Assembly: GCA_021848345.1 (NCBI GenBank)
Contig: JAJZUV010000001.1
Location: 1 to 64,000 of the forward strand
DNA from: Pseudomonadota bacterium
GTDB taxonomy: Bacteria > Pseudomonadota > Gammaproteobacteria > Burkholderiales > Burkholderiaceae_C
Direction of reading: 5' to 3'
DNA length: 64,000 nt
Shown here: positions 1 through 64,000 of the stretch, piece by piece
Layout: each line of letters opens with the position of its first letter
Position numbering within the stretch: the stretch's first letter is position 1
The notes under the pieces: model-generated
Databases searched by the model: none
Seen by the model: only the letters and a program-made list of their open reading frames with translations
Told to the model about the DNA's origin: nothing
Program-made: the position numbers and the translations under genes

Positions 1-177
1 GTCACCGAGATCGCCAAACAGGGTGTGACCATCCTGCTGGTGGAGCAGAACGCCAAGCGGGCGCTGGAGCTGGCGCAGCGCGGCTACGTGCTGGACTCGG
101 GCACCATGACCATGGGCGGCGAGGCCTCCAAGCTGCTCGACGACCCCCGCGTGCGCGCCGCCTACCTCGGAGAGTAG
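1..177 (+). CDS. livF: Branched-chain amino acid ABC transporter ATP-binding protein, C-terminal end (LivF type)
   Basis: Only the last 58 codons are present; the 5' part lies before the window. The residues read ...TILLVEQNAKRALELAQRGY followed by LDSGTM and end in AAYLGE. The VEQN H-loop-side segment and the terminal YLGE are typical of LivF, the second ATPase of high-affinity branched-chain amino acid or amide/urea uptake systems at the cytoplasmic face of the membrane. The reading frame is open from base 1 and ends in TAG. The partner permease and binding-protein genes would be upstream and cannot be checked, so the substrate is unknown. UrtE-type urea transporters end similarly and remain an alternative. 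Confidence 0.85.
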   Translation, partial: VTEIAKQGVTILLVEQNAKRALELAQRGYVLDSGTMTMGGEASKLLDDPRVRAAYLGE

Positions 178-236
178 CGAGTCCCCGGAGCGGGGCGCCT
201 CGACTCGGGGTGGCCCTGCGCCGAGGCGGGACAACC

Positions 237-265
237 CCCAGGGCCGGGCGGTGCCCGGCCCTGGG
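237..265. terminator. Perfect hairpin between convergent genes
   Basis: A perfect 13-bp inverted repeat (arms 237-249 and 253-265, loop GGT) lies between the LivF stop and the stop of the opposing reductase gene. It has no T tract on either side. Its position between two converging genes suggests a shared bidirectional terminator. Confidence 0.6.
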
Positions 266-269
266 AGGC

Positions 270-1298
270 TTACTCGGCGGGGCCGGCCTTGTCGGCCTCG
301 CTGGTGAAGGCGTCGGCGTGGAAATGCCCTTCGGGCAGGCCGCAGTCGGTGCCGAAATCGGCGCGGGCGGCGTCCACCATCAGCGGAGATCCGCAAGCGT
401 AGACCTCGTGGCCCGAGAGATCGGGCAGGTCTTCCATGACCGCGCGGTGCACGAAACCCGTGCGTCCCTGCCAGTCGGCGTCGGGTTCCGACAGCACCGG
501 CACGAAACGCAGCCACGGCAGACGCTCGGCCTGCGCCAGCGCCCAGTCCATCAGGTACAGGTCCGCGCGCCGTCGCCCGCCCCAGTACAGAGAGGCCGGC
601 CGCGCATTGCCGTCGGCCGCGAGTTGCTCGATGAGGGCCTTGATCGGCGCCAGGCCCGTGCCGGACGCCAGCAGCACCAGCGGACGCTCGCTGGACTCGC
701 GCAGGTAGAAGCTGCCGTAGGGGCCCTCCATGCGCAGGATGTCTCGCTCCTTGAGCCCGCCGAACACCTGGTCGGTGAACTTGCCGCCCGGCATGTGGCG
801 AATATGCAACTGCACCGCTGCTTGCCCGTCCGGGGCGTTGGCCATCGAATAGCTGCGCCGGCTTCCGTCGCGCAGGATGAACTGCAGATACTGGCCGGCG
901 TGGTAACGGAACACCTCGTTGGCGGGCAACTGGAGTCGCAGCACCGCCACGTCCGGCGCGGGAAATTCCAGAGCCTGCACCCGGCAGGGCATCTTGCGCA
1001 CCGGGAACATGTCGGCCGAGGGAAGGTCGGCGCATTCGAGAACCAGGTCTTCCTGCGGGTGCATGCGGCAGGTCAGTACCATGCCGGCGCTACGCTCCTG
1101 CTCGGAAAGCGCCTTGAGCTGATGGTGGCCCAGTTCGAAGCCGCCGGAGACCCAGCGGCATTTGCAACTTCCGCAGGCGCCGTCCTGGCAACCGTAGGGC
1201 AGGCCCACGCCCTGGCGGATGGCCGCCGCCAGCACGGTTTCCGAGTCATCGACCTCGAAGCTGCGGCCGGCGGGCTGGATGGTGACGGTACGAATCAT
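270..1298 (-). CDS. 2Fe-2S ferredoxin-NAD(P)H flavin reductase (AscD / phenol-hydroxylase reductase-like)
   Basis: A 342-aa soluble electron-transfer protein. The N-terminal plant-type ferredoxin domain has cluster ligands C37-x4-C42-x2-C45 and C77. Next comes an FAD-binding barrel with the RRSYSMAN motif, then an NAD-binding lobe with GTGLAPIKALI and YACGSPLMV. This domain order matches CDP-6-deoxy-delta-3,4-glucoseen reductases and the reductase subunits of oxygenases. In Burkholderiales a stand-alone copy is common and its redox partner is usually unknown; no oxygenase or sugar-biosynthesis gene lies nearby, so the substrate is not inferred. The start MIRTVTIQ was chosen because the ferredoxin fold begins there; the frame stays open far upstream but is only antisense to the neighbour. 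The gene diverges from the epimerase gene with 15 bp between starts. Confidence 0.88.
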   Translation of the reverse strand: MIRTVTIQPAGRSFEVDDSETVLAAAIRQGVGLPYGCQDGACGSCKCRWVSGGFELGHHQLKALSEQERSAGMVLTCRMHPQEDLVLECADLPSADMFPVRKMPCRVQALEFPAPDVAVLRLQLPANEVFRYHAGQYLQFILRDGSRRSYSMANAPDGQAAVQLHIRHMPGGKFTDQVFGGLKERDILRMEGPYGSFYLRESSERPLVLLASGTGLAPIKALIEQLAADGNARPASLYWGGRRRADLYLMDWALAQAERLPWLRFVPVLSEPDADWQGRTGFVHRAVMEDLPDLSGHEVYACGSPLMVDAARADFGTDCGLPEGHFHADAFTSEADKAGPAE

Positions 1299-1313
1299 GA
1301 CTTCGTGGATTCC

Positions 1314-2267
1314 ATGTTGAACGCTGTGTTTCGCAAACCCCGGGTGCTGATCGTCGGCTGCGGCGACATCGGCCTGCGCCTGGCCGCCTTGCTGCGCCCC
1401 CGCGCGCGCGTGCTGGCGCTGACTTCCAGCCCAGAGCGCGTGCCGCTGCTGCGCGCCGCCGGCATCGTGCCGTTGCTGGGCGATCTGGACCGGCCCGACA
1501 CCCTGTGGCGCCTGCGCGCGCTGGCGCCGCGGGTCGTGATGCTCGCGCCGCCGCCCGCGCAGGGCGATGCCGATCCTCGCTCGCGCCGGCTCTCGCTGGT
1601 GCTGCGCAGCGCCATGATAGGCGGCACGCCGCGTCGCGGACCACTGCGCGTGGTCTACGCCAGCACCAGCGGCGTCTACGGTGACTGCGCCGGCGAATCG
1701 GTGCGCGAAACCAGAGCACCGCGTCCGGCCACCGCGCGCGCCCGGCGGCGCGTCGACGCCGAGGCCCACTGGCGCGCGCTCGGCAGGGCCGGCGCGATCG
1801 TCTCCGTGCTGCGGGTGCCGGGGATCTACGACGCGCTGCAGCGCTCGCCCCGCGAGCGTCTGCGACGGGGACTCCCCGTCCTGCGCCAGGAGGACGACGT
1901 GTTCACCAGCCACATCCACGCCGACGACCTGGCGCGTGCCCTGTGGGCCGCGCTGCTGCGCGCCGCGCCGCAGCGCATCTACCACGTGTGCGACGACACC
2001 CGCATGCTGGCGGGCGACTACCTGGAACTGGCGGCTGCGATGCTCGGCGAGCCGGCGCCGCCCCGGCTGAGTCGGGAACAACTGGAGCGCAGCGAACTGT
2101 CGCCCATGGCGCGCAGTTTCCTCGCGGAATCGCGCCGCCTGGACAACACCCGCATGCGGGCCGAACTCGGCCTGCGCCTGCTCCATCCCGACGTGCGCAG
2201 CGGACTGCGGTCGCGGGCCGCCGAGGCCGCTGCGCCCGCCCAGGAGCGCGGGACGGGGGCCGGCTGA
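1314..2267 (+). CDS. NAD(P)-dependent epimerase/dehydratase family protein (YeeZ-like SDR)
   Basis: A 317-aa extended short-chain dehydrogenase. The N-terminus carries a Rossmann motif (VLIVGCGDIGLRLA); VVYASTSGVYGD holds the conserved serine-threonine-tyrosine stretch, and the C-terminal half has the HIHADDLARA segment typical of NAD-dependent epimerases. It resembles E. coli YeeZ, whose physiological substrate is not established. The classic YxxxK active site is degraded here (the expected lysine is not evident after SGVYGD), as in other YeeZ-like proteins. ATG 1314 was chosen because the Rossmann fold begins within 12 residues. The gene converges on rne. Confidence 0.75.
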   Translation: MLNAVFRKPRVLIVGCGDIGLRLAALLRPRARVLALTSSPERVPLLRAAGIVPLLGDLDRPDTLWRLRALAPRVVMLAPPPAQGDADPRSRRLSLVLRSAMIGGTPRRGPLRVVYASTSGVYGDCAGESVRETRAPRPATARARRRVDAEAHWRALGRAGAIVSVLRVPGIYDALQRSPRERLRRGLPVLRQEDDVFTSHIHADDLARALWAALLRAAPQRIYHVCDDTRMLAGDYLELAAAMLGEPAPPRLSREQLERSELSPMARSFLAESRRLDNTRMRAELGLRLLHPDVRSGLRSRAAEAAAPAQERGTGAG

Positions 2268-2280
2268 GCACCGGCCCCCG
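2254..2280. terminator. Bidirectional hairpin between epimerase and rne
   Basis: A perfect 10-bp stem (2254-2263 with 2271-2280) with a 7-nt loop overlaps the TGA of the epimerase gene and sits 10 bases from the rne stop. It is suited to terminate both converging transcripts. No U tract is present. Confidence 0.55.
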
Positions 2281-2289
2281 GGTTGCCGC

Positions 2290-5200
2290 TCAGGACGACT
2301 GGTGGTCGTTCTCGGGCAGATCGAGTCGCGGCAGCGCCTTGCGCGTCTCGACCAGCACCAGCGGCCCTTCCTCCTGCGCGGCGCGGGGTTTGCGCTCGCG
2401 CGGCGCCTGACGCGGCTGCGGCGCCTGGCGAGCCTTGCGTCGCGCCTGTTCGACGCGCTCGGGGTCGGACTGCACCCATTGCAGGCCGGCCGTTTCCACG
2501 ACCGCCCGCAACTGCTCCACCGGCAGCGTTTCGGCCGGCTGCGCCGCGCTCTGGAGAGCCTCCGGCTCGGCCGCGGCCCTATCGGCCTGCGCGGCAGGTT
2601 GTGCCGCGGGGTGGGCGATCTCCGCCACGACCGCGACGGCCGGTTGCGGTTCCTCCGCGTACGGCCGCTCGCCGGCGGCGCCCGGCTCGGGCGCGACGGC
2701 CGGCCGTTCGACCGCGGCCTCGACGGCTGCGCCCTGCAGGCTGGGCGTCGCGCTCGAGGACATCGTGAACGATGGTTGCGACGCGGTTGCCGATTCCGCG
2801 GCGAACAGGCCCGGCTGCTCCAGCAGCGGCCGCGGCGACGCGGACGGCTCCTGGGCGGCGACCGGGGCTGACGCGAACCCGGATGCAACCACCTGCTCGG
2901 GCGTGGCCTCGTCGGCGGCCTCGGCGGCCTCGGGGGACGGCTCCTCGCCGGCTTCGGCGGAGACCTCGTCGCCCTGCAGGCCCTCGGCGCTTGCCGCATC
3001 CTGTCCCCGACCGCGGCCGCCACGACGGCGGCGGCGGCGACGCGCCGGCTCCGCGTTGGAGCCCTCGGCCCCTTCGGGCAGGGCCTGGTCGACCCTCGCG
3101 GCGGCGGCGGCTTCCTGCTCGGCGGCAGGCGCTTGGGCAGGCGTGGTGGATGCCTGCTCGGCCGAGGCCAGGGTCAGGCCGAAGCTCTCCCAGGTCTCGA
3201 CCCCTTGCTCTGCCTGTTCCTCACGCTGTTCGCGCGGCGCGCGAGCCGGTCGTTCCGCCCGCTCACCACGGTCCTGGCGTTCGGCTCGTTCGGCCCGGTC
3301 CGGGCGTTCTGCGCGTTCGGCACGCTCCGCGCGGGGCGGGCGGTCGGCGCGTTCCGGGCGTTCGGCACGTTCGGGGCGTTCGGTACGTTCCGGGCGTTCG
3401 GTACGTTCCGGGCGTTCGGCACGTTCCGGGCGATCCGCACGTTCCGCACGCTCGCCACGGCCACCGCGGCCACGCCCACCGTTCGCGCCGCCGCCGTTGC
3501 CGGCAGCCGGGGCGGCGCTGGCCGCGCCGGCACCACGGCGACCTTCGGCCCCGTTCTCGCGGCCGTCGCCACGGCGGCCCTGGCCGCGGCCGTCGCGGCC
3601 GTCGCGGCCGCGTCCGCGGCCTTCACCGCGCGCCGACGCGGGCGCCTCGGCTTCGGCCTTGGGCGCGCTCGCGGGTGCGGGCTGCGCAGCCGGTTCGGCG
3701 GGTGCCAGTACGCGGCGCAGCCAGCCGAACAATCCGCCCGACGCGGCCTGTGCCGCCGGCGCCACCGGGGCAGGGGCCGGGGCCACGACGGCGGGGGGCT
3801 TCTCGGGCGCCGGCGCCGGGCTGGGCGCCGGACCCTCGGGGGTGATGCCCCGCACCAGCGCTTCCTGGCGCGGGCGCTCGTCCTTGGCCTTGCGCAGGAT
3901 GGTCGTCTCCTGTTCCAGTTCTTCCGCCATGCGGTAGCTGGCGGGCAGGTTGTCCAGGCGCGGGTCGTCGTGCTTGAGGCGCTCGAGCTTGTAGTTCGGC
4001 GTCTCCAGTTGCTTGTTCGGTACCAGCAGCACGGCCACGCGCTGGCGCAGTTCGATCTTGGCGATTTCGGCGCGCTTCTCGTTGAGCAGGAACGAGGCGA
4101 CCTCGACCGGCACCTGCACGTGCACCGCGGCGGTGCCTTCCTTCATCGCCTCTTCCTGGATGATGCGCAGGATCTGCAGGGCGCTGGAATCCGTGTCGCG
4201 GATGTGGCCGGTGCCGTTGCAGCGCGGGCAGGTGACGTAGGCGCCCTCGGACAGCGCGGGGCGCAGGCGCTGGCGCGAGACCTCGAGCAGGCCGAACTTG
4301 GAGATCTTGCTGGTCTGCACGCGCGCGCGATCCTGGCGCAGGCAGTCGCGCAGCCGGTCTTCCACGGCGCGCTGGTTCTTGGCTTCATCCATGTCGATGA
4401 AGTCCATCACGATCAGGCCGCCGAGATCGCGCAGGCGCATCTGGCGGGCGATTTCCTCGGCCGCTTCCAGGTTGGTGCGCAGCGCCGTGTCCTCGATCGC
4501 GGTGCCGCGCGTGGAGCGCGCGGAGTTCACGTCGATGGCCACCAGCGCCTCGGTGTGGTCGATGACGATGGCTCCGCCCGACGGCAGGTTCACCGTGCGC
4601 GAATAGGCGGTCTCGATCTGGTGCTCGATCTGGAAGCGCGAGAACAGCGGCAGGTCGTCGCGGTAGCGCTTGACCCGCCCGACGTTGTCGGGCATCACGT
4701 GCGCCATGAACTGGTGCGCCTGGTCGTAGATGTCCTCGGTGTCGATCAGGATCTCGCCGATGTCGCTGGTGAAGTAGTCGCGGATGGCGCGGATGACCAG
4801 CGAGGACTCCTGGTAGATCAGGAAGGCGCCGCGCTGGGAATTGCCGGCCTCCTCGATCGCCGACCACAGCTTGAGCAGGTAGTTCAGGTCCCACTGCAGT
4901 TCCTCGACGCTGCGCCCGATGCCCGCGGTGCGGGCGATCAGGCTCATGCCGTCGGGGTACTGCAACTGCTCCATGGTCTCGCGCAGTTCCTGGCGGTCGT
5001 CGCCCTCGATGCGCCGGCTCACGCCGCCGCCGCGCGGATTGTTGGGCATGAGCACCAGGTAGCGCCCGGCCAGCGAGATGAAGGTGGTCAGCGCGGCGCC
5101 CTTGTTGCCGCGCTCCTCCTTCTCGACCTGCACCAGCATTTCCTGGCCTTCGCGGATCACGTCCTGGATGCGCGCCTGCGAGGCCGGCACGCCTTCGCGG

Positions 5201-5433
5201 AAGTAGCGCCGGGAGATTTCCTTGAAGGGCAGGAAGCCGTGGCGTTCCTCGCCGTAGTCGACGAAGCAGGCTTCCAGCGAGGGCTCCACGCGGGTCACGG
5301 TGGCGCGGTAGATATTGCCCTTGCGCTGTTCGCGGCCGACCTGCTCGATGTCGATGTCGAGCAGCTTCTGGCCGTCGACGATCGCCACGCGAAGCTCTTC
5401 GGCCTGCGTCGCATTGAACAACATGCGTTTCAT
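2290..5433 (-). CDS. rne: Ribonuclease E
   Basis: A 1047-aa endoribonuclease that begins mRNA decay and processes rRNA and tRNA precursors, and is the scaffold of the degradosome at the inner membrane. The N-terminal half (1-415) is the conserved catalytic part: S1 RNA-binding domain about 35-120, then the DNase I-like domain with magnesium ligands D301 ([12 protein letters not shown]) and D344 (IVMDFIDM), and the zinc-link CPRCNGTG at 402-408. The C-terminal 550 residues are low complexity: Pro/Ala stretches, a long Arg-Glu-Pro run encoded by 18-bp DNA repeats, an RRRRRR patch and a short conserved end ([12 protein letters not shown]). This is the expected unstructured RNA- and partner-binding arm, but unusually repetitive. 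ATG 5433 follows a good GGAG site. Confidence 0.97.
3349..3438 (-). repeat. 18-bp tandem repeat inside rne (5 units)
   Basis: Five consecutive 18-bp units of consensus ACGTTCCGGGCGTTCGGT start at 3349, 3367, 3385, 3403 and 3421, differing at a few positions. Each encodes six residues of the type E-R-P-E-R-T/A/D. Flanking sequence on both sides is a degraded form of the same pattern. The unit is a multiple of three, so copy changes stay in frame. Confidence 0.9.
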
Positions 5434-5447
5434 GTTCGATTCTCCAT

Positions 5448-5465
5448 CCCGCCCTTCGGGGCGGG
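5448..5465 (-). promoter_or_regulatory. Hairpin just upstream of the rne ribosome-binding site
   Basis: A perfect 7-bp GC stem (5448-5454 with 5459-5465) closes a 4-nt loop (CGAA on the rne mRNA). It ends about 3 bases before the GGAGA ribosome site of rne (start 5433). Stem-loops in the rne leader mediate RNase E autoregulation in enterobacteria; a similar role here is inference. Confidence 0.45.
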
Positions 5466-5830
5466 GTGCTTGATGGCAACAGGGTCACGAGGACCCGACG
5501 TGCACAGCAGGCTCGAATCGGAAACGGCAGAGGCCACGCGGCGCCGACTGATCCCGGCGCGACTCGCAGGACAGGGATCAGGCAGGTACCGGTGCGCGCG
5601 GCGCGGCCGACGACCCTGCCCGGCGCGCGGCATGGCGCTTGCGGCGGGCGGGAGTCGGTGCTGGGCGGCGGGGTAAGTACGGCACGTTACTGGATCTTCT
5701 TGTCAGGGACCACGGCAGGGCCGGGTCGGCGGGGCATTCTGTCGATTCGCAACTCGGGCTTTGCGCGAGGTATCAGCCAGGCCGCGGGGAAGTCGGGCCG
5801 CGTCGCCGCATCGCGAGACGCGACGGCCAC

Positions 5831-5836
5831 TACAAT
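5831..5836 (+). promoter_or_regulatory. Candidate -10 box for rluC
   Basis: TACAAT on the plus strand, in the same form seen before rpmF, mpl, aroC and accB in this window. No clear -35 hexamer. Transcription would begin near 5843, leaving a long rluC leader. Confidence 0.4.
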
Positions 5837-6123
5837 GCCGCTCGTGCGTTGCTTGCGCAGACCGGAGCGCTGCCAGGCGGCGCTCCGTTGCGCGCAGCGC
5901 TCCCCGACGGTCCGCGCGTGCAAGGGCGCGCGGCGGATGCCGGAGTCGCTTCATGCGCTGCGGAACGCCCGCCGAGGCGGGCCGTCGAACGGCGGCGCGC
6001 ACAGGCGATCGCCTTGTCAACGACCGGCCGCACGATCGGCAGAACGACCAGTACGACTACATTCCCCGCGTAGCCGGCGTGTCCGTGGAAGACCATACGA
6101 CGCGCGCTACGCCATTTCATTAT

Positions 6124-7209
6124 ATGCACTCCAGCCAAGCAGCCGCCAATGTGATCGCCGTCGACGAGTCGGGGGCCGGCCAGCGCCTGGACAACTTTCT
6201 CGCGCGCCGGCTCAAGGGCGTGCCGCGCAGCCACATCTACCGCATCGTTCGCTCGGGGGAGGTGCGGGTCAACGGCTCGCGGGCCGAGGCCTCGCGCAAG
6301 CTCGAGCTCGACGATCGCGTGCGCGTGCCTCCGGTGTTCGTCGACGCGGCCCCACCGGCGGCGCCCGCGCGCAACTACGAGGCACTGTTCGAGGACGATT
6401 GGCTGCTGGCGGTGGACAAGCCGGCCGGCATCGCCGTGCACGGCGGCTCCGGGCTGAGCTGGGGGCTCATCGAGTCGCTGCGCAGCGCGCGCGGCGACCG
6501 CTTCCTGGAACTGGTGCACCGGCTGGACCGCGACACCTCGGGCGTGCTGCTGCTGGCCCGCAAGCGCAGCGCACTGACCGCATTGCATGCCAGCCTTCGC
6601 CGGCGCGAGGCCGACAAGCGCTACCTGGCGCTGGTGGCCGGGCTGTGGCAGGGCGACGCGGTGACCGTGAGCAAATCGCTGCACCGCTACCTCACGCCCA
6701 GCGGAGAGCGCCGCGTGCGCGTGGTCGATCCCGGGCAGGGCCAGGAAGCCCGCAGCCAGTTCCGCCCGTTGCAGCGCTTCGCCTGGCCGGACGCGCAGTG
6801 GGCGCAGCGCACCGGCGTCGCCGGACTGACCCTGGTCGAGGCACGCATCCACACCGGGCGCACGCACCAGATCCGCGTGCACCTGCACAGCCTGGGCTAC
6901 CCCGTGGCGGGGGACGAGAAATACGGCCTGGAGACGCTGAACCGTGCGTTGGCGCAGGGCGACCTGCCGCCCGGCGTCGGGCGCAATCCCCGCATGTTCC
7001 TGCACGCGGCGCGCCTGGCCGTGCAGCATCCTGGCGACGGACGCGAGCTGGTGCTGCAGGCCGGATGGCCCGGGGCGGACGCCGAGTGGCTGGAGCGCCT
7101 GGCACGCGCCTGCGCGGCCGCCGCGCCAGGCGCCGCGACGCGCGGCCGGCGACGGGCCGCCGAGGCGAGCGCAGATCGCGCGGGTTCCGTGGAGACGCCG
7201 CGGCCATGA
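6124..7209 (+). CDS. rluC: 23S rRNA pseudouridine synthase RluC (955/2504/2580)
   Basis: A 361-aa RluA-family enzyme isomerising uridines of 23S rRNA. The N-terminal S4 RNA-binding domain (about 18-80; GQRLDNFLARRLKGVPRSHI) is followed by the synthase domain with the catalytic HRLDRDTSGVLLLA motif, whose second Asp is the nucleophile, and the HTGRTHQIRVHL motif near the C-terminus. The last 40 residues are an Ala/Arg-rich tail without known function. The start at ATG 6124 puts the S4 domain 18 residues in; longer in-frame starts have no homologous content. Placement opposite rne is the usual Burkholderiales arrangement and supports RluC over RluD. Its TGA overlaps the ATG of the next gene by 3 bases. 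Confidence 0.93.
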   Translation: MHSSQAAANVIAVDESGAGQRLDNFLARRLKGVPRSHIYRIVRSGEVRVNGSRAEASRKLELDDRVRVPPVFVDAAPPAAPARNYEALFEDDWLLAVDKPAGIAVHGGSGLSWGLIESLRSARGDRFLELVHRLDRDTSGVLLLARKRSALTALHASLRRREADKRYLALVAGLWQGDAVTVSKSLHRYLTPSGERRVRVVDPGQGQEARSQFRPLQRFAWPDAQWAQRTGVAGLTLVEARIHTGRTHQIRVHLHSLGYPVAGDEKYGLETLNRALAQGDLPPGVGRNPRMFLHAARLAVQHPGDGRELVLQAGWPGADAEWLERLARACAAAAPGAATRGRRRAAEASADRAGSVETPRP

Positions 7210-7874
7210 ACCAGCCCTGGGATCTGGTGGTGTTCGACTGGGACGGCACGCTGATGGATTCCACGGCGGCGATCACCCGCGCCATCCAGGCGGCCTGCAG
7301 GGAGGTCGGCGTGCCGGAGCCGGCGGCCGAACAGGCCACCCACGTGATCGGCCTCGGGCTGGGCGACGCGCTGCGGCATGTGGCTCCCAGCCTCGATCCG
7401 GCGGATTACGAGCGGGTCGCGCGCGCCTACCGGCGCCATTACTTCGCGCATGCCGACGAACTCGTGCTGTTCGACGGCGTGGTGCCCTTGCTGCGCGAAC
7501 TGCGCGACCACGGCATGCGCCTGGCGGTGGCCACCGGCAAGTCGCGCGCCGGACTGGAGCTGGCGCTGGAGCAAAGCGGTCTGCGCGGCCTGTTCGACGC
7601 CACGCGCACCGCCGATCAGACCCACTCCAAGCCGCACCCGCGCATGCTTCTGGAACTGCTGGACGAACTCGTCGCCGATGCCGGCGGTACGCTGATGGTG
7701 GGCGACACCACGCACGATCTGCAAATGGCGCTGAACGCGGGCGTGCGCTCGATCGGGGTCAGCTACGGCGCGCACGGCGCCGAGGAATTGCGCTCCCTGC
7801 GGCCCCTGGGCGTGGCCGGCTCGGTGTCGGAGCTGCGCCGGATGCTGCTTCGCACAGGCCCGCCGATTCCCTGA
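7206..7874 (+). CDS. HAD-IA family hydrolase (phosphoglycolate phosphatase-like)
   Basis: A 222-aa haloacid-dehalogenase-superfamily phosphatase. Motif I is FDWDGTLMDS (nucleophile D11, acid/base D13), motif II VATGKS, motif III the Lys of SKPHP, motif IV MVGDTTHDLQMA. A helical cap lies between motifs I and II (about 15-90). It resembles Gph-type phosphatases, but the natural substrate cannot be fixed from sequence. It is translationally coupled to rluC, its ATG overlapping the rluC stop, as in many betaproteobacteria, and is probably co-transcribed with it. Confidence 0.88.
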   Translation: MNQPWDLVVFDWDGTLMDSTAAITRAIQAACREVGVPEPAAEQATHVIGLGLGDALRHVAPSLDPADYERVARAYRRHYFAHADELVLFDGVVPLLRELRDHGMRLAVATGKSRAGLELALEQSGLRGLFDATRTADQTHSKPHPRMLLELLDELVADAGGTLMVGDTTHDLQMALNAGVRSIGVSYGAHGAEELRSLRPLGVAGSVSELRRMLLRTGPPIP

Positions 7875-7953
7875 CGGTCCGGTTTTCGTCCGGACTTGCT
7901 ATGCTGGAACAGGCTTCCGCCGCGCCACCCGCGGCGCCCATCCAGGCCCGAGC

Positions 7954-8955
7954 ATGAACCCGAACGACAACGAACCCACCCTCGGCGCGGCGCCGTCGCG
8001 CAATCCTGCCGCAGCACCGCCCACGGCGTGGGAGCGCAGCGTGCTGGAACGCCTGGTCATGGACATCGTCGCCGAGCGCAGGCGTTCGCGGCGCTGGAGC
8101 GTGTTCTTCCGCCTGTGCGTGCTCGCACTGGTGCTGGCGGTCGTGGCCGCGGCCTGGCGCGGGGGCGAAGGCTCCGGCACGGCAGCGTCCGGGCCGCACG
8201 TCGCCGTGGTCGACCTGCGGGGCGAGATGTCCGCCACCAGCAACGCCAGCGCCGACAACATCGACGCGTCGCTGCGCGACGCCTTCGCGTCGCCGCAGAC
8301 CCGCGCGGTCATCCTGCGCATCGACAGCCCCGGCGGATCGCCGGTGCAGGCCAGTCGCATCAACGCGGAGATCTGGCGCCTGCGCGCGCTGCACAAGGAC
8401 ATCCCGGTCTACGCGGTATGCGACGAGGCCTGCGCCTCGGCCGCCTACTACGTGGCGGTGGCCGCCGACCGCATCTATGTGAATCCGGCCAGCCTGGTGG
8501 GTTCGATCGGGGTGCTGATGAACGGCTTCGGCTTCTCCGGCCTGATGGACAAGCTGGGGATCACGCGACGTCTGCTCACCGCGGGTTCGAACAAGGGGTT
8601 CATGGATCCCTTCAGCCCGATGACTCCGCAACAAAGGCAGTACGCGCTGGCCATGCTCGAGCAGATCCACCAGCAATTCATCGCCGCGGTGAAGAAAGGC
8701 CGGGGCTCGCGCCTGAAAATCGACGACCAGACCTTCTCGGGCCTGGTGTGGACCGGCGAATCCGCGGTGCAGCAGGGCCTGGCCGACGGCTATGGCGACA
8801 CGCGCAGCGTGGCGCGCGACGTGGTGCACCAAACCCGCCTGGTGGATTTCACCCGCCACGAGAACGTGGTGGATCGGCTGGCCCAGCGCTTCGGCGCCTC
8901 CATCGGCATGGGAGCGGCCCGCGAAGCCCTGCCTCAGGGGTGGTCGCTGCGTTGA
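7954..8955 (+). CDS. sppA: Signal peptide peptidase SppA-type S49 protease
   Basis: A 333-aa membrane-anchored serine protease of the short S49 form, which degrades cleaved signal peptides or misfolded membrane proteins. One transmembrane helix at about 52-69 (SVFFRLCVLALVLAVVAAAW) is preceded by a positive cytoplasmic segment, so the protease domain is periplasmic. DSPGGSP at 124-130 and the Ser-Lys dyad S162 (DEACASAAYY) and K214 (GSNKG) are intact. The gene has its own 79-bp upstream gap with a small inverted repeat (7877-7882 with 7890-7895) and a TATGCT sequence at 7900 that may be a -10 box. The gene ends in a strong terminator hairpin. Confidence 0.93.
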   Translation: MNPNDNEPTLGAAPSRNPAAAPPTAWERSVLERLVMDIVAERRRSRRWSVFFRLCVLALVLAVVAAAWRGGEGSGTAASGPHVAVVDLRGEMSATSNASADNIDASLRDAFASPQTRAVILRIDSPGGSPVQASRINAEIWRLRALHKDIPVYAVCDEACASAAYYVAVAADRIYVNPASLVGSIGVLMNGFGFSGLMDKLGITRRLLTAGSNKGFMDPFSPMTPQQRQYALAMLEQIHQQFIAAVKKGRGSRLKIDDQTFSGLVWTGESAVQQGLADGYGDTRSVARDVVHQTRLVDFTRHENVVDRLAQRFGASIGMGAAREALPQGWSLR

Positions 8956-8957
8956 GC

Positions 8958-8984
8958 CGGTCGGCCCCGTGCGGGGGCCGACCG
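8958..8984. terminator. Hairpin between sppA and the rsmI-like gene
   Basis: A perfect 11-bp stem (8958-8968 with 8974-8984, loop GTGCG) starts 2 bases after the sppA stop and lies between converging genes. Confidence 0.6.
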
Positions 8985-9015
8985 CTCCGCCGACCCCGCC
9001 GCGGCTTCTGCTCCG

Positions 9016-9810
9016 TCAGGCACGCGCGGCCAGCAGCGAGAACATGGTCGGCGCGCGCGGCGGCAGCCGATCGAGTTCGGCGCGCCACTGCGCCGCGCTG
9101 CGCGTACGCACGAAACCCTGCGGCGCGGTGAGGTCGCAGGCCACGCTGACCCGCGTGTCGGGGCGCAGCACGTGGGCCAGCGCATGCAGCAGCGCGGCGT
9201 TCCGGTAGGGCGTCTCGATGAACATCTGGGTCTGCCGGCGCTGCGCACTGTCGCGCTCGAGGGCCTGCAGGGCCTTGCGCCGCGCCTCCTCGGCCGTCGG
9301 CAGATAGCCGTGGAAGGCGAAGCACTGGCCGTCCAGCCCGCCGGCCATCAAGGCCAGCAGCAGGCTGCTGGGGCCGACCAGGGGCAGGACCGGTACGCCC
9401 AGTTCGTGCGCCTGCGCGACCACCGCGGCGCCGGGATCGGCCACGCAGGGGGCGCCGGCCTCCGACACGAGGCCCAGGTCGAATCCCTGCAGCGCGGGGG
9501 CCAGCAGGGAGCGGGCCGCACCGGCGTCGAGTTGCCGGTGCTTGGGCAGCACGCTCAGTTGCTGCTGCTGCACCGGCACCGCCAGCGGGCATACCGCGTT
9601 GAGCGCGCCCAGGAAGGCGCGCGCGGTCTTCGCGTTCTCGACGATCCAGTGCCGCAGCCCGGCCGCGGCCTGCAAGGTGCCCAGCGGAAGCACCTGCGCC
9701 AGCGGCGTGGCCTCGACGTCGGCCAGCGGCGTGGGCACCAGCAGGAGCCGCCCCCGCTCGCCCGGGCCCGGTGCCGGAGCATCGGAAGGGGCCATCGCCG
9801 ACGAGTTCAT
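9016..9810 (-). CDS. RsmI-related SAM-dependent methyltransferase (tetrapyrrole-methylase family)
   Basis: A 264-aa member of the tetrapyrrole (corrin/porphyrin) methylase superfamily, the fold used by RsmI to 2'-O-methylate 16S rRNA C1402. It has LLLVPTPLADVE in place of the usual glycine-rich first loop, SEAGAPCVADPGAAVV for SAM binding, and the LVGPSSLLLALMAGG segment characteristic of RsmI. It is divergent from true RsmI (no canonical GTPIGNL start), matching the second RsmI-like paralog found next to maf in Burkholderiales. Its target is therefore unproven. Its ATG overlaps the maf stop by 3 bases, so the two are translationally coupled. Confidence 0.82.
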   Translation of the reverse strand: MNSSAMAPSDAPAPGPGERGRLLLVPTPLADVEATPLAQVLPLGTLQAAAGLRHWIVENAKTARAFLGALNAVCPLAVPVQQQQLSVLPKHRQLDAGAARSLLAPALQGFDLGLVSEAGAPCVADPGAAVVAQAHELGVPVLPLVGPSSLLLALMAGGLDGQCFAFHGYLPTAEEARRKALQALERDSAQRRQTQMFIETPYRNAALLHALAHVLRPDTRVSVACDLTAPQGFVRTRSAAQWRAELDRLPPRAPTMFSLLAARA

Positions 9811-10436
9811 GCGGGCTCGCCCCCCAGCAGTTCGAAGCCGGAACGCTGCAGCATGTCGCAGACCGCGATCAGCGGCAGGCCGACCAGCGCGGTCGGATCC
9901 TCGCTGCGCACGCTTTGCAGCAGCGCGATGCCCAGCCCTTCGGACTTGGCGCTGCCCGCGCAGTCGTAGGGCTGTTCGGCCAGCAAATAGGCGCGCAGCC
10001 GCGCGTCGTCCAGTTCACGCATGCGCACCCAGGTCGGAACCTCGCGCACCTGCACGTCGCCGCCCGGGTCCACCAGGGCCACCGCGGTGTGGAACACGGC
10101 TTCGCGGCCTCGCAGATGGCGCAACTGCCCGAGCGCGGCCTCGAAACCGCCCGGCTTGCCCAGGATCTCGCCGTCGCAGGCGCAGACCTGGTCGGAGCCG
10201 ATGACCCAGGCGGGGCCGGCCGCCGCTGCCACGGCCAGCGCCTTTTCCCGCGCCAGGCGCAGCGCCAGCTCGCGCGGGGCCTCGCCAGGGCCGCGGGTCT
10301 CGTCCACGCGGGGCGCCTGCACCGCGAAAGGTACCCGCAGACGTTGCAGCAATTCGCGCCGATAGGCCGAGGTCGACGCGAGAATCAGGGGAGCGCGCAC
10401 GGGCGACCCGTGCGGCCTCGGGGAGTTCGAATCCAT
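9807..10436 (-). CDS. maf: Maf-family nucleotide pyrophosphatase (YceF type, m7GTP)
   Basis: A 209-aa house-cleaning pyrophosphatase hydrolysing modified NTPs. The N-terminal LILASTSAYRRELL is the Maf P-loop-like substrate motif, VIGSDQV contains the catalytic D82, and KSEGLGIALL closes the site. GSDQV rather than GADT points to the YceF subfamily, which prefers 7-methyl-GTP, over the dTTP/UTP-specific YhdE. Start ATG 10436 shares one base with the stop of the upstream YeeE/YedE gene, so the minus-strand genes 11354-9016 probably form one transcript. A pairing of YceF with rpmF-plsX is common in proteobacteria; here they are near but on opposite strands. Confidence 0.92.
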   Translation of the reverse strand: MDSNSPRPHGSPVRAPLILASTSAYRRELLQRLRVPFAVQAPRVDETRGPGEAPRELALRLAREKALAVAAAAGPAWVIGSDQVCACDGEILGKPGGFEAALGQLRHLRGREAVFHTAVALVDPGGDVQVREVPTWVRMRELDDARLRAYLLAEQPYDCAGSAKSEGLGIALLQSVRSEDPTALVGLPLIAVCDMLQRSGFELLGGEPA

Positions 10437-10861
10437 CAGTCCTTCTCGAAAAAGCGGCCTTCGATCCAGGCCCCCAGCAGGATGCCGCCGACCACCCACA
10501 GCAGCGGCCAGTTGCCCACGCCCAGGCCTGCCAGCGCCGGCCCCGGGCACACGCCGCTGAGGCCCCAGCCGACGCCGAACAAGGCCGAGCCGGCCACGAT
10601 GCGCCGATTGAAGGGCGACGGGTGTTTCGCCCAGCCCAGGCCGAACAGGGGTTGGGCGAACAGGCGCGGCAGCAGGCGATAGGCCAGCATCACCGTGCCC
10701 GCGGCGCCGCCCATGACCAGCAGCAGTCCCATGTCGTGCAACAGCAGGAAGCTCAGGATGGCCTCGGGCCGGACCATCGTGGACCAGGCCAGGCCGAAGC
10801 CGAACAGCCCGCCGGCGAGCAGCGCCGACACCATCACCGGGGCGGTACGTACGTGTTTCAT
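10436..10861 (-). CDS. YeeE/YedE-type membrane protein, second half-channel (DUF6691-like)
   Basis: A 141-aa inner-membrane protein with four hydrophobic segments (about 7-24, 30-60, 72-97, 104-135). The GLSGVCPGPAL motif, with one cysteine, is the signature of the YeeE/YedE sulfur-transport family, in which conserved cysteines line a path for thiosulfate or persulfide. Together with the upstream gene it forms the split, two-subunit version (PmpA/PmpB arrangement). Both halves are needed in such systems to make the equivalent of one TsuA channel (inference). It starts with ATG 10861, 16 bases after the partner's stop. Confidence 0.85.
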   Translation of the reverse strand: MKHVRTAPVMVSALLAGGLFGFGLAWSTMVRPEAILSFLLLHDMGLLLVMGGAAGTVMLAYRLLPRLFAQPLFGLGWAKHPSPFNRRIVAGSALFGVGWGLSGVCPGPALAGLGVGNWPLLWVVGGILLGAWIEGRFFEKD

Positions 10862-10877
10862 GATCCCTCCGCCCCGA

Positions 10878-11354
10878 TCAGAACCCGCCCGCCGCGCGCA
10901 CACCGTGCGCGGTGAGGATGGCGGTGGCCAGGAACACGCATACGGCCACCAGCGACTGCCACTGCAGCGAGCCCAGGCCGCAGATGCCGTGCCCGGATGT
11001 GCAGCCTCCGCCCATGCGCGCGCCGAAACCGGCGAACACGCCGCCCAGCGCCAGTTGCCAGCGGGGCACGGCCGTCACGAAGGGATGCCCGTGCATGCCG
11101 GTGAGCAGATACGCGAGCCCACCCAGGATCATCCCGGCGCCATAGAACATGCGCCAATTCCTGGTTCCCACCAAGCGGGTGCTCTGGAAATGAGGCCATT
11201 TGCTGAACCACGACCAGACCGCGCTGTACGCGGTGCTCACGCCCCCGATGAATCCGGTGAGCCCGAACAACAGACTGACTCCCAGTCCGATGACCACTCC
11301 ACCGCCCAGGAAATGGAACCAGCCGGTGGGAAAGAGATGTGCCAGGGTCTGCAT
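10878..11354 (-). CDS. YeeE/YedE sulfur-transport domain protein, first half-channel
   Basis: A 158-aa inner-membrane protein with hydrophobic spans around 14-38, 70-85, 98-115 and 132-150. It contains the family hallmark MGGGCTSGHGICG with two conserved cysteines that in TsuA-type transporters carry thiosulfate through the membrane. It is the first gene of the minus-strand set yeeE-yedE-maf-rsmI-like. In sulfur oxidisers such pairs are often beside rhodanese or sulfide-responsive regulators; here the nearest rhodanese is 48 kb away. The transported species is inferred as a reduced inorganic sulfur compound. Confidence 0.87.
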   Translation of the reverse strand: MQTLAHLFPTGWFHFLGGGVVIGLGVSLLFGLTGFIGGVSTAYSAVWSWFSKWPHFQSTRLVGTRNWRMFYGAGMILGGLAYLLTGMHGHPFVTAVPRWQLALGGVFAGFGARMGGGCTSGHGICGLGSLQWQSLVAVCVFLATAILTAHGVRAAGGF

Positions 11355-11538
11355 GGCGATGAACGATGCTTCGAAACGACGGGAATGCCGGCGCGCAGGC
11401 CTGGAACAAGCTGCAAGTGTAGGGTGCAGTCCGGCCCGCCGGGACGCGCCCGGTGGGCTCCGGGGCGTGCACGCGCCGGCGGCGAGCCTTCATCGTACTC
11501 GCCAGGGTATGGAAGTGCGCGCTGCGGGCGCCGCGGGA

Positions 11539-11544
11539 TACACT
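11539..11544 (+). promoter_or_regulatory. Candidate -10 box directly before yceD
   Basis: TACACT ends 7 bases before the ATG of yceD (11552). Transcription would start at or next to the A of the start codon. The intervening bases contain no Shine-Dalgarno sequence, consistent with a leaderless mRNA. Confidence 0.4.
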
Positions 11545-11551
11545 CTCTTGC

Positions 11552-12112
11552 ATGAATATGCCGGGGACCCCGTCCGACGCGGAGCTGCCGCGACGCCTGA
11601 ACCTGAAGGAATTCGCGCAGCGAGGCCGCGAATTGCAGGGCGACGTGGCGGTGGGCGCCTTGCCGCGCCTCGCCGCCTCGCTGCATGGCGAGGCCTCCCG
11701 TCTCGCCGGGTTGCGGGTGCACTGGGAACTGCGGGGCGTGCATCGCAACGACGCCTCGGGTCAGGCGCAACTGCTGGTGCGCCTGCACGTGCGGGGCGGA
11801 CTGCCCATGCTGTGCCAGCGCTGCCTGCAGACCTCCTGGCACCTTCTGGACGACGCGGTCACCCTGCGCCTGGTCGACCAGGAGCCCGAACTGGACGCCG
11901 AGGAACTGGAGTCCGACGAGGAGGCGTTCTGCGCGCGCCATCCGGTGGACGTGGCCGAACTGGTCGAGGATCAGCTGATCCTGGCCCTGCCGCTGGTGCC
12001 GATGCACGAGAACTGCCCGCAGGCGTTGCCCACGCGGGCCGGCCCGCAGGCGCTGGAGCCTGCTCCGGCGTCGCCTTTCGCGGTGCTCGCGGGGCTGCGC
12101 AAGCCCAACTGA
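11552..12112 (+). CDS. yceD: YceD family protein (DUF177)
   Basis: A 186-aa protein of the YceD/DUF177 family, nearly always encoded just before rpmF. Members are linked to 23S rRNA accumulation and ribosome assembly; the biochemical role is not settled. The [12 protein letters not shown] motif (C-x2-C, first half of a metal-binding-like site) is present at about 90-98, followed by the acidic stretch [16 protein letters not shown] and the conserved [22 protein letters not shown] block. The second CxxC found in plant homologues appears as a single HENC cysteine. ATG 11552 is chosen by the NLKEFA N-terminal pattern. Confidence 0.9.
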
Positions 12113-12161
12113 TCCGATGTCGGCCGCGGCCCCATGTGGGGGCGAGCGCCCGGCGCGGTGT

Positions 12162-12167
12162 ACAATC
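12162..12167 (+). promoter_or_regulatory. Candidate -10 box for rpmF-plsX-fab
   Basis: TACAAT 28 bases before the rpmF ATG, predicting a leader of about 20 nt. The -35 region is GC-rich with no good hexamer. It would provide transcription of the rpmF-plsX-fab genes independent of yceD. Confidence 0.45.
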
Positions 12168-12194
12168 ACGCGATTTTTCCCCAGGGGTTTGGCC

Positions 12195-12377
12195 ATGGCC
12201 GTTCAGCAAAACAAGAAGTCGCCGTCCAAGCGCGGCATGCATCGCTCGCACCAGCATCTGGGCCAGCCGCCGGTGGCTGTCGAGCCGACCACCGGCGAGG
12301 TCCATCTGCGCCACCACATCAGCCCGAGCGGTTTCTACCGCGGGCGCAAGGTCCTGAAGACCAAAACCGAAGAGTGA
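12195..12377 (+). CDS. rpmF: 50S ribosomal protein L32
   Basis: A 60-aa basic ribosomal protein beginning [19 protein letters not shown], the canonical L32 N-terminus. It has no zinc CxxC pairs (C-minus form), ending in [15 protein letters not shown]. It is followed, as usual, by plsX, linking ribosome and membrane-lipid synthesis in one transcript. The ATG at 12195 is the family start. Confidence 0.97.
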
Positions 12378-12492
12378 AGCGTCGCCTGCGGGCGCGCCCC
12401 TGCGTGGCGCGCGTGGCGCATGAGCGGGCGTGGCCGCCGAGCGTGGCCGGTGGCCGCGTGGGCGCGAGCCCCGGAACGTGGAGTGCGCGGTC

Positions 12493-13554
12493 GTGAACGC
12501 CTGCCTTGCCGTTGACGTGATGGGCGGGGACCATGGTCCCGGCGAGACCCTGCCTGCCTGTCGCGCGCTGCTGGATCGCCACCCGCAGGTGCGGGTGCTG
12601 CTGGTCGGCCAGCCCGAGGCCATGCAGGAGGGGCTGCGCAAGCATGGACTGTTCGGGCACGAACGGGCCAGCGTGGTCGCGGCCTCCGAGGTCGTCGCGA
12701 TGGACGATCCGGTCGAGGTGGCCCTGCGGCGCAAGAAGGACTCGTCGATGCGGCGCGCCATCGAGCTGGTGAAGGACGGCACCGCGCAGGCCTGCGTGTC
12801 CGCCGGCAACACCGGCGCGCTGATGGCCGTGGCGCGCTACGTGCTCAAGACCCTGCCCGGCATCGAACGCCCGGCCATCGCCACCTACCTGCCCAACGCG
12901 GCCGGTGGCTCGACGCTGATGCTCGATCTCGGCGCCAACGTCGATTGCGAGGCCGAGCACCTGCTGCAGTTCGCCGTCATGGGCACGGCCTTCGCCGCCG
13001 CGGGCGGGCATCCGAACCCCGGGGTCGGCCTGCTCAACGTCGGCGAGGAGGTGATCAAGGGCAGCGAGATGATCAAGCGTGCCGGCGAGCTGCTGCGCCA
13101 GGCGCACGCCGAAGGCCGCCTGAACTTCCTCGGCAACGTCGAGGGCGACGACATCTTCAAGGGCGGCGTGGACATCGTGGTCTGCGACGGCTTCGTCGGC
13201 AACGTGGCGCTGAAGGCCACCGAGGGCGTGGCCCGCATGCTCATGGGCATGATGCGCCAGGAATTCACGCGCAATCTGGGCACCCGTCTGCTGGCGCTTG
13301 TCGTGCTGCCGCTGCTGCACCGCTTTCGCCGCCGCGTGGACCCCCAGCGCTACAACGGCGCGGCCCTGCTGGGCCTGCGCGGGCTGGTGTTCAAGAGCCA
13401 CGGTTCGGCCGACGCGACCAGTTTCGCGCATGCGCTGGAGCGGGCCTACGAGGCCGCGCAGGGCGGGGTGGTGCAGGAAATCGAGCGCATCCTGGGCGAA
13501 CTGCACTCCACTGCGCCGGCCGCGGCCGTGGCGGGTCCGGCGGACATGACCTGA
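12493..13554 (+). CDS. plsX: Phosphate acyltransferase PlsX
   Basis: A 353-aa peripheral membrane enzyme converting acyl-ACP and phosphate to acyl-phosphate for PlsY, the first committed step of phospholipid synthesis. It shows the hallmark [12 protein letters not shown] start, the [10 protein letters not shown] block, and the [20 protein letters not shown] and [16 protein letters not shown] motifs. Length matches the family. The start is taken as GTG 12493: it follows a GGAG site by 9 bases and gives the usual short N-terminus ([11 protein letters not shown]); an upstream ATG at 12430 would add 21 non-homologous residues. First enzyme gene of the fab cluster. Confidence 0.95.
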
Positions 13555-13633
13555 AAGCCCGGGGGCGCTCCCGCGATCCGTCGCGACGCCCCGCTTCGAT
13601 TCCCTCGTATCCCTCAACCGGACCGCGATTTCC

Positions 13634-14611
13634 ATGTCGATCCATTCCCGCATTCTCGGCACCGGCAGCTATCTGCCGCCGGAGACGGTCAGCAACGACG
13701 ATCTCGCCGCGCGCCTGGCGCGCGACGGCATCGAGACCAGCGACGCGTGGATCGTCGAGCGCACCGGGATTCGCCAGCGCCACTTCGCCGGGCCCGGCGT
13801 GGGCAGCGTCGAACTGGGCGAGCACGCGGCGCGCCGCGCCCTGCAGGACGCGGGACTGCAGGCGCAGGACATCGACCTGATCATCGTGGCCACGTCCACG
13901 CCGGACATGATCTTTCCCTCCAACGCGGCGCTGATCCAGGGCCGCCTGGGTTGTCCGGGGGGGGCCGTGTTCGACGTGCAGGCGGTGTGCGCGGGCTTCA
14001 TCTACGCCCTCAGCGTGGCCGACCAGTTCGTGCGCTCCGGCAGCGTGCGTCATGCGCTGGTCATCGGCACCGAGGTGTTCTCGCAGATCCTGGACTTCAG
14101 CGACCGCACCACCTGCGTGCTGTTCGGAGACGGCGCCGGCGCGGTGGTGCTGGGGCCGGGCGACAGCGGCGGGGTGCTGTCCAGCGCACTGCACGGCGAT
14201 GGCCGCCAGGCCTCGATCCTGTGCACGCCGGGGCGCATCGACGGCGGCAGGATCAGCGGACGCCCCTTCCTGCACATGGACGGCCAGGCGGTGTTCAAGC
14301 AGGCCGTGCACGTGCTCGAGAGCGTGGCCCGCGAAGTGCTGGACAAGGCCGGGCGCGCGCCCGGCGACGTGGACTGGATGGTGCCGCACCAGGCCAACAT
14401 CCGCATCATGCTGCACACCGCGAAGAAACTCGGCATTCCGGCCGAGCGCGTGGTGCAGACGGTGGCCTGGCACGGCAACACCTCGGCGGCGTCGATCCCG
14501 CTGGCGCTCGATACCGCCGTGCGCGCGGGGCAGGTGCGCCGCGGCCAGACCCTGCTGCTCGAGGCCGTGGGCGGCGGACTGACCTGGGGCGCCGCGCTGG
14601 TCGAATTCTGA
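13634..14611 (+). CDS. fabH: 3-oxoacyl-ACP synthase III
   Basis: A 325-aa condensing enzyme joining acetyl-CoA to malonyl-ACP to start fatty-acid synthesis. The catalytic triad is intact: C119 (VQAVCAGF), H252 ([10 protein letters not shown]) and N282 (WHGNTSAAS). Length is normal for FabH. It lies 79 bases after plsX and 86 before fabD, in the standard order. The C-terminal [13 protein letters not shown] is typical. Confidence 0.97.
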
Positions 14612-14697
14612 CGGCGACCCGCGCGAGCGCATGGCGCGGCGCGCGGGCGTCGCACGCCCCGGCGAAGCCGGGACCTTGATGGGGAGGAGAACTCTGA

Positions 14698-15636
14698 ATG
14701 AAACCGTTTGCCTTCGTGTTTCCCGGGCAGGGGTCGCAGTCGGTGGGCATGCTCGATGCCGTGGGCGAGCACCCGGCGGTGCGCGAGACCCTGCGCGAGG
14801 CCTCGGATGCGCTGGGCCAGGACCTGGGCGCGCTGATGCGCCAGGGCCCGGCCGAGGAGCTGAATCTGACCACCAACACGCAGCCGGCGATGCTGACCGC
14901 GGGTATCGCGTTGTGGCGCGTGTGGCTGGCCGAGGGGGGGGCGATGCCCAGCCTGGTGGCCGGCCACAGCCTGGGTGAGTACACCGCGCTGGTGGCTGCC
15001 GGCGCCCTCGAATTCTCCGATGCACTGCCGCTGGTGCGCTTTCGCGCCCAGGCCATGCAGGAAGCCGTGCCGGTGGGCGCGGGTGGCATGGCCGCGGTGC
15101 TCGGGCTGGACGACCAGGCCGTGCGCGAGACCTGCGCGCAGGCCGCCGCCGCCGTGGGCGAGGCGGTCGAGGCGGTGAATTTCAACGCGCCGGGGCAGGT
15201 GGTGATCGCCGGCACCAAGGCCGCGGTCGAGCGTGCCTGCGCGATGCTCAAGGAGCGCGGCGCCAAGCGCGCGCTGCCGCTGCCGGTGTCCGCGCCCTTC
15301 CACAGCAGCCTGCTGGCGCCGGCCGCGGCGCGTCTGGCCGAGTACCTCGAGAAGGTTCCGGTGAAATCCCCGCGGGTACCCGTCATCCACAATGTGGACG
15401 TGGCCCGGCATGCCGACGCAGCGGGCATCCGCGCCGCGCTGGCCGCGCAGGCGGCCGGCGCCGTGCGCTGGGTCGAGTGCGTGCAGGCACTGCGCGACGC
15501 GGGCTGCTCGGACATCGTCGAATGCGGACCGGGCAAGGTGCTCGCCGGACTCACCCGGCGCATCGATTCCGCGCTGCTCAGCCATGCGCTGGTCGATCTG
15601 GACAGCGCGCAGACCATCAAGGGGAGCTTGCAATGA
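14698..15636 (+). CDS. fabD: Malonyl-CoA:ACP transacylase
   Basis: A 312-aa acyltransferase loading malonate onto ACP. FPGQGSQSVGML at the N-terminus and GHSLGEYTALV (nucleophile S91, preceded by H90) define the active site; the partner histidine lies in SAPFHSSL. The gene follows a GGAGG-type ribosome site (GGGGAGGAG) shortly before ATG 14698. Its TGA overlaps the fabG ATG by 3 bases, giving translational coupling. Confidence 0.97.
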   Translation: MKPFAFVFPGQGSQSVGMLDAVGEHPAVRETLREASDALGQDLGALMRQGPAEELNLTTNTQPAMLTAGIALWRVWLAEGGAMPSLVAGHSLGEYTALVAAGALEFSDALPLVRFRAQAMQEAVPVGAGGMAAVLGLDDQAVRETCAQAAAAVGEAVEAVNFNAPGQVVIAGTKAAVERACAMLKERGAKRALPLPVSAPFHSSLLAPAAARLAEYLEKVPVKSPRVPVIHNVDVARHADAAGIRAALAAQAAGAVRWVECVQALRDAGCSDIVECGPGKVLAGLTRRIDSALLSHALVDLDSAQTIKGSLQ

Positions 15637-16382
15637 ACGCATCCGAAGCGCCGCTGGCCGGCCAGACCGCGCTGGTCACCGGGGCCACGCGCGGCATCGG
15701 CCAGGCCATCGCCGCGCAACTGCAGCACATGGGAGCCTGGGTGGTGGGCACGGCCACCAGCGAGGCGGGGGCGGCGCGCATCCAGGAATCGCTGGGCAGC
15801 GGCGGCCAGGGGGTGGTGCTCGACGTCAACGACGCCGCGGCCGCCGAGGCGCTGGTCGATCGTCTGGTGAAGGAGCGCGGCGGCCTGCAGGTGCTGGTCA
15901 ACAACGCCGGCATCACCCGCGACACGCTGGCGCTGCGCATGCGCGACGAGGATTGGGCGGCGGTGATCGACACCAACCTCAGCTCGGTTTTCCGCTTGTG
16001 CCGCGCGGTGATCCGTCCGATGATGAAGCAGCGCGGCGGACGCATCGTCAACATCACCTCGGTGGTGGGGGCCAGCGGCAACCCGGGCCAGGCCAACTAC
16101 GCCGCAGCGAAGGCCGGCGTGGCCGGCATGACGCGGGCGCTGGCGCAGGAGCTGGGCAGTCGCAACATCACCGTCAATTGCGTGGCTCCCGGCTTCATCG
16201 ATACCGACATGACCCGCGCGCTCGACGAGCAGACCACGCGCGCGCTGCTGGCGCGCATACCCCTGGGTCGCCTGGGACAGCCGCAGGACATCGCGCATGC
16301 GGTAGGCTTCCTGGTGAGTCCGCAGGCTTCCTACGTGACGGGCTGCGAGTTGCACGTCAACGGCGGCATGTACATGTGCTGA
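15633..16382 (+). CDS. fabG: 3-oxoacyl-ACP reductase
   Basis: A 249-aa NADPH-dependent short-chain dehydrogenase for the first reduction of the elongation cycle. It has the cofactor motif TGATRGIG (16-23), NNAG at 90-93, and catalytic S143, Y156 and K160 in the usual spacing. The C-terminus YVTGCELHVNGGMYMC is typical of FabG. Coupled to fabD by a 4-base overlap. Confidence 0.96.
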   Translation: MNASEAPLAGQTALVTGATRGIGQAIAAQLQHMGAWVVGTATSEAGAARIQESLGSGGQGVVLDVNDAAAAEALVDRLVKERGGLQVLVNNAGITRDTLALRMRDEDWAAVIDTNLSSVFRLCRAVIRPMMKQRGGRIVNITSVVGASGNPGQANYAAAKAGVAGMTRALAQELGSRNITVNCVAPGFIDTDMTRALDEQTTRALLARIPLGRLGQPQDIAHAVGFLVSPQASYVTGCELHVNGGMYMC

Positions 16383-16423
16383 GCATGTGCTGATTTCCCG
16401 GTGGCGGCCTGCTCCCGGGTGGA

Positions 16424-16429
16424 TAGAAT
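16424..16429 (+). promoter_or_regulatory. Candidate acpP promoter (-10)
   Basis: TAGAAT lies 28 bases before the acpP ATG in the short gap after fabG. A T-rich stretch and a CTGGAG ribosome site follow. A dedicated promoter would explain the high ACP level compared with the other fab genes. Confidence 0.4.
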
Positions 16430-16456
16430 TCGAAAGCCTTTTTTCTGGAGATTTAC

Positions 16457-16696
16457 ATGAGTGATATCGAACAACGCGTCAAGAAAATCATTGCCGAGCA
16501 GCTCGGCGTGGCCGAGGACCAGGTCACGAACGAGAAGTCCTTCGTCAATGATCTCGGCGCCGACTCGCTGGACACCGTCGAGCTGGTGATGGCGCTGGAA
16601 GACGAGTTCGGCATCGAGATTCCCGACGAGGACGCCGAGAAGATCACCACCGTGCAACTGGCGGTCGACTACGCCAAGCAGCACCACAAGGGCTGA
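16457..16696 (+). CDS. acpP: Acyl carrier protein
   Basis: A 79-aa acidic carrier protein. The [14 protein letters not shown] motif carries S37, the 4'-phosphopantetheine attachment site served by AcpS, encoded at 28.4 kb in this window. Length and sequence are canonical. CTGGAG precedes the ATG at ideal distance. It is followed by a short hairpin, which probably makes an abundant short acpP mRNA. Confidence 0.98.
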
Positions 16697-16702
16697 AGCC
16701 CG

Positions 16703-16721
16703 CGCCGGCTTCGCGCCGGCG
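16703..16721 (+). terminator. Hairpin between acpP and fabF
   Basis: A 7-bp GC stem (16703-16709 with 16715-16721, loop TTCGC) begins 6 bases after the acpP stop. No T tract follows, so it may act as a partial terminator or 3'-end stabiliser. Confidence 0.4.
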
Positions 16722-16807
16722 GATGTGACGGGGCGCGCCGGCAGCCCGCGGGGCCCGGCCGCCACGACGTGACGATTCCATGCGTCGCGATCCCCGTCCT
16801 TTTCCCC

Positions 16808-16813
16808 TATAGT
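16808..16813 (+). promoter_or_regulatory. Candidate -10 box for fabF
   Basis: TATAGT, 35 bases before the fabF ATG, within the 152-bp acpP-fabF gap. The -35 match is poor. Confidence 0.3.
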
Positions 16814-16848
16814 TCCGCTGGATTTCCCGTATCACCTGGTTGCTTGCC

Positions 16849-18087
16849 ATGACTCTGCGCCGTCGCATCGCCATCACCGGTCTCGGAATCGTTTCCCCCG
16901 TGGGTAACACGGTGCAGACGGCCTGGGAGAATCTGGTCGCCGGCAAATCCGGGATCGGCCCGATCACCAAGTTCGACGCCTCCACTTTCGCCGCGCGCTT
17001 CGCCGGCGAGGTGCGCGACTTCGACATCGGGCAGTACATCCCGGTGAAGGAGGCGCGCCACATGGACACCTTCATCCACTACGGGCTGGCCGCTTCCATG
17101 CAGGCGGTGCGCGACAGCGGCCTGGATGGGGCCGCCGGCGTGGATCCGGAGCGCATCGGCGTGATGGTCGGCTCGGGCATCGGCGGCCTGCCGATGATCG
17201 AGCAGACCTACCAGGACTTCATCGATCGCGGCGCGCGTCGCATCTCGCCCTTTTTCGTGCCCTCGTCGATCATCAACATGATCTCCGGGCACCTGTCGAT
17301 CCAGTACGGTTTCGCGGGGCCGAACCTGTCCGTGGTCACGGCCTGCACCACCGGCCTGCATGCGATCGGTCTGGCCGCGCGCCTGATCGAGTCGGGCGAT
17401 GCCGACGCCATGGTCGCGGGCGGCGCCGAGGCCACCGTGTGCCCGCTGGGCATCGGCGGGTTCGCGTCGGCGCGCGCGCTGTCCACGCGCAACGACGACC
17501 CCGCAGCGGCCAGCCGGCCCTGGGACAAGGACCGTGACGGTTTCGTGCTGGGCGAGGGCGCCGGGGTCATGGTGCTCGAGGATTGGGATCTGGCGCAGCG
17601 CCGCGGCGCCCGCATCTACGCGGAACTCGTCGGCTTCGGCATGAGTGGCGATGCGTTCCACGTGACCGCTCCCAACGTCGACGGTCCCCGCAAGTGCATG
17701 CAGGCGGCGCTGGCCAACGCCGGCGTGGCGCCCGAGCGCGTGCAGTATCTCAATGCCCACGGCACTTCGACGCCGCTGGGGGACAAGAATGAGAGCGATG
17801 CCATCAAGGCCGCCTTCGGCGCCCATGCGAAGCAGCTGGTGGTCAGTTCGACCAAGTCGATGACCGGGCACCTGCTGGGCGGAGCGGGCGGGGTCGAAAG
17901 CCTGTTCACGGTGCTGGCCTTGCACCACCAGGTGGCGCCGCCCACGATCAACCTGCAGAACCAGGACCCCGAGTGCGACCTGGACTATTGCGCCAACACC
18001 GCGCGCGAAATGCCCATCGAGTACGCGCTGAAGAACAACTTCGGCTTCGGCGGCACCAACGGTTCGCTGGTGTTCCGCCGCGTCTGA
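16849..18087 (+). CDS. fabF: 3-oxoacyl-ACP synthase II
   Basis: A 412-aa elongating condensing enzyme. The nucleophile is C166 (VVTACTTGL); the two catalytic histidines lie in NAHGTSTPLGD and TGHLLGGAGG, and FGFGGTNGSLVF forms the C-terminal loop. ATG 16849 is preferred over an in-frame TTG three codons earlier. The ribosome site is weak. Last enzyme of the fab cluster; stop is 22 bases before the next gene. Confidence 0.97.
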   Translation: MTLRRRIAITGLGIVSPVGNTVQTAWENLVAGKSGIGPITKFDASTFAARFAGEVRDFDIGQYIPVKEARHMDTFIHYGLAASMQAVRDSGLDGAAGVDPERIGVMVGSGIGGLPMIEQTYQDFIDRGARRISPFFVPSSIINMISGHLSIQYGFAGPNLSVVTACTTGLHAIGLAARLIESGDADAMVAGGAEATVCPLGIGGFASARALSTRNDDPAAASRPWDKDRDGFVLGEGAGVMVLEDWDLAQRRGARIYAELVGFGMSGDAFHVTAPNVDGPRKCMQAALANAGVAPERVQYLNAHGTSTPLGDKNESDAIKAAFGAHAKQLVVSSTKSMTGHLLGGAGGVESLFTVLALHHQVAPPTINLQNQDPECDLDYCANTAREMPIEYALKNNFGFGGTNGSLVFRRV

Positions 18088-18109
18088 GGTCGCGCGGGGC
18101 CAGCCAGCC

Positions 18110-18532
18110 ATGCAGCCCGCCGCCCCCCTGCACGTTCGTGTCGAGCGCTTCAGGCGCTGGCACGCGCTGCTGATCGGCTTCGATCTCGCCGTCGCGCTGG
18201 CCGGAGTCTGGAACGCCTGGCGCTGGTGGGACGCGGGCGATGCGCTGGATTTCCCGGTCATGGCCGGGCTGTCCCTGGGGGTGTTCCTGATGGTGCTGAC
18301 CGCTCAGGTTCCCTACTGGAAGATCCGCAGCTTCACCCTCAGCCATGGCGCGCAGGGCTGGGAACTGCAGCAGGAGCGGCGCCAGCGCCGCCTGGCGCAG
18401 GTGCGCGCGCTCAGTCTCCCCGGGCTGCTGCTCGTGCTCGGACTGAGCGACCGTGGCCGCGAGGTGCTGCCGGTGCCGTCGGACATTGCACCCGCTATCT
18501 GGCGGGAATTGCGCACGCGCCTGGCTCTTTAA
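18110..18532 (+). CDS. Small membrane protein of unknown function (YgfX/CptA-like by context)
   Basis: A 140-aa protein with two hydrophobic segments (about 20-40 and 50-68) separated by a short WNAWRWWDAGDALDFP loop, then a basic cytosolic tail with WELQQERRQRR. The layout (two adjacent helices and a soluble C-terminal domain of about 70 residues) resembles YgfX/CptA-type inner-membrane proteins, and a small gene of this kind between fabF and rpoE is common in Burkholderiales. No motif fixes a function; the assignment is weak. Confidence 0.5.
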   Translation: MQPAAPLHVRVERFRRWHALLIGFDLAVALAGVWNAWRWWDAGDALDFPVMAGLSLGVFLMVLTAQVPYWKIRSFTLSHGAQGWELQQERRQRRLAQVRALSLPGLLLVLGLSDRGREVLPVPSDIAPAIWRELRTRLAL

Positions 18533-18676
18533 CGCCGCCGGGGTTGTAATGACCCCGGTCGGCATGCCGGAGTCTGCGCCGGGTTCCCGCACGGGAGCCG
18601 GGGAACATGGGATGCCGCACCCTGTCTGGCCTCCCGCTGCCTGTCGCCACGGGCTCCGTCCCTCTCCCCACCCCTT

Positions 18677-19276
18677 GTGCACGACCGATCCGATCAGGCC
18701 CTGGTCCAACGCGTCCAGCATGGCGACCAGCAGGCCTTCGCCTTGCTCGTGGCCAAGTACCAGCGGCGCATTTTTCGGCTGATCTCGCGTTTCGTCGCCG
18801 ATCCCGCCACCGCGGAAGACATCGCGCAGGAAACCTTCCTGCGCGCGTACCGTGCCATCGGGCAGTTCCGCGGCGACAGCCAGTTCTACACCTGGCTGTA
18901 CCGCATCGCGGTCAATACCGCCAAACGCAGCGCCCTGTCGGGCGCGCGCAGTCCCGTTTTTCCGGAAAATTCGAAATCTCCGGACAATGGGGAAACTTTT
19001 TCCAGGCAGGAGCCACAAAGCAACATGGACACGCCGGAAGCGGTGATGGCCAGCCGGGAACTGGTCTGCGCGGTGAATTCCGCGATGGAGGATTTGCCCG
19101 AGGAACTGCGCGACGCCATCGTGCTGCGCGAGATCGAGGGGCTGAGCTACGAGGAGATTTCGCAGTTGCTGGGCTGCCCGGTCGGTACCGTGCGCTCACG
19201 CATCTTCCGGGCGCGCGAAGCCATCGCACGCCGGTTGCGCCCGTTGCTGGGTACGCGCACGGACGAGCGCTGGTAG
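18677..19276 (+). CDS. rpoE: RNA polymerase sigma factor RpoE (AlgU-like)
   Basis: A 199-aa ECF sigma factor of the RpoE/AlgU class, controlling the envelope stress response. Region 2 covers the first 90 residues (DQALVQRVQHGDQQAFALLV, EDIAQETFLRAYRA), with FYTWLYRIAVNTAK in 2.4. Region 4 is near the C-terminus, including LREIEGLSYEEISQLLGCPVGTVRSRIFRAREAI. The start is GTG (HDRSDQAL follows) with almost no Shine-Dalgarno sequence, suggesting low basal translation. Followed 52 bases later by its anti-sigma factor. Confidence 0.95.
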   Translation: MHDRSDQALVQRVQHGDQQAFALLVAKYQRRIFRLISRFVADPATAEDIAQETFLRAYRAIGQFRGDSQFYTWLYRIAVNTAKRSALSGARSPVFPENSKSPDNGETFSRQEPQSNMDTPEAVMASRELVCAVNSAMEDLPEELRDAIVLREIEGLSYEEISQLLGCPVGTVRSRIFRAREAIARRLRPLLGTRTDERW

Positions 19277-19328
19277 GCGCCAGCAGCGCGATGAATGGTG
19301 TTCAAGGGGGGGGGTGAGAGGTCGTGAG

Positions 19329-20033
19329 ATGAACGAGCATGCAACCGCCGGGTGCGAGCCCGGCCCCGATGGACCTGGCGCCGCGGGCGGCGCAGACGAG
19401 GACATGGATCGGCACGAGATCGCCGAGGGTCGCCGTGCGGAGCGGCCCGAGGCGGTTCGGCTTCGGGAACGCGTCTCGGCGCTGATGGATGGCGAAGCGC
19501 CCCCGGGCTCGCAGGGCGAGGTCTGGGCCGAGCTGGCGCGCGACCCCGAGGCTCGCGCGGCCTGGCTGCGCTATCACCGTCTCGGCGACTGGCTGCGCTC
19601 GGCCGATCTGCACGGCGGCTTCGACGACGCGGCCTTCCTGCGGCGATTCGGCGAGCGCCTGCGCGCCGAGCCGGTGCGCTTCGCGCCCGGGGTGCTCTGC
19701 GAGGAGTCCGGCGCCGCATCGTGGTGGCGCGCGAAACCCTGGGCAGGCGCCCTCGGCGTCGCGCTGGCTGGTCTGGCCACGGTGGCGCTGGTGGGCGCGT
19801 GGCTGCCGCAGCACTCCGCGCCGTGGGGGCCCTCCGAGGCCCTGGGGCCGCGGGCCTCGGGCGGGCCATGGGCCAGCGGGGCTGCTTCGTCCGGAGCCGG
19901 CACGACGCCACTGCGGGTCAGCGTACGCGGGCGCGCAACCGATCCGGCGATCCGCTCCGCACGGCTCGCGCAGGTCACCTGCCTGCCCGTGCCGCAAAGT
20001 GCGGAAGCCGCACGCCTTCAGGCGCTGCGCTGA
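19329..20033 (+). CDS. rseA: Sigma-E anti-sigma factor (RseA/MucA-like)
   Basis: A 234-aa single-pass membrane protein. The N-terminal RseA-type sigma-binding domain spans about 45-95 (RERVSALMDGE..., WLRYHRLGDWLRSADL), and one transmembrane helix lies at about 142-162 (WAGALGVALAGLATVALVGAW). The periplasmic tail of 70 residues is short and of low complexity. Placement right after rpoE supports the function. The N-terminus is unusually long; ATG 19329 is used because it follows a GAGGTCGTGAG ribosome-site region, but a start at codon 26 (MDRHEIAE) is possible. A run of nine G lies just upstream (19306-19314). Confidence 0.85.
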   Translation: MNEHATAGCEPGPDGPGAAGGADEDMDRHEIAEGRRAERPEAVRLRERVSALMDGEAPPGSQGEVWAELARDPEARAAWLRYHRLGDWLRSADLHGGFDDAAFLRRFGERLRAEPVRFAPGVLCEESGAASWWRAKPWAGALGVALAGLATVALVGAWLPQHSAPWGPSEALGPRASGGPWASGAASSGAGTTPLRVSVRGRATDPAIRSARLAQVTCLPVPQSAEAARLQALR

Positions 20034-20180
20034 CGCGGCTCGCACGCCCGTGTCGCGTGCTGCGCGCGGGCACGCGTTATGCTCGCGCATGATCGCCGGG
20101 GCACGAATGCCCGGCGCCGCCGGACGGGTGTTGCACCCGGCGGCGCGCAACCCGCCCCGTCTTCCGCTGGAGATCCCTTC

Positions 20181-21707
20181 GTGAACCTTGCAAGGCTCGT
20201 TGCACGGCGTATCGTGCGCCACGATCGCGCATGGCTGGCCTTGCTGTCGGTCGCGTGCATCACCCTGTCGGCCGCGACGGCGCGGGCCGCCACCACGCTG
20301 CCCCAGGCCTCTTCCACCGCATCGGCCGTTTTCGCGCCGGCGGCGCCGCCGGCGGCCGGGCCCGCGCTGGTCGTCGGGCTGCCGGACTTCACGCGCCTGG
20401 TGCGCCAGGTCGGCCCGGCGGTGGTGAACATTCGGACCTACACCCGCGCGCCTGACGACAGCGCGCGCCAGGACGAGCAGACCCGTGAGTTCCTGCGGCG
20501 CTTTTTCGGCATTCCCCTGCCTCCGGGGAGCGGTGGCGGCGCGGCCCAGACCCCCGACGAGGAACGCCCCGTGGGGGTGGGCTCGGGCTTCATCCTGGCC
20601 CCCGACGGTTACGTGCTGACCAACGCGCACGTGGTGGACGGGGCCGAGCGCATCGTCGTGACCCTGACCGATCACCGCGAGTTCACCGCGACGCTGGTGG
20701 GCGCCGATGCGCGCACCGATGTGGCGCTGCTGAAAATCGACGCCGTCGGCCTGCCCGCGGTGCGCATCGGCGATTCCAGCCGGCTGCAGGTCGGCGAATG
20801 GGTGGTGGCCATCGGCTCGCCCTTCGGACTGGACAACACGGTCACCGCCGGCATCGTCAGCGCCAAGTCGCGCGATACCGGCGACTACACGCCGCTGATC
20901 CAGACCGACGTGGCGGTCAACCCGGGCAACTCGGGGGGGCCGCTGATCGACATGCACGGGCGCGTGGTGGGCATGAATTCCCAGATCTACAGTCGCACCG
21001 GCGGGTTCATGGGTATCTCCTTCGCGGTGCCGATCGACCAGGCCATGGCGGTGGCCCGCCAGCTCAAGGCCAGCGGCCACGTGGTGCGCGGCAAGATCGG
21101 CGTGGTCATCGGCGACGTGAGCCGCCCGCTCGCGCAGGCGCTGGGGCTGGGCACGGCGCGCGGCGCGCTGGTCAGCCAGGTGGAGAAGGGCGGCGCGGCC
21201 GACGCGGCCGGCGTGCGCCCGGGCGACATCATCACGGCCATCGACGGCCACGAGGTACGGCGTTCCAGCGATCTGCCGCGCCTGGTCGGAGCGATCCATC
21301 CGGGCACCCGCGTGAGCCTGGACGTGCTGCGTCCGGGTGGTGCCACCAGCCTGCGGGTCACCGTGGGGTCCTGGAGCGACAAGGCTCCCGCGGCCGCGCC
21401 GAGCCAGCCCTCGCCCGCGGCGCGCAGTCCGATCGGAGTCGGCGTGGTCGATCTCAACCGGGAGCAACTGGCGCAACTGGGGCTTCGCGGCGGCGTGCTG
21501 GTAGAGAGCGTCGATGCCTACGGTTCGGCGGCCGGCTTGCGCGTGGGAGACGTGATCGAGGCCCTGAACGCCTCGGGGATCGTCACGGCGTCGCAGTTCG
21601 ACGCGCAGCTCGCGAAGCTGCCCGGGGACAAGGCCGCGGCACTGCTGGTGCGTCGTGGACAGACCGCCACCTACGTGCTGGTCCATCCGCGCAAGGTTTC
21701 CGAATAA
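20181..21707 (+). CDS. mucD: Periplasmic serine protease MucD (DegP/DegQ family)
   Basis: A 508-aa HtrA protease. A signal peptide spans residues 1-36 (hydrophobic AWLALLSVACITLSAATARA), and the trypsin-like domain has catalytic H150 (TNAHVV), D180 (ARTDVALLKI) and S251 (NPGNSGGPL). Two PDZ domains follow (about 295-380 and 410-500). It degrades misfolded periplasmic proteins and damps sigma-E signalling. Start GTG 20181 is selected because CTGGAG lies 8 bases upstream and the signal peptide begins immediately; the frame continues upstream without homologous sequence. It follows rseA by 147 bases with no rseB between. Confidence 0.95.
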   Translation: MNLARLVARRIVRHDRAWLALLSVACITLSAATARAATTLPQASSTASAVFAPAAPPAAGPALVVGLPDFTRLVRQVGPAVVNIRTYTRAPDDSARQDEQTREFLRRFFGIPLPPGSGGGAAQTPDEERPVGVGSGFILAPDGYVLTNAHVVDGAERIVVTLTDHREFTATLVGADARTDVALLKIDAVGLPAVRIGDSSRLQVGEWVVAIGSPFGLDNTVTAGIVSAKSRDTGDYTPLIQTDVAVNPGNSGGPLIDMHGRVVGMNSQIYSRTGGFMGISFAVPIDQAMAVARQLKASGHVVRGKIGVVIGDVSRPLAQALGLGTARGALVSQVEKGGAADAAGVRPGDIITAIDGHEVRRSSDLPRLVGAIHPGTRVSLDVLRPGGATSLRVTVGSWSDKAPAAAPSQPSPAARSPIGVGVVDLNREQLAQLGLRGGVLVESVDAYGSAAGLRVGDVIEALNASGIVTASQFDAQLAKLPGDKAAALLVRRGQTATYVLVHPRKVSE

Positions 21708-21723
21708 AATTCGCTGGCTAAGC

Positions 21724-21745
21724 CAAAATTTGAAATCGAATTTTG
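21724..21745. repeat. AT-rich inverted repeat after mucD
   Basis: CAAAATT (21724-21730) and AATTTTG (21739-21745) form a perfect 7-bp dyad with an 8-base spacer, 17 bases after the mucD stop. It may be an operator or part of a terminator. Confidence 0.5.
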
Positions 21746-21860
21746 CAAAGATGGGGTTCATTCGGTCTTAATTGCGCTTCTTTCGGCGAATTCGCGATGT
21801 TCTCCCTTTCGATGCGCGGCCGGCCGGTCGCGCGCCGCTGGCCGGGCCGGCCCGCGGGCT

Positions 21861-21866
21861 TAAAAT
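21861..21866 (+). promoter_or_regulatory. Candidate -10 box for the lepA leader
   Basis: TAAAAT preceded by very GC-rich DNA. A start near 21873 would place the 5' end exactly at the first stem of the leader hairpin. Confidence 0.45.
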
Positions 21867-21872
21867 GAAGGC

Positions 21873-21936
21873 CCAACAAGCAGTTGCCAAACGATTTTGT
21901 TGGTAGGCGCGACGCGAATGGCCGCGCCTTTTTTTT
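21873..21936 (+). promoter_or_regulatory. Leader with hairpin and intrinsic terminator upstream of lepA
   Basis: Stem 1 is CCAACAA (21873-21879) with TTGTTGG (21897-21903). Stem 2 is GGCGCG (21906-21911) with CGCGCC (21923-21928), followed directly by eight T (21929-21936). This is the best intrinsic terminator in the window, yet it lies 75 bases before the lepA ATG on the coding strand. It could end the rpoE-mucD transcript, attenuate lepA, or make a small RNA of about 65 nt. Confidence 0.6.
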
Positions 21937-22011
21937 GTTCCGCCGTCGCCGTCCCGCGCGGCGGCCGTACCCCGGCTCCGCCCGGGGCAGGTTCGATCGT
22001 TCTCTGCGCGC

Positions 22012-23802
22012 ATGCAACGGATTCGCAACTTTTCCATCATCGCCCATATCGACCACGGCAAGTCCACGCTGGCCGATCGTCTGATCCAGCGCTGCGGAGG
22101 CTTGTCGGAGCGGGAAATGGAAAGCCAGGTGCTCGACTCGATGGACCTGGAGCGCGAGCGCGGCATCACCATCAAGGCCCAGACCGCGGCGCTGAGCTAT
22201 CGCGCGCGCGACGGCCACACCTATCGGCTCAACCTGATCGACACCCCCGGACACGTCGATTTCAGCTACGAGGTCAGCCGCTCGCTCTCGGCCTGCGAAG
22301 GCGCGCTGCTGGTGGTCGATGCCAGCCAGGGCGTGGAGGCGCAGACGGTGGCGAACTGCTACACCGCGATCGAACTGGGCGTCGAGGTGGTGCCGGTGCT
22401 CAACAAGATGGACCTGCCGCAGGCCGATCCCGAAGCGGCGCGCCAGGAGATCGAGGATGTGATCGGCATCGACGCCTCCGAGGCCCTGCTGGCCAGCGCG
22501 AAGACGGGCATGGGCATCGACGAGATCCTCGAGGCCGTGATCGCGCGGGTGCCGGCCCCCAAGGGCGACCCGGACGCGCCGTTGAAGGCCCTGATCATCG
22601 ACTCCTGGTACGACAGCTACGTCGGCGTGGTGATGCTGGTGCGGGTGTTCGACGGCGTGGTGCGCGTGCGCGATCGGATCCAGCTCATGGCCACCGGTGC
22701 GCAATACGGTTGCGAGCAGCTCGGGGTGTTCACGCCCAAGTCGGTGGCGCGAGACGAGTTGGGCGCGGGCGAGGTGGGATTCGTCATCGCCGGCATCAAG
22801 GAACTCAAGGCCGCGCGCGTGGGCGACACGCTGACGGTGGCCTCGCGTCCGGCGGCCCAGGCGCTGCCGGGCTTCAAGGAAGTGCAGCCGCAGGTGTTCG
22901 CCGGCCTGTACCCGGTGGAGGCCAACCAGTACGACGCGCTGCGCGACGCGCTGCAGAAGCTGCAGCTCAACGATGCCGCGCTGCGTTTCGAGCCCGAGGT
23001 GTCGTCGGCGCTGGGTTTCGGCTTCCGCTGCGGCTTTCTCGGGTTGCTGCACATGGACATCGTGCAGGAGCGCCTGGAGCGCGAGTACGACATGGACCTG
23101 ATCACCACCGCGCCGTCGGTGGTGTACAAGGTGCGCCTGCGCGACGGCAGCGAGGTGACCGTGGACAACCCGTCGAAAATGCCCGAGGTCGGACGCATCG
23201 ACACCATCCTGGAGCCCATCGTCACGGTCAAGCTGTTCATGCCCCAGGAATACGTCGGCGCGGTGATGACCCTGTGCAACGCCAAGCGCGGGGCGCAGAC
23301 CAACATGTCCTACATGGGACGCCAGGTGCAGCTGGTCTATGAAATGCCCCTGGCGGAGATCGTGCTGGACTTCTTCGACAAGCTCAAGTCCATCTCGCGC
23401 GGCTACGCGTCGATGGATTACAGCTTTCTCGAATATCGCGCGGCCGACGTGGTGAAGGTGGACATGCTGATCAACGGCGAACGCGTGGATGCGCTGTCGC
23501 TGATCGTGCATCGCTCGCAAAGCCAGTACCGCGGGCGCGAGGTGGCCGCCAAGATGCGCGAATTGATCCCGCGTCAGATGTTCGACGTCGCGATCCAGGC
23601 CGCCATCGGGGCCAACATCATCGCGCGTGAGACAATCAAGGCGATGCGCAAGAACGTGCTGGCCAAGTGCTATGGCGGCGACATCAGCCGCAAGCGCAAA
23701 CTGCTCGAGAAGCAGAAGGCCGGCAAGAAACGCATGAAACAGATCGGTACCGTCGAGGTGCCCCAGGAGGCCTTCCTGGCCATTCTCAAGGTCGAGGACT
23801 GA
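22012..23802 (+). CDS. lepA: Elongation factor 4 (LepA)
   Basis: A 596-aa translational GTPase acting on stalled or mistranslocated ribosomes. G1 is [10 protein letters not shown] (11-20), G2 lies in RERGIT, G3 DTPGHVDF and G4 NKMDLP. The LepA-specific C-terminal domain ends in [25 protein letters not shown]. Full length. Precedes lepB by 45 bases, as in most proteobacteria, and starts the lepA-lepB-rnc-era-recO-pdxJ-acpS-nagZ run. Confidence 0.97.
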
Positions 23803-23847
23803 TCCTCAGGCCTCCGCCCCAGCCCCAGCCCCAGCCCACTTCGTTCC

Positions 23848-24768
23848 ATGGAAGAACCGGCCGTCAATTTCACCCTCCTGTTGTTCGTGCTGCTGGTGGT
23901 CACCGGCCTGTTCTGGATCGCCGAACGCCTGCGCTTCGCGCGCCAGCGCATCGACGCCGCGGAGGCCGCGGCCTCGGCGCTGCGCCGGCGGCGCGACGAA
24001 CTGCGCGCGCAGGGCATCACGCCCGACGAGTCGCTCAGCGACGAGAACATCCAGGCCACGCGTGCCCGACTGCTGCGCCAGCCCTGGTGGCTGGAATGGA
24101 CCGCGGGGCTGTTCCCGGTGATCGCCTTCGTGTTCGTGCTGCGCTCCTTCGTGGCCGAGCCCTTCAAGATCCCGTCGGGGTCGATGGAGCCCACGCTGGT
24201 GCCGGGCGACCTGATCCTGGTGAACAAGTTTCTCTACGGCCTGCGCCTGCCGCTGGGGCACGAGCGTCTGACCCCGGGGCAGGCCCCGCGCCGCGGCGAC
24301 GTGATCGTGTTCCGTCTTCCGAAGGATCCCGCGGTCGACTACATCAAGCGCATCGTCGGGCTACCCGGCGACACGGTGTCGTACGAGAACAAGCAACTCG
24401 TGATCGACGGCAAGCCCATCTCCGAGAAGGCCGACGGCCAGTGGTTCGATCCGTCGAGCATGGCCTATTACCAGCAGTACCGCGAGAACCTGGACGGCGT
24501 GCAGCACCGCATCCTGATCAATCCGCAGGCGCCCGCCTACGTGATCGGCGGACCGGACGATTTTCCCCACCGGGACGCTTGTCATTATGATTCGCAGGGC
24601 TTCGTCTGCAAGGTTCCCGCGGGAATGTACTTCGTGATGGGCGATAACCGCGATAATTCACTGGATTCCCGCTACTGGGGATTCGTGCCGGCACGCAACA
24701 TCGTCGGCAAGGCGTTTTTTGTCTGGATGAACTTCGGCGGCCTGAAGAACATCGGGCCGATTCATTGA
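23848..24768 (+). CDS. lepB: Signal peptidase I
   Basis: A 306-aa membrane serine protease cleaving exported pre-proteins. Two transmembrane helices lie at about 7-24 and 86-101, with a basic cytoplasmic loop between. The active-site Ser is S112 in IPSGSMEPTLVPGD and the general base is K167 in DYIKRIVGLPGD; MGDNRDNSLDSRYWGFV closes the catalytic domain. The 45-bp gap before it contains short CCCAG repeats. Co-transcribed with lepA. Confidence 0.96.
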   Translation: MEEPAVNFTLLLFVLLVVTGLFWIAERLRFARQRIDAAEAAASALRRRRDELRAQGITPDESLSDENIQATRARLLRQPWWLEWTAGLFPVIAFVFVLRSFVAEPFKIPSGSMEPTLVPGDLILVNKFLYGLRLPLGHERLTPGQAPRRGDVIVFRLPKDPAVDYIKRIVGLPGDTVSYENKQLVIDGKPISEKADGQWFDPSSMAYYQQYRENLDGVQHRILINPQAPAYVIGGPDDFPHRDACHYDSQGFVCKVPAGMYFVMGDNRDNSLDSRYWGFVPARNIVGKAFFVWMNFGGLKNIGPIH

Positions 24769-24799
24769 CCTGCTGCCAGCACTCGATGGGGTTTGCGGT

Positions 24800-25150
24800 A
24801 TGAGCCACGCGCAACGTCAACGCGGCATCACGCTGATCGGTCTGCTGTTCTGGGGGGCGATCATCGCCATCCTGGTCGTGCTGGGATTGCAGATCGTGCC
24901 GGATTGGCAGGAGTCGATTTCCATCCAGCATGCGGTGGACCAGGCCGCGAAGGCCGGGCCCACGGTCGGGGACATCCGCACCAAGTTCGACAAGATGGCC
25001 GAGGTCGACTACATCAGCTCGATCACCGGCAAGGATCTCACCATCACCAAGGTCAACGGCAACGTGGTGGTGTCCTACGCGTACCAGAAGGAGATCCACC
25101 TGGTCGGTCCGGCGTACCTGCTGCTCAAGTTCGCCGGGAAATCGCGTTGA
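24800..25150 (+). CDS. DUF4845 membrane protein
   Basis: A 116-aa protein with a type IV pilin-like N-terminus: basic residues then a hydrophobic helix (RGITLIGLLFWGAIIAILVVLGLQIVPDW), followed by a small extracytoplasmic domain. DUF4845 proteins are regularly encoded between lepB and rnc in betaproteobacteria; the role is unknown. The context suggests a link to membrane-protein export, but that is inference only. Confidence 0.85.
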   Translation: MSHAQRQRGITLIGLLFWGAIIAILVVLGLQIVPDWQESISIQHAVDQAAKAGPTVGDIRTKFDKMAEVDYISSITGKDLTITKVNGNVVVSYAYQKEIHLVGPAYLLLKFAGKSR

Positions 25151-25166
25151 CGGAGCGCCCGAGGCG

Positions 25167-25874
25167 GTGAGCGCGCTGGAACAACTGCAGGCGCGCCTGC
25201 AGTATCGATTTCGCGATTGCGCGCTGCTGCGCCAGGCGCTGACCCACCGCAGCCACGGCGCGGACAACAACGAGCGCCTGGAGTTTCTCGGCGACGCCGC
25301 GCTGAACCTGCTCGTCGCCTCGCTGCTGTACGCCGACGGCGAGGCCGACGAAGGCCACCTGTCCTACTGGCGCGCCGCGCTGGTGCGCGAGGCCACGCTG
25401 GCCGAACTGGCGCGCGAGACCGGCCTGGGCGAGTTGCTGTCGCTGGGCGAGGGCGAGCAGCGCAGCGGAGGGCGGCGTCGCAACTCCATCCTGGCCGATG
25501 CGCTGGAGGCGCTGATCGGAGCGGTCTACCTGGACGGGGGCATCGACGCGGCCGGCGCGCTGGTGCGCAGGCTGTACGGCGAGCGCCTGCGGCAGCTGGA
25601 CCTGCGGGCCAGCGCGAAGGACGCCAAGACCACCTTGCAGGAGATGCTGCAGGGGCGCAAGATGCAACTGCCCGGCTACCGCGTGCTGGAGACCAGCGGG
25701 CCCCCGCACGCGCAGCATTTCGTCGTGCAATGCGAGGTCGTGGAACTCGGGCTGCAAAGCGCCGGCGAGGGCCCCAGCCGACGCACCGCGGAGCAGCAGG
25801 CCGCCCAATCCATGATCGAGCTGCTGCGAGCCGGCGCGATGCCGTCGCGGGGCCAGCCCGTCGCCAAGCCATGA
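25167..25874 (+). CDS. rnc: Ribonuclease III
   Basis: A 235-aa double-strand-specific endoribonuclease for rRNA processing. The catalytic domain has the [14 protein letters not shown] signature (36-49) and [16 protein letters not shown]; a dsRNA-binding domain covers about 153-225. The start is GTG 25167, with a GGAG 11 bases upstream; no better start exists. Its TGA overlaps the era ATG by 3 bases. Confidence 0.96.
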
Positions 25875-26782
25875 CCCAAGACTCCATCGAAGCCCAGGCG
25901 CCGCAGCGTTTCGGCACCATCGCGATCGTCGGCCGGCCCAACGTGGGCAAGTCGACCCTGCTCAACGCTCTCGTGGGGCAGAAGATCAGCATCACCTCGG
26001 ACAAGGCGCAGACCACGCGCCACCGCCTGCTGGGGGTGCGCACCGAGGGCGCCGTGCAGTTCGCCTTCGTCGACACCCCGGGTTTCCAGCTGCGTCACAC
26101 CCGCGCGCTCAACCGCGCGCTCAACCGCACCGTGCGCGGTGCGCTGGCCGACGTGGACGTGGTGCTGTGGGTGGTCGAGGCCGGCACCTGGGGCTCCGAG
26201 GACGAGCTCGTCGGGCAGTTGCTGCCGAAGGGGCGCCCGGTGATCCTGGTGGCCAACAAGCTCGATCGCATTCGCGGTCGCGAGAAATTGCTGCCCTGGC
26301 TGGCCGAGCGGGGCAAGGATCCGCGACTGACCGAGATCGTGCCCCTGTCGGCGCGCCGGCAAGCGGATGCGCAGCGCCTGCTGCACATCCTGGCGGGCCA
26401 TATGCCCGAAGGCCCCTGGGGTTTCGACGCGGATGCGCTGACCGACCGCGGAGAGCGCTTCCTGGCGGCCGAGATCCTGCGCGAGAAGCTGTTCCGGCTC
26501 ACCGGTGACGAACTGCCCTACAGCAGCACCGTGGTGATCGACAGCTTCCAGCTCGACGGCCGGCTGCGGCGCGTGGCCGCCAGCATCGTGGTGGAGCGCG
26601 ACAGCCACAAGGCCATGGTCATCGGCGGCGGCGGCGCGCTGGTGCGGCGCCTGTCCACCGAGGCGCGGCAGGACATGGAACGGCTGTTCGATGCGCCGGT
26701 GTTCCTCGAGGTGTGGGTCAAGACGCGTTCCGGCTGGGCCGACGACCAGGCCGCGGTGCGCGCCTACGGCTACGAGGAATAG
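25871..26782 (+). CDS. era: GTPase Era
   Basis: A 303-aa GTPase required for 16S rRNA maturation and 30S assembly. G1 is [13 protein letters not shown]3 DTPGFQ, G4 NKLD, and the Era-specific QTTRHR switch is present; the C-terminal KH domain contains [15 protein letters not shown] (in place of the common KGxxGxxL). Translationally coupled to rnc, the universal pairing. Confidence 0.97.
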
Positions 26783-26802
26783 GCGCCAGCGCGGGACATC
26801 CT

Positions 26803-27606
26803 GTGGAACGATCCGCGCCCCGCAGGCGGCCGGCCCGGCGCATCGAGCGCGCGCACGACGAGCCGGCCTTCGTGCTGCACGCCCACGCCTGGCGCGAGAC
26901 CAGCCTGATCCTGGACGTGTTCAGCCGCCATCACGGCCGTCTGCCGCTGGTGGCCAAGGGGGCCAAGCGCCCGCATTCGCAACTGCGCACCGTGCTGCTG
27001 GGGTTCGCGCCCTTCGCCGCGTCCTGGAGCGGGCAGGGCGAGGTGCGCACCCTCACCCGCGCCGAATGGACCGGCGGCGTGGCGCCGCTGGCGGGCCTGC
27101 CCCTGCTGTGCGGTTTCTATTTCAACGAACTGCTGATGCGCCTGCTGCCGCGCGAGGATCCGCACGAGGCGTTGTTCGACGCCTACCTGCAGGCCCTGAC
27201 GCGCCTGGGCGAGGGCGCGGGCGCGGGATCCGCGGCCGCGCCGGCCCGCGGCCCCCTGTACGCTTCGCGCCAGCAGGTCGAGCCGCTGTTGCGCGGTTTC
27301 GAGATGGAACTGCTGCGCGAACTCGGCCACCTGCCCGAACTGCACCTGCTCAGCACCAGCGGCGAGCCGGTACGCGCGCAGGGCCTGTACCTGGTCGACC
27401 CGCAGCGCGGCGTGCTCGAGCATGTCGGACAGGACGCCTCGACGGCGATCCCCGGCGAGCAACTGCTGGCCATCGCCGACGCGCGCTGGGAGCATCCCGG
27501 CGCCTTGCGCGGGGCCAAGGCGCTGATGCGCGAGTTGCTTGGCTATCATCTGGGGACCCAGCCGCTGCGCACGCGCCAACTGCTGATCGACCTCCACCAA
27601 CTATGA
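26803..27606 (+). CDS. recO: DNA repair protein RecO
   Basis: A 267-aa mediator that loads RecA at gaps with RecR. The OB-fold N-terminal domain includes FVLHAHAWRETSLILDVFSRHHGRLPLVAKGAKRP, followed by the helical domain with FYFNELLMRLLPREDPHEALFDAY. The zinc cysteines of some RecO proteins are absent, which is usual in betaproteobacteria. The start is GTG 26803, 20 bases after era; the homologous sequence begins about 20 residues in, so the exact start is uncertain. Overlaps pdxJ by 4 bases. Confidence 0.93.
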   Translation: MERSAPRRRPARRIERAHDEPAFVLHAHAWRETSLILDVFSRHHGRLPLVAKGAKRPHSQLRTVLLGFAPFAASWSGQGEVRTLTRAEWTGGVAPLAGLPLLCGFYFNELLMRLLPREDPHEALFDAYLQALTRLGEGAGAGSAAAPARGPLYASRQQVEPLLRGFEMELLRELGHLPELHLLSTSGEPVRAQGLYLVDPQRGVLEHVGQDASTAIPGEQLLAIADARWEHPGALRGAKALMRELLGYHLGTQPLRTRQLLIDLHQL

Positions 27607-28379
27607 ATCCCCTCGTCGAACCGGCACCCCGCGGCCCCTTGCTGGGGGTCAACATCGACCACGTCGCCACGCTGCGCAACGCCCGCGGAGGCAGCTATCC
27701 GGACCCGGTGGAAGCCGCGCTGCACGCGCTGCGCGGCGGCGCCGACATCATCACCTTCCACCTGCGCGAGGATCGCCGCCACATCCGCGACGAGGACGTG
27801 GCGCGCCTGCGCGAACAGGTGCACGCGCCGCTGAACTTCGAATCGGCGCTGACCGGCGAGATGCTGGACCTGATCGAGCAGGTGCGTCCGCGCATGGCCT
27901 GCCTGGTGCCCGAGCGGCGCCAGGAACTCACCACCGAGGGCGGCCTGGACGTGCTGGGACAATTGCCGCGGGTGCGCGAGGCCTGCGCCCGACTGGCCGC
28001 CATCGACTGCCGGGTATCGCTGTTCATCGAGGCCGATCCGGCGCAGATCGACGCCGCCGTGCACAGCGGCGCACCATGCATCGAACTGCACACCGGCGCC
28101 TACGCGAACGCGGTCGAGGCCGGTGACGAAGCCGCCGCCCAGCGCCAGTTCGCGCGCATCCGCGACGCCATCGCGCGTGCCCGCGCGGCCGGGCTGCAGA
28201 CCAACGCCGGCCACGGGCTGACGCTGCGCAGCACCCCGGTGCTGGCGGCCATGCCGGAGGTGCGCGAGCTGCACATCGGGCACGCGCTGGTCGCGCATGC
28301 GCTGTTCGTCGGCATGGAGCGCGCGGTGCGCGATTACAAGGCCTGCATCGAAGGCGCGGCGGCGCGGCCGGCCGGATGA
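27603..28379 (+). CDS. pdxJ: Pyridoxine 5'-phosphate synthase
   Basis: A 258-aa TIM-barrel enzyme making pyridoxine 5'-phosphate from deoxyxylulose phosphate and aminoacetone phosphate. It has GVNIDHVATLRNARGG, TFHLREDRRHI (catalytic His/Glu region), IELHTGAYA and LHIGHALVAHALF. Normal length. Overlaps recO and acpS by 4 bases each. Confidence 0.97.
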   Translation: MNPLVEPAPRGPLLGVNIDHVATLRNARGGSYPDPVEAALHALRGGADIITFHLREDRRHIRDEDVARLREQVHAPLNFESALTGEMLDLIEQVRPRMACLVPERRQELTTEGGLDVLGQLPRVREACARLAAIDCRVSLFIEADPAQIDAAVHSGAPCIELHTGAYANAVEAGDEAAAQRQFARIRDAIARARAAGLQTNAGHGLTLRSTPVLAAMPEVRELHIGHALVAHALFVGMERAVRDYKACIEGAAARPAG

Positions 28380-28801
28380 ACGCACGCCTGTACGGCGTCG
28401 GCACCGACGTGTGCGACCTGCGGCGCATCGCGCAGGCCTGGGAGCGCCACGGCGAACGCTTCGCGCGGCGTATCCTGGGGCCGGCCGAGCAGCAGGTGTT
28501 CGCGGCGCGCCGGGCTCGCTCGCCAGCGCGCGGCACCGCCTACCTGGGCACGCGTTTCGCGGCCAAGGAGGCGCTGTCCAAGGCGCTGGGCCTGGGCCTG
28601 CACATGCCCATGAGCTGGCAGGCCTGCGAGATTCTCAACGCCCCGGGCGGTCGCCCGCAGGTCAGCCTGCACGGCGCGCTGGCCGCCTGGTGCGCGCAGC
28701 GCGGACTCGCGCTGCATGTGAGCATCAGCGACGAGACCGACACCGCGGTGGCCTTCGTCGTCGCCGAGATCCTCGAAACCACGCCGGACCCTTCCGCATG
28801 A
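28376..28801 (+). CDS. acpS: Holo-ACP synthase
   Basis: A 141-aa phosphopantetheinyl transferase activating ACP (acpP at 16.5 kb). It has GVGTDVCDLRRI with the metal-binding Asp, the RFAAKEALSKALG motif, and a conserved VSISDETDTAVAFVVAE end. It overlaps pdxJ by 4 bases, the classic pdxJ-acpS pair. Confidence 0.96.
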   Translation: MNARLYGVGTDVCDLRRIAQAWERHGERFARRILGPAEQQVFAARRARSPARGTAYLGTRFAAKEALSKALGLGLHMPMSWQACEILNAPGGRPQVSLHGALAAWCAQRGLALHVSISDETDTAVAFVVAEILETTPDPSA

Positions 28802-29862
28802 ATCTGCCCCACGCTCCGCTGTTCATCGACGTCGCCGGATGCGAGCTCGCGCCGCGCGAACGCAAGCGCCTGCGCGATCCGCTGGTCGGCGGCGTGATCC
28901 TGTTCGCGCGCAATTGGGAGTCGCGCCGCCAGCTGGTCGCGCTGACCTCGCAGATCAAGGCGGCGCGCGCCGACCTGGTCATCGCGGTGGACCACGAGGG
29001 AGGGCGGGTGCAGCGTTTTCGCAGCGACGGCTTCACCGTGCTGCCGCCGATGGCCTCGCTGGGGCGCCTGTGGATGCGCGACCCCATGCGCGCCGTTCAG
29101 GCCGCCGGAGCGTTCGGACGCGTGCTGGGCGCCGAACTTCGCGCCTGCGGCATCGACCTGAGCTTCACCCCGGTGGTCGATCTGGACTGGGGGCGATCCC
29201 AGGTCATCGGCGAGCGCGCGCTGCATTCCGATGCGCGGGTCGTGGGGCTGCTGGCGCAGGCGCTGATCGCCGGGCTGCAGGCGGTCGGGCTGGGGCACTG
29301 CCTGAAGCATTTTCCCGGCCACGGCTGGGCCGAGGCCGACTCCCACGTCGCGCTGCCGGTGGACCGCCGCGCGCTGTCGCGCATCGTCGAATCCGACGCG
29401 GCTCCCTACGGCTGGTTGCGCCACAGCGCGCGCGCGGTGATGCCCGCGCACGTGGTGTATCCGCGCGTGGACTCGCTTCCCGCCGGCTTCAGCCAGCGCT
29501 GGCTGCAGCAGGTGCTGCGCGAGCGCCTGGGCTTTCAGGGCGCGATCATCAGCGACGACCTGACCATGCAGGGTGCGCGCGAGGTGGCGGGCGACACGGT
29601 GCAGGCGCTGCTGCTGGCCCTGCGCGCCGGATGCGACATGGCCCTGGTCTGCAACCTGGCACCGCTGGACGGAGGCGCGGCGCTGGACGCCTGCATCGCC
29701 GGATTGCGCGAGGCCGAGCGGCGGGGAGACTGGCAGCCCGATGCGCTGGCAGCGGCTCGCCGCGCCGCGCTGCTCGCCACCCAGGCGCCTCTGGGCTGGG
29801 ACGACCTGATGCTGGACGCCGCCTACGTGGGCGCGCTGGACGACGTCGCGGCGCTGGCCTGA
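28798..29862 (+). CDS. nagZ: Beta-N-acetylhexosaminidase NagZ
   Basis: A 354-aa cytoplasmic glycoside hydrolase family 3 enzyme that removes N-acetylglucosamine from anhydromuropeptides during cell-wall recycling. It has VDHEGGRVQRF, the KHFPGHGWAEADSH loop with the His-Asp catalytic dyad, and the nucleophile Asp in AIISDDLTMQGA. Works in the same recycling pathway as mpl, encoded 6 kb away. Overlaps acpS by 4 bases; last gene of the run. Confidence 0.96.
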   Translation: MNLPHAPLFIDVAGCELAPRERKRLRDPLVGGVILFARNWESRRQLVALTSQIKAARADLVIAVDHEGGRVQRFRSDGFTVLPPMASLGRLWMRDPMRAVQAAGAFGRVLGAELRACGIDLSFTPVVDLDWGRSQVIGERALHSDARVVGLLAQALIAGLQAVGLGHCLKHFPGHGWAEADSHVALPVDRRALSRIVESDAAPYGWLRHSARAVMPAHVVYPRVDSLPAGFSQRWLQQVLRERLGFQGAIISDDLTMQGAREVAGDTVQALLLALRAGCDMALVCNLAPLDGGAALDACIAGLREAERRGDWQPDALAAARRAALLATQAPLGWDDLMLDAAYVGALDDVAALA

Positions 29863-29880
29863 GCGGGCGCCGGCGCCCGC
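29863..29880. terminator. Palindromic hairpin after nagZ
   Basis: A perfect 18-bp GC palindrome directly follows the nagZ TGA and sits 7 bases from the stop of the converging gene. Confidence 0.5.
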
Positions 29881-29887
29881 ACGGCTT

Positions 29888-31348
29888 TCAGGGATAGAAC
29901 AGGTAGACCGTGTAGGAGGCCGCCGGGTCCCCGCGCAGCGCGAGGTCGAGGCGAATGTGCAGTTCCGCCGCGGCGGCGAGCCCCGCCTCCAGACGCGAGC
30001 GGACCTGGCCCGGATCCAGGCCCTGCGCGCCCAGGTATTGCTCGGGCGAAATGACCTTGCGAACCAGCAGCCGGTCCGCATCCCCGCCCGAGCCCAGGCT
30101 GAGCTGCAGCCACGGATAGGCCACCGCGTGCGCTCCCCGGTTGTGCAGCGAGACGGTCAGGTGCAGGCGCGACGGGCCGCTGGGCGACATGGACGAGGCG
30201 TCGATGGCCAGGTCGGTTGCGTCGCGGGGCGGAGCCAGGCGGCAGCCCGCCGCCGCGCACAGCGCGGCCAGAGCCGGGCGCGACGCCGGCCAGCGCGCCG
30301 CGAGGGAATCCCTCCAGATCCAGGCAGCCTGCCCCGCGCCGGCCAGCACCAGGAGCACGAGCAGCACGCCCAGCAGGGCGCGCACCCACGGGCGCGACCA
30401 GCGTTCCCGTCGCCTGGCCTGGCGCACGAAACCGGGTTCGAAGTCCGGGTCGAGTCCGGGCTCCACGCGTCCGTCGGGTGCATGCGCGGCCAGCGAGGCC
30501 GCGAACTGCCCGGTCTCGTTCGGGGCTGCCTCGGCCTCGTGCCCCGGCGACGCGTCCAGGAATGCATGCTCGGCGGGCTGGTCGTCCTCCGGCACATGTG
30601 CCGGCAGGGTCGGCGGGTGGTCGCGCGCGTCGTCCGCCGGTTGTTCCTCGTCGATTTCCTCGGCGTGCAGCCAGGCGGTGTCCGCCAGCCCGTCGAGCAC
30701 CGAGCCCGCCGGCTCCTCGGGGAATTGCGCGCGCTCCGGCGCGGTGTCCAGCGCGTCGACACCGGGAAAGTCGCCGAGGTCGTCCAGCCAGCGCTCCGCC
30801 GGCGGCGCATCCGACCACGCGGGCTCCGATGCGGACCGTTCATGCTCCGCTCCGGGAGCAGACCCGGGGGGCGGCTCGGCCGGAGCCTCGGTCGGAATCT
30901 CGGTCGGAATCTCGGTCGGAATCTCGGTCGGAATCTCGGTCGGAATCTCGGTCGGAATCTCCGCCGGAACCTCGGTCGGAATCTCGGCCGGAACCTCGGC
31001 CGGAACCTCGGCCGGAACCTCGGCCGGAACCTCGGCGGGAACCTCGGCCGGAACCTCGGCGGGAACCTCGGCGGGAACCTCGGCGGGAACCTCGGCGGGA
31101 ACCTCGGCGGGAACCTCGGCGGGAACCTCGGCGGGAACCTCGGCGGGAACCTCGGCGGGAACCTCGGTCGGAACCTCGGTCGGAACCTCCGGCCTTGCCG
31201 GTTGCGCCTCGAATTCGAATTGCGCGGCCGCGGCGTCGAAGGCCTGGCCGCAGCGCCCGCAGCGCACCCATCCGCCGCTGAGCAGCAACTGGTCGCGTAC
31301 CAGCCGGAAGGCGGTGTCGCAATGCGGGCAGCGGGTGGCGAGGGGCAT
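29888..31348 (-). CDS. Zinc-ribbon DUF3426 membrane protein with tetrapeptide repeats
   Basis: A 486-aa protein. The N-terminal zinc ribbon (MJ0042 type) has C7/C10 and C30/C33. Residues about 54-157 are 26 near-perfect copies of Pro-(Ala/Thr)-Glu-(Val/Ile), encoded by a 12-bp tandem repeat. An acidic region follows, then one transmembrane helix (about 328-350, [21 protein letters not shown]) and a periplasmic DUF3426 domain of about 130 residues. Zinc-ribbon/DUF3426 proteins follow prmA in most Burkholderiales; the function is unknown. The repeat lies on the cytoplasmic side, so it would form a charged rod between the metal-binding head and the membrane. Homologues normally have a short linker here, so the expansion is the odd feature. 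Confidence 0.85.
30877..31188 (-). repeat. 12-bp tandem repeat, 26 copies
   Basis: Exactly 26 contiguous 12-bp units of the form CGGNSGGAAYCT (plus strand). Six CGGTCGGAATCT copies cluster at 30889-30960, mixed CGGCCGGAACCT copies follow, nine identical CGGCGGGAACCT copies span 31057-31164, and two CGGTCGGAACCT close the array. The 30877 unit and the 30961 unit each carry a substitution. All copies are in frame. Confidence 0.98.
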
Positions 31349-31377
31349 CGCCGCAGTATAAGAAGCGGCGGCCCGCT

Positions 31378-32280
31378 TCAGCCCCGCACGGGGCCCGCCA
31401 GGCACACCCAGCCGTCGAGTTCGGCCCAGACGCCCAGACTCGCATGGGGTGCGTAGACCTCGATCAGTTCCTCGGCCTGGCGCTCCAGGATGCCCGACAG
31501 CACCAACTGGCCGCCCGGCCGCGCGCGCGCGGCCAGCACCGGCGCCAGCAGGCGCAGCGGAGACGCCAGGATGTTGGCCACCACCACGTCGAAGCGCTGG
31601 GCCGGCAGTTCGTCGACGTGGCACACGTGGCGCAGGCGCAGCCCGTTGGCCTCGGCGTTCAGGCGCGTGGCCTGCACGGCGTCCGGGTCGATGTCCACCG
31701 CGTCCACCGCCTCGGCGCCCAGCAGGGCGGCGCCCAGCGCCAGGATGCCGGAGCCGCAGCCGTAGTCCAGCACCTGCCGGTCGCGCAGCGACCCATGCCG
31801 CAACAGCCAGCGCAGGCACAGCTGGGTGGTCGGGTGGGTGCCGGTGCCGAAGGCCAGGCCGGGGTCCAGGCGAAGCACCATCGCGGCGCCGGCCGGAGCT
31901 TCGTGCCAGCTCGGCACGATCCACAGGCGCTGGTCGACGCACACGGGCTGGAACTGCGACTGGGTCAGGCGCACCCAGTCCTGCTCGGCCACTTCGCGCT
32001 GGCGCACTCCCCGCAGGTCCGGCAGCACGCCGTCGGCCAGCAGGCCCAGCAGCGCGGCGTCGGCGCCGGACTCGTCGGCGAACAGCGCGCGCACCAGATT
32101 GTCGCTCCAGGCCGCTCGCGGCTGCTCCATCCCGGGCTCGCCGAACAAGGCGCGCTCCTGCTCGGAGCCCGCCAGGCGATCCTCCACGTCCACGCTCAGC
32201 GCGCCCAGTTCGAGCAGCGCGTCCGACAGGCGCAGCGCCAGATCCTGTCCGGCGGCGATCAGCACTTCGCGATAGGGCAT
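31378..32280 (-). CDS. prmA: Ribosomal protein L11 methyltransferase
   Basis: A 300-aa SAM-dependent methyltransferase trimethylating ribosomal protein L11. The N-terminal substrate-recognition domain is about 1-95, then the Rossmann methyltransferase fold with [33 protein letters not shown] and NILASPL (the N-I-L catalytic loop). ATG 32280 gives the usual MPYREV start. 17 bases after accC, as in other Burkholderiales. Confidence 0.96.
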
Positions 32281-32297
32281 CGGCGCTTCGCTTCGGA

Positions 32298-33647
32298 TCA
32301 GGCCGGGCGCGCGGCCATGTATTCCTCGAGATAGTGGATGTTGGTGCCGCCCTCGATGAAGCGGGCATCCACCAGCAGCTCGCGGTGCAGCGGGATGTTG
32401 GTCGCGATGCCGTCCACCACCATTTCGGACAGCGCCGTGCGCATGCGCGCCAGCGCCTGCTCGCGCGTGGCCCCGTGCACGATGATCTTGGCGATCATCG
32501 AGTCGTAGTTGGGGGGCACGAAATACCCGCTGTACACGTGCGAGTCCACGCGCACGCCGGGGCCTCCGGGTACGTGCCAGGTGGTGATGCGTCCCGGGCT
32601 GGGGGTGAAGCGCACCGGATCCTCGGCGTTCACGCGGCATTCGATGGCGTGCCCGTTGCACTGGATCTGGCGCTGCTTGACGGTCAGAGCCTCGCCGGCC
32701 GCGATGCGGATCTGCTGCACCACGATGTCGATGCCCGCGGTCAGTTCGGTCACCGGGTGCTCGACCTGCACGCGGGTGTTCATCTCGATGAAGTAGAACT
32801 CCCCGTCCTCGTAGAGGAACTCGAAGGTGCCAGCGCCGCGGTAGCCGATCTTGCGGCAGGCGTCCGCGCAGCGTGCGCCGATGCGCTCGATCAGGCGCCG
32901 GGCGATGCCGGGGGCCGGCGCTTCCTCGAGGATCTTCTGGTGCCGGCGCTGCATGGAGCAGTCGCGCTCGCCCAGCCACAGCGCGTTGCCGTGCTCGTCG
33001 GCCAGGATCTGGATCTCGATGTGCCGCGGGTTGGTCAGGAATTTCTCCATGTACACCGCGGGGTTGCCGAAGGCGTTCTGCGCCTCGGCCTTGGTCGTGG
33101 CCACCGCGTTGAGCAAGGCGGCCTCGGTGTGCACCACCCGCATGCCGCGCCCGCCGCCGCCGCCCGCCGCCTTGATGATCACCGGGTAGCCGATGGCGCG
33201 CGCCATGCGCGTGATCTCCCGCGGGTCGTCGGCGAGTTCGCCTTCCGAGCCGGGCACGCAGGGAACCCCGGCCTTGATCATCGCCTGCTTGGCCGAGACC
33301 TTGTCCCCCATGATGCGGATGGAGTCGGGACGCGGGCCGATGAAGGTGAACCCGGAACGCTCCACGCGCTCGGCGAAATCGGCGTTCTCCGACAGGAAAC
33401 CGTAACCCGGATGGATGGCCTCCGCGTCGGTCACCTCGGCCGCCGAGATGATCGCGGGCATGTTGAGGTAGCTGGCCGCCGACGGGGGCGGCCCGATGCA
33501 CACGGCCTCGTCGGCCAGCTTGACGTACTTGGCGTCGCGGTCGGCCTCGGAATACACGACCACCGTCTTGATGCCCAGTTCGCGGCAGGCGCGCTGGATG
33601 CGCAGGGCGATTTCGCCCCGGTTGGCGATGAGGATTTTCTTGAACAT
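32298..33647 (-). CDS. accC: Acetyl-CoA carboxylase, biotin carboxylase subunit
   Basis: A 449-aa ATP-grasp enzyme carboxylating the biotin of AccB, the first step of fatty-acid synthesis. The N-terminal [17 protein letters not shown], the glycine-rich ATP loop [14 protein letters not shown], the [14 protein letters not shown] catalytic segment and the C-terminal RVNAEDP block are all present. Length is standard. 96 bases after accB. Confidence 0.98.
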
Positions 33648-33743
33648 GGCAGGGCGGGCTTCGGCTCGGGGCCTCGGCCTGGAAGGTAGGGGCCCGGCGC
33701 GCTGAGCGGAGGATGCGGGGCTGCGCGCGGCCACGGTGGCGGC

Positions 33744-34202
33744 TTACTCGAGCTCGAACAGGGCCTGGCCGTATTCGACCGGCTGACCGTTCTCGACCAG
33801 CACCTGCTTGACCACGCCGTCGATCTCGGATTCGATCTCGTTGAGGATTTTCATCGCCTCGACGATGCACACGGCCTGGCCCTGCTTGACCGTGTCCCCC
33901 ACCTCGACGAAGGGCTTCGCCCCCGGCGCCGAGGCGCGGTAGAAGGTCCCCACCATCGGCGACTTGATCAACTTTCCGGTCGGAGCCGGCGCGGCCGCGG
34001 CGGCCGCCGCGGCCGGGGCCTCGACCACCGCGGCCGCCGGGGCGGGGCTCATCGGCACCATGTAGGGCTGCATGGCGGTGCCCATCGGGGCGGGGCCGGC
34101 CTTCACGATACGTACCTTGCCCTCGGCTTCGGTGATCTCGAGTTCCGAGATGTTCGAGTCCGATACCAGATCGACCAGGGTCTTCAGCTTGCGCAAATCC
34201 AT
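33744..34202 (-). CDS. accB: Acetyl-CoA carboxylase, biotin carboxyl carrier protein
   Basis: A 152-aa carrier. The N-terminal dimerisation segment ([23 protein letters not shown]) is followed by an Ala/Pro-rich linker (about 50-75) and the biotinyl domain with [10 protein letters not shown]118 being the biotinylated lysine. ATG 34202 is the family start. It has a long leader (about 210 nt) if the candidate promoter at 34420 is used. Confidence 0.97.
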
Positions 34203-34426
34203 GATGTGCGGGCCGCTCGCGCGGCGTGGGTTGCAGGGGCGGGCGATGACACGAACCTTCGGGTCTCGTGTCCGGCCCGTCATGCGCGGGCCTCGCCGGA
34301 TTGCCGGAACGGCCGTCGGCCCGATGCGCGAGCGCCAGGCGAGGCCGGATTTCCAGGGCCAGACAACTTCAGCTAGGACTCGATGCTATTCGCTTGGATC
34401 TTGTCCAAATATTCCGCGAATTGTAC
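34203..34426 (-). other. accB leader region
   Basis: 224 bases between aroQ and accB. No gene is seen. The middle contains complementary GC blocks (GCCTCGCC near 34285 and GGCGAGGC near 34340) able to pair in the leader RNA. Confidence 0.45.
34420..34425 (-). promoter_or_regulatory. Candidate -10 box for accB-accC
   Basis: TACAAT on the minus strand, just downstream of the aroQ stop codon. A TTGATG sequence 19 bases upstream could serve as -35. The transcript would start near 34413. Confidence 0.45.
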
Positions 34427-34882
34427 TCAACTCTGCGGATTTGTCATCAATCGCTCAACGGCGAAGCGAAGGGCCAGGCTATAGCCCATGGCGCCGCAGC
34501 CGCTGATCACCGCTTCCGCGAGATCGGAGAAGTACGAATGATGCCGGAACTTTTCCCGACGATAAACGTTGGATAGATGAACTTCGACAAAAGGTAGTGC
34601 CACTCCGGCCAGCGCGTCGCGCAGCGCCACGCTTGTGTGGGTATACGCCGCCGGGTTGATCAGCACGAAGCGCGTGCCGTCGCGTGCCGCCGCGTGGATG
34701 CGCTCGACCAGCGCGCCCTCATGGTTGCTCTGGAAGCAGTCCACCTGCACGCCGAGCTCGTCGCCCAGGCGCCGCAGTCCCTCGTCGATCTGCGCCAGCG
34801 TGGTGCTTCCGTAGACCTGCGGCTCGCGGGTTCCGAGCAGATTCAGGTTCGGGCCATGCACGACGGAGATGCGGGCTTTCAT
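34427..34882 (-). CDS. aroQ: Type II 3-dehydroquinate dehydratase
   Basis: A 151-aa enzyme of the shikimate pathway. It has [19 protein letters not shown] (catalytic Y24), [15 protein letters not shown] and [17 protein letters not shown] (catalytic His). Start ATG 34882 is 78 bases downstream of the neighbouring unknown gene's stop. Shares pathway with aroC, 2 kb away. Confidence 0.96.
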
Positions 34883-34960
34883 GAGCGGGTACGGCGCTGG
34901 TTGATGCGCGCTTGCGCGTTCGGTGAGGGCTCGGGCAAGCATAGCGCATCGGCTGCGCCG

Positions 34961-35590
34961 TCAACGCCCTGGGCCAGCCTCGACCAGGTTGCGCAGCGCC
35001 TGCAGGCTGCCGCGCTCGGGCGCCGCGCCGCGCGCTCCGTGGCCGCCGTGCACCAGCACGCCGCGCTCGTCCTTCGCCGGGTACAGGCTGAGCGTGGCCT
35101 CCAGCGCCTGCTCGGGCGCTCCGTCCTCGCCGGCCAGGGGCCAGAGGAATTCCAGCCGCTCCACGCTGCGGCGCCCGGCGTAGTGGCCGGCCTGCGAGGT
35201 GGCGTAGCGGATGCCGCGGTTGATGCAGTGGATCTCCACTTCCTTCGCGTCGTCGCAGAACAGCAGCAGGTGAAGGCCGGAGTGCTCGGTGGCGGTGCCG
35301 TTCCACACCGCTCCCGCCACGTAGGGGCGGAATTCCTCGAATTCGCGCATCAGCGCGAGCGCCGCCGCGCGCAGACGCCAGAGCAGCCGCGGGTGGGTGT
35401 CGCCGTGGAACACGGCCAGGTATTGCTCGACCTGGGCGCGCACGTCGTCGTTGTCGGGTTGCGCGTCGCTGCGCGCGCCGGGGCCCAGCACCTGGTGCAG
35501 CGCCTTGCGCTTGGCGCTGGCGTAGTCCAGGCCGTCCTCCACCACCAGTCGCGCCGCGACCGCGGCCAGTTCCTCGCGTAGCGGGTTCAT
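34961..35590 (-). CDS. Conserved protein of unknown function divergent from mpl
   Basis: A 209-aa soluble protein that I do not recognise. The N-terminal 60 residues are helical (LREELAAVAARLVVEDGLDYASAKRKAL). The centre has WNGTATEHSGLHLLLFCDDAKEVEIHCINRGIRY, whose beta-strand pattern with two acidic residues recalls nucleotidyltransferase folds; this is weak. The C-terminal third includes SLYPAKDERGVLVHGGHGARG. It shares a 38-bp divergent control region with mpl, in which a TACACT box sits 6 bases before its ATG. Homologues next to mpl in other betaproteobacteria would support a cell-wall link; I cannot check that here. Confidence 0.7.
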   Translation of the reverse strand: MNPLREELAAVAARLVVEDGLDYASAKRKALHQVLGPGARSDAQPDNDDVRAQVEQYLAVFHGDTHPRLLWRLRAAALALMREFEEFRPYVAGAVWNGTATEHSGLHLLLFCDDAKEVEIHCINRGIRYATSQAGHYAGRRSVERLEFLWPLAGEDGAPEQALEATLSLYPAKDERGVLVHGGHGARGAAPERGSLQALRNLVEAGPGR

Positions 35591-35596
35591 GCACCC

Positions 35597-35622
35597 AGTG
35601 TAGGCCCGGCCCTTCCTACAAT
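35597..35622. promoter_or_regulatory. Face-to-face -10 boxes for the unknown gene and mpl
   Basis: Minus strand TACACT (35597-35602) is 6 bases from the ATG at 35590; plus strand TACAAT (35617-35622) is 6 bases from the mpl ATG at 35629. Both predict transcription starting at the start codon. The two promoters overlap completely. Confidence 0.5.
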
Positions 35623-35628
35623 GCGGCG

Positions 35629-37041
35629 ATGCACATCCACATCCTGGGAATCTGCGGCACCTTCATGGGCGGGGTCGCGGCGTTGGCGCAGGCCGGCGGA
35701 CATCGGGTCACCGGTTGCGACGCCCAGGTCTACCCGCCGATGAGCGACCAGTTGCAGGCGCTGGGCATCGAACTGGTCGAGGGATTCGGCGCCGAGCAGC
35801 TCGCGCTGCGCCCGGACCTGTGGGTGGTGGGCAATGCCGTGAGCCGGGGCAATCCGCTGCTCGAGGCCATCCTGGATGCCCAGCAGCCCTACACCAGCGG
35901 TCCGCAGTGGCTGGCCGAGCATGTGCTGGCACGGCGCTGGACCCTGGCGGTGGCCGGCACCCACGGCAAGACCACGACCTCGTCCATGCTGGCGTGGATC
36001 CTCGAGCAGGCCGGGCTGCGTCCGGGATTCCTGATCGGCGGCGTGGCGCAGGATTTCGGCGTCTCGGCGCGCCTGGGCGACGGGGAGTGCTTTGTCGTCG
36101 AAGCCGACGAATACGACACGGCGTTTTGCGACAAACGCTCCAAATTCGTGCATTACCGGCCCCGCACGGCCATCCTGAACAACCTGGAGTACGACCACGC
36201 CGACATCTTTCCCGACCTGGCGGCGATCGAGACCCAGTTCCATCACCTGGTGCGCACCGTGCCGCGACGCGGGCGCCTGATCGTGCCGACGCGAAGTCCG
36301 GCCCTCGACCGGGTGCTGCGGCGCGGCTGCTGGAGCGAGGTGGAGCGTTTCGACCACCTGGACGGCGAGGACCGACACGTCGTCGCGCAGGCCGGTGGCG
36401 GCGAACCCGAAGCTGCCGCATGGAGCTTCCGCGGCGACGAGCAGGACTTCGAACTGCTGGCGCGGGGCCGTGCGGTCGGGCGCGTGCGCTGGGCGCTGAT
36501 GGGCGCGCACAACCGGGCCAACGCGCTGGCCGCGGTGGCTGCCGCGGCCCATGCGGGCGTGGAGCCGGCGCTGGCCTGCGAGGCCCTGGGGCGTTTCCAG
36601 GGCGTGCGCCGGCGCATGCAGTTGCGGGGCAGCGCGGCCGGGGTCGAGGTGTACGACGACTTCGCTCACCATCCGACGGCGATCGCCACCACCATCGCCG
36701 GGCTGCGGCGGGCGCGTCCCGACGGGCGCATCCTGGCGGTGTTCGAGCCGCGCTCGAACACCATGAAGCTGGGCTCCATGAAGCAACAGTTGCCGCAGGC
36801 CCTCGGCGCGGCCGATCTGAGCTTCGGCTATGCCGGAGGCATCGACTGGGACCTGGCCGAGGCGCTGGCGCCGCTGGGCGCGCGCGCGCGCACCCACCGC
36901 GAGCTGCAGGCGCTGGTGGACGACGTGGTCGCCAGCGCGCGCCCCGGTGACCACGTGCTGGTGATGAGCAACGGGGGTTTCGGCGGCATCCACGAGCGCC
37001 TGCTGCGAGCGCTGCGCGAGGGCGCGCCCGACCGCCGCTAG
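35629..37041 (+). CDS. mpl: UDP-N-acetylmuramate:L-alanyl-gamma-D-glutamyl-meso-diaminopimelate ligase
   Basis: A 470-aa Mur ligase that reattaches recycled tripeptide to UDP-MurNAc. It has the N-terminal [19 protein letters not shown] Rossmann motif, the P-loop [31 protein letters not shown] and [13 protein letters not shown] of the central domain, and [10 protein letters not shown] plus FEPRSNTMK of the C-terminal domain. The [10 protein letters not shown] motif (rather than HNV/HNI) and the DEYDTAF sequence separate Mpl from MurC. Acts after NagZ in the same recycling route. Confidence 0.96.
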
Positions 37042-37096
37042 CAGGCGGCGGCGCGTGGCATCGAACCGCGGCACGGGGTCGCGGCATGGGGCTGCC

Positions 37097-37102
37097 TACA
37101 AT
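37097..37102 (+). promoter_or_regulatory. -10 box directly before aroC
   Basis: TACAAT ends 7 bases before the aroC ATG (37110). As at mpl, no ribosome site fits in between, suggesting a leaderless aroC mRNA. Confidence 0.45.
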
Positions 37103-37109
37103 GGCGCGC

Positions 37110-38207
37110 ATGTCCGGAAACACCTTAGGTCTGCTGTTCGCCGTCACCACCTTCGGCGAGTCCCACGGCCCAGCGATCGGCTGCGTCATCGACGGCTGCC
37201 CGCCCGGCATGGAACTGTCCGAGGCCGACATCCAGCCCGACCTCGACCGCCGGCGTCCGGGTACGTCGCGTCACGTCACCCAGCGGCGCGAGCCCGACAC
37301 GGTGGAGATCCTCTCCGGGGTCTACGAAGGCCGCACGACCGGCACGCCGATCGCGCTGCTCATTCGCAACCAGGACCAGCGAAGCAAGGACTACGCGAGC
37401 ATCGCCGAGAGTTTCCGGCCCGGGCACGCGGACTACAGCTACTGGCGCAAGTACGGCACGCGCGACCCCCGCGGCGGCGGACGTTCGTCGGCGCGCCTGA
37501 CGGCGCCGCTGGTGGGCGCCGGCGCGGTGGCGCGCAAGTGGTTGCGCGAGCGTCACGGTATCGTCGTGCGCGGTTGCATGCAGCAGGTGGGCGAGGTGCC
37601 GATTCCCTTCCAGTCCTGGGAGCACGTGGCCGACAACGCCTTCTTCGCTCCCAATGCCGAGATCGTGCCGCGCCTGGAGGATTACATGGACGCGCTGCGC
37701 AGGTCGGGCGACTCCTGCGGCGCGCGCGTGTACGTCGAGGCGCTGGGCGTGCCGGCGGGCTGGGGCGAGCCGCTGTACGACCGGCTGGACGCGGACATCG
37801 CGCACGCGATGATGGGGCTCAACGCGGTCAAGGGCGTGGAGATCGGCGCCGGCTTCGCCAGCGTGAGCCAGAAGGGCAGCGAGCACGGCGACGAACTCAC
37901 GCCGGAGGGCTTCGCGAGCAACCATGCCGGCGGCGTGCTCGGGGGCATCAGCAGCGGTCAACCGGTGACCGTGTCCATCGCCCTCAAGCCCACGTCCAGC
38001 ATCCGCCTGCCGCGTCGCTCGGTGGATCGCAGCGGACGGCCGGCGACGGTGGAGACCCTGGGGCGCCACGATCCCTGCGTGGGCATCCGCGCCGCGCCGA
38101 TCGCCGAGGCGCTGCTCGCGCTGGTGCTGATGGATCACGCGCTGCGCCACCGCGCGCAGTGCGGGGACGTGCGTCACGAGGTGGCACCGATCCCCGGCGC
38201 CGTCTGA
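37110..38207 (+). CDS. aroC: Chorismate synthase
   Basis: A 365-aa FMN-dependent enzyme making chorismate, the last step of the shikimate pathway. It starts [29 protein letters not shown] (signature 1), with [11 protein letters not shown] and the [19 protein letters not shown] end signature. ATG 37110 is the family start. A longer in-frame start at 37086 would read through the TACAAT box and lacks homology. Confidence 0.97.
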
Positions 38208-38233
38208 GCGCGGGGCCCCGAAGGGGCCCGCGC
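38208..38233 (+). terminator. aroC terminator hairpin
   Basis: A GC hairpin (38208-38219 with 38223-38233, one bulge, loop GAA) starts immediately after the aroC stop. Confidence 0.6.
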
Positions 38234-38355
38234 GCCGACCGGGCGTCGGCGGCGAGACCCTTGTTCGTTGCGCCTGGCTCGCCAGGAGACGCAACAAAAA
38301 ATCACCGGACTGGGGAACTCGTCCGCGCTTGACGTATCAGACCTTGCATTGCACC

Positions 38356-38390
38356 CCGCATGGTGCCGCGCCGGACGCGGCACCATGCGG
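38356..38390. repeat. Perfect 15-bp inverted repeat before the CBS/ferritin operon
   Basis: Arms 38356-38370 and 38376-38390 are perfectly complementary, with loop CCGGA. It lies 31 bases before the CBS-protein ATG, so it is in the promoter or leader of that operon. No T tract follows. Could be an operator or an mRNA stem. Confidence 0.8.
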
Positions 38391-38420
38391 CCGCCTTTCG
38401 CAACCGCAAGGAGATTCGTC

Positions 38421-38873
38421 ATGCCCCATGTATCCGACATCATGACCCGCGACGTGCGCTTCGTCGCGCCGGCCGAGAATTTGCAGCGAGCCGCGCAGTT
38501 GATGAGCGACCTGGACGTCGGCGCGCTGCCCGTGTGCGACGGTACCCGCCTGGTCGGCATGGTCACCGACCGGGACATCATCGTGCGCGGCACGGCCGCC
38601 GGCCATGCACCCTCGGACGCCTGCGTGGCCGACGTGATGAGCGAGGGCGTGTGCTGGTGTTTCGAGGACGAGGCCCTCGACGACGTGATGCGCCAGATGG
38701 CCGAAAGCCAGGTGCGGCGCATCCCGGTGGTGTCTCGCGGCGAGGAGCGCAGGCTGGTGGGCATCGTCGCGCTGGGCGACATCGCGCGGCGCGGCGCGGG
38801 CGGTGGCGAGCGGGGCGGCGGTGCCGGCGATGTGCTCAGGCAGGTTTCCGAGCCGTCGCGCCCGGGGCGCTGA
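38421..38873 (+). CDS. Tandem CBS-domain protein
   Basis: A 150-aa protein of two CBS motifs (about 6-58 and 72-122), the pair forming one adenine-nucleotide-binding Bateman module. VSDIMTRDVRFVAPAENLQRAAQLM, MVTDRDIIVRG, and then VADVMSEGVCWCFEDEALDDVMRQM and GIVALGDIARR are typical. The tail (GAGGGERGGGAGDVLRQVSEPSRPG) is low complexity. Stand-alone Bateman proteins of this kind are stress-related in Burkholderia and Pseudomonas. An excellent AAGGAG site precedes ATG 38421. It heads a three-gene set with two ferritin-like proteins, 54 bases before the next gene. Confidence 0.88.
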   Translation: MPHVSDIMTRDVRFVAPAENLQRAAQLMSDLDVGALPVCDGTRLVGMVTDRDIIVRGTAAGHAPSDACVADVMSEGVCWCFEDEALDDVMRQMAESQVRRIPVVSRGEERRLVGIVALGDIARRGAGGGERGGGAGDVLRQVSEPSRPGR

Positions 38874-38927
38874 GCCCTTGGCGCCCATCGCCTTCCGTCT
38901 TGACCATCCCACTCCTGGAGGAACCCC

Positions 38928-40100
38928 ATGGCCCTGGATCTCTACAGTGCCCGCGGCACGCCCGTGGAACTGCAATACATGAACTGGCACGACATGGTGC
39001 GCACGCCGATCAGCAAGCTCGACGATGACGCATTCACCCGGGTGCGCATCGTGCTCATGTCCGCCCTCGAGGATCAGGCGCTGCGCTTCGCCCACGGCGC
39101 GGCCCGCGCCAGCGCCGAACTGCGCGAGGGCCTGGCCCGCGTGCGACGCATCGAACTGCATCAGGGCATCGCGGTGCGTTCGTTGCTCGGCGCCGATCAT
39201 TCGGCGCTGGAACTCGCGCTGGCCCACAAGCAATGCGCGGTCGAGGTGGGAGCCGCGCTCGCGCAACGCGAAGCGCACGAGTCCATCGCCAGCGCGCTGC
39301 GCTTCGTTCTGCTCGAGGATCTGGATCATCTCTATCGCTTCGCCGCGCTGCTCGACCGCGTCGAGGGCAGGGATGCGAACAACATCCTGCAAAGCTACAC
39401 CGACATCCTGCCGGCGCGGCCGAGCATCCTCCAGCACCGAGCCCCCCACGACGACCTGCTGGCGCCCTACGACTGCACCACCGTGGACCTTCCGAGTCGC
39501 CTGCACCTGCTGTGCATGCAGGCCGGCGCGTCGCAGATGCGCGGGCTGTTCGCCCACGCCGGCGTGGCCCACTCCGACCCCGTGGTGCGCCAGTTGCTGG
39601 CCGAGATCGCCTCCATCGAGGAGCAGCACGCCACGCACTTCGCATCCCTGATCGACCCCCGGGAGACCTGGCTGGAACAGTGGCTGCTGCACGAGGCCGC
39701 CGAGGCGTGGTGCTACGCGGCCTGTGTGCAGCACGAGGGCGATTCGCGGATCAAGGCGTTCTGGGAGCAGATGCTCGACTACGAGATCGGCCAGTTCCAT
39801 TTCGTCGCCGGCCTGTTGCGCACCCAGCAGGGCCAGGACCCGCAGCGCCTGGTGCCGCGGGAACTGCCCGAACCCCTGCCTTTCGCCAGCCAGCGCGAAT
39901 TCGTGCGCAAGGTGATGCGCGAGGAGCTCGAGCTCAGCGTGGCCGCGCAATGCCACGTGCCGCGAAGCCAGGAAAGCCAGGCCACCCGCGACTACCGCGC
40001 GCAGGTGGATGCCGAGGGCTCGCCCAGCGAGGCCGTGGCCGCCGGCTACACCTGGACCCCCGGAACCGAACTGGCGCGCCTGCACCCGGCGAACGCCTGA
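38928..40100 (+). CDS. Large ferritin-like (di-iron) protein
   Basis: A 390-aa, cysteine-poor, helix-rich soluble protein of unknown function. Two clusters of Glu/His-rich helices are visible. The first, about 40-150, includes ALEDQALRF, RRIELHQG, REAHESIASALRFVLLEDLDHLYRF. The second, about 190-310, includes ASIEEQHATHF, LLHEAAEAWCYAACVQHE and MLDYEIGQFHFV. The repeated E-x2-H patterns suggest a ferritin/rubrerythrin-like bundle, possibly duplicated. No transmembrane segment or signal peptide. GGAGG lies just before ATG 38928. I know no named family that fits; the di-iron inference needs structure prediction. Confidence 0.7.
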   Translation: MALDLYSARGTPVELQYMNWHDMVRTPISKLDDDAFTRVRIVLMSALEDQALRFAHGAARASAELREGLARVRRIELHQGIAVRSLLGADHSALELALAHKQCAVEVGAALAQREAHESIASALRFVLLEDLDHLYRFAALLDRVEGRDANNILQSYTDILPARPSILQHRAPHDDLLAPYDCTTVDLPSRLHLLCMQAGASQMRGLFAHAGVAHSDPVVRQLLAEIASIEEQHATHFASLIDPRETWLEQWLLHEAAEAWCYAACVQHEGDSRIKAFWEQMLDYEIGQFHFVAGLLRTQQGQDPQRLVPRELPEPLPFASQREFVRKVMREELELSVAAQCHVPRSQESQATRDYRAQVDAEGSPSEAVAAGYTWTPGTELARLHPANA

Positions 40101-40126
40101 TCCCGAACCAGAACAGGAATCTCGAC

Positions 40127-40885
40127 ATGAAGCATCAACAACCCCGCATGGGCAGCAACCGAACCGGCGTGCAGATGTCTCCGCTGGACGCCAGGCGCAT
40201 GCACGAGCAGCATGTGGAGCTCGCGCCGGCCGCGCCGCAATCGCCGGCCTCCGCGGCGACTTCCGACATGCGCGCCCGCTACGTCGCCGATGCCGGTCCG
40301 CTGGGCTCGGTTCCGCCACCGGGCAGCGTCAAGGGCGTGCTGAACACCGGCGTGGCGCTGATCAGCGGCAACAGTCCGCAACTGCTGCTGGACAAGCTGG
40401 GCGAGCGCCTGGCCTTCGAGCGCACCGCCACGCGCATCCTCGACATGCTGATCACCAAGGTGCGCAGCACCCGGGGCGACGACGGCGAAGCCCTGGTTCC
40501 GCTGGATCAGCTGCTGACCATGCGCGAGCAGGAGGCCGGCCATTTCGCGCTGGTGGCACGCTGCATCGAGGAGCTCGGGGGCGACAGCAGCGCCCAGACT
40601 CCCGGAGGGGATCTGGTGGGCATGGAGTCCGCCGGCTTGCTGCAGGTGATTTGCGACCCCCGCACCACCATCGTGCAGTCGCTGCACGCGTTGCTGATTT
40701 CCGAGATGGCCGACCACTACGGCTGGGAAATCCTGGTGGCGCTGGCGGCCACGCAAAAGCACACGGCCATGCAGCGCGAGTTCGAGCTCGCGCTGGAGCG
40801 CGAGGCCGCTCACCTGCAGTACGTGAAGGCCTGGTTCGAGCGTCACACCCTGGGCGCGCCGACGGCGCCGGAATTCCCGCACTAG
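40127..40885 (+). CDS. Ferritin-like domain protein
   Basis: A 252-aa protein. The first 80 residues are low in structure (Pro/Ala/Met-rich). Residues 85-240 form a four-helix ferritin-like bundle with candidate di-iron ligands E98, E136-x2-H139, E193/H197 and E226-x2-H229. This is the canonical E, ExxH, E, ExxH order. No signal peptide. It starts 27 bases after the previous gene and ends in a strong terminator, so the CBS and two ferritin-like genes form one operon. An oxidative or iron stress role is plausible but not shown. Confidence 0.75.
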   Translation: MKHQQPRMGSNRTGVQMSPLDARRMHEQHVELAPAAPQSPASAATSDMRARYVADAGPLGSVPPPGSVKGVLNTGVALISGNSPQLLLDKLGERLAFERTATRILDMLITKVRSTRGDDGEALVPLDQLLTMREQEAGHFALVARCIEELGGDSSAQTPGGDLVGMESAGLLQVICDPRTTIVQSLHALLISEMADHYGWEILVALAATQKHTAMQREFELALEREAAHLQYVKAWFERHTLGAPTAPEFPH

Positions 40886-40927
40886 GAGTCTGGGCGGCAG
40901 AGGGCGAGCCCTGTGCCGCCCAGGCTC
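40886..40927 (+). terminator. Terminator of the CBS/ferritin-like operon
   Basis: An outer stem 40886-40899 with 40914-40927 pairs at 14 positions (one G-U), and an inner AGGG/CCCT stem extends it. It starts directly after the stop codon. No T tract. Confidence 0.65.
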
Positions 40928-41055
40928 CCGGGTTCGTGGGTATCGAGCTCGCCGGCCGGGTCGGCGGACTTGCTGCGGCGAGTCAAGGCGAAGCGGCCTC
41001 CCCCGCGCGATGATGCTGTCCGTGCGGGGCTCGGGAGTCCCCGCGGGAGTCCGCC

Positions 41056-42444
<1,389 letters not shown>

Positions 42445-42484
42445 CGCGAGGGTCCGCGCCTCAGGTGCGCCGTGGGCCCGGCGC

Positions 42485-43387
42485 TCAGGCGCGCGTCGCG
42501 GGTGTTGCCTGCAGGCCGGCGTCCTCGCTGACACCGATGGCCGCGGCGCTCCAGTCCATGTCGCCGCGCTGGCGCGCCAGCGCCGACAGCAGGCGTGCCT
42601 GCACCAGTTGCGCGAGCGGCATGGGCATCGCGACCTTGCGCGCCGCACCGAGCACCAGGTCGGCGTCCTTCAGGCCCAGCGAAAGCTTGAACCCCGCCGG
42701 CTGGTAGCTGTGCTGCGCGATCTGGCGCCCGTAGTTCACCATCGCCGGAGCCGGGAAGATGGACTGGGTCAACACCTCGGCGGTGCGCTCTCGCGGCAGC
42801 CCGTAGCGTTCGCCCAGGGTCATCGCCTCGGCCAGGGACTCGATGGCCGCCATGAGCATGAAATTGCCCGACAGCTTCAGCACGTTGGCCGCGGCCGCGT
42901 CGTCGCCGAGTTCGAACACTCGCTGGCCCATCGCCTCCAGCGCGGGCTGCACGGCCTGGCGCGCCGCCTGCGGGCCCGCGCAGAGCACGAACAGCTTGGC
43001 CGCGGCCGCCGCGTCGGGGCGCCCGAACACCGGCGCGGCCACGTAGTGGGTGCCGCGCGCGGCGTGCAGTGCGGACAGATCCTGCGCGGTCTGCGGCGAG
43101 ACGGTGCTCATCGACACGTGGATGCCGCCTTCGCCCAGACGCTGCCCGATGCCGTGTTCGCCCTGCACCACGTCGCGCAGCGCCGCGTCGTCGGACAGCA
43201 TGGTCACGACGATGCCCGAGGCCGGCGCCACGTCGCACGCGCGCTCCGCCAGGCGCGCTCCCTCGCGCACCAGGTCGCGGGCCTTGTCGGGCGAGCGGTT
43301 CCACACGCTGACCTGATGGCCCGCGCGCAGCAGGTTGGCGGCCATGGCGTGGCCCATGCTGCCCAGGCCGATGAATCCGATGTCCAT
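42485..43387 (-). CDS. NAD(P)-dependent beta-hydroxyacid dehydrogenase family protein
   Basis: A 300-aa oxidoreductase of the 3-hydroxyisobutyrate/6-phosphogluconate dehydrogenase superfamily. The N-terminal Rossmann motif is GFIGLGSMGHAMAANL; the substrate-binding SMSTVSPQ motif, APVFGRPDAA (replacing GxxG), and catalytic Lys in VLKLSGNFM follow. It resembles GLYR1/glyoxylate-succinic-semialdehyde reductase-like proteins; substrate unknown. It is 21 bases downstream of the ene-reductase gene, so both are likely co-transcribed. Confidence 0.85.
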   Translation of the reverse strand: MDIGFIGLGSMGHAMAANLLRAGHQVSVWNRSPDKARDLVREGARLAERACDVAPASGIVVTMLSDDAALRDVVQGEHGIGQRLGEGGIHVSMSTVSPQTAQDLSALHAARGTHYVAAPVFGRPDAAAAAKLFVLCAGPQAARQAVQPALEAMGQRVFELGDDAAAANVLKLSGNFMLMAAIESLAEAMTLGERYGLPRERTAEVLTQSIFPAPAMVNYGRQIAQHSYQPAGFKLSLGLKDADLVLGAARKVAMPMPLAQLVQARLLSALARQRGDMDWSAAAIGVSEDAGLQATPATRA

Positions 43388-43408
43388 GATGGGTCCTCCG
43401 TCGGTGGT

Positions 43409-44536
43409 TCAGGCCTCGGCGGCCTGTTCGTCCAGGTCCAGCGCGGGGTAGTCGGTGTAGCCGGCCGGGCCCGGGGTGTAGAAGCTCTGGGGATCCGGCT
43501 GGTTCAGCGGCGCGCCGCGGCGCAGGCGCGACGGCAGGTCCGGATTGGCGATGAAGGCCCGGCCGAAGGCCACCGCGTCGGCGCGGCCCGACTCGACGGC
43601 ATCGATGGCCAGCGCGCGGTCGTAGCCGTTGTTGGCGATGTAGGCGCCGCGGAAGGACTTGCGCGCCGCCGCGTAGTCGAAGCCGGGCAGGTCGCGCGAG
43701 CCTCCGGTGGCGCCTTCGATCATGTGGATGAAGGCCACGCCGCGCCGGTCGAGCTGGTCGATCAGGTGCTCGAAGGTGGCTTGGGGATGGCTGTCGGAGA
43801 TCGCGTTGAACGGAGTCAGCGGCGACAGGCGCATGCCCACGCGCGCGGCACCGATCTCGGCCACCACGGCGTCGACGACTTCCAGCGCGAAACGGCAGCG
43901 CGCGGCCGCCGAGCCGCCGTAGGCGTCGTCGCGGCGATTCGTGCCGTCGCGCAGGAACTGGTCGATCAGGTAGCCGTTGGCGCCGTGGATCTCCACGCCG
44001 TCGAAGCCCGCGCGCATGGCGTTGGCCGCGGCACGGCGGAATTCCCCCACCACCTCGGCGATCTGCCCGGCGCTCATGGCCAGCGGCACCGGAATGTCCC
44101 GCTTGCCCTGGTGGGTGTAGGCGACCACGCCCTCGGGCGCCAGCGCGGAAGGGGCGAAGGGCTGCAGCCCGCCGGTGAGTTCGGGGTGGCTGACGCGCCC
44201 GACGTGCCAGATCTGCGCCAGCATCTTCGAGCCGGCCTGGTGCACGGCGTGGGTGATGGCCTTCCAGCCGTCGACCTGGGCGTCGGAGTAGATGCCCGGC
44301 GTGGCCATGTAGCCCTTGCCGCGCGGCGAGACCTGGGTGCCTTCGCTGACGATCAGCCCGGCGCCGCTGCGCTGGCGGTAATACTCGATGTTGATGTCGC
44401 TGCCCGGAACGTCGCCGGCGGCTTCGTCGGCGCGGCAGCGGGTCAGCGGGGCCATGACGATGCGGTTGGCGATGTCGATGCAACCGATACGGCCGGGCTG
44501 GAACAGCCTGGCGTCCTGGATCTTGGGTGCGTTCAT
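43409..44536 (-). CDS. Old Yellow Enzyme family ene-reductase (NemA-like)
   Basis: A 375-aa FMN enzyme reducing activated C=C bonds and nitro or electrophile compounds with NADPH. It has a TIM barrel with RIVMAPLTRCRA at the N-terminus, the LAQIWHVGRVSH block, and the catalytic FDGVEIHGANGYLIDQFL (His/Asn pair and Tyr). The C-terminal region has DAVAFGRAFIANPDLP. In many bacteria nemA-type genes are induced by electrophiles. First gene of the pair with the dehydrogenase. Confidence 0.93.
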   Translation of the reverse strand: MNAPKIQDARLFQPGRIGCIDIANRIVMAPLTRCRADEAAGDVPGSDINIEYYRQRSGAGLIVSEGTQVSPRGKGYMATPGIYSDAQVDGWKAITHAVHQAGSKMLAQIWHVGRVSHPELTGGLQPFAPSALAPEGVVAYTHQGKRDIPVPLAMSAGQIAEVVGEFRRAAANAMRAGFDGVEIHGANGYLIDQFLRDGTNRRDDAYGGSAAARCRFALEVVDAVVAEIGAARVGMRLSPLTPFNAISDSHPQATFEHLIDQLDRRGVAFIHMIEGATGGSRDLPGFDYAAARKSFRGAYIANNGYDRALAIDAVESGRADAVAFGRAFIANPDLPSRLRRGAPLNQPDPQSFYTPGPAGYTDYPALDLDEQAAEA

Positions 44537-44669
44537 GCGCGGGTCCTTGGGTTCGGGGTTCGCCGGAGCGCAGGACGCGCGGCGGTGCCGCGCGTCTTCT
44601 CCGTGAAAACCCTGAAATTATTGCGGCTTCCCGCGAATCCTGCAGCGCATGCCGCGGCCCATCAGCCCA

Positions 44670-45440
44670 TCAGCCCGGGCAGCGCCCCCACCACAGGCCG
44701 GTGGACGGCGTGAAACTTCCGTCGGGCTCCACCCGAAGCGCCTCGCGCACCTCGCGGGGAGCGCCCTGCAGCAACTCGCGGATCGCGCGCACCATGGTGT
44801 CGGGCGTGCGCATGCGCTGCACCCAGGTGTCGAACTGCAGGCGCGTGGGCCAGCGCTGCTCGTGCACCGGTTCGACGCCGATGTCTCGCAGCAGGGCCCG
44901 CCACTGGGCGCGCGAACGGTTGCGCACATGCGAGGTGTCGCGCAGCAGTTCGATGCACTGCAGATGGGTGTCCACCAGCGCCTGTTCCGAGCCTTCGAGG
45001 TCGATCACCAGCACATGTCCGCCCGGGCGCAGCACACGGCGCAGTTCGGCCATGGCCGCGTCGAGGTCCACCCAGTGGTGGGCGCTGTAGCGCGTGGCCA
45101 CGAGGTCGAAGCTGGCGTCGGCGAAGGGCAGGCGGTGCACGTCGCCGGCCTGGCAGCTCAAGTTGCCCAGGCCGCGCTCGGCGGCCGTGCGGCGCACCAC
45201 GTCGAGCATGGACTCGGAGGCGTCGAAGGCGATCACCTCGTCCACGGCCTCGGCCAGCGCGTAGGCGAGGTGGCCGGCGCCGGTGCCCAGGTCCAGCGCG
45301 CGGGCGGGGCGGGTCTCGAGGCCGCCCAGCAGGTCGCGCGCGCATTGCAGATCGGGGCCGGCGGCGTGTACCGCGCTGCTCAGGTAGGCCTGGGAGCGGG
45401 GGTCGAAACTGGCGTTGACGGCATCGAGATGGGATTTCAA
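44670..45440 (-). CDS. Class I SAM-dependent methyltransferase
   Basis: A 256-aa methyltransferase of the UbiE/type 11 group. SAM motif I is ALDLGTGAGHLAYALA; FDASESMLDVV binds the ribose, and DLVATRYSAHHWVDLDAAMAELRRVLRPGG covers motifs II-III. The substrate is unknown. The start is TTG (KSHLDAV follows) with a GGAG site 8 bases upstream. It diverges from the regulator gene at 45.5 kb with about 107 bp between, and may be its target. Confidence 0.85.
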   Translation of the reverse strand: MKSHLDAVNASFDPRSQAYLSSAVHAAGPDLQCARDLLGGLETRPARALDLGTGAGHLAYALAEAVDEVIAFDASESMLDVVRRTAAERGLGNLSCQAGDVHRLPFADASFDLVATRYSAHHWVDLDAAMAELRRVLRPGGHVLVIDLEGSEQALVDTHLQCIELLRDTSHVRNRSRAQWRALLRDIGVEPVHEQRWPTRLQFDTWVQRMRTPDTMVRAIRELLQGAPREVREALRVEPDGSFTPSTGLWWGRCPG

Positions 45441-45547
45441 GGGGTTCTCCGGTGGTTCGACAGGGCACTGGAGCTACCATAGGTCCGACCCAGGTCATGG
45501 AACAAGACCGTTGCTCATGCTGGTATAAGAACTACCCGAAAACACCC

Positions 45548-46402
45548 GTGGACGAATCCAGCCCCGATGGTTCCTCCGATCAGGCCGAGCAGCTCGGCGC
45601 GTTCCTGCGTGCCGCGCGCGAGCGCGTGCAGCCCGAGGCCGTGGGGCTGCCCGCCGGGCGGCGCAGGCGCACGCGTGGCCTGCGCCGCGAGGAAGTGGCC
45701 GGGCTGTGCGGCATCAGCCCGACCTGGTACACCTGGATCGAGCAGGGGCGCACCCAGGCGGTGTCCGTGGTCACGCTGGACGCGCTGGCGCTGGGGCTGC
45801 GCCTGAGTCCGGCCGAGCGTTCCTATCTGTTCGAGCTGGCGCGTCGCGCGGATCCGCGCGCGGCGATGGCGTCGCGCGCGCCCGCGGGCGAATCCGAGGA
45901 TCTGGAATGCGCGCGCCTGGTGAGCCTGATGGGCTGTCCTGCCTACGCGCTGGATGCCCATTGGGACCTGCTGGCCTGCAACGGCGAGGCCAGGCGCCTG
46001 TTCGCGCCGTGGCTGGGCGAGGCGGGCCCCGCCGAGCCCAATCTGCTGCGCTGGGTCTATCTGGATCCCGCCGCGCGCGACTGGATCGTCGACTGGGAAC
46101 TGCGGGCGCGCCGGCTGGCGGCGGAGTTCCGGGCCGATACCGCCGCGCTGCGCGATGATGCGCAGCACCGCCGCTTCGTCGCCGCGCTGTGCGCGCAAAG
46201 CCCCGAGTTCGAGCAGGCCTGGCGCTCCCAGCAGGTGCTCGAGCGCGAGGGCGGTCTGCGCGCCTTCGCCACTGCCGAGGGCTTGTGCAACTACCGGCAG
46301 GTCACGCTGCGCGGTGGCGCCGCCGGGGGTGTCAAGCTGGTCGCGTTGCACAGAATCGAAGATTCCTGCGCAGTTGCGGCAGGCGCCGCGCACAAGCCCT
46401 AA
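45548..46402 (+). CDS. XRE-family regulator with MmyB-like ligand-binding domain
   Basis: A 284-aa regulator. The N-terminal helix-turn-helix (about 10-80) has the MmyB-group signature GLPAGRRRRTRGLRREEVAGLCGISPTWYTWIEQGR. The C-terminal PAS-like domain (about 105-275) has ALDAHWDLLACNGEARRLF and LLRWVYLDPAARDWIVDWE, in which related proteins bind fatty acids. The start is uncertain: GTG 45548 fits the family length, while an ATG at 45497 would add 17 residues that cross a possible TATAAG -10 box. Likely control targets are the divergent methyltransferase or the downstream efflux genes. Confidence 0.85.
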   Translation: MDESSPDGSSDQAEQLGAFLRAARERVQPEAVGLPAGRRRRTRGLRREEVAGLCGISPTWYTWIEQGRTQAVSVVTLDALALGLRLSPAERSYLFELARRADPRAAMASRAPAGESEDLECARLVSLMGCPAYALDAHWDLLACNGEARRLFAPWLGEAGPAEPNLLRWVYLDPAARDWIVDWELRARRLAAEFRADTAALRDDAQHRRFVAALCAQSPEFEQAWRSQQVLEREGGLRAFATAEGLCNYRQVTLRGGAAGGVKLVALHRIEDSCAVAAGAAHKP

Positions 46403-46434
46403 CATTCCGGGCGAGACAAGGTTCGGGGGGTGCT

Positions 46435-46470
46435 TCCGGACCCGCGACAACCATATTGGAATCCGGACCC
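46435..46470 (+). repeat. Direct repeats upstream of the efflux operon
   Basis: TCCGGACCC occurs at 46435-46443 and again at 46462-46470, 27 bases apart start to start and just before the membrane-fusion gene. The spacing suits two protein-binding half sites on one helix face only approximately. Confidence 0.4.
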
Positions 46471-46476
46471 CCGGCC

Positions 46477-47628
46477 ATGGCCCAGGCTTCGTCTGCATGG
46501 CCCGCCGCGCGCGCGCGGCGGGTGATCGTCCTGCTGCTGCTGGGCGCGGCCGCGCTGCTCGCCTGGCGCCTGGTGCAGCGCCCGCGGGTGCGCGCGGCGC
46601 TGGCGGCGCCGGCCCCGGTGGCCGTGCCGGCCAGCGTGCAGCCGGCCGCGTCGGCCGATGTGCCGCGGGTGCTGCTGGGAGTGGGCACGGTGCAGGCGCG
46701 GCGCAGCGTGACGGTGCGCACGCAGGTGGACGGCCGACTCGACTCCATCGACTTCACCGAAGGCCAGCCGGTGCATGCCGGGCAGGTGCTGGCGCGCATC
46801 GACCCGCGCGCGCTGCGTGCCCAGTTCGAACAGGCCAGCGCGGCGAAGGCGCGCGACCAGGCCCAGCTCGCCGATGCGCGGCTGGAACTGCGGCGCAGCA
46901 GGGGCCTGGTGGACGTGGGCGCGGCCTCGCGCCAGAGCCTGGACAGCCAGCGCGCGCTGGTGCGCCAGCTCGCCGCCGCCGTGCAGGCGGATTCCGCGCA
47001 GGTCGATTACGCCAGGGTGCAACTCGGCTACGCCACCATCCGCGCGCCCATCGGCGGCCTGGCGGGAGCGCGCCTGGTCGATGCCGGCAACATCGTGCAC
47101 GCCAGCGATCCGGCCGGGCTGGTGGTGATCAACCAGATCGACCCCATCGACGTGGCCTTCAGCCTGCCCGGCCAGGCGGTGCAGGCGATCAACCTGGCGC
47201 GCGCCCGGGCGCCGCTGCAGGTACTGGCCTATGCGCCGGGGCAGTCGCGGCCGGAGGCCAGCGGCACCCTGGTGCTGGTGAACAATCAGGTCGACGCGGC
47301 CAGCGGCACCATCGCGCTCAAGGCGCGTTTCCCCAATCCGCGACACCTGCTGTGGCCCGGACAGTACGTTCGCGTACGCCTGGTGCTGGGCCACTGGCAC
47401 GATGCGGTGACCGTGCCGGACTCCGCGCTGCAACGCGGCCAGTCGGGCCGCTACGTGTACGTGGTGGACGCCGGCCACCGCGCCCGGGTCCGGCCGGTGG
47501 TCGTGGCCCAGGAGCAGGACGGCGTCGCCGTCATCTCCCGGGGCCTGAAGGCCGGCGAGCGCGTGGTGGTGGATGGGCAGTACAAGCTCAGCCCGGGCGC
47601 GCTGGTGCGCGAGCTGGCGCCGCGATGA
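46477..47628 (+). CDS. RND efflux periplasmic adaptor (MdtA-like)
   Basis: A 383-aa membrane-fusion protein. The N-terminal signal-anchor is at about 14-30 (RVIVLLLLGAAALLAWRL). The lipoyl/beta-barrel segments include TVRTQVDGRLDSIDFTEGQPVHAGQVLARIDP, the coiled-coil hairpin about 115-180, and RAPIGGLAGARLVDAGNIVHASDPAGLVVINQIDPIDVAF. The sequence pattern is close to MdtA. It links the RND pump to an outer-membrane channel. No lipobox cysteine. Ends 10 bases before the pump gene. Confidence 0.9.
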   Translation: MAQASSAWPAARARRVIVLLLLGAAALLAWRLVQRPRVRAALAAPAPVAVPASVQPAASADVPRVLLGVGTVQARRSVTVRTQVDGRLDSIDFTEGQPVHAGQVLARIDPRALRAQFEQASAAKARDQAQLADARLELRRSRGLVDVGAASRQSLDSQRALVRQLAAAVQADSAQVDYARVQLGYATIRAPIGGLAGARLVDAGNIVHASDPAGLVVINQIDPIDVAFSLPGQAVQAINLARARAPLQVLAYAPGQSRPEASGTLVLVNNQVDAASGTIALKARFPNPRHLLWPGQYVRVRLVLGHWHDAVTVPDSALQRGQSGRYVYVVDAGHRARVRPVVVAQEQDGVAVISRGLKAGERVVVDGQYKLSPGALVRELAPR

Positions 47629-47638
47629 GCCCGCGAGC

Positions 47639-50600
47639 ATGAGCATTTCCGCCGGCTTCATCCGCCGCCCCATCGGCACCTCGCTGCTGGCGCTGGCGCT
47701 GCTGCTGGTGGGCGTGGTGGCGCTGCCGCTGCTGCCGGTGGCCTCCCTGCCGGACGTGGAGTACCCGACCATCCAGGTCACGGCCAATCTTCCGGGGGCC
47801 AACCCGCAGGTCATGGCCTCCACCGTCGCGCAGCCGCTGGAGACCCAGTTCGCGGCCATCCCCGGGCTGGCGCAGATGACCTCGACCAGCGCGCTGGGCA
47901 CCACCCAGATCACGCTGCAGTTCGACCTCAAGCGCGACATCGACGCCGCCGCGATGGACGTGCAGTCGGCCATCAACGCGGCGGCCGGCCAGTTGCCCAG
48001 GAACCTGCCGAGCCCGCCGACCTTTCGCAAGATCAACCCGGCGGAGTTCGCCGTGCTGGTGCTGGCGGTGCAGTCGCCGACGCTGCCGATCACCCAGGTC
48101 GACGACTACGCCGAGGTGGTGCTGGCGCAGCAGATCTCCCAGATCCCCGGCGTGGGCAGCGTGGACATCGGCGGGCGCCAGAAGCCGGCCATCCGCATCC
48201 AGGTGGATCCGACCCGCCTGGCCGCCATGGGGCTGAGCCTGGAGGACGTGCGCGCGGCCATCGGGCAGGCCTCGGTGAGCCAGGCCGCCGGCAGCCTCAG
48301 CGGCGAGCACAGCAGCGCGGCCATCTACACCAACGACCAGATCACCCGCGCGGCGCCGTGGAACGACACGGTGATCGCCTGGCGCCACGGCGCCCCGGTG
48401 CGCGTGCGCGACATCGGACGCGCGGTGGACGGCCCGGAGAACGTGCTGACCGGCGCCTGGGGTTTTCGCGGCGCCGCGGCCCCCGCCGGCGACCGCCTGA
48501 GCAACGGCCGCGCCATCATCTTGTTCGTGCACAAGCAGCCGGGCGCCAACGCCATCGAGACCGTCGAGCGCATCCGGGCCGAGCTGCCGCGCCTGCGCGC
48601 GGCCATCCCGCCGAGCATTCGCATCGACACCCTGATCGATCGCACGCAGAACATCCGCGCCTCGATGCACGACGTCGAGCGCACCCTGCTGATCACCGTC
48701 TGCGCCGTGGTGCTGGTGATCTTCGTGTTCCTGCGCAGCCTCTGGTCCACGCTGATTCCCGGCCTGACCGTGCCTCTGGCCCTGCTGGGCACCGCAGGCG
48801 CCATGTACCTGCTGCACTACAGCCTGGACAACCTGTCGCTGATGGCCCTGACCATCTCGGTGGGTTTCGTGGTGGACGACGCCATCGTGATGCTGGAGAA
48901 CATCTACCGGCACATCGAGGCGGGCATGGCGCCGCTGCAGGCGGCCCTGCAAGGGGCGCAGGAGATCGGCTTCACCATCGTGTCCATCTCCGTGTCGCTG
49001 ATCGCGGTGTTCATCCCCCTGCTGCTGATGGGGGGCATCGTCGGGCGCCTGTTCCGCGAATTCGCCGTCACCGTGAGCATGACCATCGTCATCTCGGTGC
49101 TGGTGTCGCTGACCTTGACGCCGATGATGTGCTCGCGTTTCCTGCGCGACGAGCACGCGCGCGGGCACGGCCGGCTGTACCGCGCCTTCGAGCATGGCTT
49201 CGAGGCAATGCGCGACGCCTACCGGCGCGCGCTGGACCACGTGCTGCAGCATCCGCTGCTCACCCTGTGCGTGTTCTTCGCCACCCTGGCGACGACCGTG
49301 CTCATGTTCGTGTTCAGCCCCAAGGGCTTTTTCCCGCAGCAGGACATCGGCTCCATCTACGGCTTCGCGCAGACCTCGCAGGACGCCTCCTTCCCGGCGA
49401 TGGACCGGCGCATCCACGCCCTGGCCAAGGTGGTGGCCGCCGACCCGGACGTCAGCGGCATGGGGGTGTTCGCCGGCGGGACCACGGCCAATACCGGGGT
49501 GTTCTTCATCGCGCTGCGCCCGAAGGCCGACGGGCGCAAGGCCAGCGCCCAGCAGATCATCGACCGCCTGCGCCCGCGCATCGCGCAGGTGCCGGGCATC
49601 CAGCTGTTCATGCAGGCGCCGCAGGACATCAACGTGGGCGGCCGGCTGGCCCGCACCCAGTACCAGTACACCCTGCAGGACAGCGACATCGACGAGCTCA
49701 ACACCTGGGCGCCGCGCCTGCTGGCGCGCCTGAAGCGACTGCCCCAGCTCACCGACGTCGCCTCCGACCAGCAGAACCACGCGAACTCGGCCGTGGTCAC
49801 GGTGGACCGCGAGCACGCGGCCAGTTTCGGCATCAGCCCGGCGCTGATCGACCAGACCCTGGACGACGCGGTGGGGCAGGCGCAGGTGGCCCAGTACTTC
49901 ACGCAGACCAACAGCTACCACGTGATCGAGGAGGTGCTGCCGTCCGAGCAGAGGGACGCCGACCTGTTCGACAAGATCTTCATCACCTCGCCGCTGACCG
50001 GCCAGCCGGTACCGCTGGCGGCGCTGGTGAAGGTGGATACCTCGAAGACCGCCTACCTGATGATCAGCCACCAGGGCCAGTTCCCGGCCGTGACCCTGTC
50101 CTTCAACCTCGCCCCCGGCGTGGCGCTGGGCGCGGCGGTGGACGCGGTGCACAGGGTGGAGGCGGCGATGCGCATGCCCGCCACCGTGCGCGGCAGCTTC
50201 CAGGGTACCGCGCAGGCCTTCCAGCAGTCGCTGCGCACCCAGCCCTACCTGATCGCCGCGGCCCTGGTGTGCGTGTACATCGTGCTGGGCCTGCTCTACG
50301 AGAGCTACATCCACCCGCTGACCATCCTGTCCACGCTGCCGTCGGCCGGCCTGGGGGCCCTGCTGATCCTGCGCGCCGGCGGCTACGACCTCAGCGTGAT
50401 CGCGATCATCGGCATCATCCTGCTCATCGGCATCGTGAAAAAGAACGGCATCATGATGATCGACTTCGCCCTCGACGCCGAGCGGCGGCGCGGCCTGAGC
50501 CCGCGCGAGGCCATCCGCGAGGCCTGCCTGCTGCGTTTCCGGCCGATCATGATGACCACCGCCTGCGCGATCCTGGCGGGGCTGCCGCTGATGCTCGACC

Positions 50601-50794
50601 ACGGTGCCGGCTCCGAGCTGCGGCGCCCGCTGGGCTACGCCATGGTGGGGGGGCTGCTGGTGTCGCAGGCCATGACCCTGTTCACGACGCCGGTCGTCTA
50701 CCTGTACCTGGACCGCGCGCATGCCTGGTACATGCGTCGCCGCCATGCGCGTGCCGAGCGGGCCGCGGCGGGCTCGGCCTCAGCGGGGCAGTAG
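47639..50794 (+). CDS. RND multidrug efflux permease (MdtB/MdtC-like)
   Basis: A 1051-aa inner-membrane proton antiporter with the usual 12 helices and two large periplasmic loops. It begins [21 protein letters not shown], as in MdtB/MdtC/Mux[15 protein letters not shown] in TM4 has the paired Asp needed for proton relay, and [15 protein letters not shown] lies in TM10-11. MdtABC-type systems normally use two different permeases; only one is here, and there is no outer-membrane factor gene. The 3' end overlaps the converging TRAP gene by 15 bases. Confidence 0.94.
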
Positions 50795-52621
50795 CGCGGT
50801 GGACAGCCAGGGCACGGCGGCGATCGCCACGACCCCGAGGAACAGGACGCTCATGTAGGCCAGCAGCGGGCGCACGCCGCGCCCGGGGGCGATGCCGGAA
50901 ATCGAGCAGGCGATGTAGTAGCCCAGGCCCAGCGGCGGCATGAACAGTCCCATGCCCAGCGACAGCACCGCCACCATCGCGTAGTGCACCGGCTGGATGC
51001 CCAGCGCATGTGCGACGGGAAACATCAGCGGCGCCATGACGGCGATGCCCGGGATGCCCTCGAGCATCGAGCCCACCAGCGTGAACAGCACGATGGAAAG
51101 CGCCAGGAAACCGAGCGCGCCACCCGGGATGGACGCCGCGGAGCCCGCCACGTCCGCCGCGAGTCCGCTTTGCGTGACGCACCACGCGATCGCGGACGCC
51201 GCGCCCACGGTCCACAGCACGGCACCCGACAGGCGTGCGGTGCGCCCCACGATGGCCAGCAAGGCGCGCGGCGCGACGGCGCGATATCCCAGCCGACCGG
51301 CCAGCAGCACGTAGACGATGCCCAGCGTGGACACCTCGGTGGCCGTGCACACGCCGTCGATCACCAGCGCGCGCACCAGCAGCGGCAGGGCCAGCGCCGG
51401 CAGGGCCCTGGCCGCCAGGCGCGGCAGCCGCGCGGTTTCGATGCGCCGCGCGTCTCGCGCGGGCCGGCCGCGGTGACGCCACCATACCGCCAGGCACAGC
51501 AGCGCGAGCGTGAGCAGCGCCGGCAGCAGGGAGCCGGCGAACAGTCCGGCCACCGACACCCCGGTCACCGATCCCAGCGTGAGCAGCAGCAGGCTGGGGG
51601 GGATGATCTCGGTCTGCGCGCAACTGGCCGCCAGCAACGCGATGAACTCGTCGTCGCTCGTGCCCTGCGCGCGCATCTGCGGGAACAGCGAAGGCACGAT
51701 CGCGGCCATATCGGCGAAGCGCGAGCCCGCGATGCCCGAGGTCAGGTACATGCTGCCGAGCAGCACGTAGCCGAGGCCCGCCCGGAAGGGAGCGAGCAGC
51801 GCGACGAACAGCTCCATCATCGACTCGGTCATGCCGCTGGCCTCCAGCAGCAGTCCGAGCAGGATGAACAGGGGCATCGCCAGCATCAAGGTATGCGAGA
51901 GCGCGCCTTCCACCAGCAGCGGCACCACCTGCAGCGGCAGCGAGGTGGCCGGGCCAAGATACGCCACAACGCCCAGCCCGAAGGCGAAGCCCACCGGAAC
52001 CCCCGCCATCAGGCAGGCCAGGCCGACCCCCACCAGCAGGAGCGGCAGCGCCAGGGCCCCAAGCCCGGGCAGCCAGGGACTCGCGCAGGCGAGCAAGGCA
52101 GCGCCCAGCGCCACCAGGCCCAGGGCTTGCAGCAGGTCGCGGCCGGCGTGGACGCGCAGCATGCGCAGCCACGCCGTCAACGCCATCCCCGCCAGACCGA
52201 CCGGGAGCGCGGCGGCCGGCACCAGCATGGACAGGCCCAGCGGCTGGCTGTGCACCGGACGCTGCGCAAGCGCGTAGGTCCAGGCGGGCTGCAGCAGGCC
52301 CAGCAGCAGTCCCAGCGAGGCCGCGTCGCCGAATGCCTCGGCGCGGCGACGTGCCGTCGGGCGCAGGCGCGCGAGCAGCACCGCCATGCGCAGATGCTCG
52401 CCGCGGTGCATGGCCGCGATGGCGCCGAACATCGCCAGCCAGACCAGCAGCACGGATTCGACCTGGTCGGCCCAGTCCAGCGGGTGCCCGAGCGCGCGGC
52501 TGCCCACGCCCAGCAGCACCAGCGCGACCTCGGCGACCAGCAGCGCCACGGCGAGCATGCCAGTCAGCCGGCCCAGCGCGGCGGAGAGTTTCCCTTCGGG
52601 GTGGCACGGCGCGGCCGTCAT
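50780..52621 (-). CDS. TRAP transporter fused DctQ-DctM permease (copy 1)
   Basis: A 613-aa fusion of the small (DctQ, about 1-155) and large (DctM, about 170-600) membrane subunits of a tripartite ATP-independent periplasmic transporter. It has about 16 hydrophobic segments. Typical DctM blocks are [37 protein letters not shown] and [23 protein letters not shown]. Sodium-coupled uptake of organic acids is the family role; the substrate is unknown. It pairs with the binding protein encoded directly upstream (22 bases). About half-identical by eye to the second copy at 53.8-55.6 kb. Confidence 0.93.
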
Positions 52622-52643
52622 GGAACAGCCCTCCTCGCTGGGT

Positions 52644-53672
52644 TCATGCCAATCGTCTTGTGTTGCGCTCCAGGACGTCCCAGTCGGCGCTGCCGAAGCG
52701 CGCGCGGCAGGCCTCGTAATAGCCGGAGTCGCGCAGCAGGTCGCGGAAGCCCTGCGTGGGCGGGGTATTGAAGCGCATGCCCTGCGCGATCAGCTCGTGC
52801 TGCAGGGATCGATCGAGTCGGGCGACGTCGTCGCGCTCGCGCAGCGCGGCCTGGTCGAGCTGCTCGGCCAGCAGGGTGCGCAATTGGGGGCCCAGTCGCC
52901 GCAGCGATCCCGGATGCGCGAGCATCCAGAACCCATCCCAGGCGTGGCGGGTGAGGGAGCAGTATCTCTGCACCTCGTACAGCGCGAAGGTGGACACGAT
53001 GACCAGCGGGTTTTCCTGCGCCTGCAGCAGGCCGCTTTGCAGCGAGGGGTAGAGGTCGGCGATCTGCAGCACCGTGGGCCGCGCGCGCATGGCCTCGAAG
53101 CCGCGCAGCAGCAGATCCACCGGAGGCACGCGGATGCGCAGGCCCTGCAGATCCACCGCGGAGCGCACAGGGCGCGGCTGCGAGGTGACCTGGCGGAAGC
53201 CGCTGTCCCAGCACCTGCGCATGACCTCCAGGCCGGCCTGCCGGATGCGCGCGCGCATCAGGTCGCCGAGTTCGCCGTCCATCGCCTTCCACACCTCGGC
53301 GTAGTCGTCGAAGGCGTAGCAGACCCCGCTGAGCGCGGTCGCCGGCACCAGGTCGGCGAGGAACATGGGCGATATCGCGTACAGATCGATGGCCCCCATG
53401 CGCAGTTGCGCCAGCATGCTGTCGGCGTTGCCCAGCAGGCTGTTCGGAAACAGCCGCAGACCGAGGCGTCCCCCGCTGAGTTCGCGCAGCCTGCGGTCGG
53501 CCTGCAGCAGCCGCAGGTTCAGCGGATGGGCCGCGGGCAGGAGGGTGCAGGTACGCAACTCGACGCGGGCCGGTTGCGCCGCGCTGGCGCGGGCCACGCC
53601 CTGCAGGGCCGCGGCGCCGGCCAGGCGCAGGCAGGCGCGTCGCTTGTCGAGGGCGGCTGGTGCGCGGGACAT
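52644..53672 (-). CDS. TRAP transporter solute-binding protein DctP (copy 1)
   Basis: A 342-aa periplasmic binding protein. The N-terminus ([22 protein letters not shown]) looks like a Tat-type or Sec signal peptide. Core features are [29 protein letters not shown], the [14 protein letters not shown] segment containing the conserved arginine that binds carboxylates, and [17 protein letters not shown]. Lacks some glycine-rich pieces of copy 2. Expressed with its own permease. Confidence 0.9.
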
Positions 53673-53777
53673 GACTCCGAAGCGTAGGCGCGGCGCCGCG
53701 CGCCGTGGGCCCCGCGCGTGAGTCGGCGCCCCGGGTCGGCGTGAGTCGCGCGCGATGCGCGCGTCAGCCGGCCTGGT

Positions 53778-55628
53778 TCAGCGAGCCAGGAAGCCGGTCG
53801 ACAGCCAGGGCACCGCGGCCACCACCACGATGCCCGCCAGCAGCGCGGCGAGGTAGCCCAGCAGCGGGCGCACGCCTTCCTCGGGCGCCACGCGCCCGAT
53901 CGCGCAGGCGGCGTAGTAGCCCACGCCCAGCGGGGGCATGAACAGGCCCAGGCCCATCGACAGCACCACCACCATCGCGTAGTGCACCTCGTGGATTCCG
54001 AGCTGCTGCGCGATGGGGAACAGCAGGGGCCCGAACAGCACCATGGCCGGGATGCCCTCCAGTACCGATCCCAGCAGCACGAACAGAGGAATGGAGGCGG
54101 CCAGGAACACCGGGCCGCCGCCCGGCAGCGAGGCCATGGCCTGCGCCAGCGAGCCCGAGAAGCCCGACTGGGTCAGGCCCCAGGCGATGGCGGTGGCCGT
54201 GCCGATGATGAACAGGATGGCACCCGACAGGCTGGCCGTCTCCACCAGCATGGGCACGAGCCGGCGCCAGTCGAAGCGCCGGTACACGGCAAGCCCGATC
54301 GCGGTGGCGTAGACGATGCCCAGCGTGGAAACCTCGGTGGCGGTGGCGATGCCGTCGACCACCGCGGCGCGGATCACGAAGGGCAGGGCCAGCGCCGGCG
54401 CGGCCACCAGGCCCAGGCGCAGCACCTCGCGGCGCGGCGCTCGCTGGCGGCGCGAGCCGCGGCCGCGATTGCGCCACCAGATCACCACGCACAGACCCAG
54501 TCCGGTGACCAGCGCCGGCAGCAGGCCGCCGGTGAACAGAGCCGAGATCGATACCCCGGTGACCGAGCCGATGGTGATCAACACCAGGCTGGGCGGAACC
54601 GTCTCGGTCTGCGCCCCGGTCGCCGAAAGCAGCGCCACCAGTTCGCCCTTCGGGGTGCCCAGGCGCTGCATTTCGGGAAACAGGGCCGGAGCGATGGCCG
54701 CCATGTCGGCTGCCTTCGAGCCGGAGATGCCCGACACCAGGTACATCGCGCCCACCAGCACGTAGGAAAGCCCGCCGCCCACATGGCCGAGCAGCCCGGC
54801 CAGGAAGTCCACCATGGCGCGCGCCATGCCGGTCATCTCGATGAGCAGGCCGAGGAACACGAACAGCGGAACCGCCAGCAGGATCAGGTGGGACATGCCC
54901 TCGTCCATGCGCCCGACCAGGATCTGCAGCGGCGTCTGCGTGGACAGCGCCAGGTAGCTGAAGGCCGCCAGGCCGAAGGAGAACGCGATCGGGATGCCCG
55001 CCAGCACGCAGCCGGCACCGATGCCCACCAGGAAGATCAGCAGGTCGAGCTGGCCCAGGGACTCGAACCATGGGCGTGCCCACCACAGCAGCAGCCCGAG
55101 CGCCAGCGGCAGGGCCAGCGCGCCTGCGACGCGGCGCGGCGTGCACTCGCGCAGCAGTCGCAGCAGCGCGACCAGCGCCATCAGCACGATGCCCACCGGC
55201 ATCGCCGCCGCGCGCCACATGTCCGACAGGCCCATCGCGGGGGTGGTGATGATCTGCTGGTTGCGCGCGAACTGCCAGGCCGGCCAGGCGATGAACAGCA
55301 GCAGCGCCAGGCTGGCGCCCAGGCTGAGGGCGTGCAGGCGCGCGCGCCAGGCCTGGCGCAGTTTCGCCGCCAGCGCGCTCATCCTCATGTGCTCGTCGCG
55401 GCGCAGCGCCACGACGGCACCGAGCATGGCCAGCCACAGGAACAGCATGGAGGCCAGTTCGTCGGACCACACCAGCGGGTGCCCCAGCGTGCGCGCCACG
55501 ATGCCGGCCAGCAACACCAGCACCTCCAGCAACACCAGTGCCGCCGCGGCGTATTCCGCCGGGCGGCCAAGCAGTGCGTCGATCCACGCGGCGGGGCCGC
55601 CGCGCGGAGCATGCTGCGCTGGCGTCAC
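53778..55628 (-). CDS. TRAP transporter fused DctQ-DctM permease (copy 2)
   Basis: A 616-aa fused permease with the same plan as copy 1 (DctQ about 1-155, DctM about 175-610). It has AVPLFVFLGLLIEMTGMARAM, GAMYLVSGISGSKAADMAAI and TVPPSLVLITIGSVTGVSISALF. The start is GTG 55628, overlapping the stop of its binding-protein gene by 4 bases, so translation is coupled. The N-terminal part starts MTPAQHAPRGGPAAWIDALLG. Confidence 0.93.
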   Translation of the reverse strand: MTPAQHAPRGGPAAWIDALLGRPAEYAAAALVLLEVLVLLAGIVARTLGHPLVWSDELASMLFLWLAMLGAVVALRRDEHMRMSALAAKLRQAWRARLHALSLGASLALLLFIAWPAWQFARNQQIITTPAMGLSDMWRAAAMPVGIVLMALVALLRLLRECTPRRVAGALALPLALGLLLWWARPWFESLGQLDLLIFLVGIGAGCVLAGIPIAFSFGLAAFSYLALSTQTPLQILVGRMDEGMSHLILLAVPLFVFLGLLIEMTGMARAMVDFLAGLLGHVGGGLSYVLVGAMYLVSGISGSKAADMAAIAPALFPEMQRLGTPKGELVALLSATGAQTETVPPSLVLITIGSVTGVSISALFTGGLLPALVTGLGLCVVIWWRNRGRGSRRQRAPRREVLRLGLVAAPALALPFVIRAAVVDGIATATEVSTLGIVYATAIGLAVYRRFDWRRLVPMLVETASLSGAILFIIGTATAIAWGLTQSGFSGSLAQAMASLPGGGPVFLAASIPLFVLLGSVLEGIPAMVLFGPLLFPIAQQLGIHEVHYAMVVVLSMGLGLFMPPLGVGYYAACAIGRVAPEEGVRPLLGYLAALLAGIVVVAAVPWLSTGFLAR

Positions 55629-56644
55629 GCCAGCTTACCGGTGCTGCGCTCCAGGATGCTCCAGGCCTCGTCGCCGTACTTGGACTTCCAGTGCGCGTAG
55701 AAGCCGGCCTTGCGCAACTGGGCGCGGAAGCTGTCGGGGCTGGTGTCGTTGAACTTCATGCCCTTGGATTGCAGCTGGCCCTGCAGCGAGTCGTTGAGCT
55801 TGGCCGTGTCGGCGCGCTCCTTCATGCCCGCGGCGTTGATGTTGCGCGCGACGATGGCTTGCAGGTCGGGCGGCAGGCGCTTCCACGAATCGGGGTTGGC
55901 CAGGAACCAGAAGCCATCCCACATGTGGTTGGTCATCGAGCAGTACTTCTGCACCTCGTACAGCTTGGCCGTGGAGATGATGGCCAGCGGGTTCTCCTCG
56001 CCGTCCACCAGGTGGGTCTGCAGCGCGGAGTAGACCTCGTCGAAGTTGATCGAGGTGGGCGACGCGCCGAAGGCCTGGAACATCGAGGTCCACAGCGGAG
56101 ACACCGGCACGCGGATCTTGAAGCCCTTGAGGTCGGCGGCGGTACGGATGGGCTTGGTCGACGAGGTGATCTCGCGGAATCCGTTGTCCCAGATCTTGTC
56201 CATCACCACCAGATTGGCCTTCTCGATCTGCCCGCGCACATAGGCGCCGAGCTCGCCGTCCAGGGCTTTCCACACCGCGGCGTAGTCGGGGAACGCGAAA
56301 CCGATGCCGGTGATCGACGAGGCCGGCACCAGCGTGGACAGGATCAGGCCCGACAGCGTGAAGAAGTCGATGCCCCCGGCGCGCAGCTGGCTGAGCATGC
56401 TGGTGTCGGAGCCGAGCTGGTTGTTGGGGAAGATCTGGATGGTGACGCGGCCGTGGGTCTCCTTGTGGATCGCCTCGGCCATTTCCCGCGCGCGCACGTT
56501 CATCGGGTGGGTCACGGGCAGGTTGTTCGCGTACTTGAAGTGGAACTCCGACTCGGCGGCCAGCGCGCGCACCGGGGTGGCGGCCAGGGCCATCGGCGCC
56601 AGCGCCGTGGCGCCGGCGAGGAATTCGCGACGGGTGATGCTCAT
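55625..56644 (-). CDS. TRAP transporter solute-binding protein DctP (copy 2)
   Basis: A 339-aa periplasmic binding protein. The signal peptide is twin-arginine type: SITRREFLAGATALAPMALAATPVRA (R-R-E-F-L-A). The DctP core includes FPNNQLGSDTSMLSQLRAGGIDFFTLSG, DLKGFKIRVPVSPLWTSMFQAF and NPLAIISTAKLYEVQKYCSM. Conserved carboxylate-binding Arg in KIRVP. It is the first transporter gene after the short-chain dehydrogenase (64 bases), suggesting one operon. Confidence 0.94.
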   Translation of the reverse strand: MSITRREFLAGATALAPMALAATPVRALAAESEFHFKYANNLPVTHPMNVRAREMAEAIHKETHGRVTIQIFPNNQLGSDTSMLSQLRAGGIDFFTLSGLILSTLVPASSITGIGFAFPDYAAVWKALDGELGAYVRGQIEKANLVVMDKIWDNGFREITSSTKPIRTAADLKGFKIRVPVSPLWTSMFQAFGASPTSINFDEVYSALQTHLVDGEENPLAIISTAKLYEVQKYCSMTNHMWDGFWFLANPDSWKRLPPDLQAIVARNINAAGMKERADTAKLNDSLQGQLQSKGMKFNDTSPDSFRAQLRKAGFYAHWKSKYGDEAWSILERSTGKLA

Positions 56645-56708
56645 GTTGAGTCTCCTCCTGCTTGTTGTGGAACGAAAACCTGTGTCGGGCCGCCGGCGCG
56701 CCGGGCCG

Positions 56709-57521
56709 TCAATGCGAGGCGTCCTGCCCCTGGCGCCGCCGTCGCAGCGTGGGCAGGCCGACCCCGGCGGCCTCGAAGCCGCCGTCGACCGCCAGCAACT
56801 GGCCGTTGATGAAACTGGCCGCCGGGCTGCACAGGAAGCCCACCGTCTCGGCCATTTCCTCGACCGTGCCGTAGCGCCCCAGCGGGATCGCGTCGTGGTA
56901 GTCGGAGCGCACGGCCACGCTGTGCACCAGCTTGGCCATCTCGGTCTCCACCGGGCCCGGGGCGATCACGTTGCAGCGAATGCCCTGGTCGCCCAGTTCC
57001 ACCGCCTGCTGGCGGGTCAGGTGCACCAGCGCCGCCTTGCTGGTGCCGTAGGCCACGCGCAGCGTGCTGGCGCGCACGGCGGAGATGGACGCGATGTTCA
57101 CCACCGCGCCGCCGCGTCCGCCGCGCAGCATCAGCGGGGCGAAGGCCTGGGTGCACAGGAAGGCCCCGTCCAGGTTGGTGCCGAGCACGCGGCGCCAGTC
57201 GGCGAAACTGGTCTCGCCGATGGGCTTGAATACCGCGACGCCCGCATTGTTGATCAGCGCGTCGACGCGCCCGAAGCGTTGCCACGCCGCGTCGGCCGCG
57301 GCGCCCACGCCTGCCTCGTCGGACACGTCGCAGTGCAGCGCCAGCACCTGGTCGGGCAGGGCCAGCTCACGCTCGGTGCGCTGCAGCGTGGCCGCGTCGA
57401 TGTCCAGCAGCGCCACGCGATGGCCATGGCGCAGGAACCAGCGCGCGATGCCCAGGCCGATGCCGCGGGCACCGCCGGTGACCACCGCGACCGGGGTGTC
57501 TTGCTGCAGGGGAGTGCTCAT
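56709..57521 (-). CDS. Short-chain dehydrogenase/reductase
   Basis: A 270-aa NAD(P)-dependent oxidoreductase. The cofactor motif is TGGARGIG (15-22), NNAG at 91-94, and catalytic S145, Y158, K162. D40 after the second beta strand suggests a preference for NAD(H). Substrate unknown, but its place between the aldehyde dehydrogenase and TRAP genes suggests oxidation of an imported alcohol or hydroxy-acid (inference). Confidence 0.9.
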   Translation of the reverse strand: MSTPLQQDTPVAVVTGGARGIGLGIARWFLRHGHRVALLDIDAATLQRTERELALPDQVLALHCDVSDEAGVGAAADAAWQRFGRVDALINNAGVAVFKPIGETSFADWRRVLGTNLDGAFLCTQAFAPLMLRGGRGGAVVNIASISAVRASTLRVAYGTSKAALVHLTRQQAVELGDQGIRCNVIAPGPVETEMAKLVHSVAVRSDYHDAIPLGRYGTVEEMAETVGFLCSPAASFINGQLLAVDGGFEAAGVGLPTLRRRRQGQDASH

Positions 57522-57641
57522 GTTCGTCGATCGTGGAACCCGGGACCGGGGCCGGCGCCCCGTGGCGCCAGACTAGTCCAAGCCCGCGGCGACGCGCACC
57601 CGGGTTCCCCGCAGTTGTCGCGGCGAAGCATCCATGGCCGA

Positions 57642-57672
57642 GGCACGGGCGGCGGCTCGCGCCGCCCGTGCC
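57642..57672 (-). terminator. Terminator after the aldehyde dehydrogenase gene
   Basis: A perfect 12-bp GC stem (57642-57653 with 57661-57672, 7-nt loop) begins 10 bases after the aldehyde dehydrogenase stop on the minus strand. It would reduce read-through into the dehydrogenase and TRAP genes. Confidence 0.55.
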
Positions 57673-57682
57673 CGCGCCGGGT

Positions 57683-59203
<1,521 letters not shown>

Positions 59204-59468
59204 GTCCGACTCCTCTGGTAGTGTGTCGCCGCCCGCGGACCCGCCCGCGGCAGCCGGCAGCAGGGCTATCAGGAAGCGTGCCAGCTCCTGGGCGCGCGCG
59301 CCTCGGAAGCGAAAAAGCCAGAGGAATCAGGGGCTTGGACCAGGCGCCGAGGGCCTTTTTGCGTGGTTCCCGCGTGGCCCTGCGGCGTCGCATGCGACAC
59401 TCCGAGGTGTCGCGGCCGTCGCATCCCGCGACAGCCGGGGCGGACCCGGGGACGGCCCCGGGCCGGCG
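59204..59468 (-). other. Aldehyde dehydrogenase upstream region
   Basis: 265 bases between the rhodanese gene stop and the aldehyde dehydrogenase start. A short AGCC/GGCT hairpin followed by five T (minus strand, near 59310-59335) may terminate the rhodanese transcript. No gene is seen. Confidence 0.4.
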
Positions 59469-60455
59469 TCAAAGGGGCCGGATCGGCAGGCCCAGCGCCA
59501 GCCACTCGTTCATGCCGCCGGGGTACTCGCGCAGCCCGTGGCGCCCGAGAATGCGGTCGACCACGAACCAGGCACCGGCCGCGTACTGGCCGGTGTTGCA
59601 GTACACGATGCCCCGGGCCGGCAGGCGGATGCCGTCCGCGGCCAGCACTGCGCGGTACTGCGCCGGGCCGAGGAAATGCCAGGAGCCGTCGTCGTCGGCG
59701 CGGTACAGCAGTTCGGCCGGCAGCGGGCGCGAGCCCCGCAGGCGTCCGTCCTCGGGGATCACCGGGGTGCGTTGCAGCCCCGCGAACTGCGCCAGCGGAC
59801 GGGCGTCCAGGATGGTCTCGTGGCGCCGCTGCGCGGCCTGCACCTGGGCCACGTGGGCCAGCATGTCGGCGCGCGGCGCGGAGGCGCTCCACTTGCCCGA
59901 TTCCATCGGCGCGATGGCGTCGGTATCGACCGCATAGCCGGCGGCCAGCCAGGCGTGGGTGCCGCCGTCGAGAATGGCCACGTCCGCGGCCGGCTCGCCG
60001 AACAGTTGCAGTTCCCAGGCGAGGAAAGCCGCCTCCTGCAGCGAGGTGGCGTCGTCGCCGGTGGGCGCGAGCACGATGGGCTTGCCCGGCTGCAGCACCG
60101 ACGCGCGCATGACCTCCTGGAACTCCTCGGCCGTGGGCAGCAGGAAGTCCACGTCCTTGCCGTCGATCTTGCGCTTTTCGCGCAGCGCCCAGAAGTTCAC
60201 CGACAGGGCATCGGGTATATAGCCGCCGACCTGTTCGAGCACCTTGCGGCCGTCCACGCTGCGCCACTTGGGGTCGTTGGTCAGCGAGCCCACGTCGTCG
60301 CGGATGTCGACGATCTGCACCCTGGACGCGTTGGCGTGCAGCCACTGCACGTCGACCACCGGCCCGGGCAGCACCGAGGCGCGCGCGCTCGCGCAAGCCG
60401 CCAGCGCGAACAGACCGGCCAGCAGGAACCAGGCGGGGAATCGCTTCAGGACCAC
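59469..60455 (-). CDS. Exported double-rhodanese lipoprotein (thiosulfate/3-mercaptopyruvate sulfurtransferase-like)
   Basis: A 328-aa sulfurtransferase. A lipoprotein signal peptide with lipobox L-A-A-C puts C21 as the lipidated residue. Two rhodanese domains follow: the first (about 40-175) is inactive, with LAPTGDDAT in place of a cysteine loop. The second (about 185-325) has active-site C286 in VYCNTGQYAAGAW. The CNTGQ loop is typical of periplasmic thiosulfate sulfurtransferases. The start is GTG 60455, 5 bases after a GGAG-type site; a longer frame upstream has no signal sequence. Likely faces the periplasm, handling thiosulfate or persulfide. Confidence 0.88.
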   Translation of the reverse strand: MVLKRFPAWFLLAGLFALAACASARASVLPGPVVDVQWLHANASRVQIVDIRDDVGSLTNDPKWRSVDGRKVLEQVGGYIPDALSVNFWALREKRKIDGKDVDFLLPTAEEFQEVMRASVLQPGKPIVLAPTGDDATSLQEAAFLAWELQLFGEPAADVAILDGGTHAWLAAGYAVDTDAIAPMESGKWSASAPRADMLAHVAQVQAAQRRHETILDARPLAQFAGLQRTPVIPEDGRLRGSRPLPAELLYRADDDGSWHFLGPAQYRAVLAADGIRLPARGIVYCNTGQYAAGAWFVVDRILGRHGLREYPGGMNEWLALGLPIRPL

Positions 60456-60526
60456 GGAAATCTCCAGGGTGGAACGGGACGGGAGCTTTGTAGCCGAGCG
60501 CCGCGCCAGGGTCCAAGGCAATTTCG

Positions 60527-60550
60527 CAATATCACGAATGACGGATATTG
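60527..60550. promoter_or_regulatory. Operator-like dyad upstream of the rhodanese gene
   Basis: CAATATC (60527-60533) and GATATTG (60544-60550) form a perfect 7-bp dyad with 10 bases between, in an AT-rich patch 72 bases before the rhodanese start. This size and spacing is typical of dimeric repressor sites. Confidence 0.5.
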
Positions 60551-60664
60551 AGGCCCCTGGGCGGTCGGGCGTCGCCGACAGGAAGCGAAACCGCATGCGC
60601 CGAATCCAGGCAAACCATGGCGAAGCAACGGCGGGAGGTCGGCCGCTTCGCGCGGTCGAGCAGT

Positions 60665-61363
60665 TCAGGACGAGGGATTCGGCGCCTGCCGGGCCTTCTC
60701 CGGGGCGTCGACGGCCGGCGAGCGAGCGGCCTCGAGCGTGAAGATGCGCGCCGGCGGGACGTTCGCCCAGACCACGCGGCTGGAGCGTTGCCTGAGGCCC
60801 GAGGGTTCGTAGCGCAGGCGGTTGCGCAGGTCATAGCTGAACTGCACGGCGCGTCCGCCGGCGCGCAGTACCTGCTCCCATTGCGCGACGATGGTCCGCG
60901 CGTCGCTCGGAGGCAGGGAGCGCAAGGGCAGGCTGGACACGATGGCGTCGACCATCGGGCGCGGCGGCAGGAGTTCCGACAGCCGGAGCGCGTCGCCGTG
61001 CAGCACGGTGACCGATGGGAACCGCCGGCGCAGGTGCAGGACGAAATTGTGCGAGCGCTCGACGACCACCAGGCGATCCGCGTGGATGCCGCGCTCCAGC
61101 AGAGCCTGGGTCACGCAACCCGTACCGGCCCCCAGTTCGATGACCAGGCCGTCGCCGGATCGCGGCACGCAAGCCGCCATGTGCCGGGCGAGGTAGTCCG
61201 AACTCGGCCACACGGCCCCCACCGCTCCGGGATGACGCAGCCATTCACGCAGAAACACCGACGGGGCGATGTTGCCCATCGTGCGGTGCAGACGCGCGAC
61301 CGGGGAAATGGACATCAGCCGGGTGTGACGGAGTCGGGTCGGAGGCGTTTCGAGATCGTCCAT
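60665..61363 (-). CDS. Class I methyltransferase, PmtA-like (phospholipid N-methyltransferase type)
   Basis: A 232-aa methyltransferase. FLREWLRHPGAVGAVWPSSDYLARHMA precedes SAM motif I VIELGAGTGCVTQALL, a pattern typical of PmtA/LigB-like phospholipid methyltransferases, which make phosphatidylcholine or related lipids. VERSHNFVLHLRRRFP and AIVSSLPLRSLP also match that group. The start is uncertain: ATG 61363 is used, but ATG 61315 (MSISPVARLHR) is nearly as good, and the frame is open further upstream. True KsgA-like rRNA methylases are a less likely alternative. Confidence 0.75.
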   Translation of the reverse strand: MDDLETPPTRLRHTRLMSISPVARLHRTMGNIAPSVFLREWLRHPGAVGAVWPSSDYLARHMAACVPRSGDGLVIELGAGTGCVTQALLERGIHADRLVVVERSHNFVLHLRRRFPSVTVLHGDALRLSELLPPRPMVDAIVSSLPLRSLPPSDARTIVAQWEQVLRAGGRAVQFSYDLRNRLRYEPSGLRQRSSRVVWANVPPARIFTLEAARSPAVDAPEKARQAPNPSS

Positions 61364-61634
61364 GAGCTTGGCATCATGCGGGGTCGCGGATGGGTCGGCT
61401 CCCGGCCGACTCGCGGACTGCTGGAAGGTGCCTGCCGCGTCCCCGGGCTCCGGTGTGCGGCCTGCGCATGCCACTGTAGCGCCCGAGCCGGGCAATTCAC
61501 CGCTGGGCTGCGCACGGTTCATGCAATGCTTCCCGCCTGCTCGGTGCGTGGACGCAAGCCCATGCTCTTCCGAATGATGTAGCGCATTGCCGCGAGGCGC
61601 CGCGGTACGCGGGGTACGCACGGCACGCCGTGCA

Positions 61635-61709
61635 TGGTCCCGCCAGCAGGAATCGAACCTGCATCTAACCCTTAGGAGGGGCTTGTTCTATCCATTGAAC
61701 TATGGCGAG
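61635..61709 (-). tRNA. tRNA-Arg(CCT)
   Basis: On the minus strand the cloverleaf reads with acceptor CTCGCCA/TGGCGGG, D-arm GTTC-GAAC, anticodon loop CTCCTAA (anticodon CCT), T-arm GCAGG-TTCGATT-CCTGC, and an encoded CCA end (61635-61637). It decodes AGG, a rare codon in this GC-rich genome. The first pair of the stem is C-G. Confidence 0.95.
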
Positions 61710-61903
61710 GCAGCCCCACAGTCTAGCCGTTCACGGCGGCGCCCAGCCGCTTGCGCGGCATGCCTGGCGATGCACCCGGGCGGCTGAAGAACCCATCGCC
61801 CCCGTCAACGCAAGCTTTGGGCTCGCGACCGTGGCGCGCGCGCGCACGCGGGGCCGACAATGGGGGCCTGCCCTCGGCAATCCGCGCTCGCCTCGTCCTT
61901 TCC

Positions 61904-64000
61904 ATGACGCGCCATCTGCGCACTCTTCATCTGGCCCTGCTCGCGCTGGCGCTCGGCGCGCTCGCGGGGGGCCTGCTGCTGCAGGGCCTGGGCCGGGCCG
62001 AGGCGGCGCATCGAGCCTGGCTGGCCGGAGCCCTGCCCGTGGCGCTCGCGCTGGCGGCCTCGGTGGCGCGCGCGCTGTGGCGCCGCCAGACCGGGGTGGA
62101 CCTGCTGGCGCTGCTCGCGCTGGGCTTCGCCATCGTGCTGGGCCAGGGCCTCACCGCCGTCGTCATCGCCGTCATGCTGGCGGGCGGCAGGGTGCTGGAG
62201 GACTACGCCGCGGCGCGCGCCGAGCGCGAGATGACCGCCTTGCTGCGCCAGGCGCCGCGCGGCGCACTGCGCTTCGAGCAGGGCCAGTGGCGGGAGGTGG
62301 CGCTGGACGCCGTACGCCAGGCGGATCGCCTGCTGGTGCGCCATGGAGAACGCGTGCCGGTCGACGCCACGCTGCTGGGGCCGGCGCAGCTGGACGAATC
62401 CACCCTGACCGGGGAGTCGCTGCCGCGCGGCCGCGAGGCCGGCGAGGGGGTGGCCAGCGGGGTGCTGAACCTGGGGCCGGCGGTCGAGGTGCTCGCCGCG
62501 CGTACGGCCGCGCAAAGCACCTTCGCCGGCATCGTGCGCATGGTGCAGACGGCGCGCGCCGAACGCGGCCCCGGGGTGCGTCTGGCCGATCGCTACGCCG
62601 CCTGGCTGATCCTGCTGGCGCTGGTGCTGGCCGGCATCGCGTGGGGCCTCTCGGGCGACGCCATGCGGGCGTTGGCGGTGCTGGTCGTGGCCACGCCCTG
62701 TCCGTTGATCCTCGCGGTGCCGGTGGCCATGGTCTCGGGCCTGTCCAGCTGCGCGAGCCACGGCATCCTGGTCAAGGGCGGCGGCGCGCTGGAGCGCCTG
62801 GCGCGTGCGGACCTGCTGTTCTTCGACAAGACGGGCACGCTCACCCAGGGCAGGCCGCGCCTGCTCGACATCGTCACCGCGCCGGGGTGGAGCGCCGACG
62901 AGGTGCTGCGCATGGCGGGCGCGCTGGCGCAGGCCTCCAACCACGGGGTCGCCGAGTCCGTGGTGCTGGCCGCGCGCGAGCGCCGCCTCGAGCTGCCGAT
63001 TCCCTCGGAGGTGCGGGAAAGCCCGGGCGCCGGGGTCCACGGCAGGGTCGAGGCGTGCGGCGTGGATATCGGCAGTTTCGGGCATGTGGCGCGGGAGGCG
63101 GCGCCCCCCGCCTGGGCGCGGCCCCTGCTGGCGCGCACGGCGGCCGAGGGCTCGGCCAGCGTGTTCGTCGCCGTGGACGGTGCGCTGGCCGGGGCCATCG
63201 AGCTGGCCGACCGCATCCGCACCGAGACGCCGCGCGCGCTGCGCCTGTTGCGCGCGCAGGGCATCCGCAGGATGTTCATGCTGACCGGCGACCGCCCGGA
63301 AGTCGCGGAGGCGGTGGGCAACAGCCTGGGCGTCCTCGAGGTGCTGGCCGCGCAGCGCCCCGCGGACAAGCTCGCGGCCATCCAGCGGGCGCGCGCCGGC
63401 GCCACGGTGGTGATGGTCGGCGACGGCGTCAACGACGCCCCGGCGCTGGCGGCGGCCGACGTCGGCGTGGCCATGGGCGCGCGCGGTGCCGCGGCCTCGG
63501 CGGAGGCGGCCGACGTGGTGCTGCTGGTCGACCGCCTGGACAAGCTGGTGGATGCGCTGCGCATCGCCCGGCGCACCCGGCGCATCGCCCTGCAGAGCGT
63601 GGCGGTCGGCATGGGCCTGTCGCTGGCCGCGATGGTCGTGGCGATGCTGGGCCTGTTGCCGCCGCTGGCCGGAGCCCTGCTGCAGGAGCTGATCGACGTG
63701 GCGGCCATCGGCAATGCGCTACGCGCGCTGCGCCCGGGCGCGCTGGCCATCCGCGGCCTGCTCGCGCCGGAGGATGCCCGGCGGCTGCGCGCCGAGCATG
63801 CTCGACTGGAGCGGGTGCTGGAAGGGTTGCGCGTGGTGACCGAGGAGCTGTCGACCCTGGACGGCCCGCGCGCGCTGGCCTCGCTGCGCCGCCTGGACCA
63901 GGAGTTGAACGCCAGCCTGCTGCCGCACGAGCGCGGCGACGAGCTGGAGCTGCTGCCCCGCATCAGCCGGATGCTGGGGGGCGAGGATCCGCTGGCGCCA
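61904..64000 (+). CDS. P1B-type metal-transporting ATPase with hemerythrin-like C-terminus (P1B-5-like), 3' end outside window
   Basis: 699 codons are present with no stop. It lacks an N-terminal metal-binding domain and begins with a short hydrophobic region (two to four helices by residue 90). Key sites: T169-G170-E171 of the actuator, the membrane metal motif T264-P265-C266 (TPCP instead of CPC), phosphorylation site D308 in FDKTGTLT, and VGDGVNDAP at 505-513. After the last helices (about 615) an 80-residue helical tail with H632 and LLPHERGDE (H675, E680) looks like a hemerythrin domain. TPC plus hemerythrin defines the P1B-5 group, linked to nickel and iron export; the metal here is inferred. 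Divergent from tRNA-Arg. Confidence 0.9.
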   Translation, partial: MTRHLRTLHLALLALALGALAGGLLLQGLGRAEAAHRAWLAGALPVALALAASVARALWRRQTGVDLLALLALGFAIVLGQGLTAVVIAVMLAGGRVLEDYAAARAEREMTALLRQAPRGALRFEQGQWREVALDAVRQADRLLVRHGERVPVDATLLGPAQLDESTLTGESLPRGREAGEGVASGVLNLGPAVEVLAARTAAQSTFAGIVRMVQTARAERGPGVRLADRYAAWLILLALVLAGIAWGLSGDAMRALAVLVVATPCPLILAVPVAMVSGLSSCASHGILVKGGGALERLARADLLFFDKTGTLTQGRPRLLDIVTAPGWSADEVLRMAGALAQASNHGVAESVVLAARERRLELPIPSEVRESPGAGVHGRVEACGVDIGSFGHVAREAAPPAWARPLLARTAAEGSASVFVAVDGALAGAIELADRIRTETPRALRLLRAQGIRRMFMLTGDRPEVAEAVGNSLGVLEVLAAQRPADKLAAIQRARAGATVVMVGDGVNDAPALAAADVGVAMGARGAAASAEAADVVLLVDRLDKLVDALRIARRTRRIALQSVAVGMGLSLAAMVVAMLGLLPPLAGALLQELIDVAAIGNALRALRPGALAIRGLLAPEDARRLRAEHARLERVLEGLRVVTEELSTLDGPRALASLRRLDQELNASLLPHERGDELELLPRISRMLGGEDPLAP

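Follow-up and report, generated by a model that had tools for sequence, protein, structure and literature searches.

We examined a 64,000-nucleotide stretch of DNA, referred to here as the window, from a bacterium of the order Burkholderiales. On the reverse strand of the window, at positions 29891-31348 with the stop codon at 29888-29890, is a gene encoding a 486-amino-acid protein composed of a zinc ribbon, a linker, a membrane helix, and a DUF3426 domain. The zinc-ribbon head belongs to the Zn_ribbon_5 family (residues 3-39, 31232-31342, reverse strand; Pfam PF13719, E 1.1e-14; NCBIfam MJ0042_CXXC, E 3.9e-12) and contains four cysteines, C7, C10, C30, and C33. The linker carries a tandem array of 26 units of 12 bp encoding E-[V/I]-P-[A/T] (30877-31188, reverse strand), seen both with TRF and in the sequence itself. 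Past the array, a pattern scan located a conserved 10-residue motif (30767-30796, reverse strand). There is no lysine in the linker. A single membrane helix was predicted at 30320-30379 (reverse strand) from a hydropathy peak of 2.3, its exact ends being approximate, and was followed by the DUF3426 domain (residues 329-482, 29903-30364, reverse strand; Pfam PF11906, E 2.9e-35). In the Caulobacter control genome, PF11906 gave a match only below the curated cut-off. Because an Arg-rich stretch precedes the helix, the positive-inside rule would place the zinc-ribbon head inside the cell and the C-terminus outside. When the full-length protein was searched against solved structures, the only matches were chance ones and repeat look-alikes, and a profile search with the C-terminal part found nothing credible (two matches, best E 0.88).

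The gene is located 29 bp downstream of an open reading frame on the same strand that we take to be prmA (31378-32280, reverse strand), and the two are probably carried on one shared transcript. On its other side lies a convergent open reading frame, presumably a nagZ-like gene (28798-29862, forward strand). Of 41 related loci or fragments of genes searched with tblastn, the window's own included, 35 gave a prmA match; the remaining six were fragments or loci at contig ends. A nagZ-like match was found in 27 of the 41, again counting the window's own, but in none of the loci from the family and order levels.

The tandem array in the window

The preliminary description of this DNA had reported 26 contiguous 12-bp units inside the DUF3426 gene, between the metal-binding head and the membrane helix. 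The 312 bp of the array comprise exactly 26 units, all in frame, and Pfam matches and hydropathy place them between the zinc ribbon and the predicted helix, as described. The reported blocks of identical units were also recovered, with units 3-11 (nine copies) being identical, units 20-25 (six copies) sharing another variant, and intermediates lying between them. The unit given there, Pro-Ala-Glu-Val, holds for the most part, but Val is replaced by Ile in seven units and by Ala in one, and Ala is replaced by Thr in nine. TRF reported the array at 30875-31194 with a period of 12, 26.6 copies, 94% matches, and a score of 435, compared with a maximum of 88 among 100 dinucleotide shuffles of the window. 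With slightly stricter settings, the array was the highest-scoring row over the 424 kb of contig scanned.

The codons of the array are unusual for the locus. GTT is the codon for all 18 Val residues and ATT for all 7 Ile residues, whereas in three neighbouring genes, which we take to be prmA, accC, and the nagZ-like gene, GTT accounts for 2 of 88 and ATT for 0 of 58. Since these codons are shared within the array and nearly absent from its neighbours, the units derive from one or a few founders. We also compared four arrays of the EVPx type from different species, taking one genome per species as in all our species comparisons. The mean identity among units within a species was 0.88 in G000, 0.90 in G027, 0.92 in G002, and 0.77 in G009, and the means between species were 0.79-0.82 among G000, G027, and G002 and 0.69-0.72 with the decayed array of G009. 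In each of the four, the units were on average more alike than they were to the units of any other species, which would fit turnover by slippage. The shared rare codons, the runs of identical units, and the likeness of units within species support the earlier suggestion of a recent expansion from founder units. The accompanying idea that copy number could change in frame also holds between species, where unit counts and unit types differ, and a repeat number fixed in all relatives is excluded at this level of comparison.

The copy number, or the array itself, could also have been produced by short-read assembly. The linker region is hard to assemble, since 8 of the 26 genus assemblies break or gap there: in three genes the linker contains a 100-N gap (G007, G013, and G018) and in five a contig ends inside it (G001, G008, G017, G019, and G025). 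For this gene, the length seen in draft assemblies is unreliable. However, the longest exact internal repeat in the window's array is 106 bp. As common short reads are longer than this, ordinary reads could resolve the array, with the exact number of 26 being an assembly-based count. In addition, the units bear ordered variants, the contig is 425,862 bp long, and a similar yet distinct array is present in G027, the closest relative found. We consider an artefact highly improbable.

Other repeats were observed in the window and elsewhere in the same genome. A protein that we take to be RNase E-like contains 9-, 18-, and 27-bp repeats in its C-terminal part (window positions 3246-3454), encoding ERAERPE-like units. 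The open reading frame at 41056-42444 contains PQ-rich and poly-Gln repeats near its C-terminus (42102-42353). A nearly perfect 81-bp direct repeat of about two copies lies elsewhere on the window's own contig (C2:324733-324887, L193:733-887). A second match in the genome, on contig C8 (L002:1493-1612), is an in-frame 12-bp array (TRF, 10 copies) whose GAGQ units lie at the C-terminus of a mechanosensitive channel of the MscS family; we rejected it as a related array, the two being unrelated.

Arrays across the genus and the order

To place the array among its relatives, we searched for DUF3426 in 160 genomes sampled from the order, of which 139 gave a match, and in 28 genus genomes, of which 26 did, including the window's own. 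The two genus exceptions are G004, which gave no match, and G006, where only an end fragment of 35 residues was found. Order genes were retrieved from 138 of the 139 genomes with a match, the exception being the window's own genome, and a second copy in G161 was left out. In 126 of these loci, the zinc ribbon, linker, and helix could be delimited; the other 12 could not be parsed in this way. An array was called strong if it had a TRF score of 90 or more within the linker.

Strong linker arrays were found in 18 of the 26 genus genes, including the window's own (12 in parsed genes and 6 beside gaps or contig ends), and in 10 of the 126 parsed order genes. Among the 12 unparsed order loci, one (L065) has a strong AP array with a TRF score of 220; in the remaining eleven, no score reached 90 in the stretch retrieved. 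The AP array of L065 (1111-1220, genome G067) reaches the contig end, and the zinc-ribbon half of the gene is absent from the contig. Within the same family, one of seven loci has a strong array, consisting of PEL units (L027, TRF 112). The eight genus genes lacking a strong array have none or a minor one (G003, G011, G014, G020, G021, and G023), a weak one (G026), or a weak one together with a gap (G007). As these make up 8 of the 26 genus genes, the array is evidently not needed.

The units vary by clade on a tree built from the helix and DUF3426 part of the protein. The window's own gene has EVPA/EIPT units, G027 and G002 have EVPP/ELPP units, and G009 has the decayed EVPx form. EP units occur in G010, G015, G016, G005, and G017, EPVP units in G012, VEAPA units in G022 and G024, EVP units in G018 and G025, and EPA/EPV units in G019 and G008. 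The unit of G013 is 84 bp long. The array of G001 (L017:1-106) is built of SP/TP units and is the sole non-acidic genus array tested; its SP units pass into TP units until a contig end cuts it. We rejected contig C90 of G019 as the source of the second half of that genome's gene, as it is a separate repeat-bearing region.

The position of the array also varies. Of the 30 genus loci scanned for the 10-residue motif pattern, some of which are gene fragments, 12 contain it. The array precedes the motif in ten of these 12, although the array of one (G007) is weak. In the other two, G010 and G015, the array follows the motif, which is located only 44 residues past the ribbon. As arrays can occur on either side, there are two slots around a fixed motif. 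The linker measured 177-285 amino acids in the 13 measurable genus genes that have an array, strong or weak (one of them has a 100-N gap), and 347-395 amino acids in five genes lacking a strong array. Linker length is not conserved, and we dropped the idea that it is. Since linkers are long whether or not an array is present, the tunable linker length proposed in the preliminary description is at most a hypothesis.

Composition of the arrays

The arrays may have arisen by neutral slippage in a disordered linker that is free of constraint, where GC-rich repeats would form and decay without hindrance and their Glu-Pro make-up would simply mirror the words of the linker and the local DNA. In keeping with this, some genes lacking a strong array still have long linkers, and other genes of the genus carry in-frame 12-bp arrays, including one for an Hpt-domain protein (L205, TRF 701) and the MscS-family channel gene of the window's own genome. 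The genus seems to be repeat-prone in general, which may explain part of the picture.

However, the composition of the arrays differs from that expected of the linkers. When the short-unit genus arrays were put by eye into eight clade groups, on a tree with open forks and with labels set by the analyst, units containing both Glu and Pro were found in 7 of the 8 groups, compared with 0.79 expected from same-length words taken from 116 non-array order linkers (P = 1.4e-7). Merging the three EP groups as one origin gave 5 of 6 (P = 6e-5), and even the harshest merge gave 3 of 4 (P = 0.003). For the short-unit arrays of the order, such units were found in 5 of 9, compared with 0.65 expected (P = 9e-5); the four lacking Pro or Glu comprise three AP arrays and one EAAS array (L111). 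This test omitted G013 for its 84-bp unit, L110 for its long unit, and L027 as a member of the same family. Given the SP/TP array of G001, the four of nine order arrays that lack Pro or Glu, and the omission of L110, Glu-Pro is not required.

Frame and codon usage, analyzed with G013 and L110 left out, also argue against a neutral origin. In 15 of 17 genus arrays, none of the other five reading frames is as acidic as the one in use; G025 shows a tie, and G001 is the exception. Among single-base variants between units in 27 arrays, 34 were silent and 20 changing at Glu and Pro codons, compared with 11 and 22 at other codons (P = 0.009). In the 17 genus arrays alone, the counts were 28 and 20 compared with 10 and 19, which is borderline (P = 0.06), and the silent excess at Glu and Pro codons is only suggestive. 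These results suggest that what the spacer is made of counts for more than its precise sequence or its length, and we regard purely neutral slippage as possible but rather unlikely.

A 43-copy 12-bp array was observed in the Hpt-domain gene (L205:849-1391, genome G018). It has QEPA/QEPV units and a 108-bp higher-order period, and the protein has three Hpt-domain matches.

A proposed spacer of selected composition

We consider it somewhat probable that the array serves as a cytoplasmic, acidic, Pro-rich spacer of a one-pass membrane protein, remade by slippage and under selection on its composition. The spacer, most likely cytoplasmic, links the zinc-ribbon head to the short motif, the predicted helix, and DUF3426. 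Replication slippage would create and re-create the arrays, and selection would retain those that are acidic and Pro-rich, because a chain of this kind would remain extended, soluble, and unfolded, comparable to the Glu-Pro stretch of TonB. In this way the zinc ribbon, probably a protein-binding head, could be kept off the membrane and reach a cytoplasmic partner, DUF3426 would act in the periplasm, and the exact length and sequence of the spacer would be only loosely constrained. A further and more tentative proposal, which we see as a reasonable possibility, is that the linker is a slot refilled repeatedly by newborn arrays, in which charge and Pro are selected rather than sequence, period, or position.

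A similar architecture has been described for ZitP of Caulobacter crescentus, which has a Zn_ribbon_5 domain at residues 1-37, a membrane helix at residues 106-127, and DUF3426 (PMC5182063, PMC5182065). In ZitP, PopZ is bound by the zinc ribbon, and CpaM recruitment and pilus assembly depend on DUF3426 (PMC5182063, PMC5182065). The window protein shares with ZitP the domain order, the single membrane helix, and the four zinc cysteines, both domains having been found here by Pfam; unlike ZitP, it has a longer linker with a tandem array. We compared the head with chain 2nb9_A, which is labelled only 'Uncharacterized protein' and which we took as the ZitP ribbon because its residue numbers fit PMC5182065. 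In an ungapped alignment to this chain, which is a weak match (E 0.098), W35 corresponds to F37, K18 to Q20, R24 to G26, and R34 to A36, and only R27 is kept (R29). A search for PopZ (PF10691) at E 0.001 found no match in 31 genomes, including the window's own genome, which is 94% complete; the Caulobacter control was positive. With the PopZ-binding Trp35 replaced by Phe37, three of the four basic-patch residues (K18, R24, R27, and R34 in ZitP) differing, and no match to PF10691, we dropped the idea of a ZitP orthologue working with PopZ. As the PopZ-binding residues are mostly absent and PF10691 is unmatched, the window protein would seem to have the architecture of ZitP in common but not the PopZ module.

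The basic patch of ZitP also bears on whether the acidic array might be an intramolecular partner of the zinc ribbon, covering its basic face and tuning the binding of a partner, with copy number setting the affinity. The head is Arg-rich in sequence, the array holds 26 Glu, and the basic patch of the ZitP zinc ribbon is required for PopZ binding (PMC5182065). However, just one of the four patch residues is kept in the window protein, and in G010 and G015 the array lies past the conserved motif, farther from the head. Such contact is, in our judgement, quite unlikely. The reading of the array as a spacer has parallels in other proteins. The Glu-Pro and Lys-Pro stretches of TonB have been described as polyproline-II rods (PMC10771500). 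Both TonB and the window protein have a Glu-Pro-containing spacer in a one-pass membrane protein, but the TonB linker is periplasmic and has a Lys-Pro half, whereas the linker here is on the zinc-ribbon side, probably cytoplasmic, and lysine-free.

Archaeal Borg elements have been described to carry in-frame tandem repeats that evolve fast, arise independently, and give rise to disordered regions, and homologous proteins there often use the same amino acids (PMC9879509). The arrays studied here share these features; they differ in occurring in bacterial genomes, in one gene and its linker, and in recurring across a genus and more rarely across an order. In the full-text literature searched, DUF3426 was named only in the ZitP papers (PMC5182063, PMC5182065). 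Among publications on tandem repeats in Thiomonas, none concerned such an array by title, many of the listed publications on Glu-Pro repeats dealt with trypanosomes or LAG-3, and a literature search for GltJ returned no match. The combination found here is that of a ZitP-like protein with the recurrent birth of mostly acidic, Pro-rich arrays in what would be its inner linker.

Most disordered linkers evolve too fast to reveal what selection favors in them. Repeated birth of different arrays in one linker of one gene family shows which properties are free and which are mostly retained: the unit, the period, the copy number, and the side of the motif vary, and the combination of acid and Pro largely persists. 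If the proposed reading is true, the genus and its order would provide a natural replicated experiment on spacers selected for composition, in which the array may set the reach of a membrane-tethered zinc-ribbon head.
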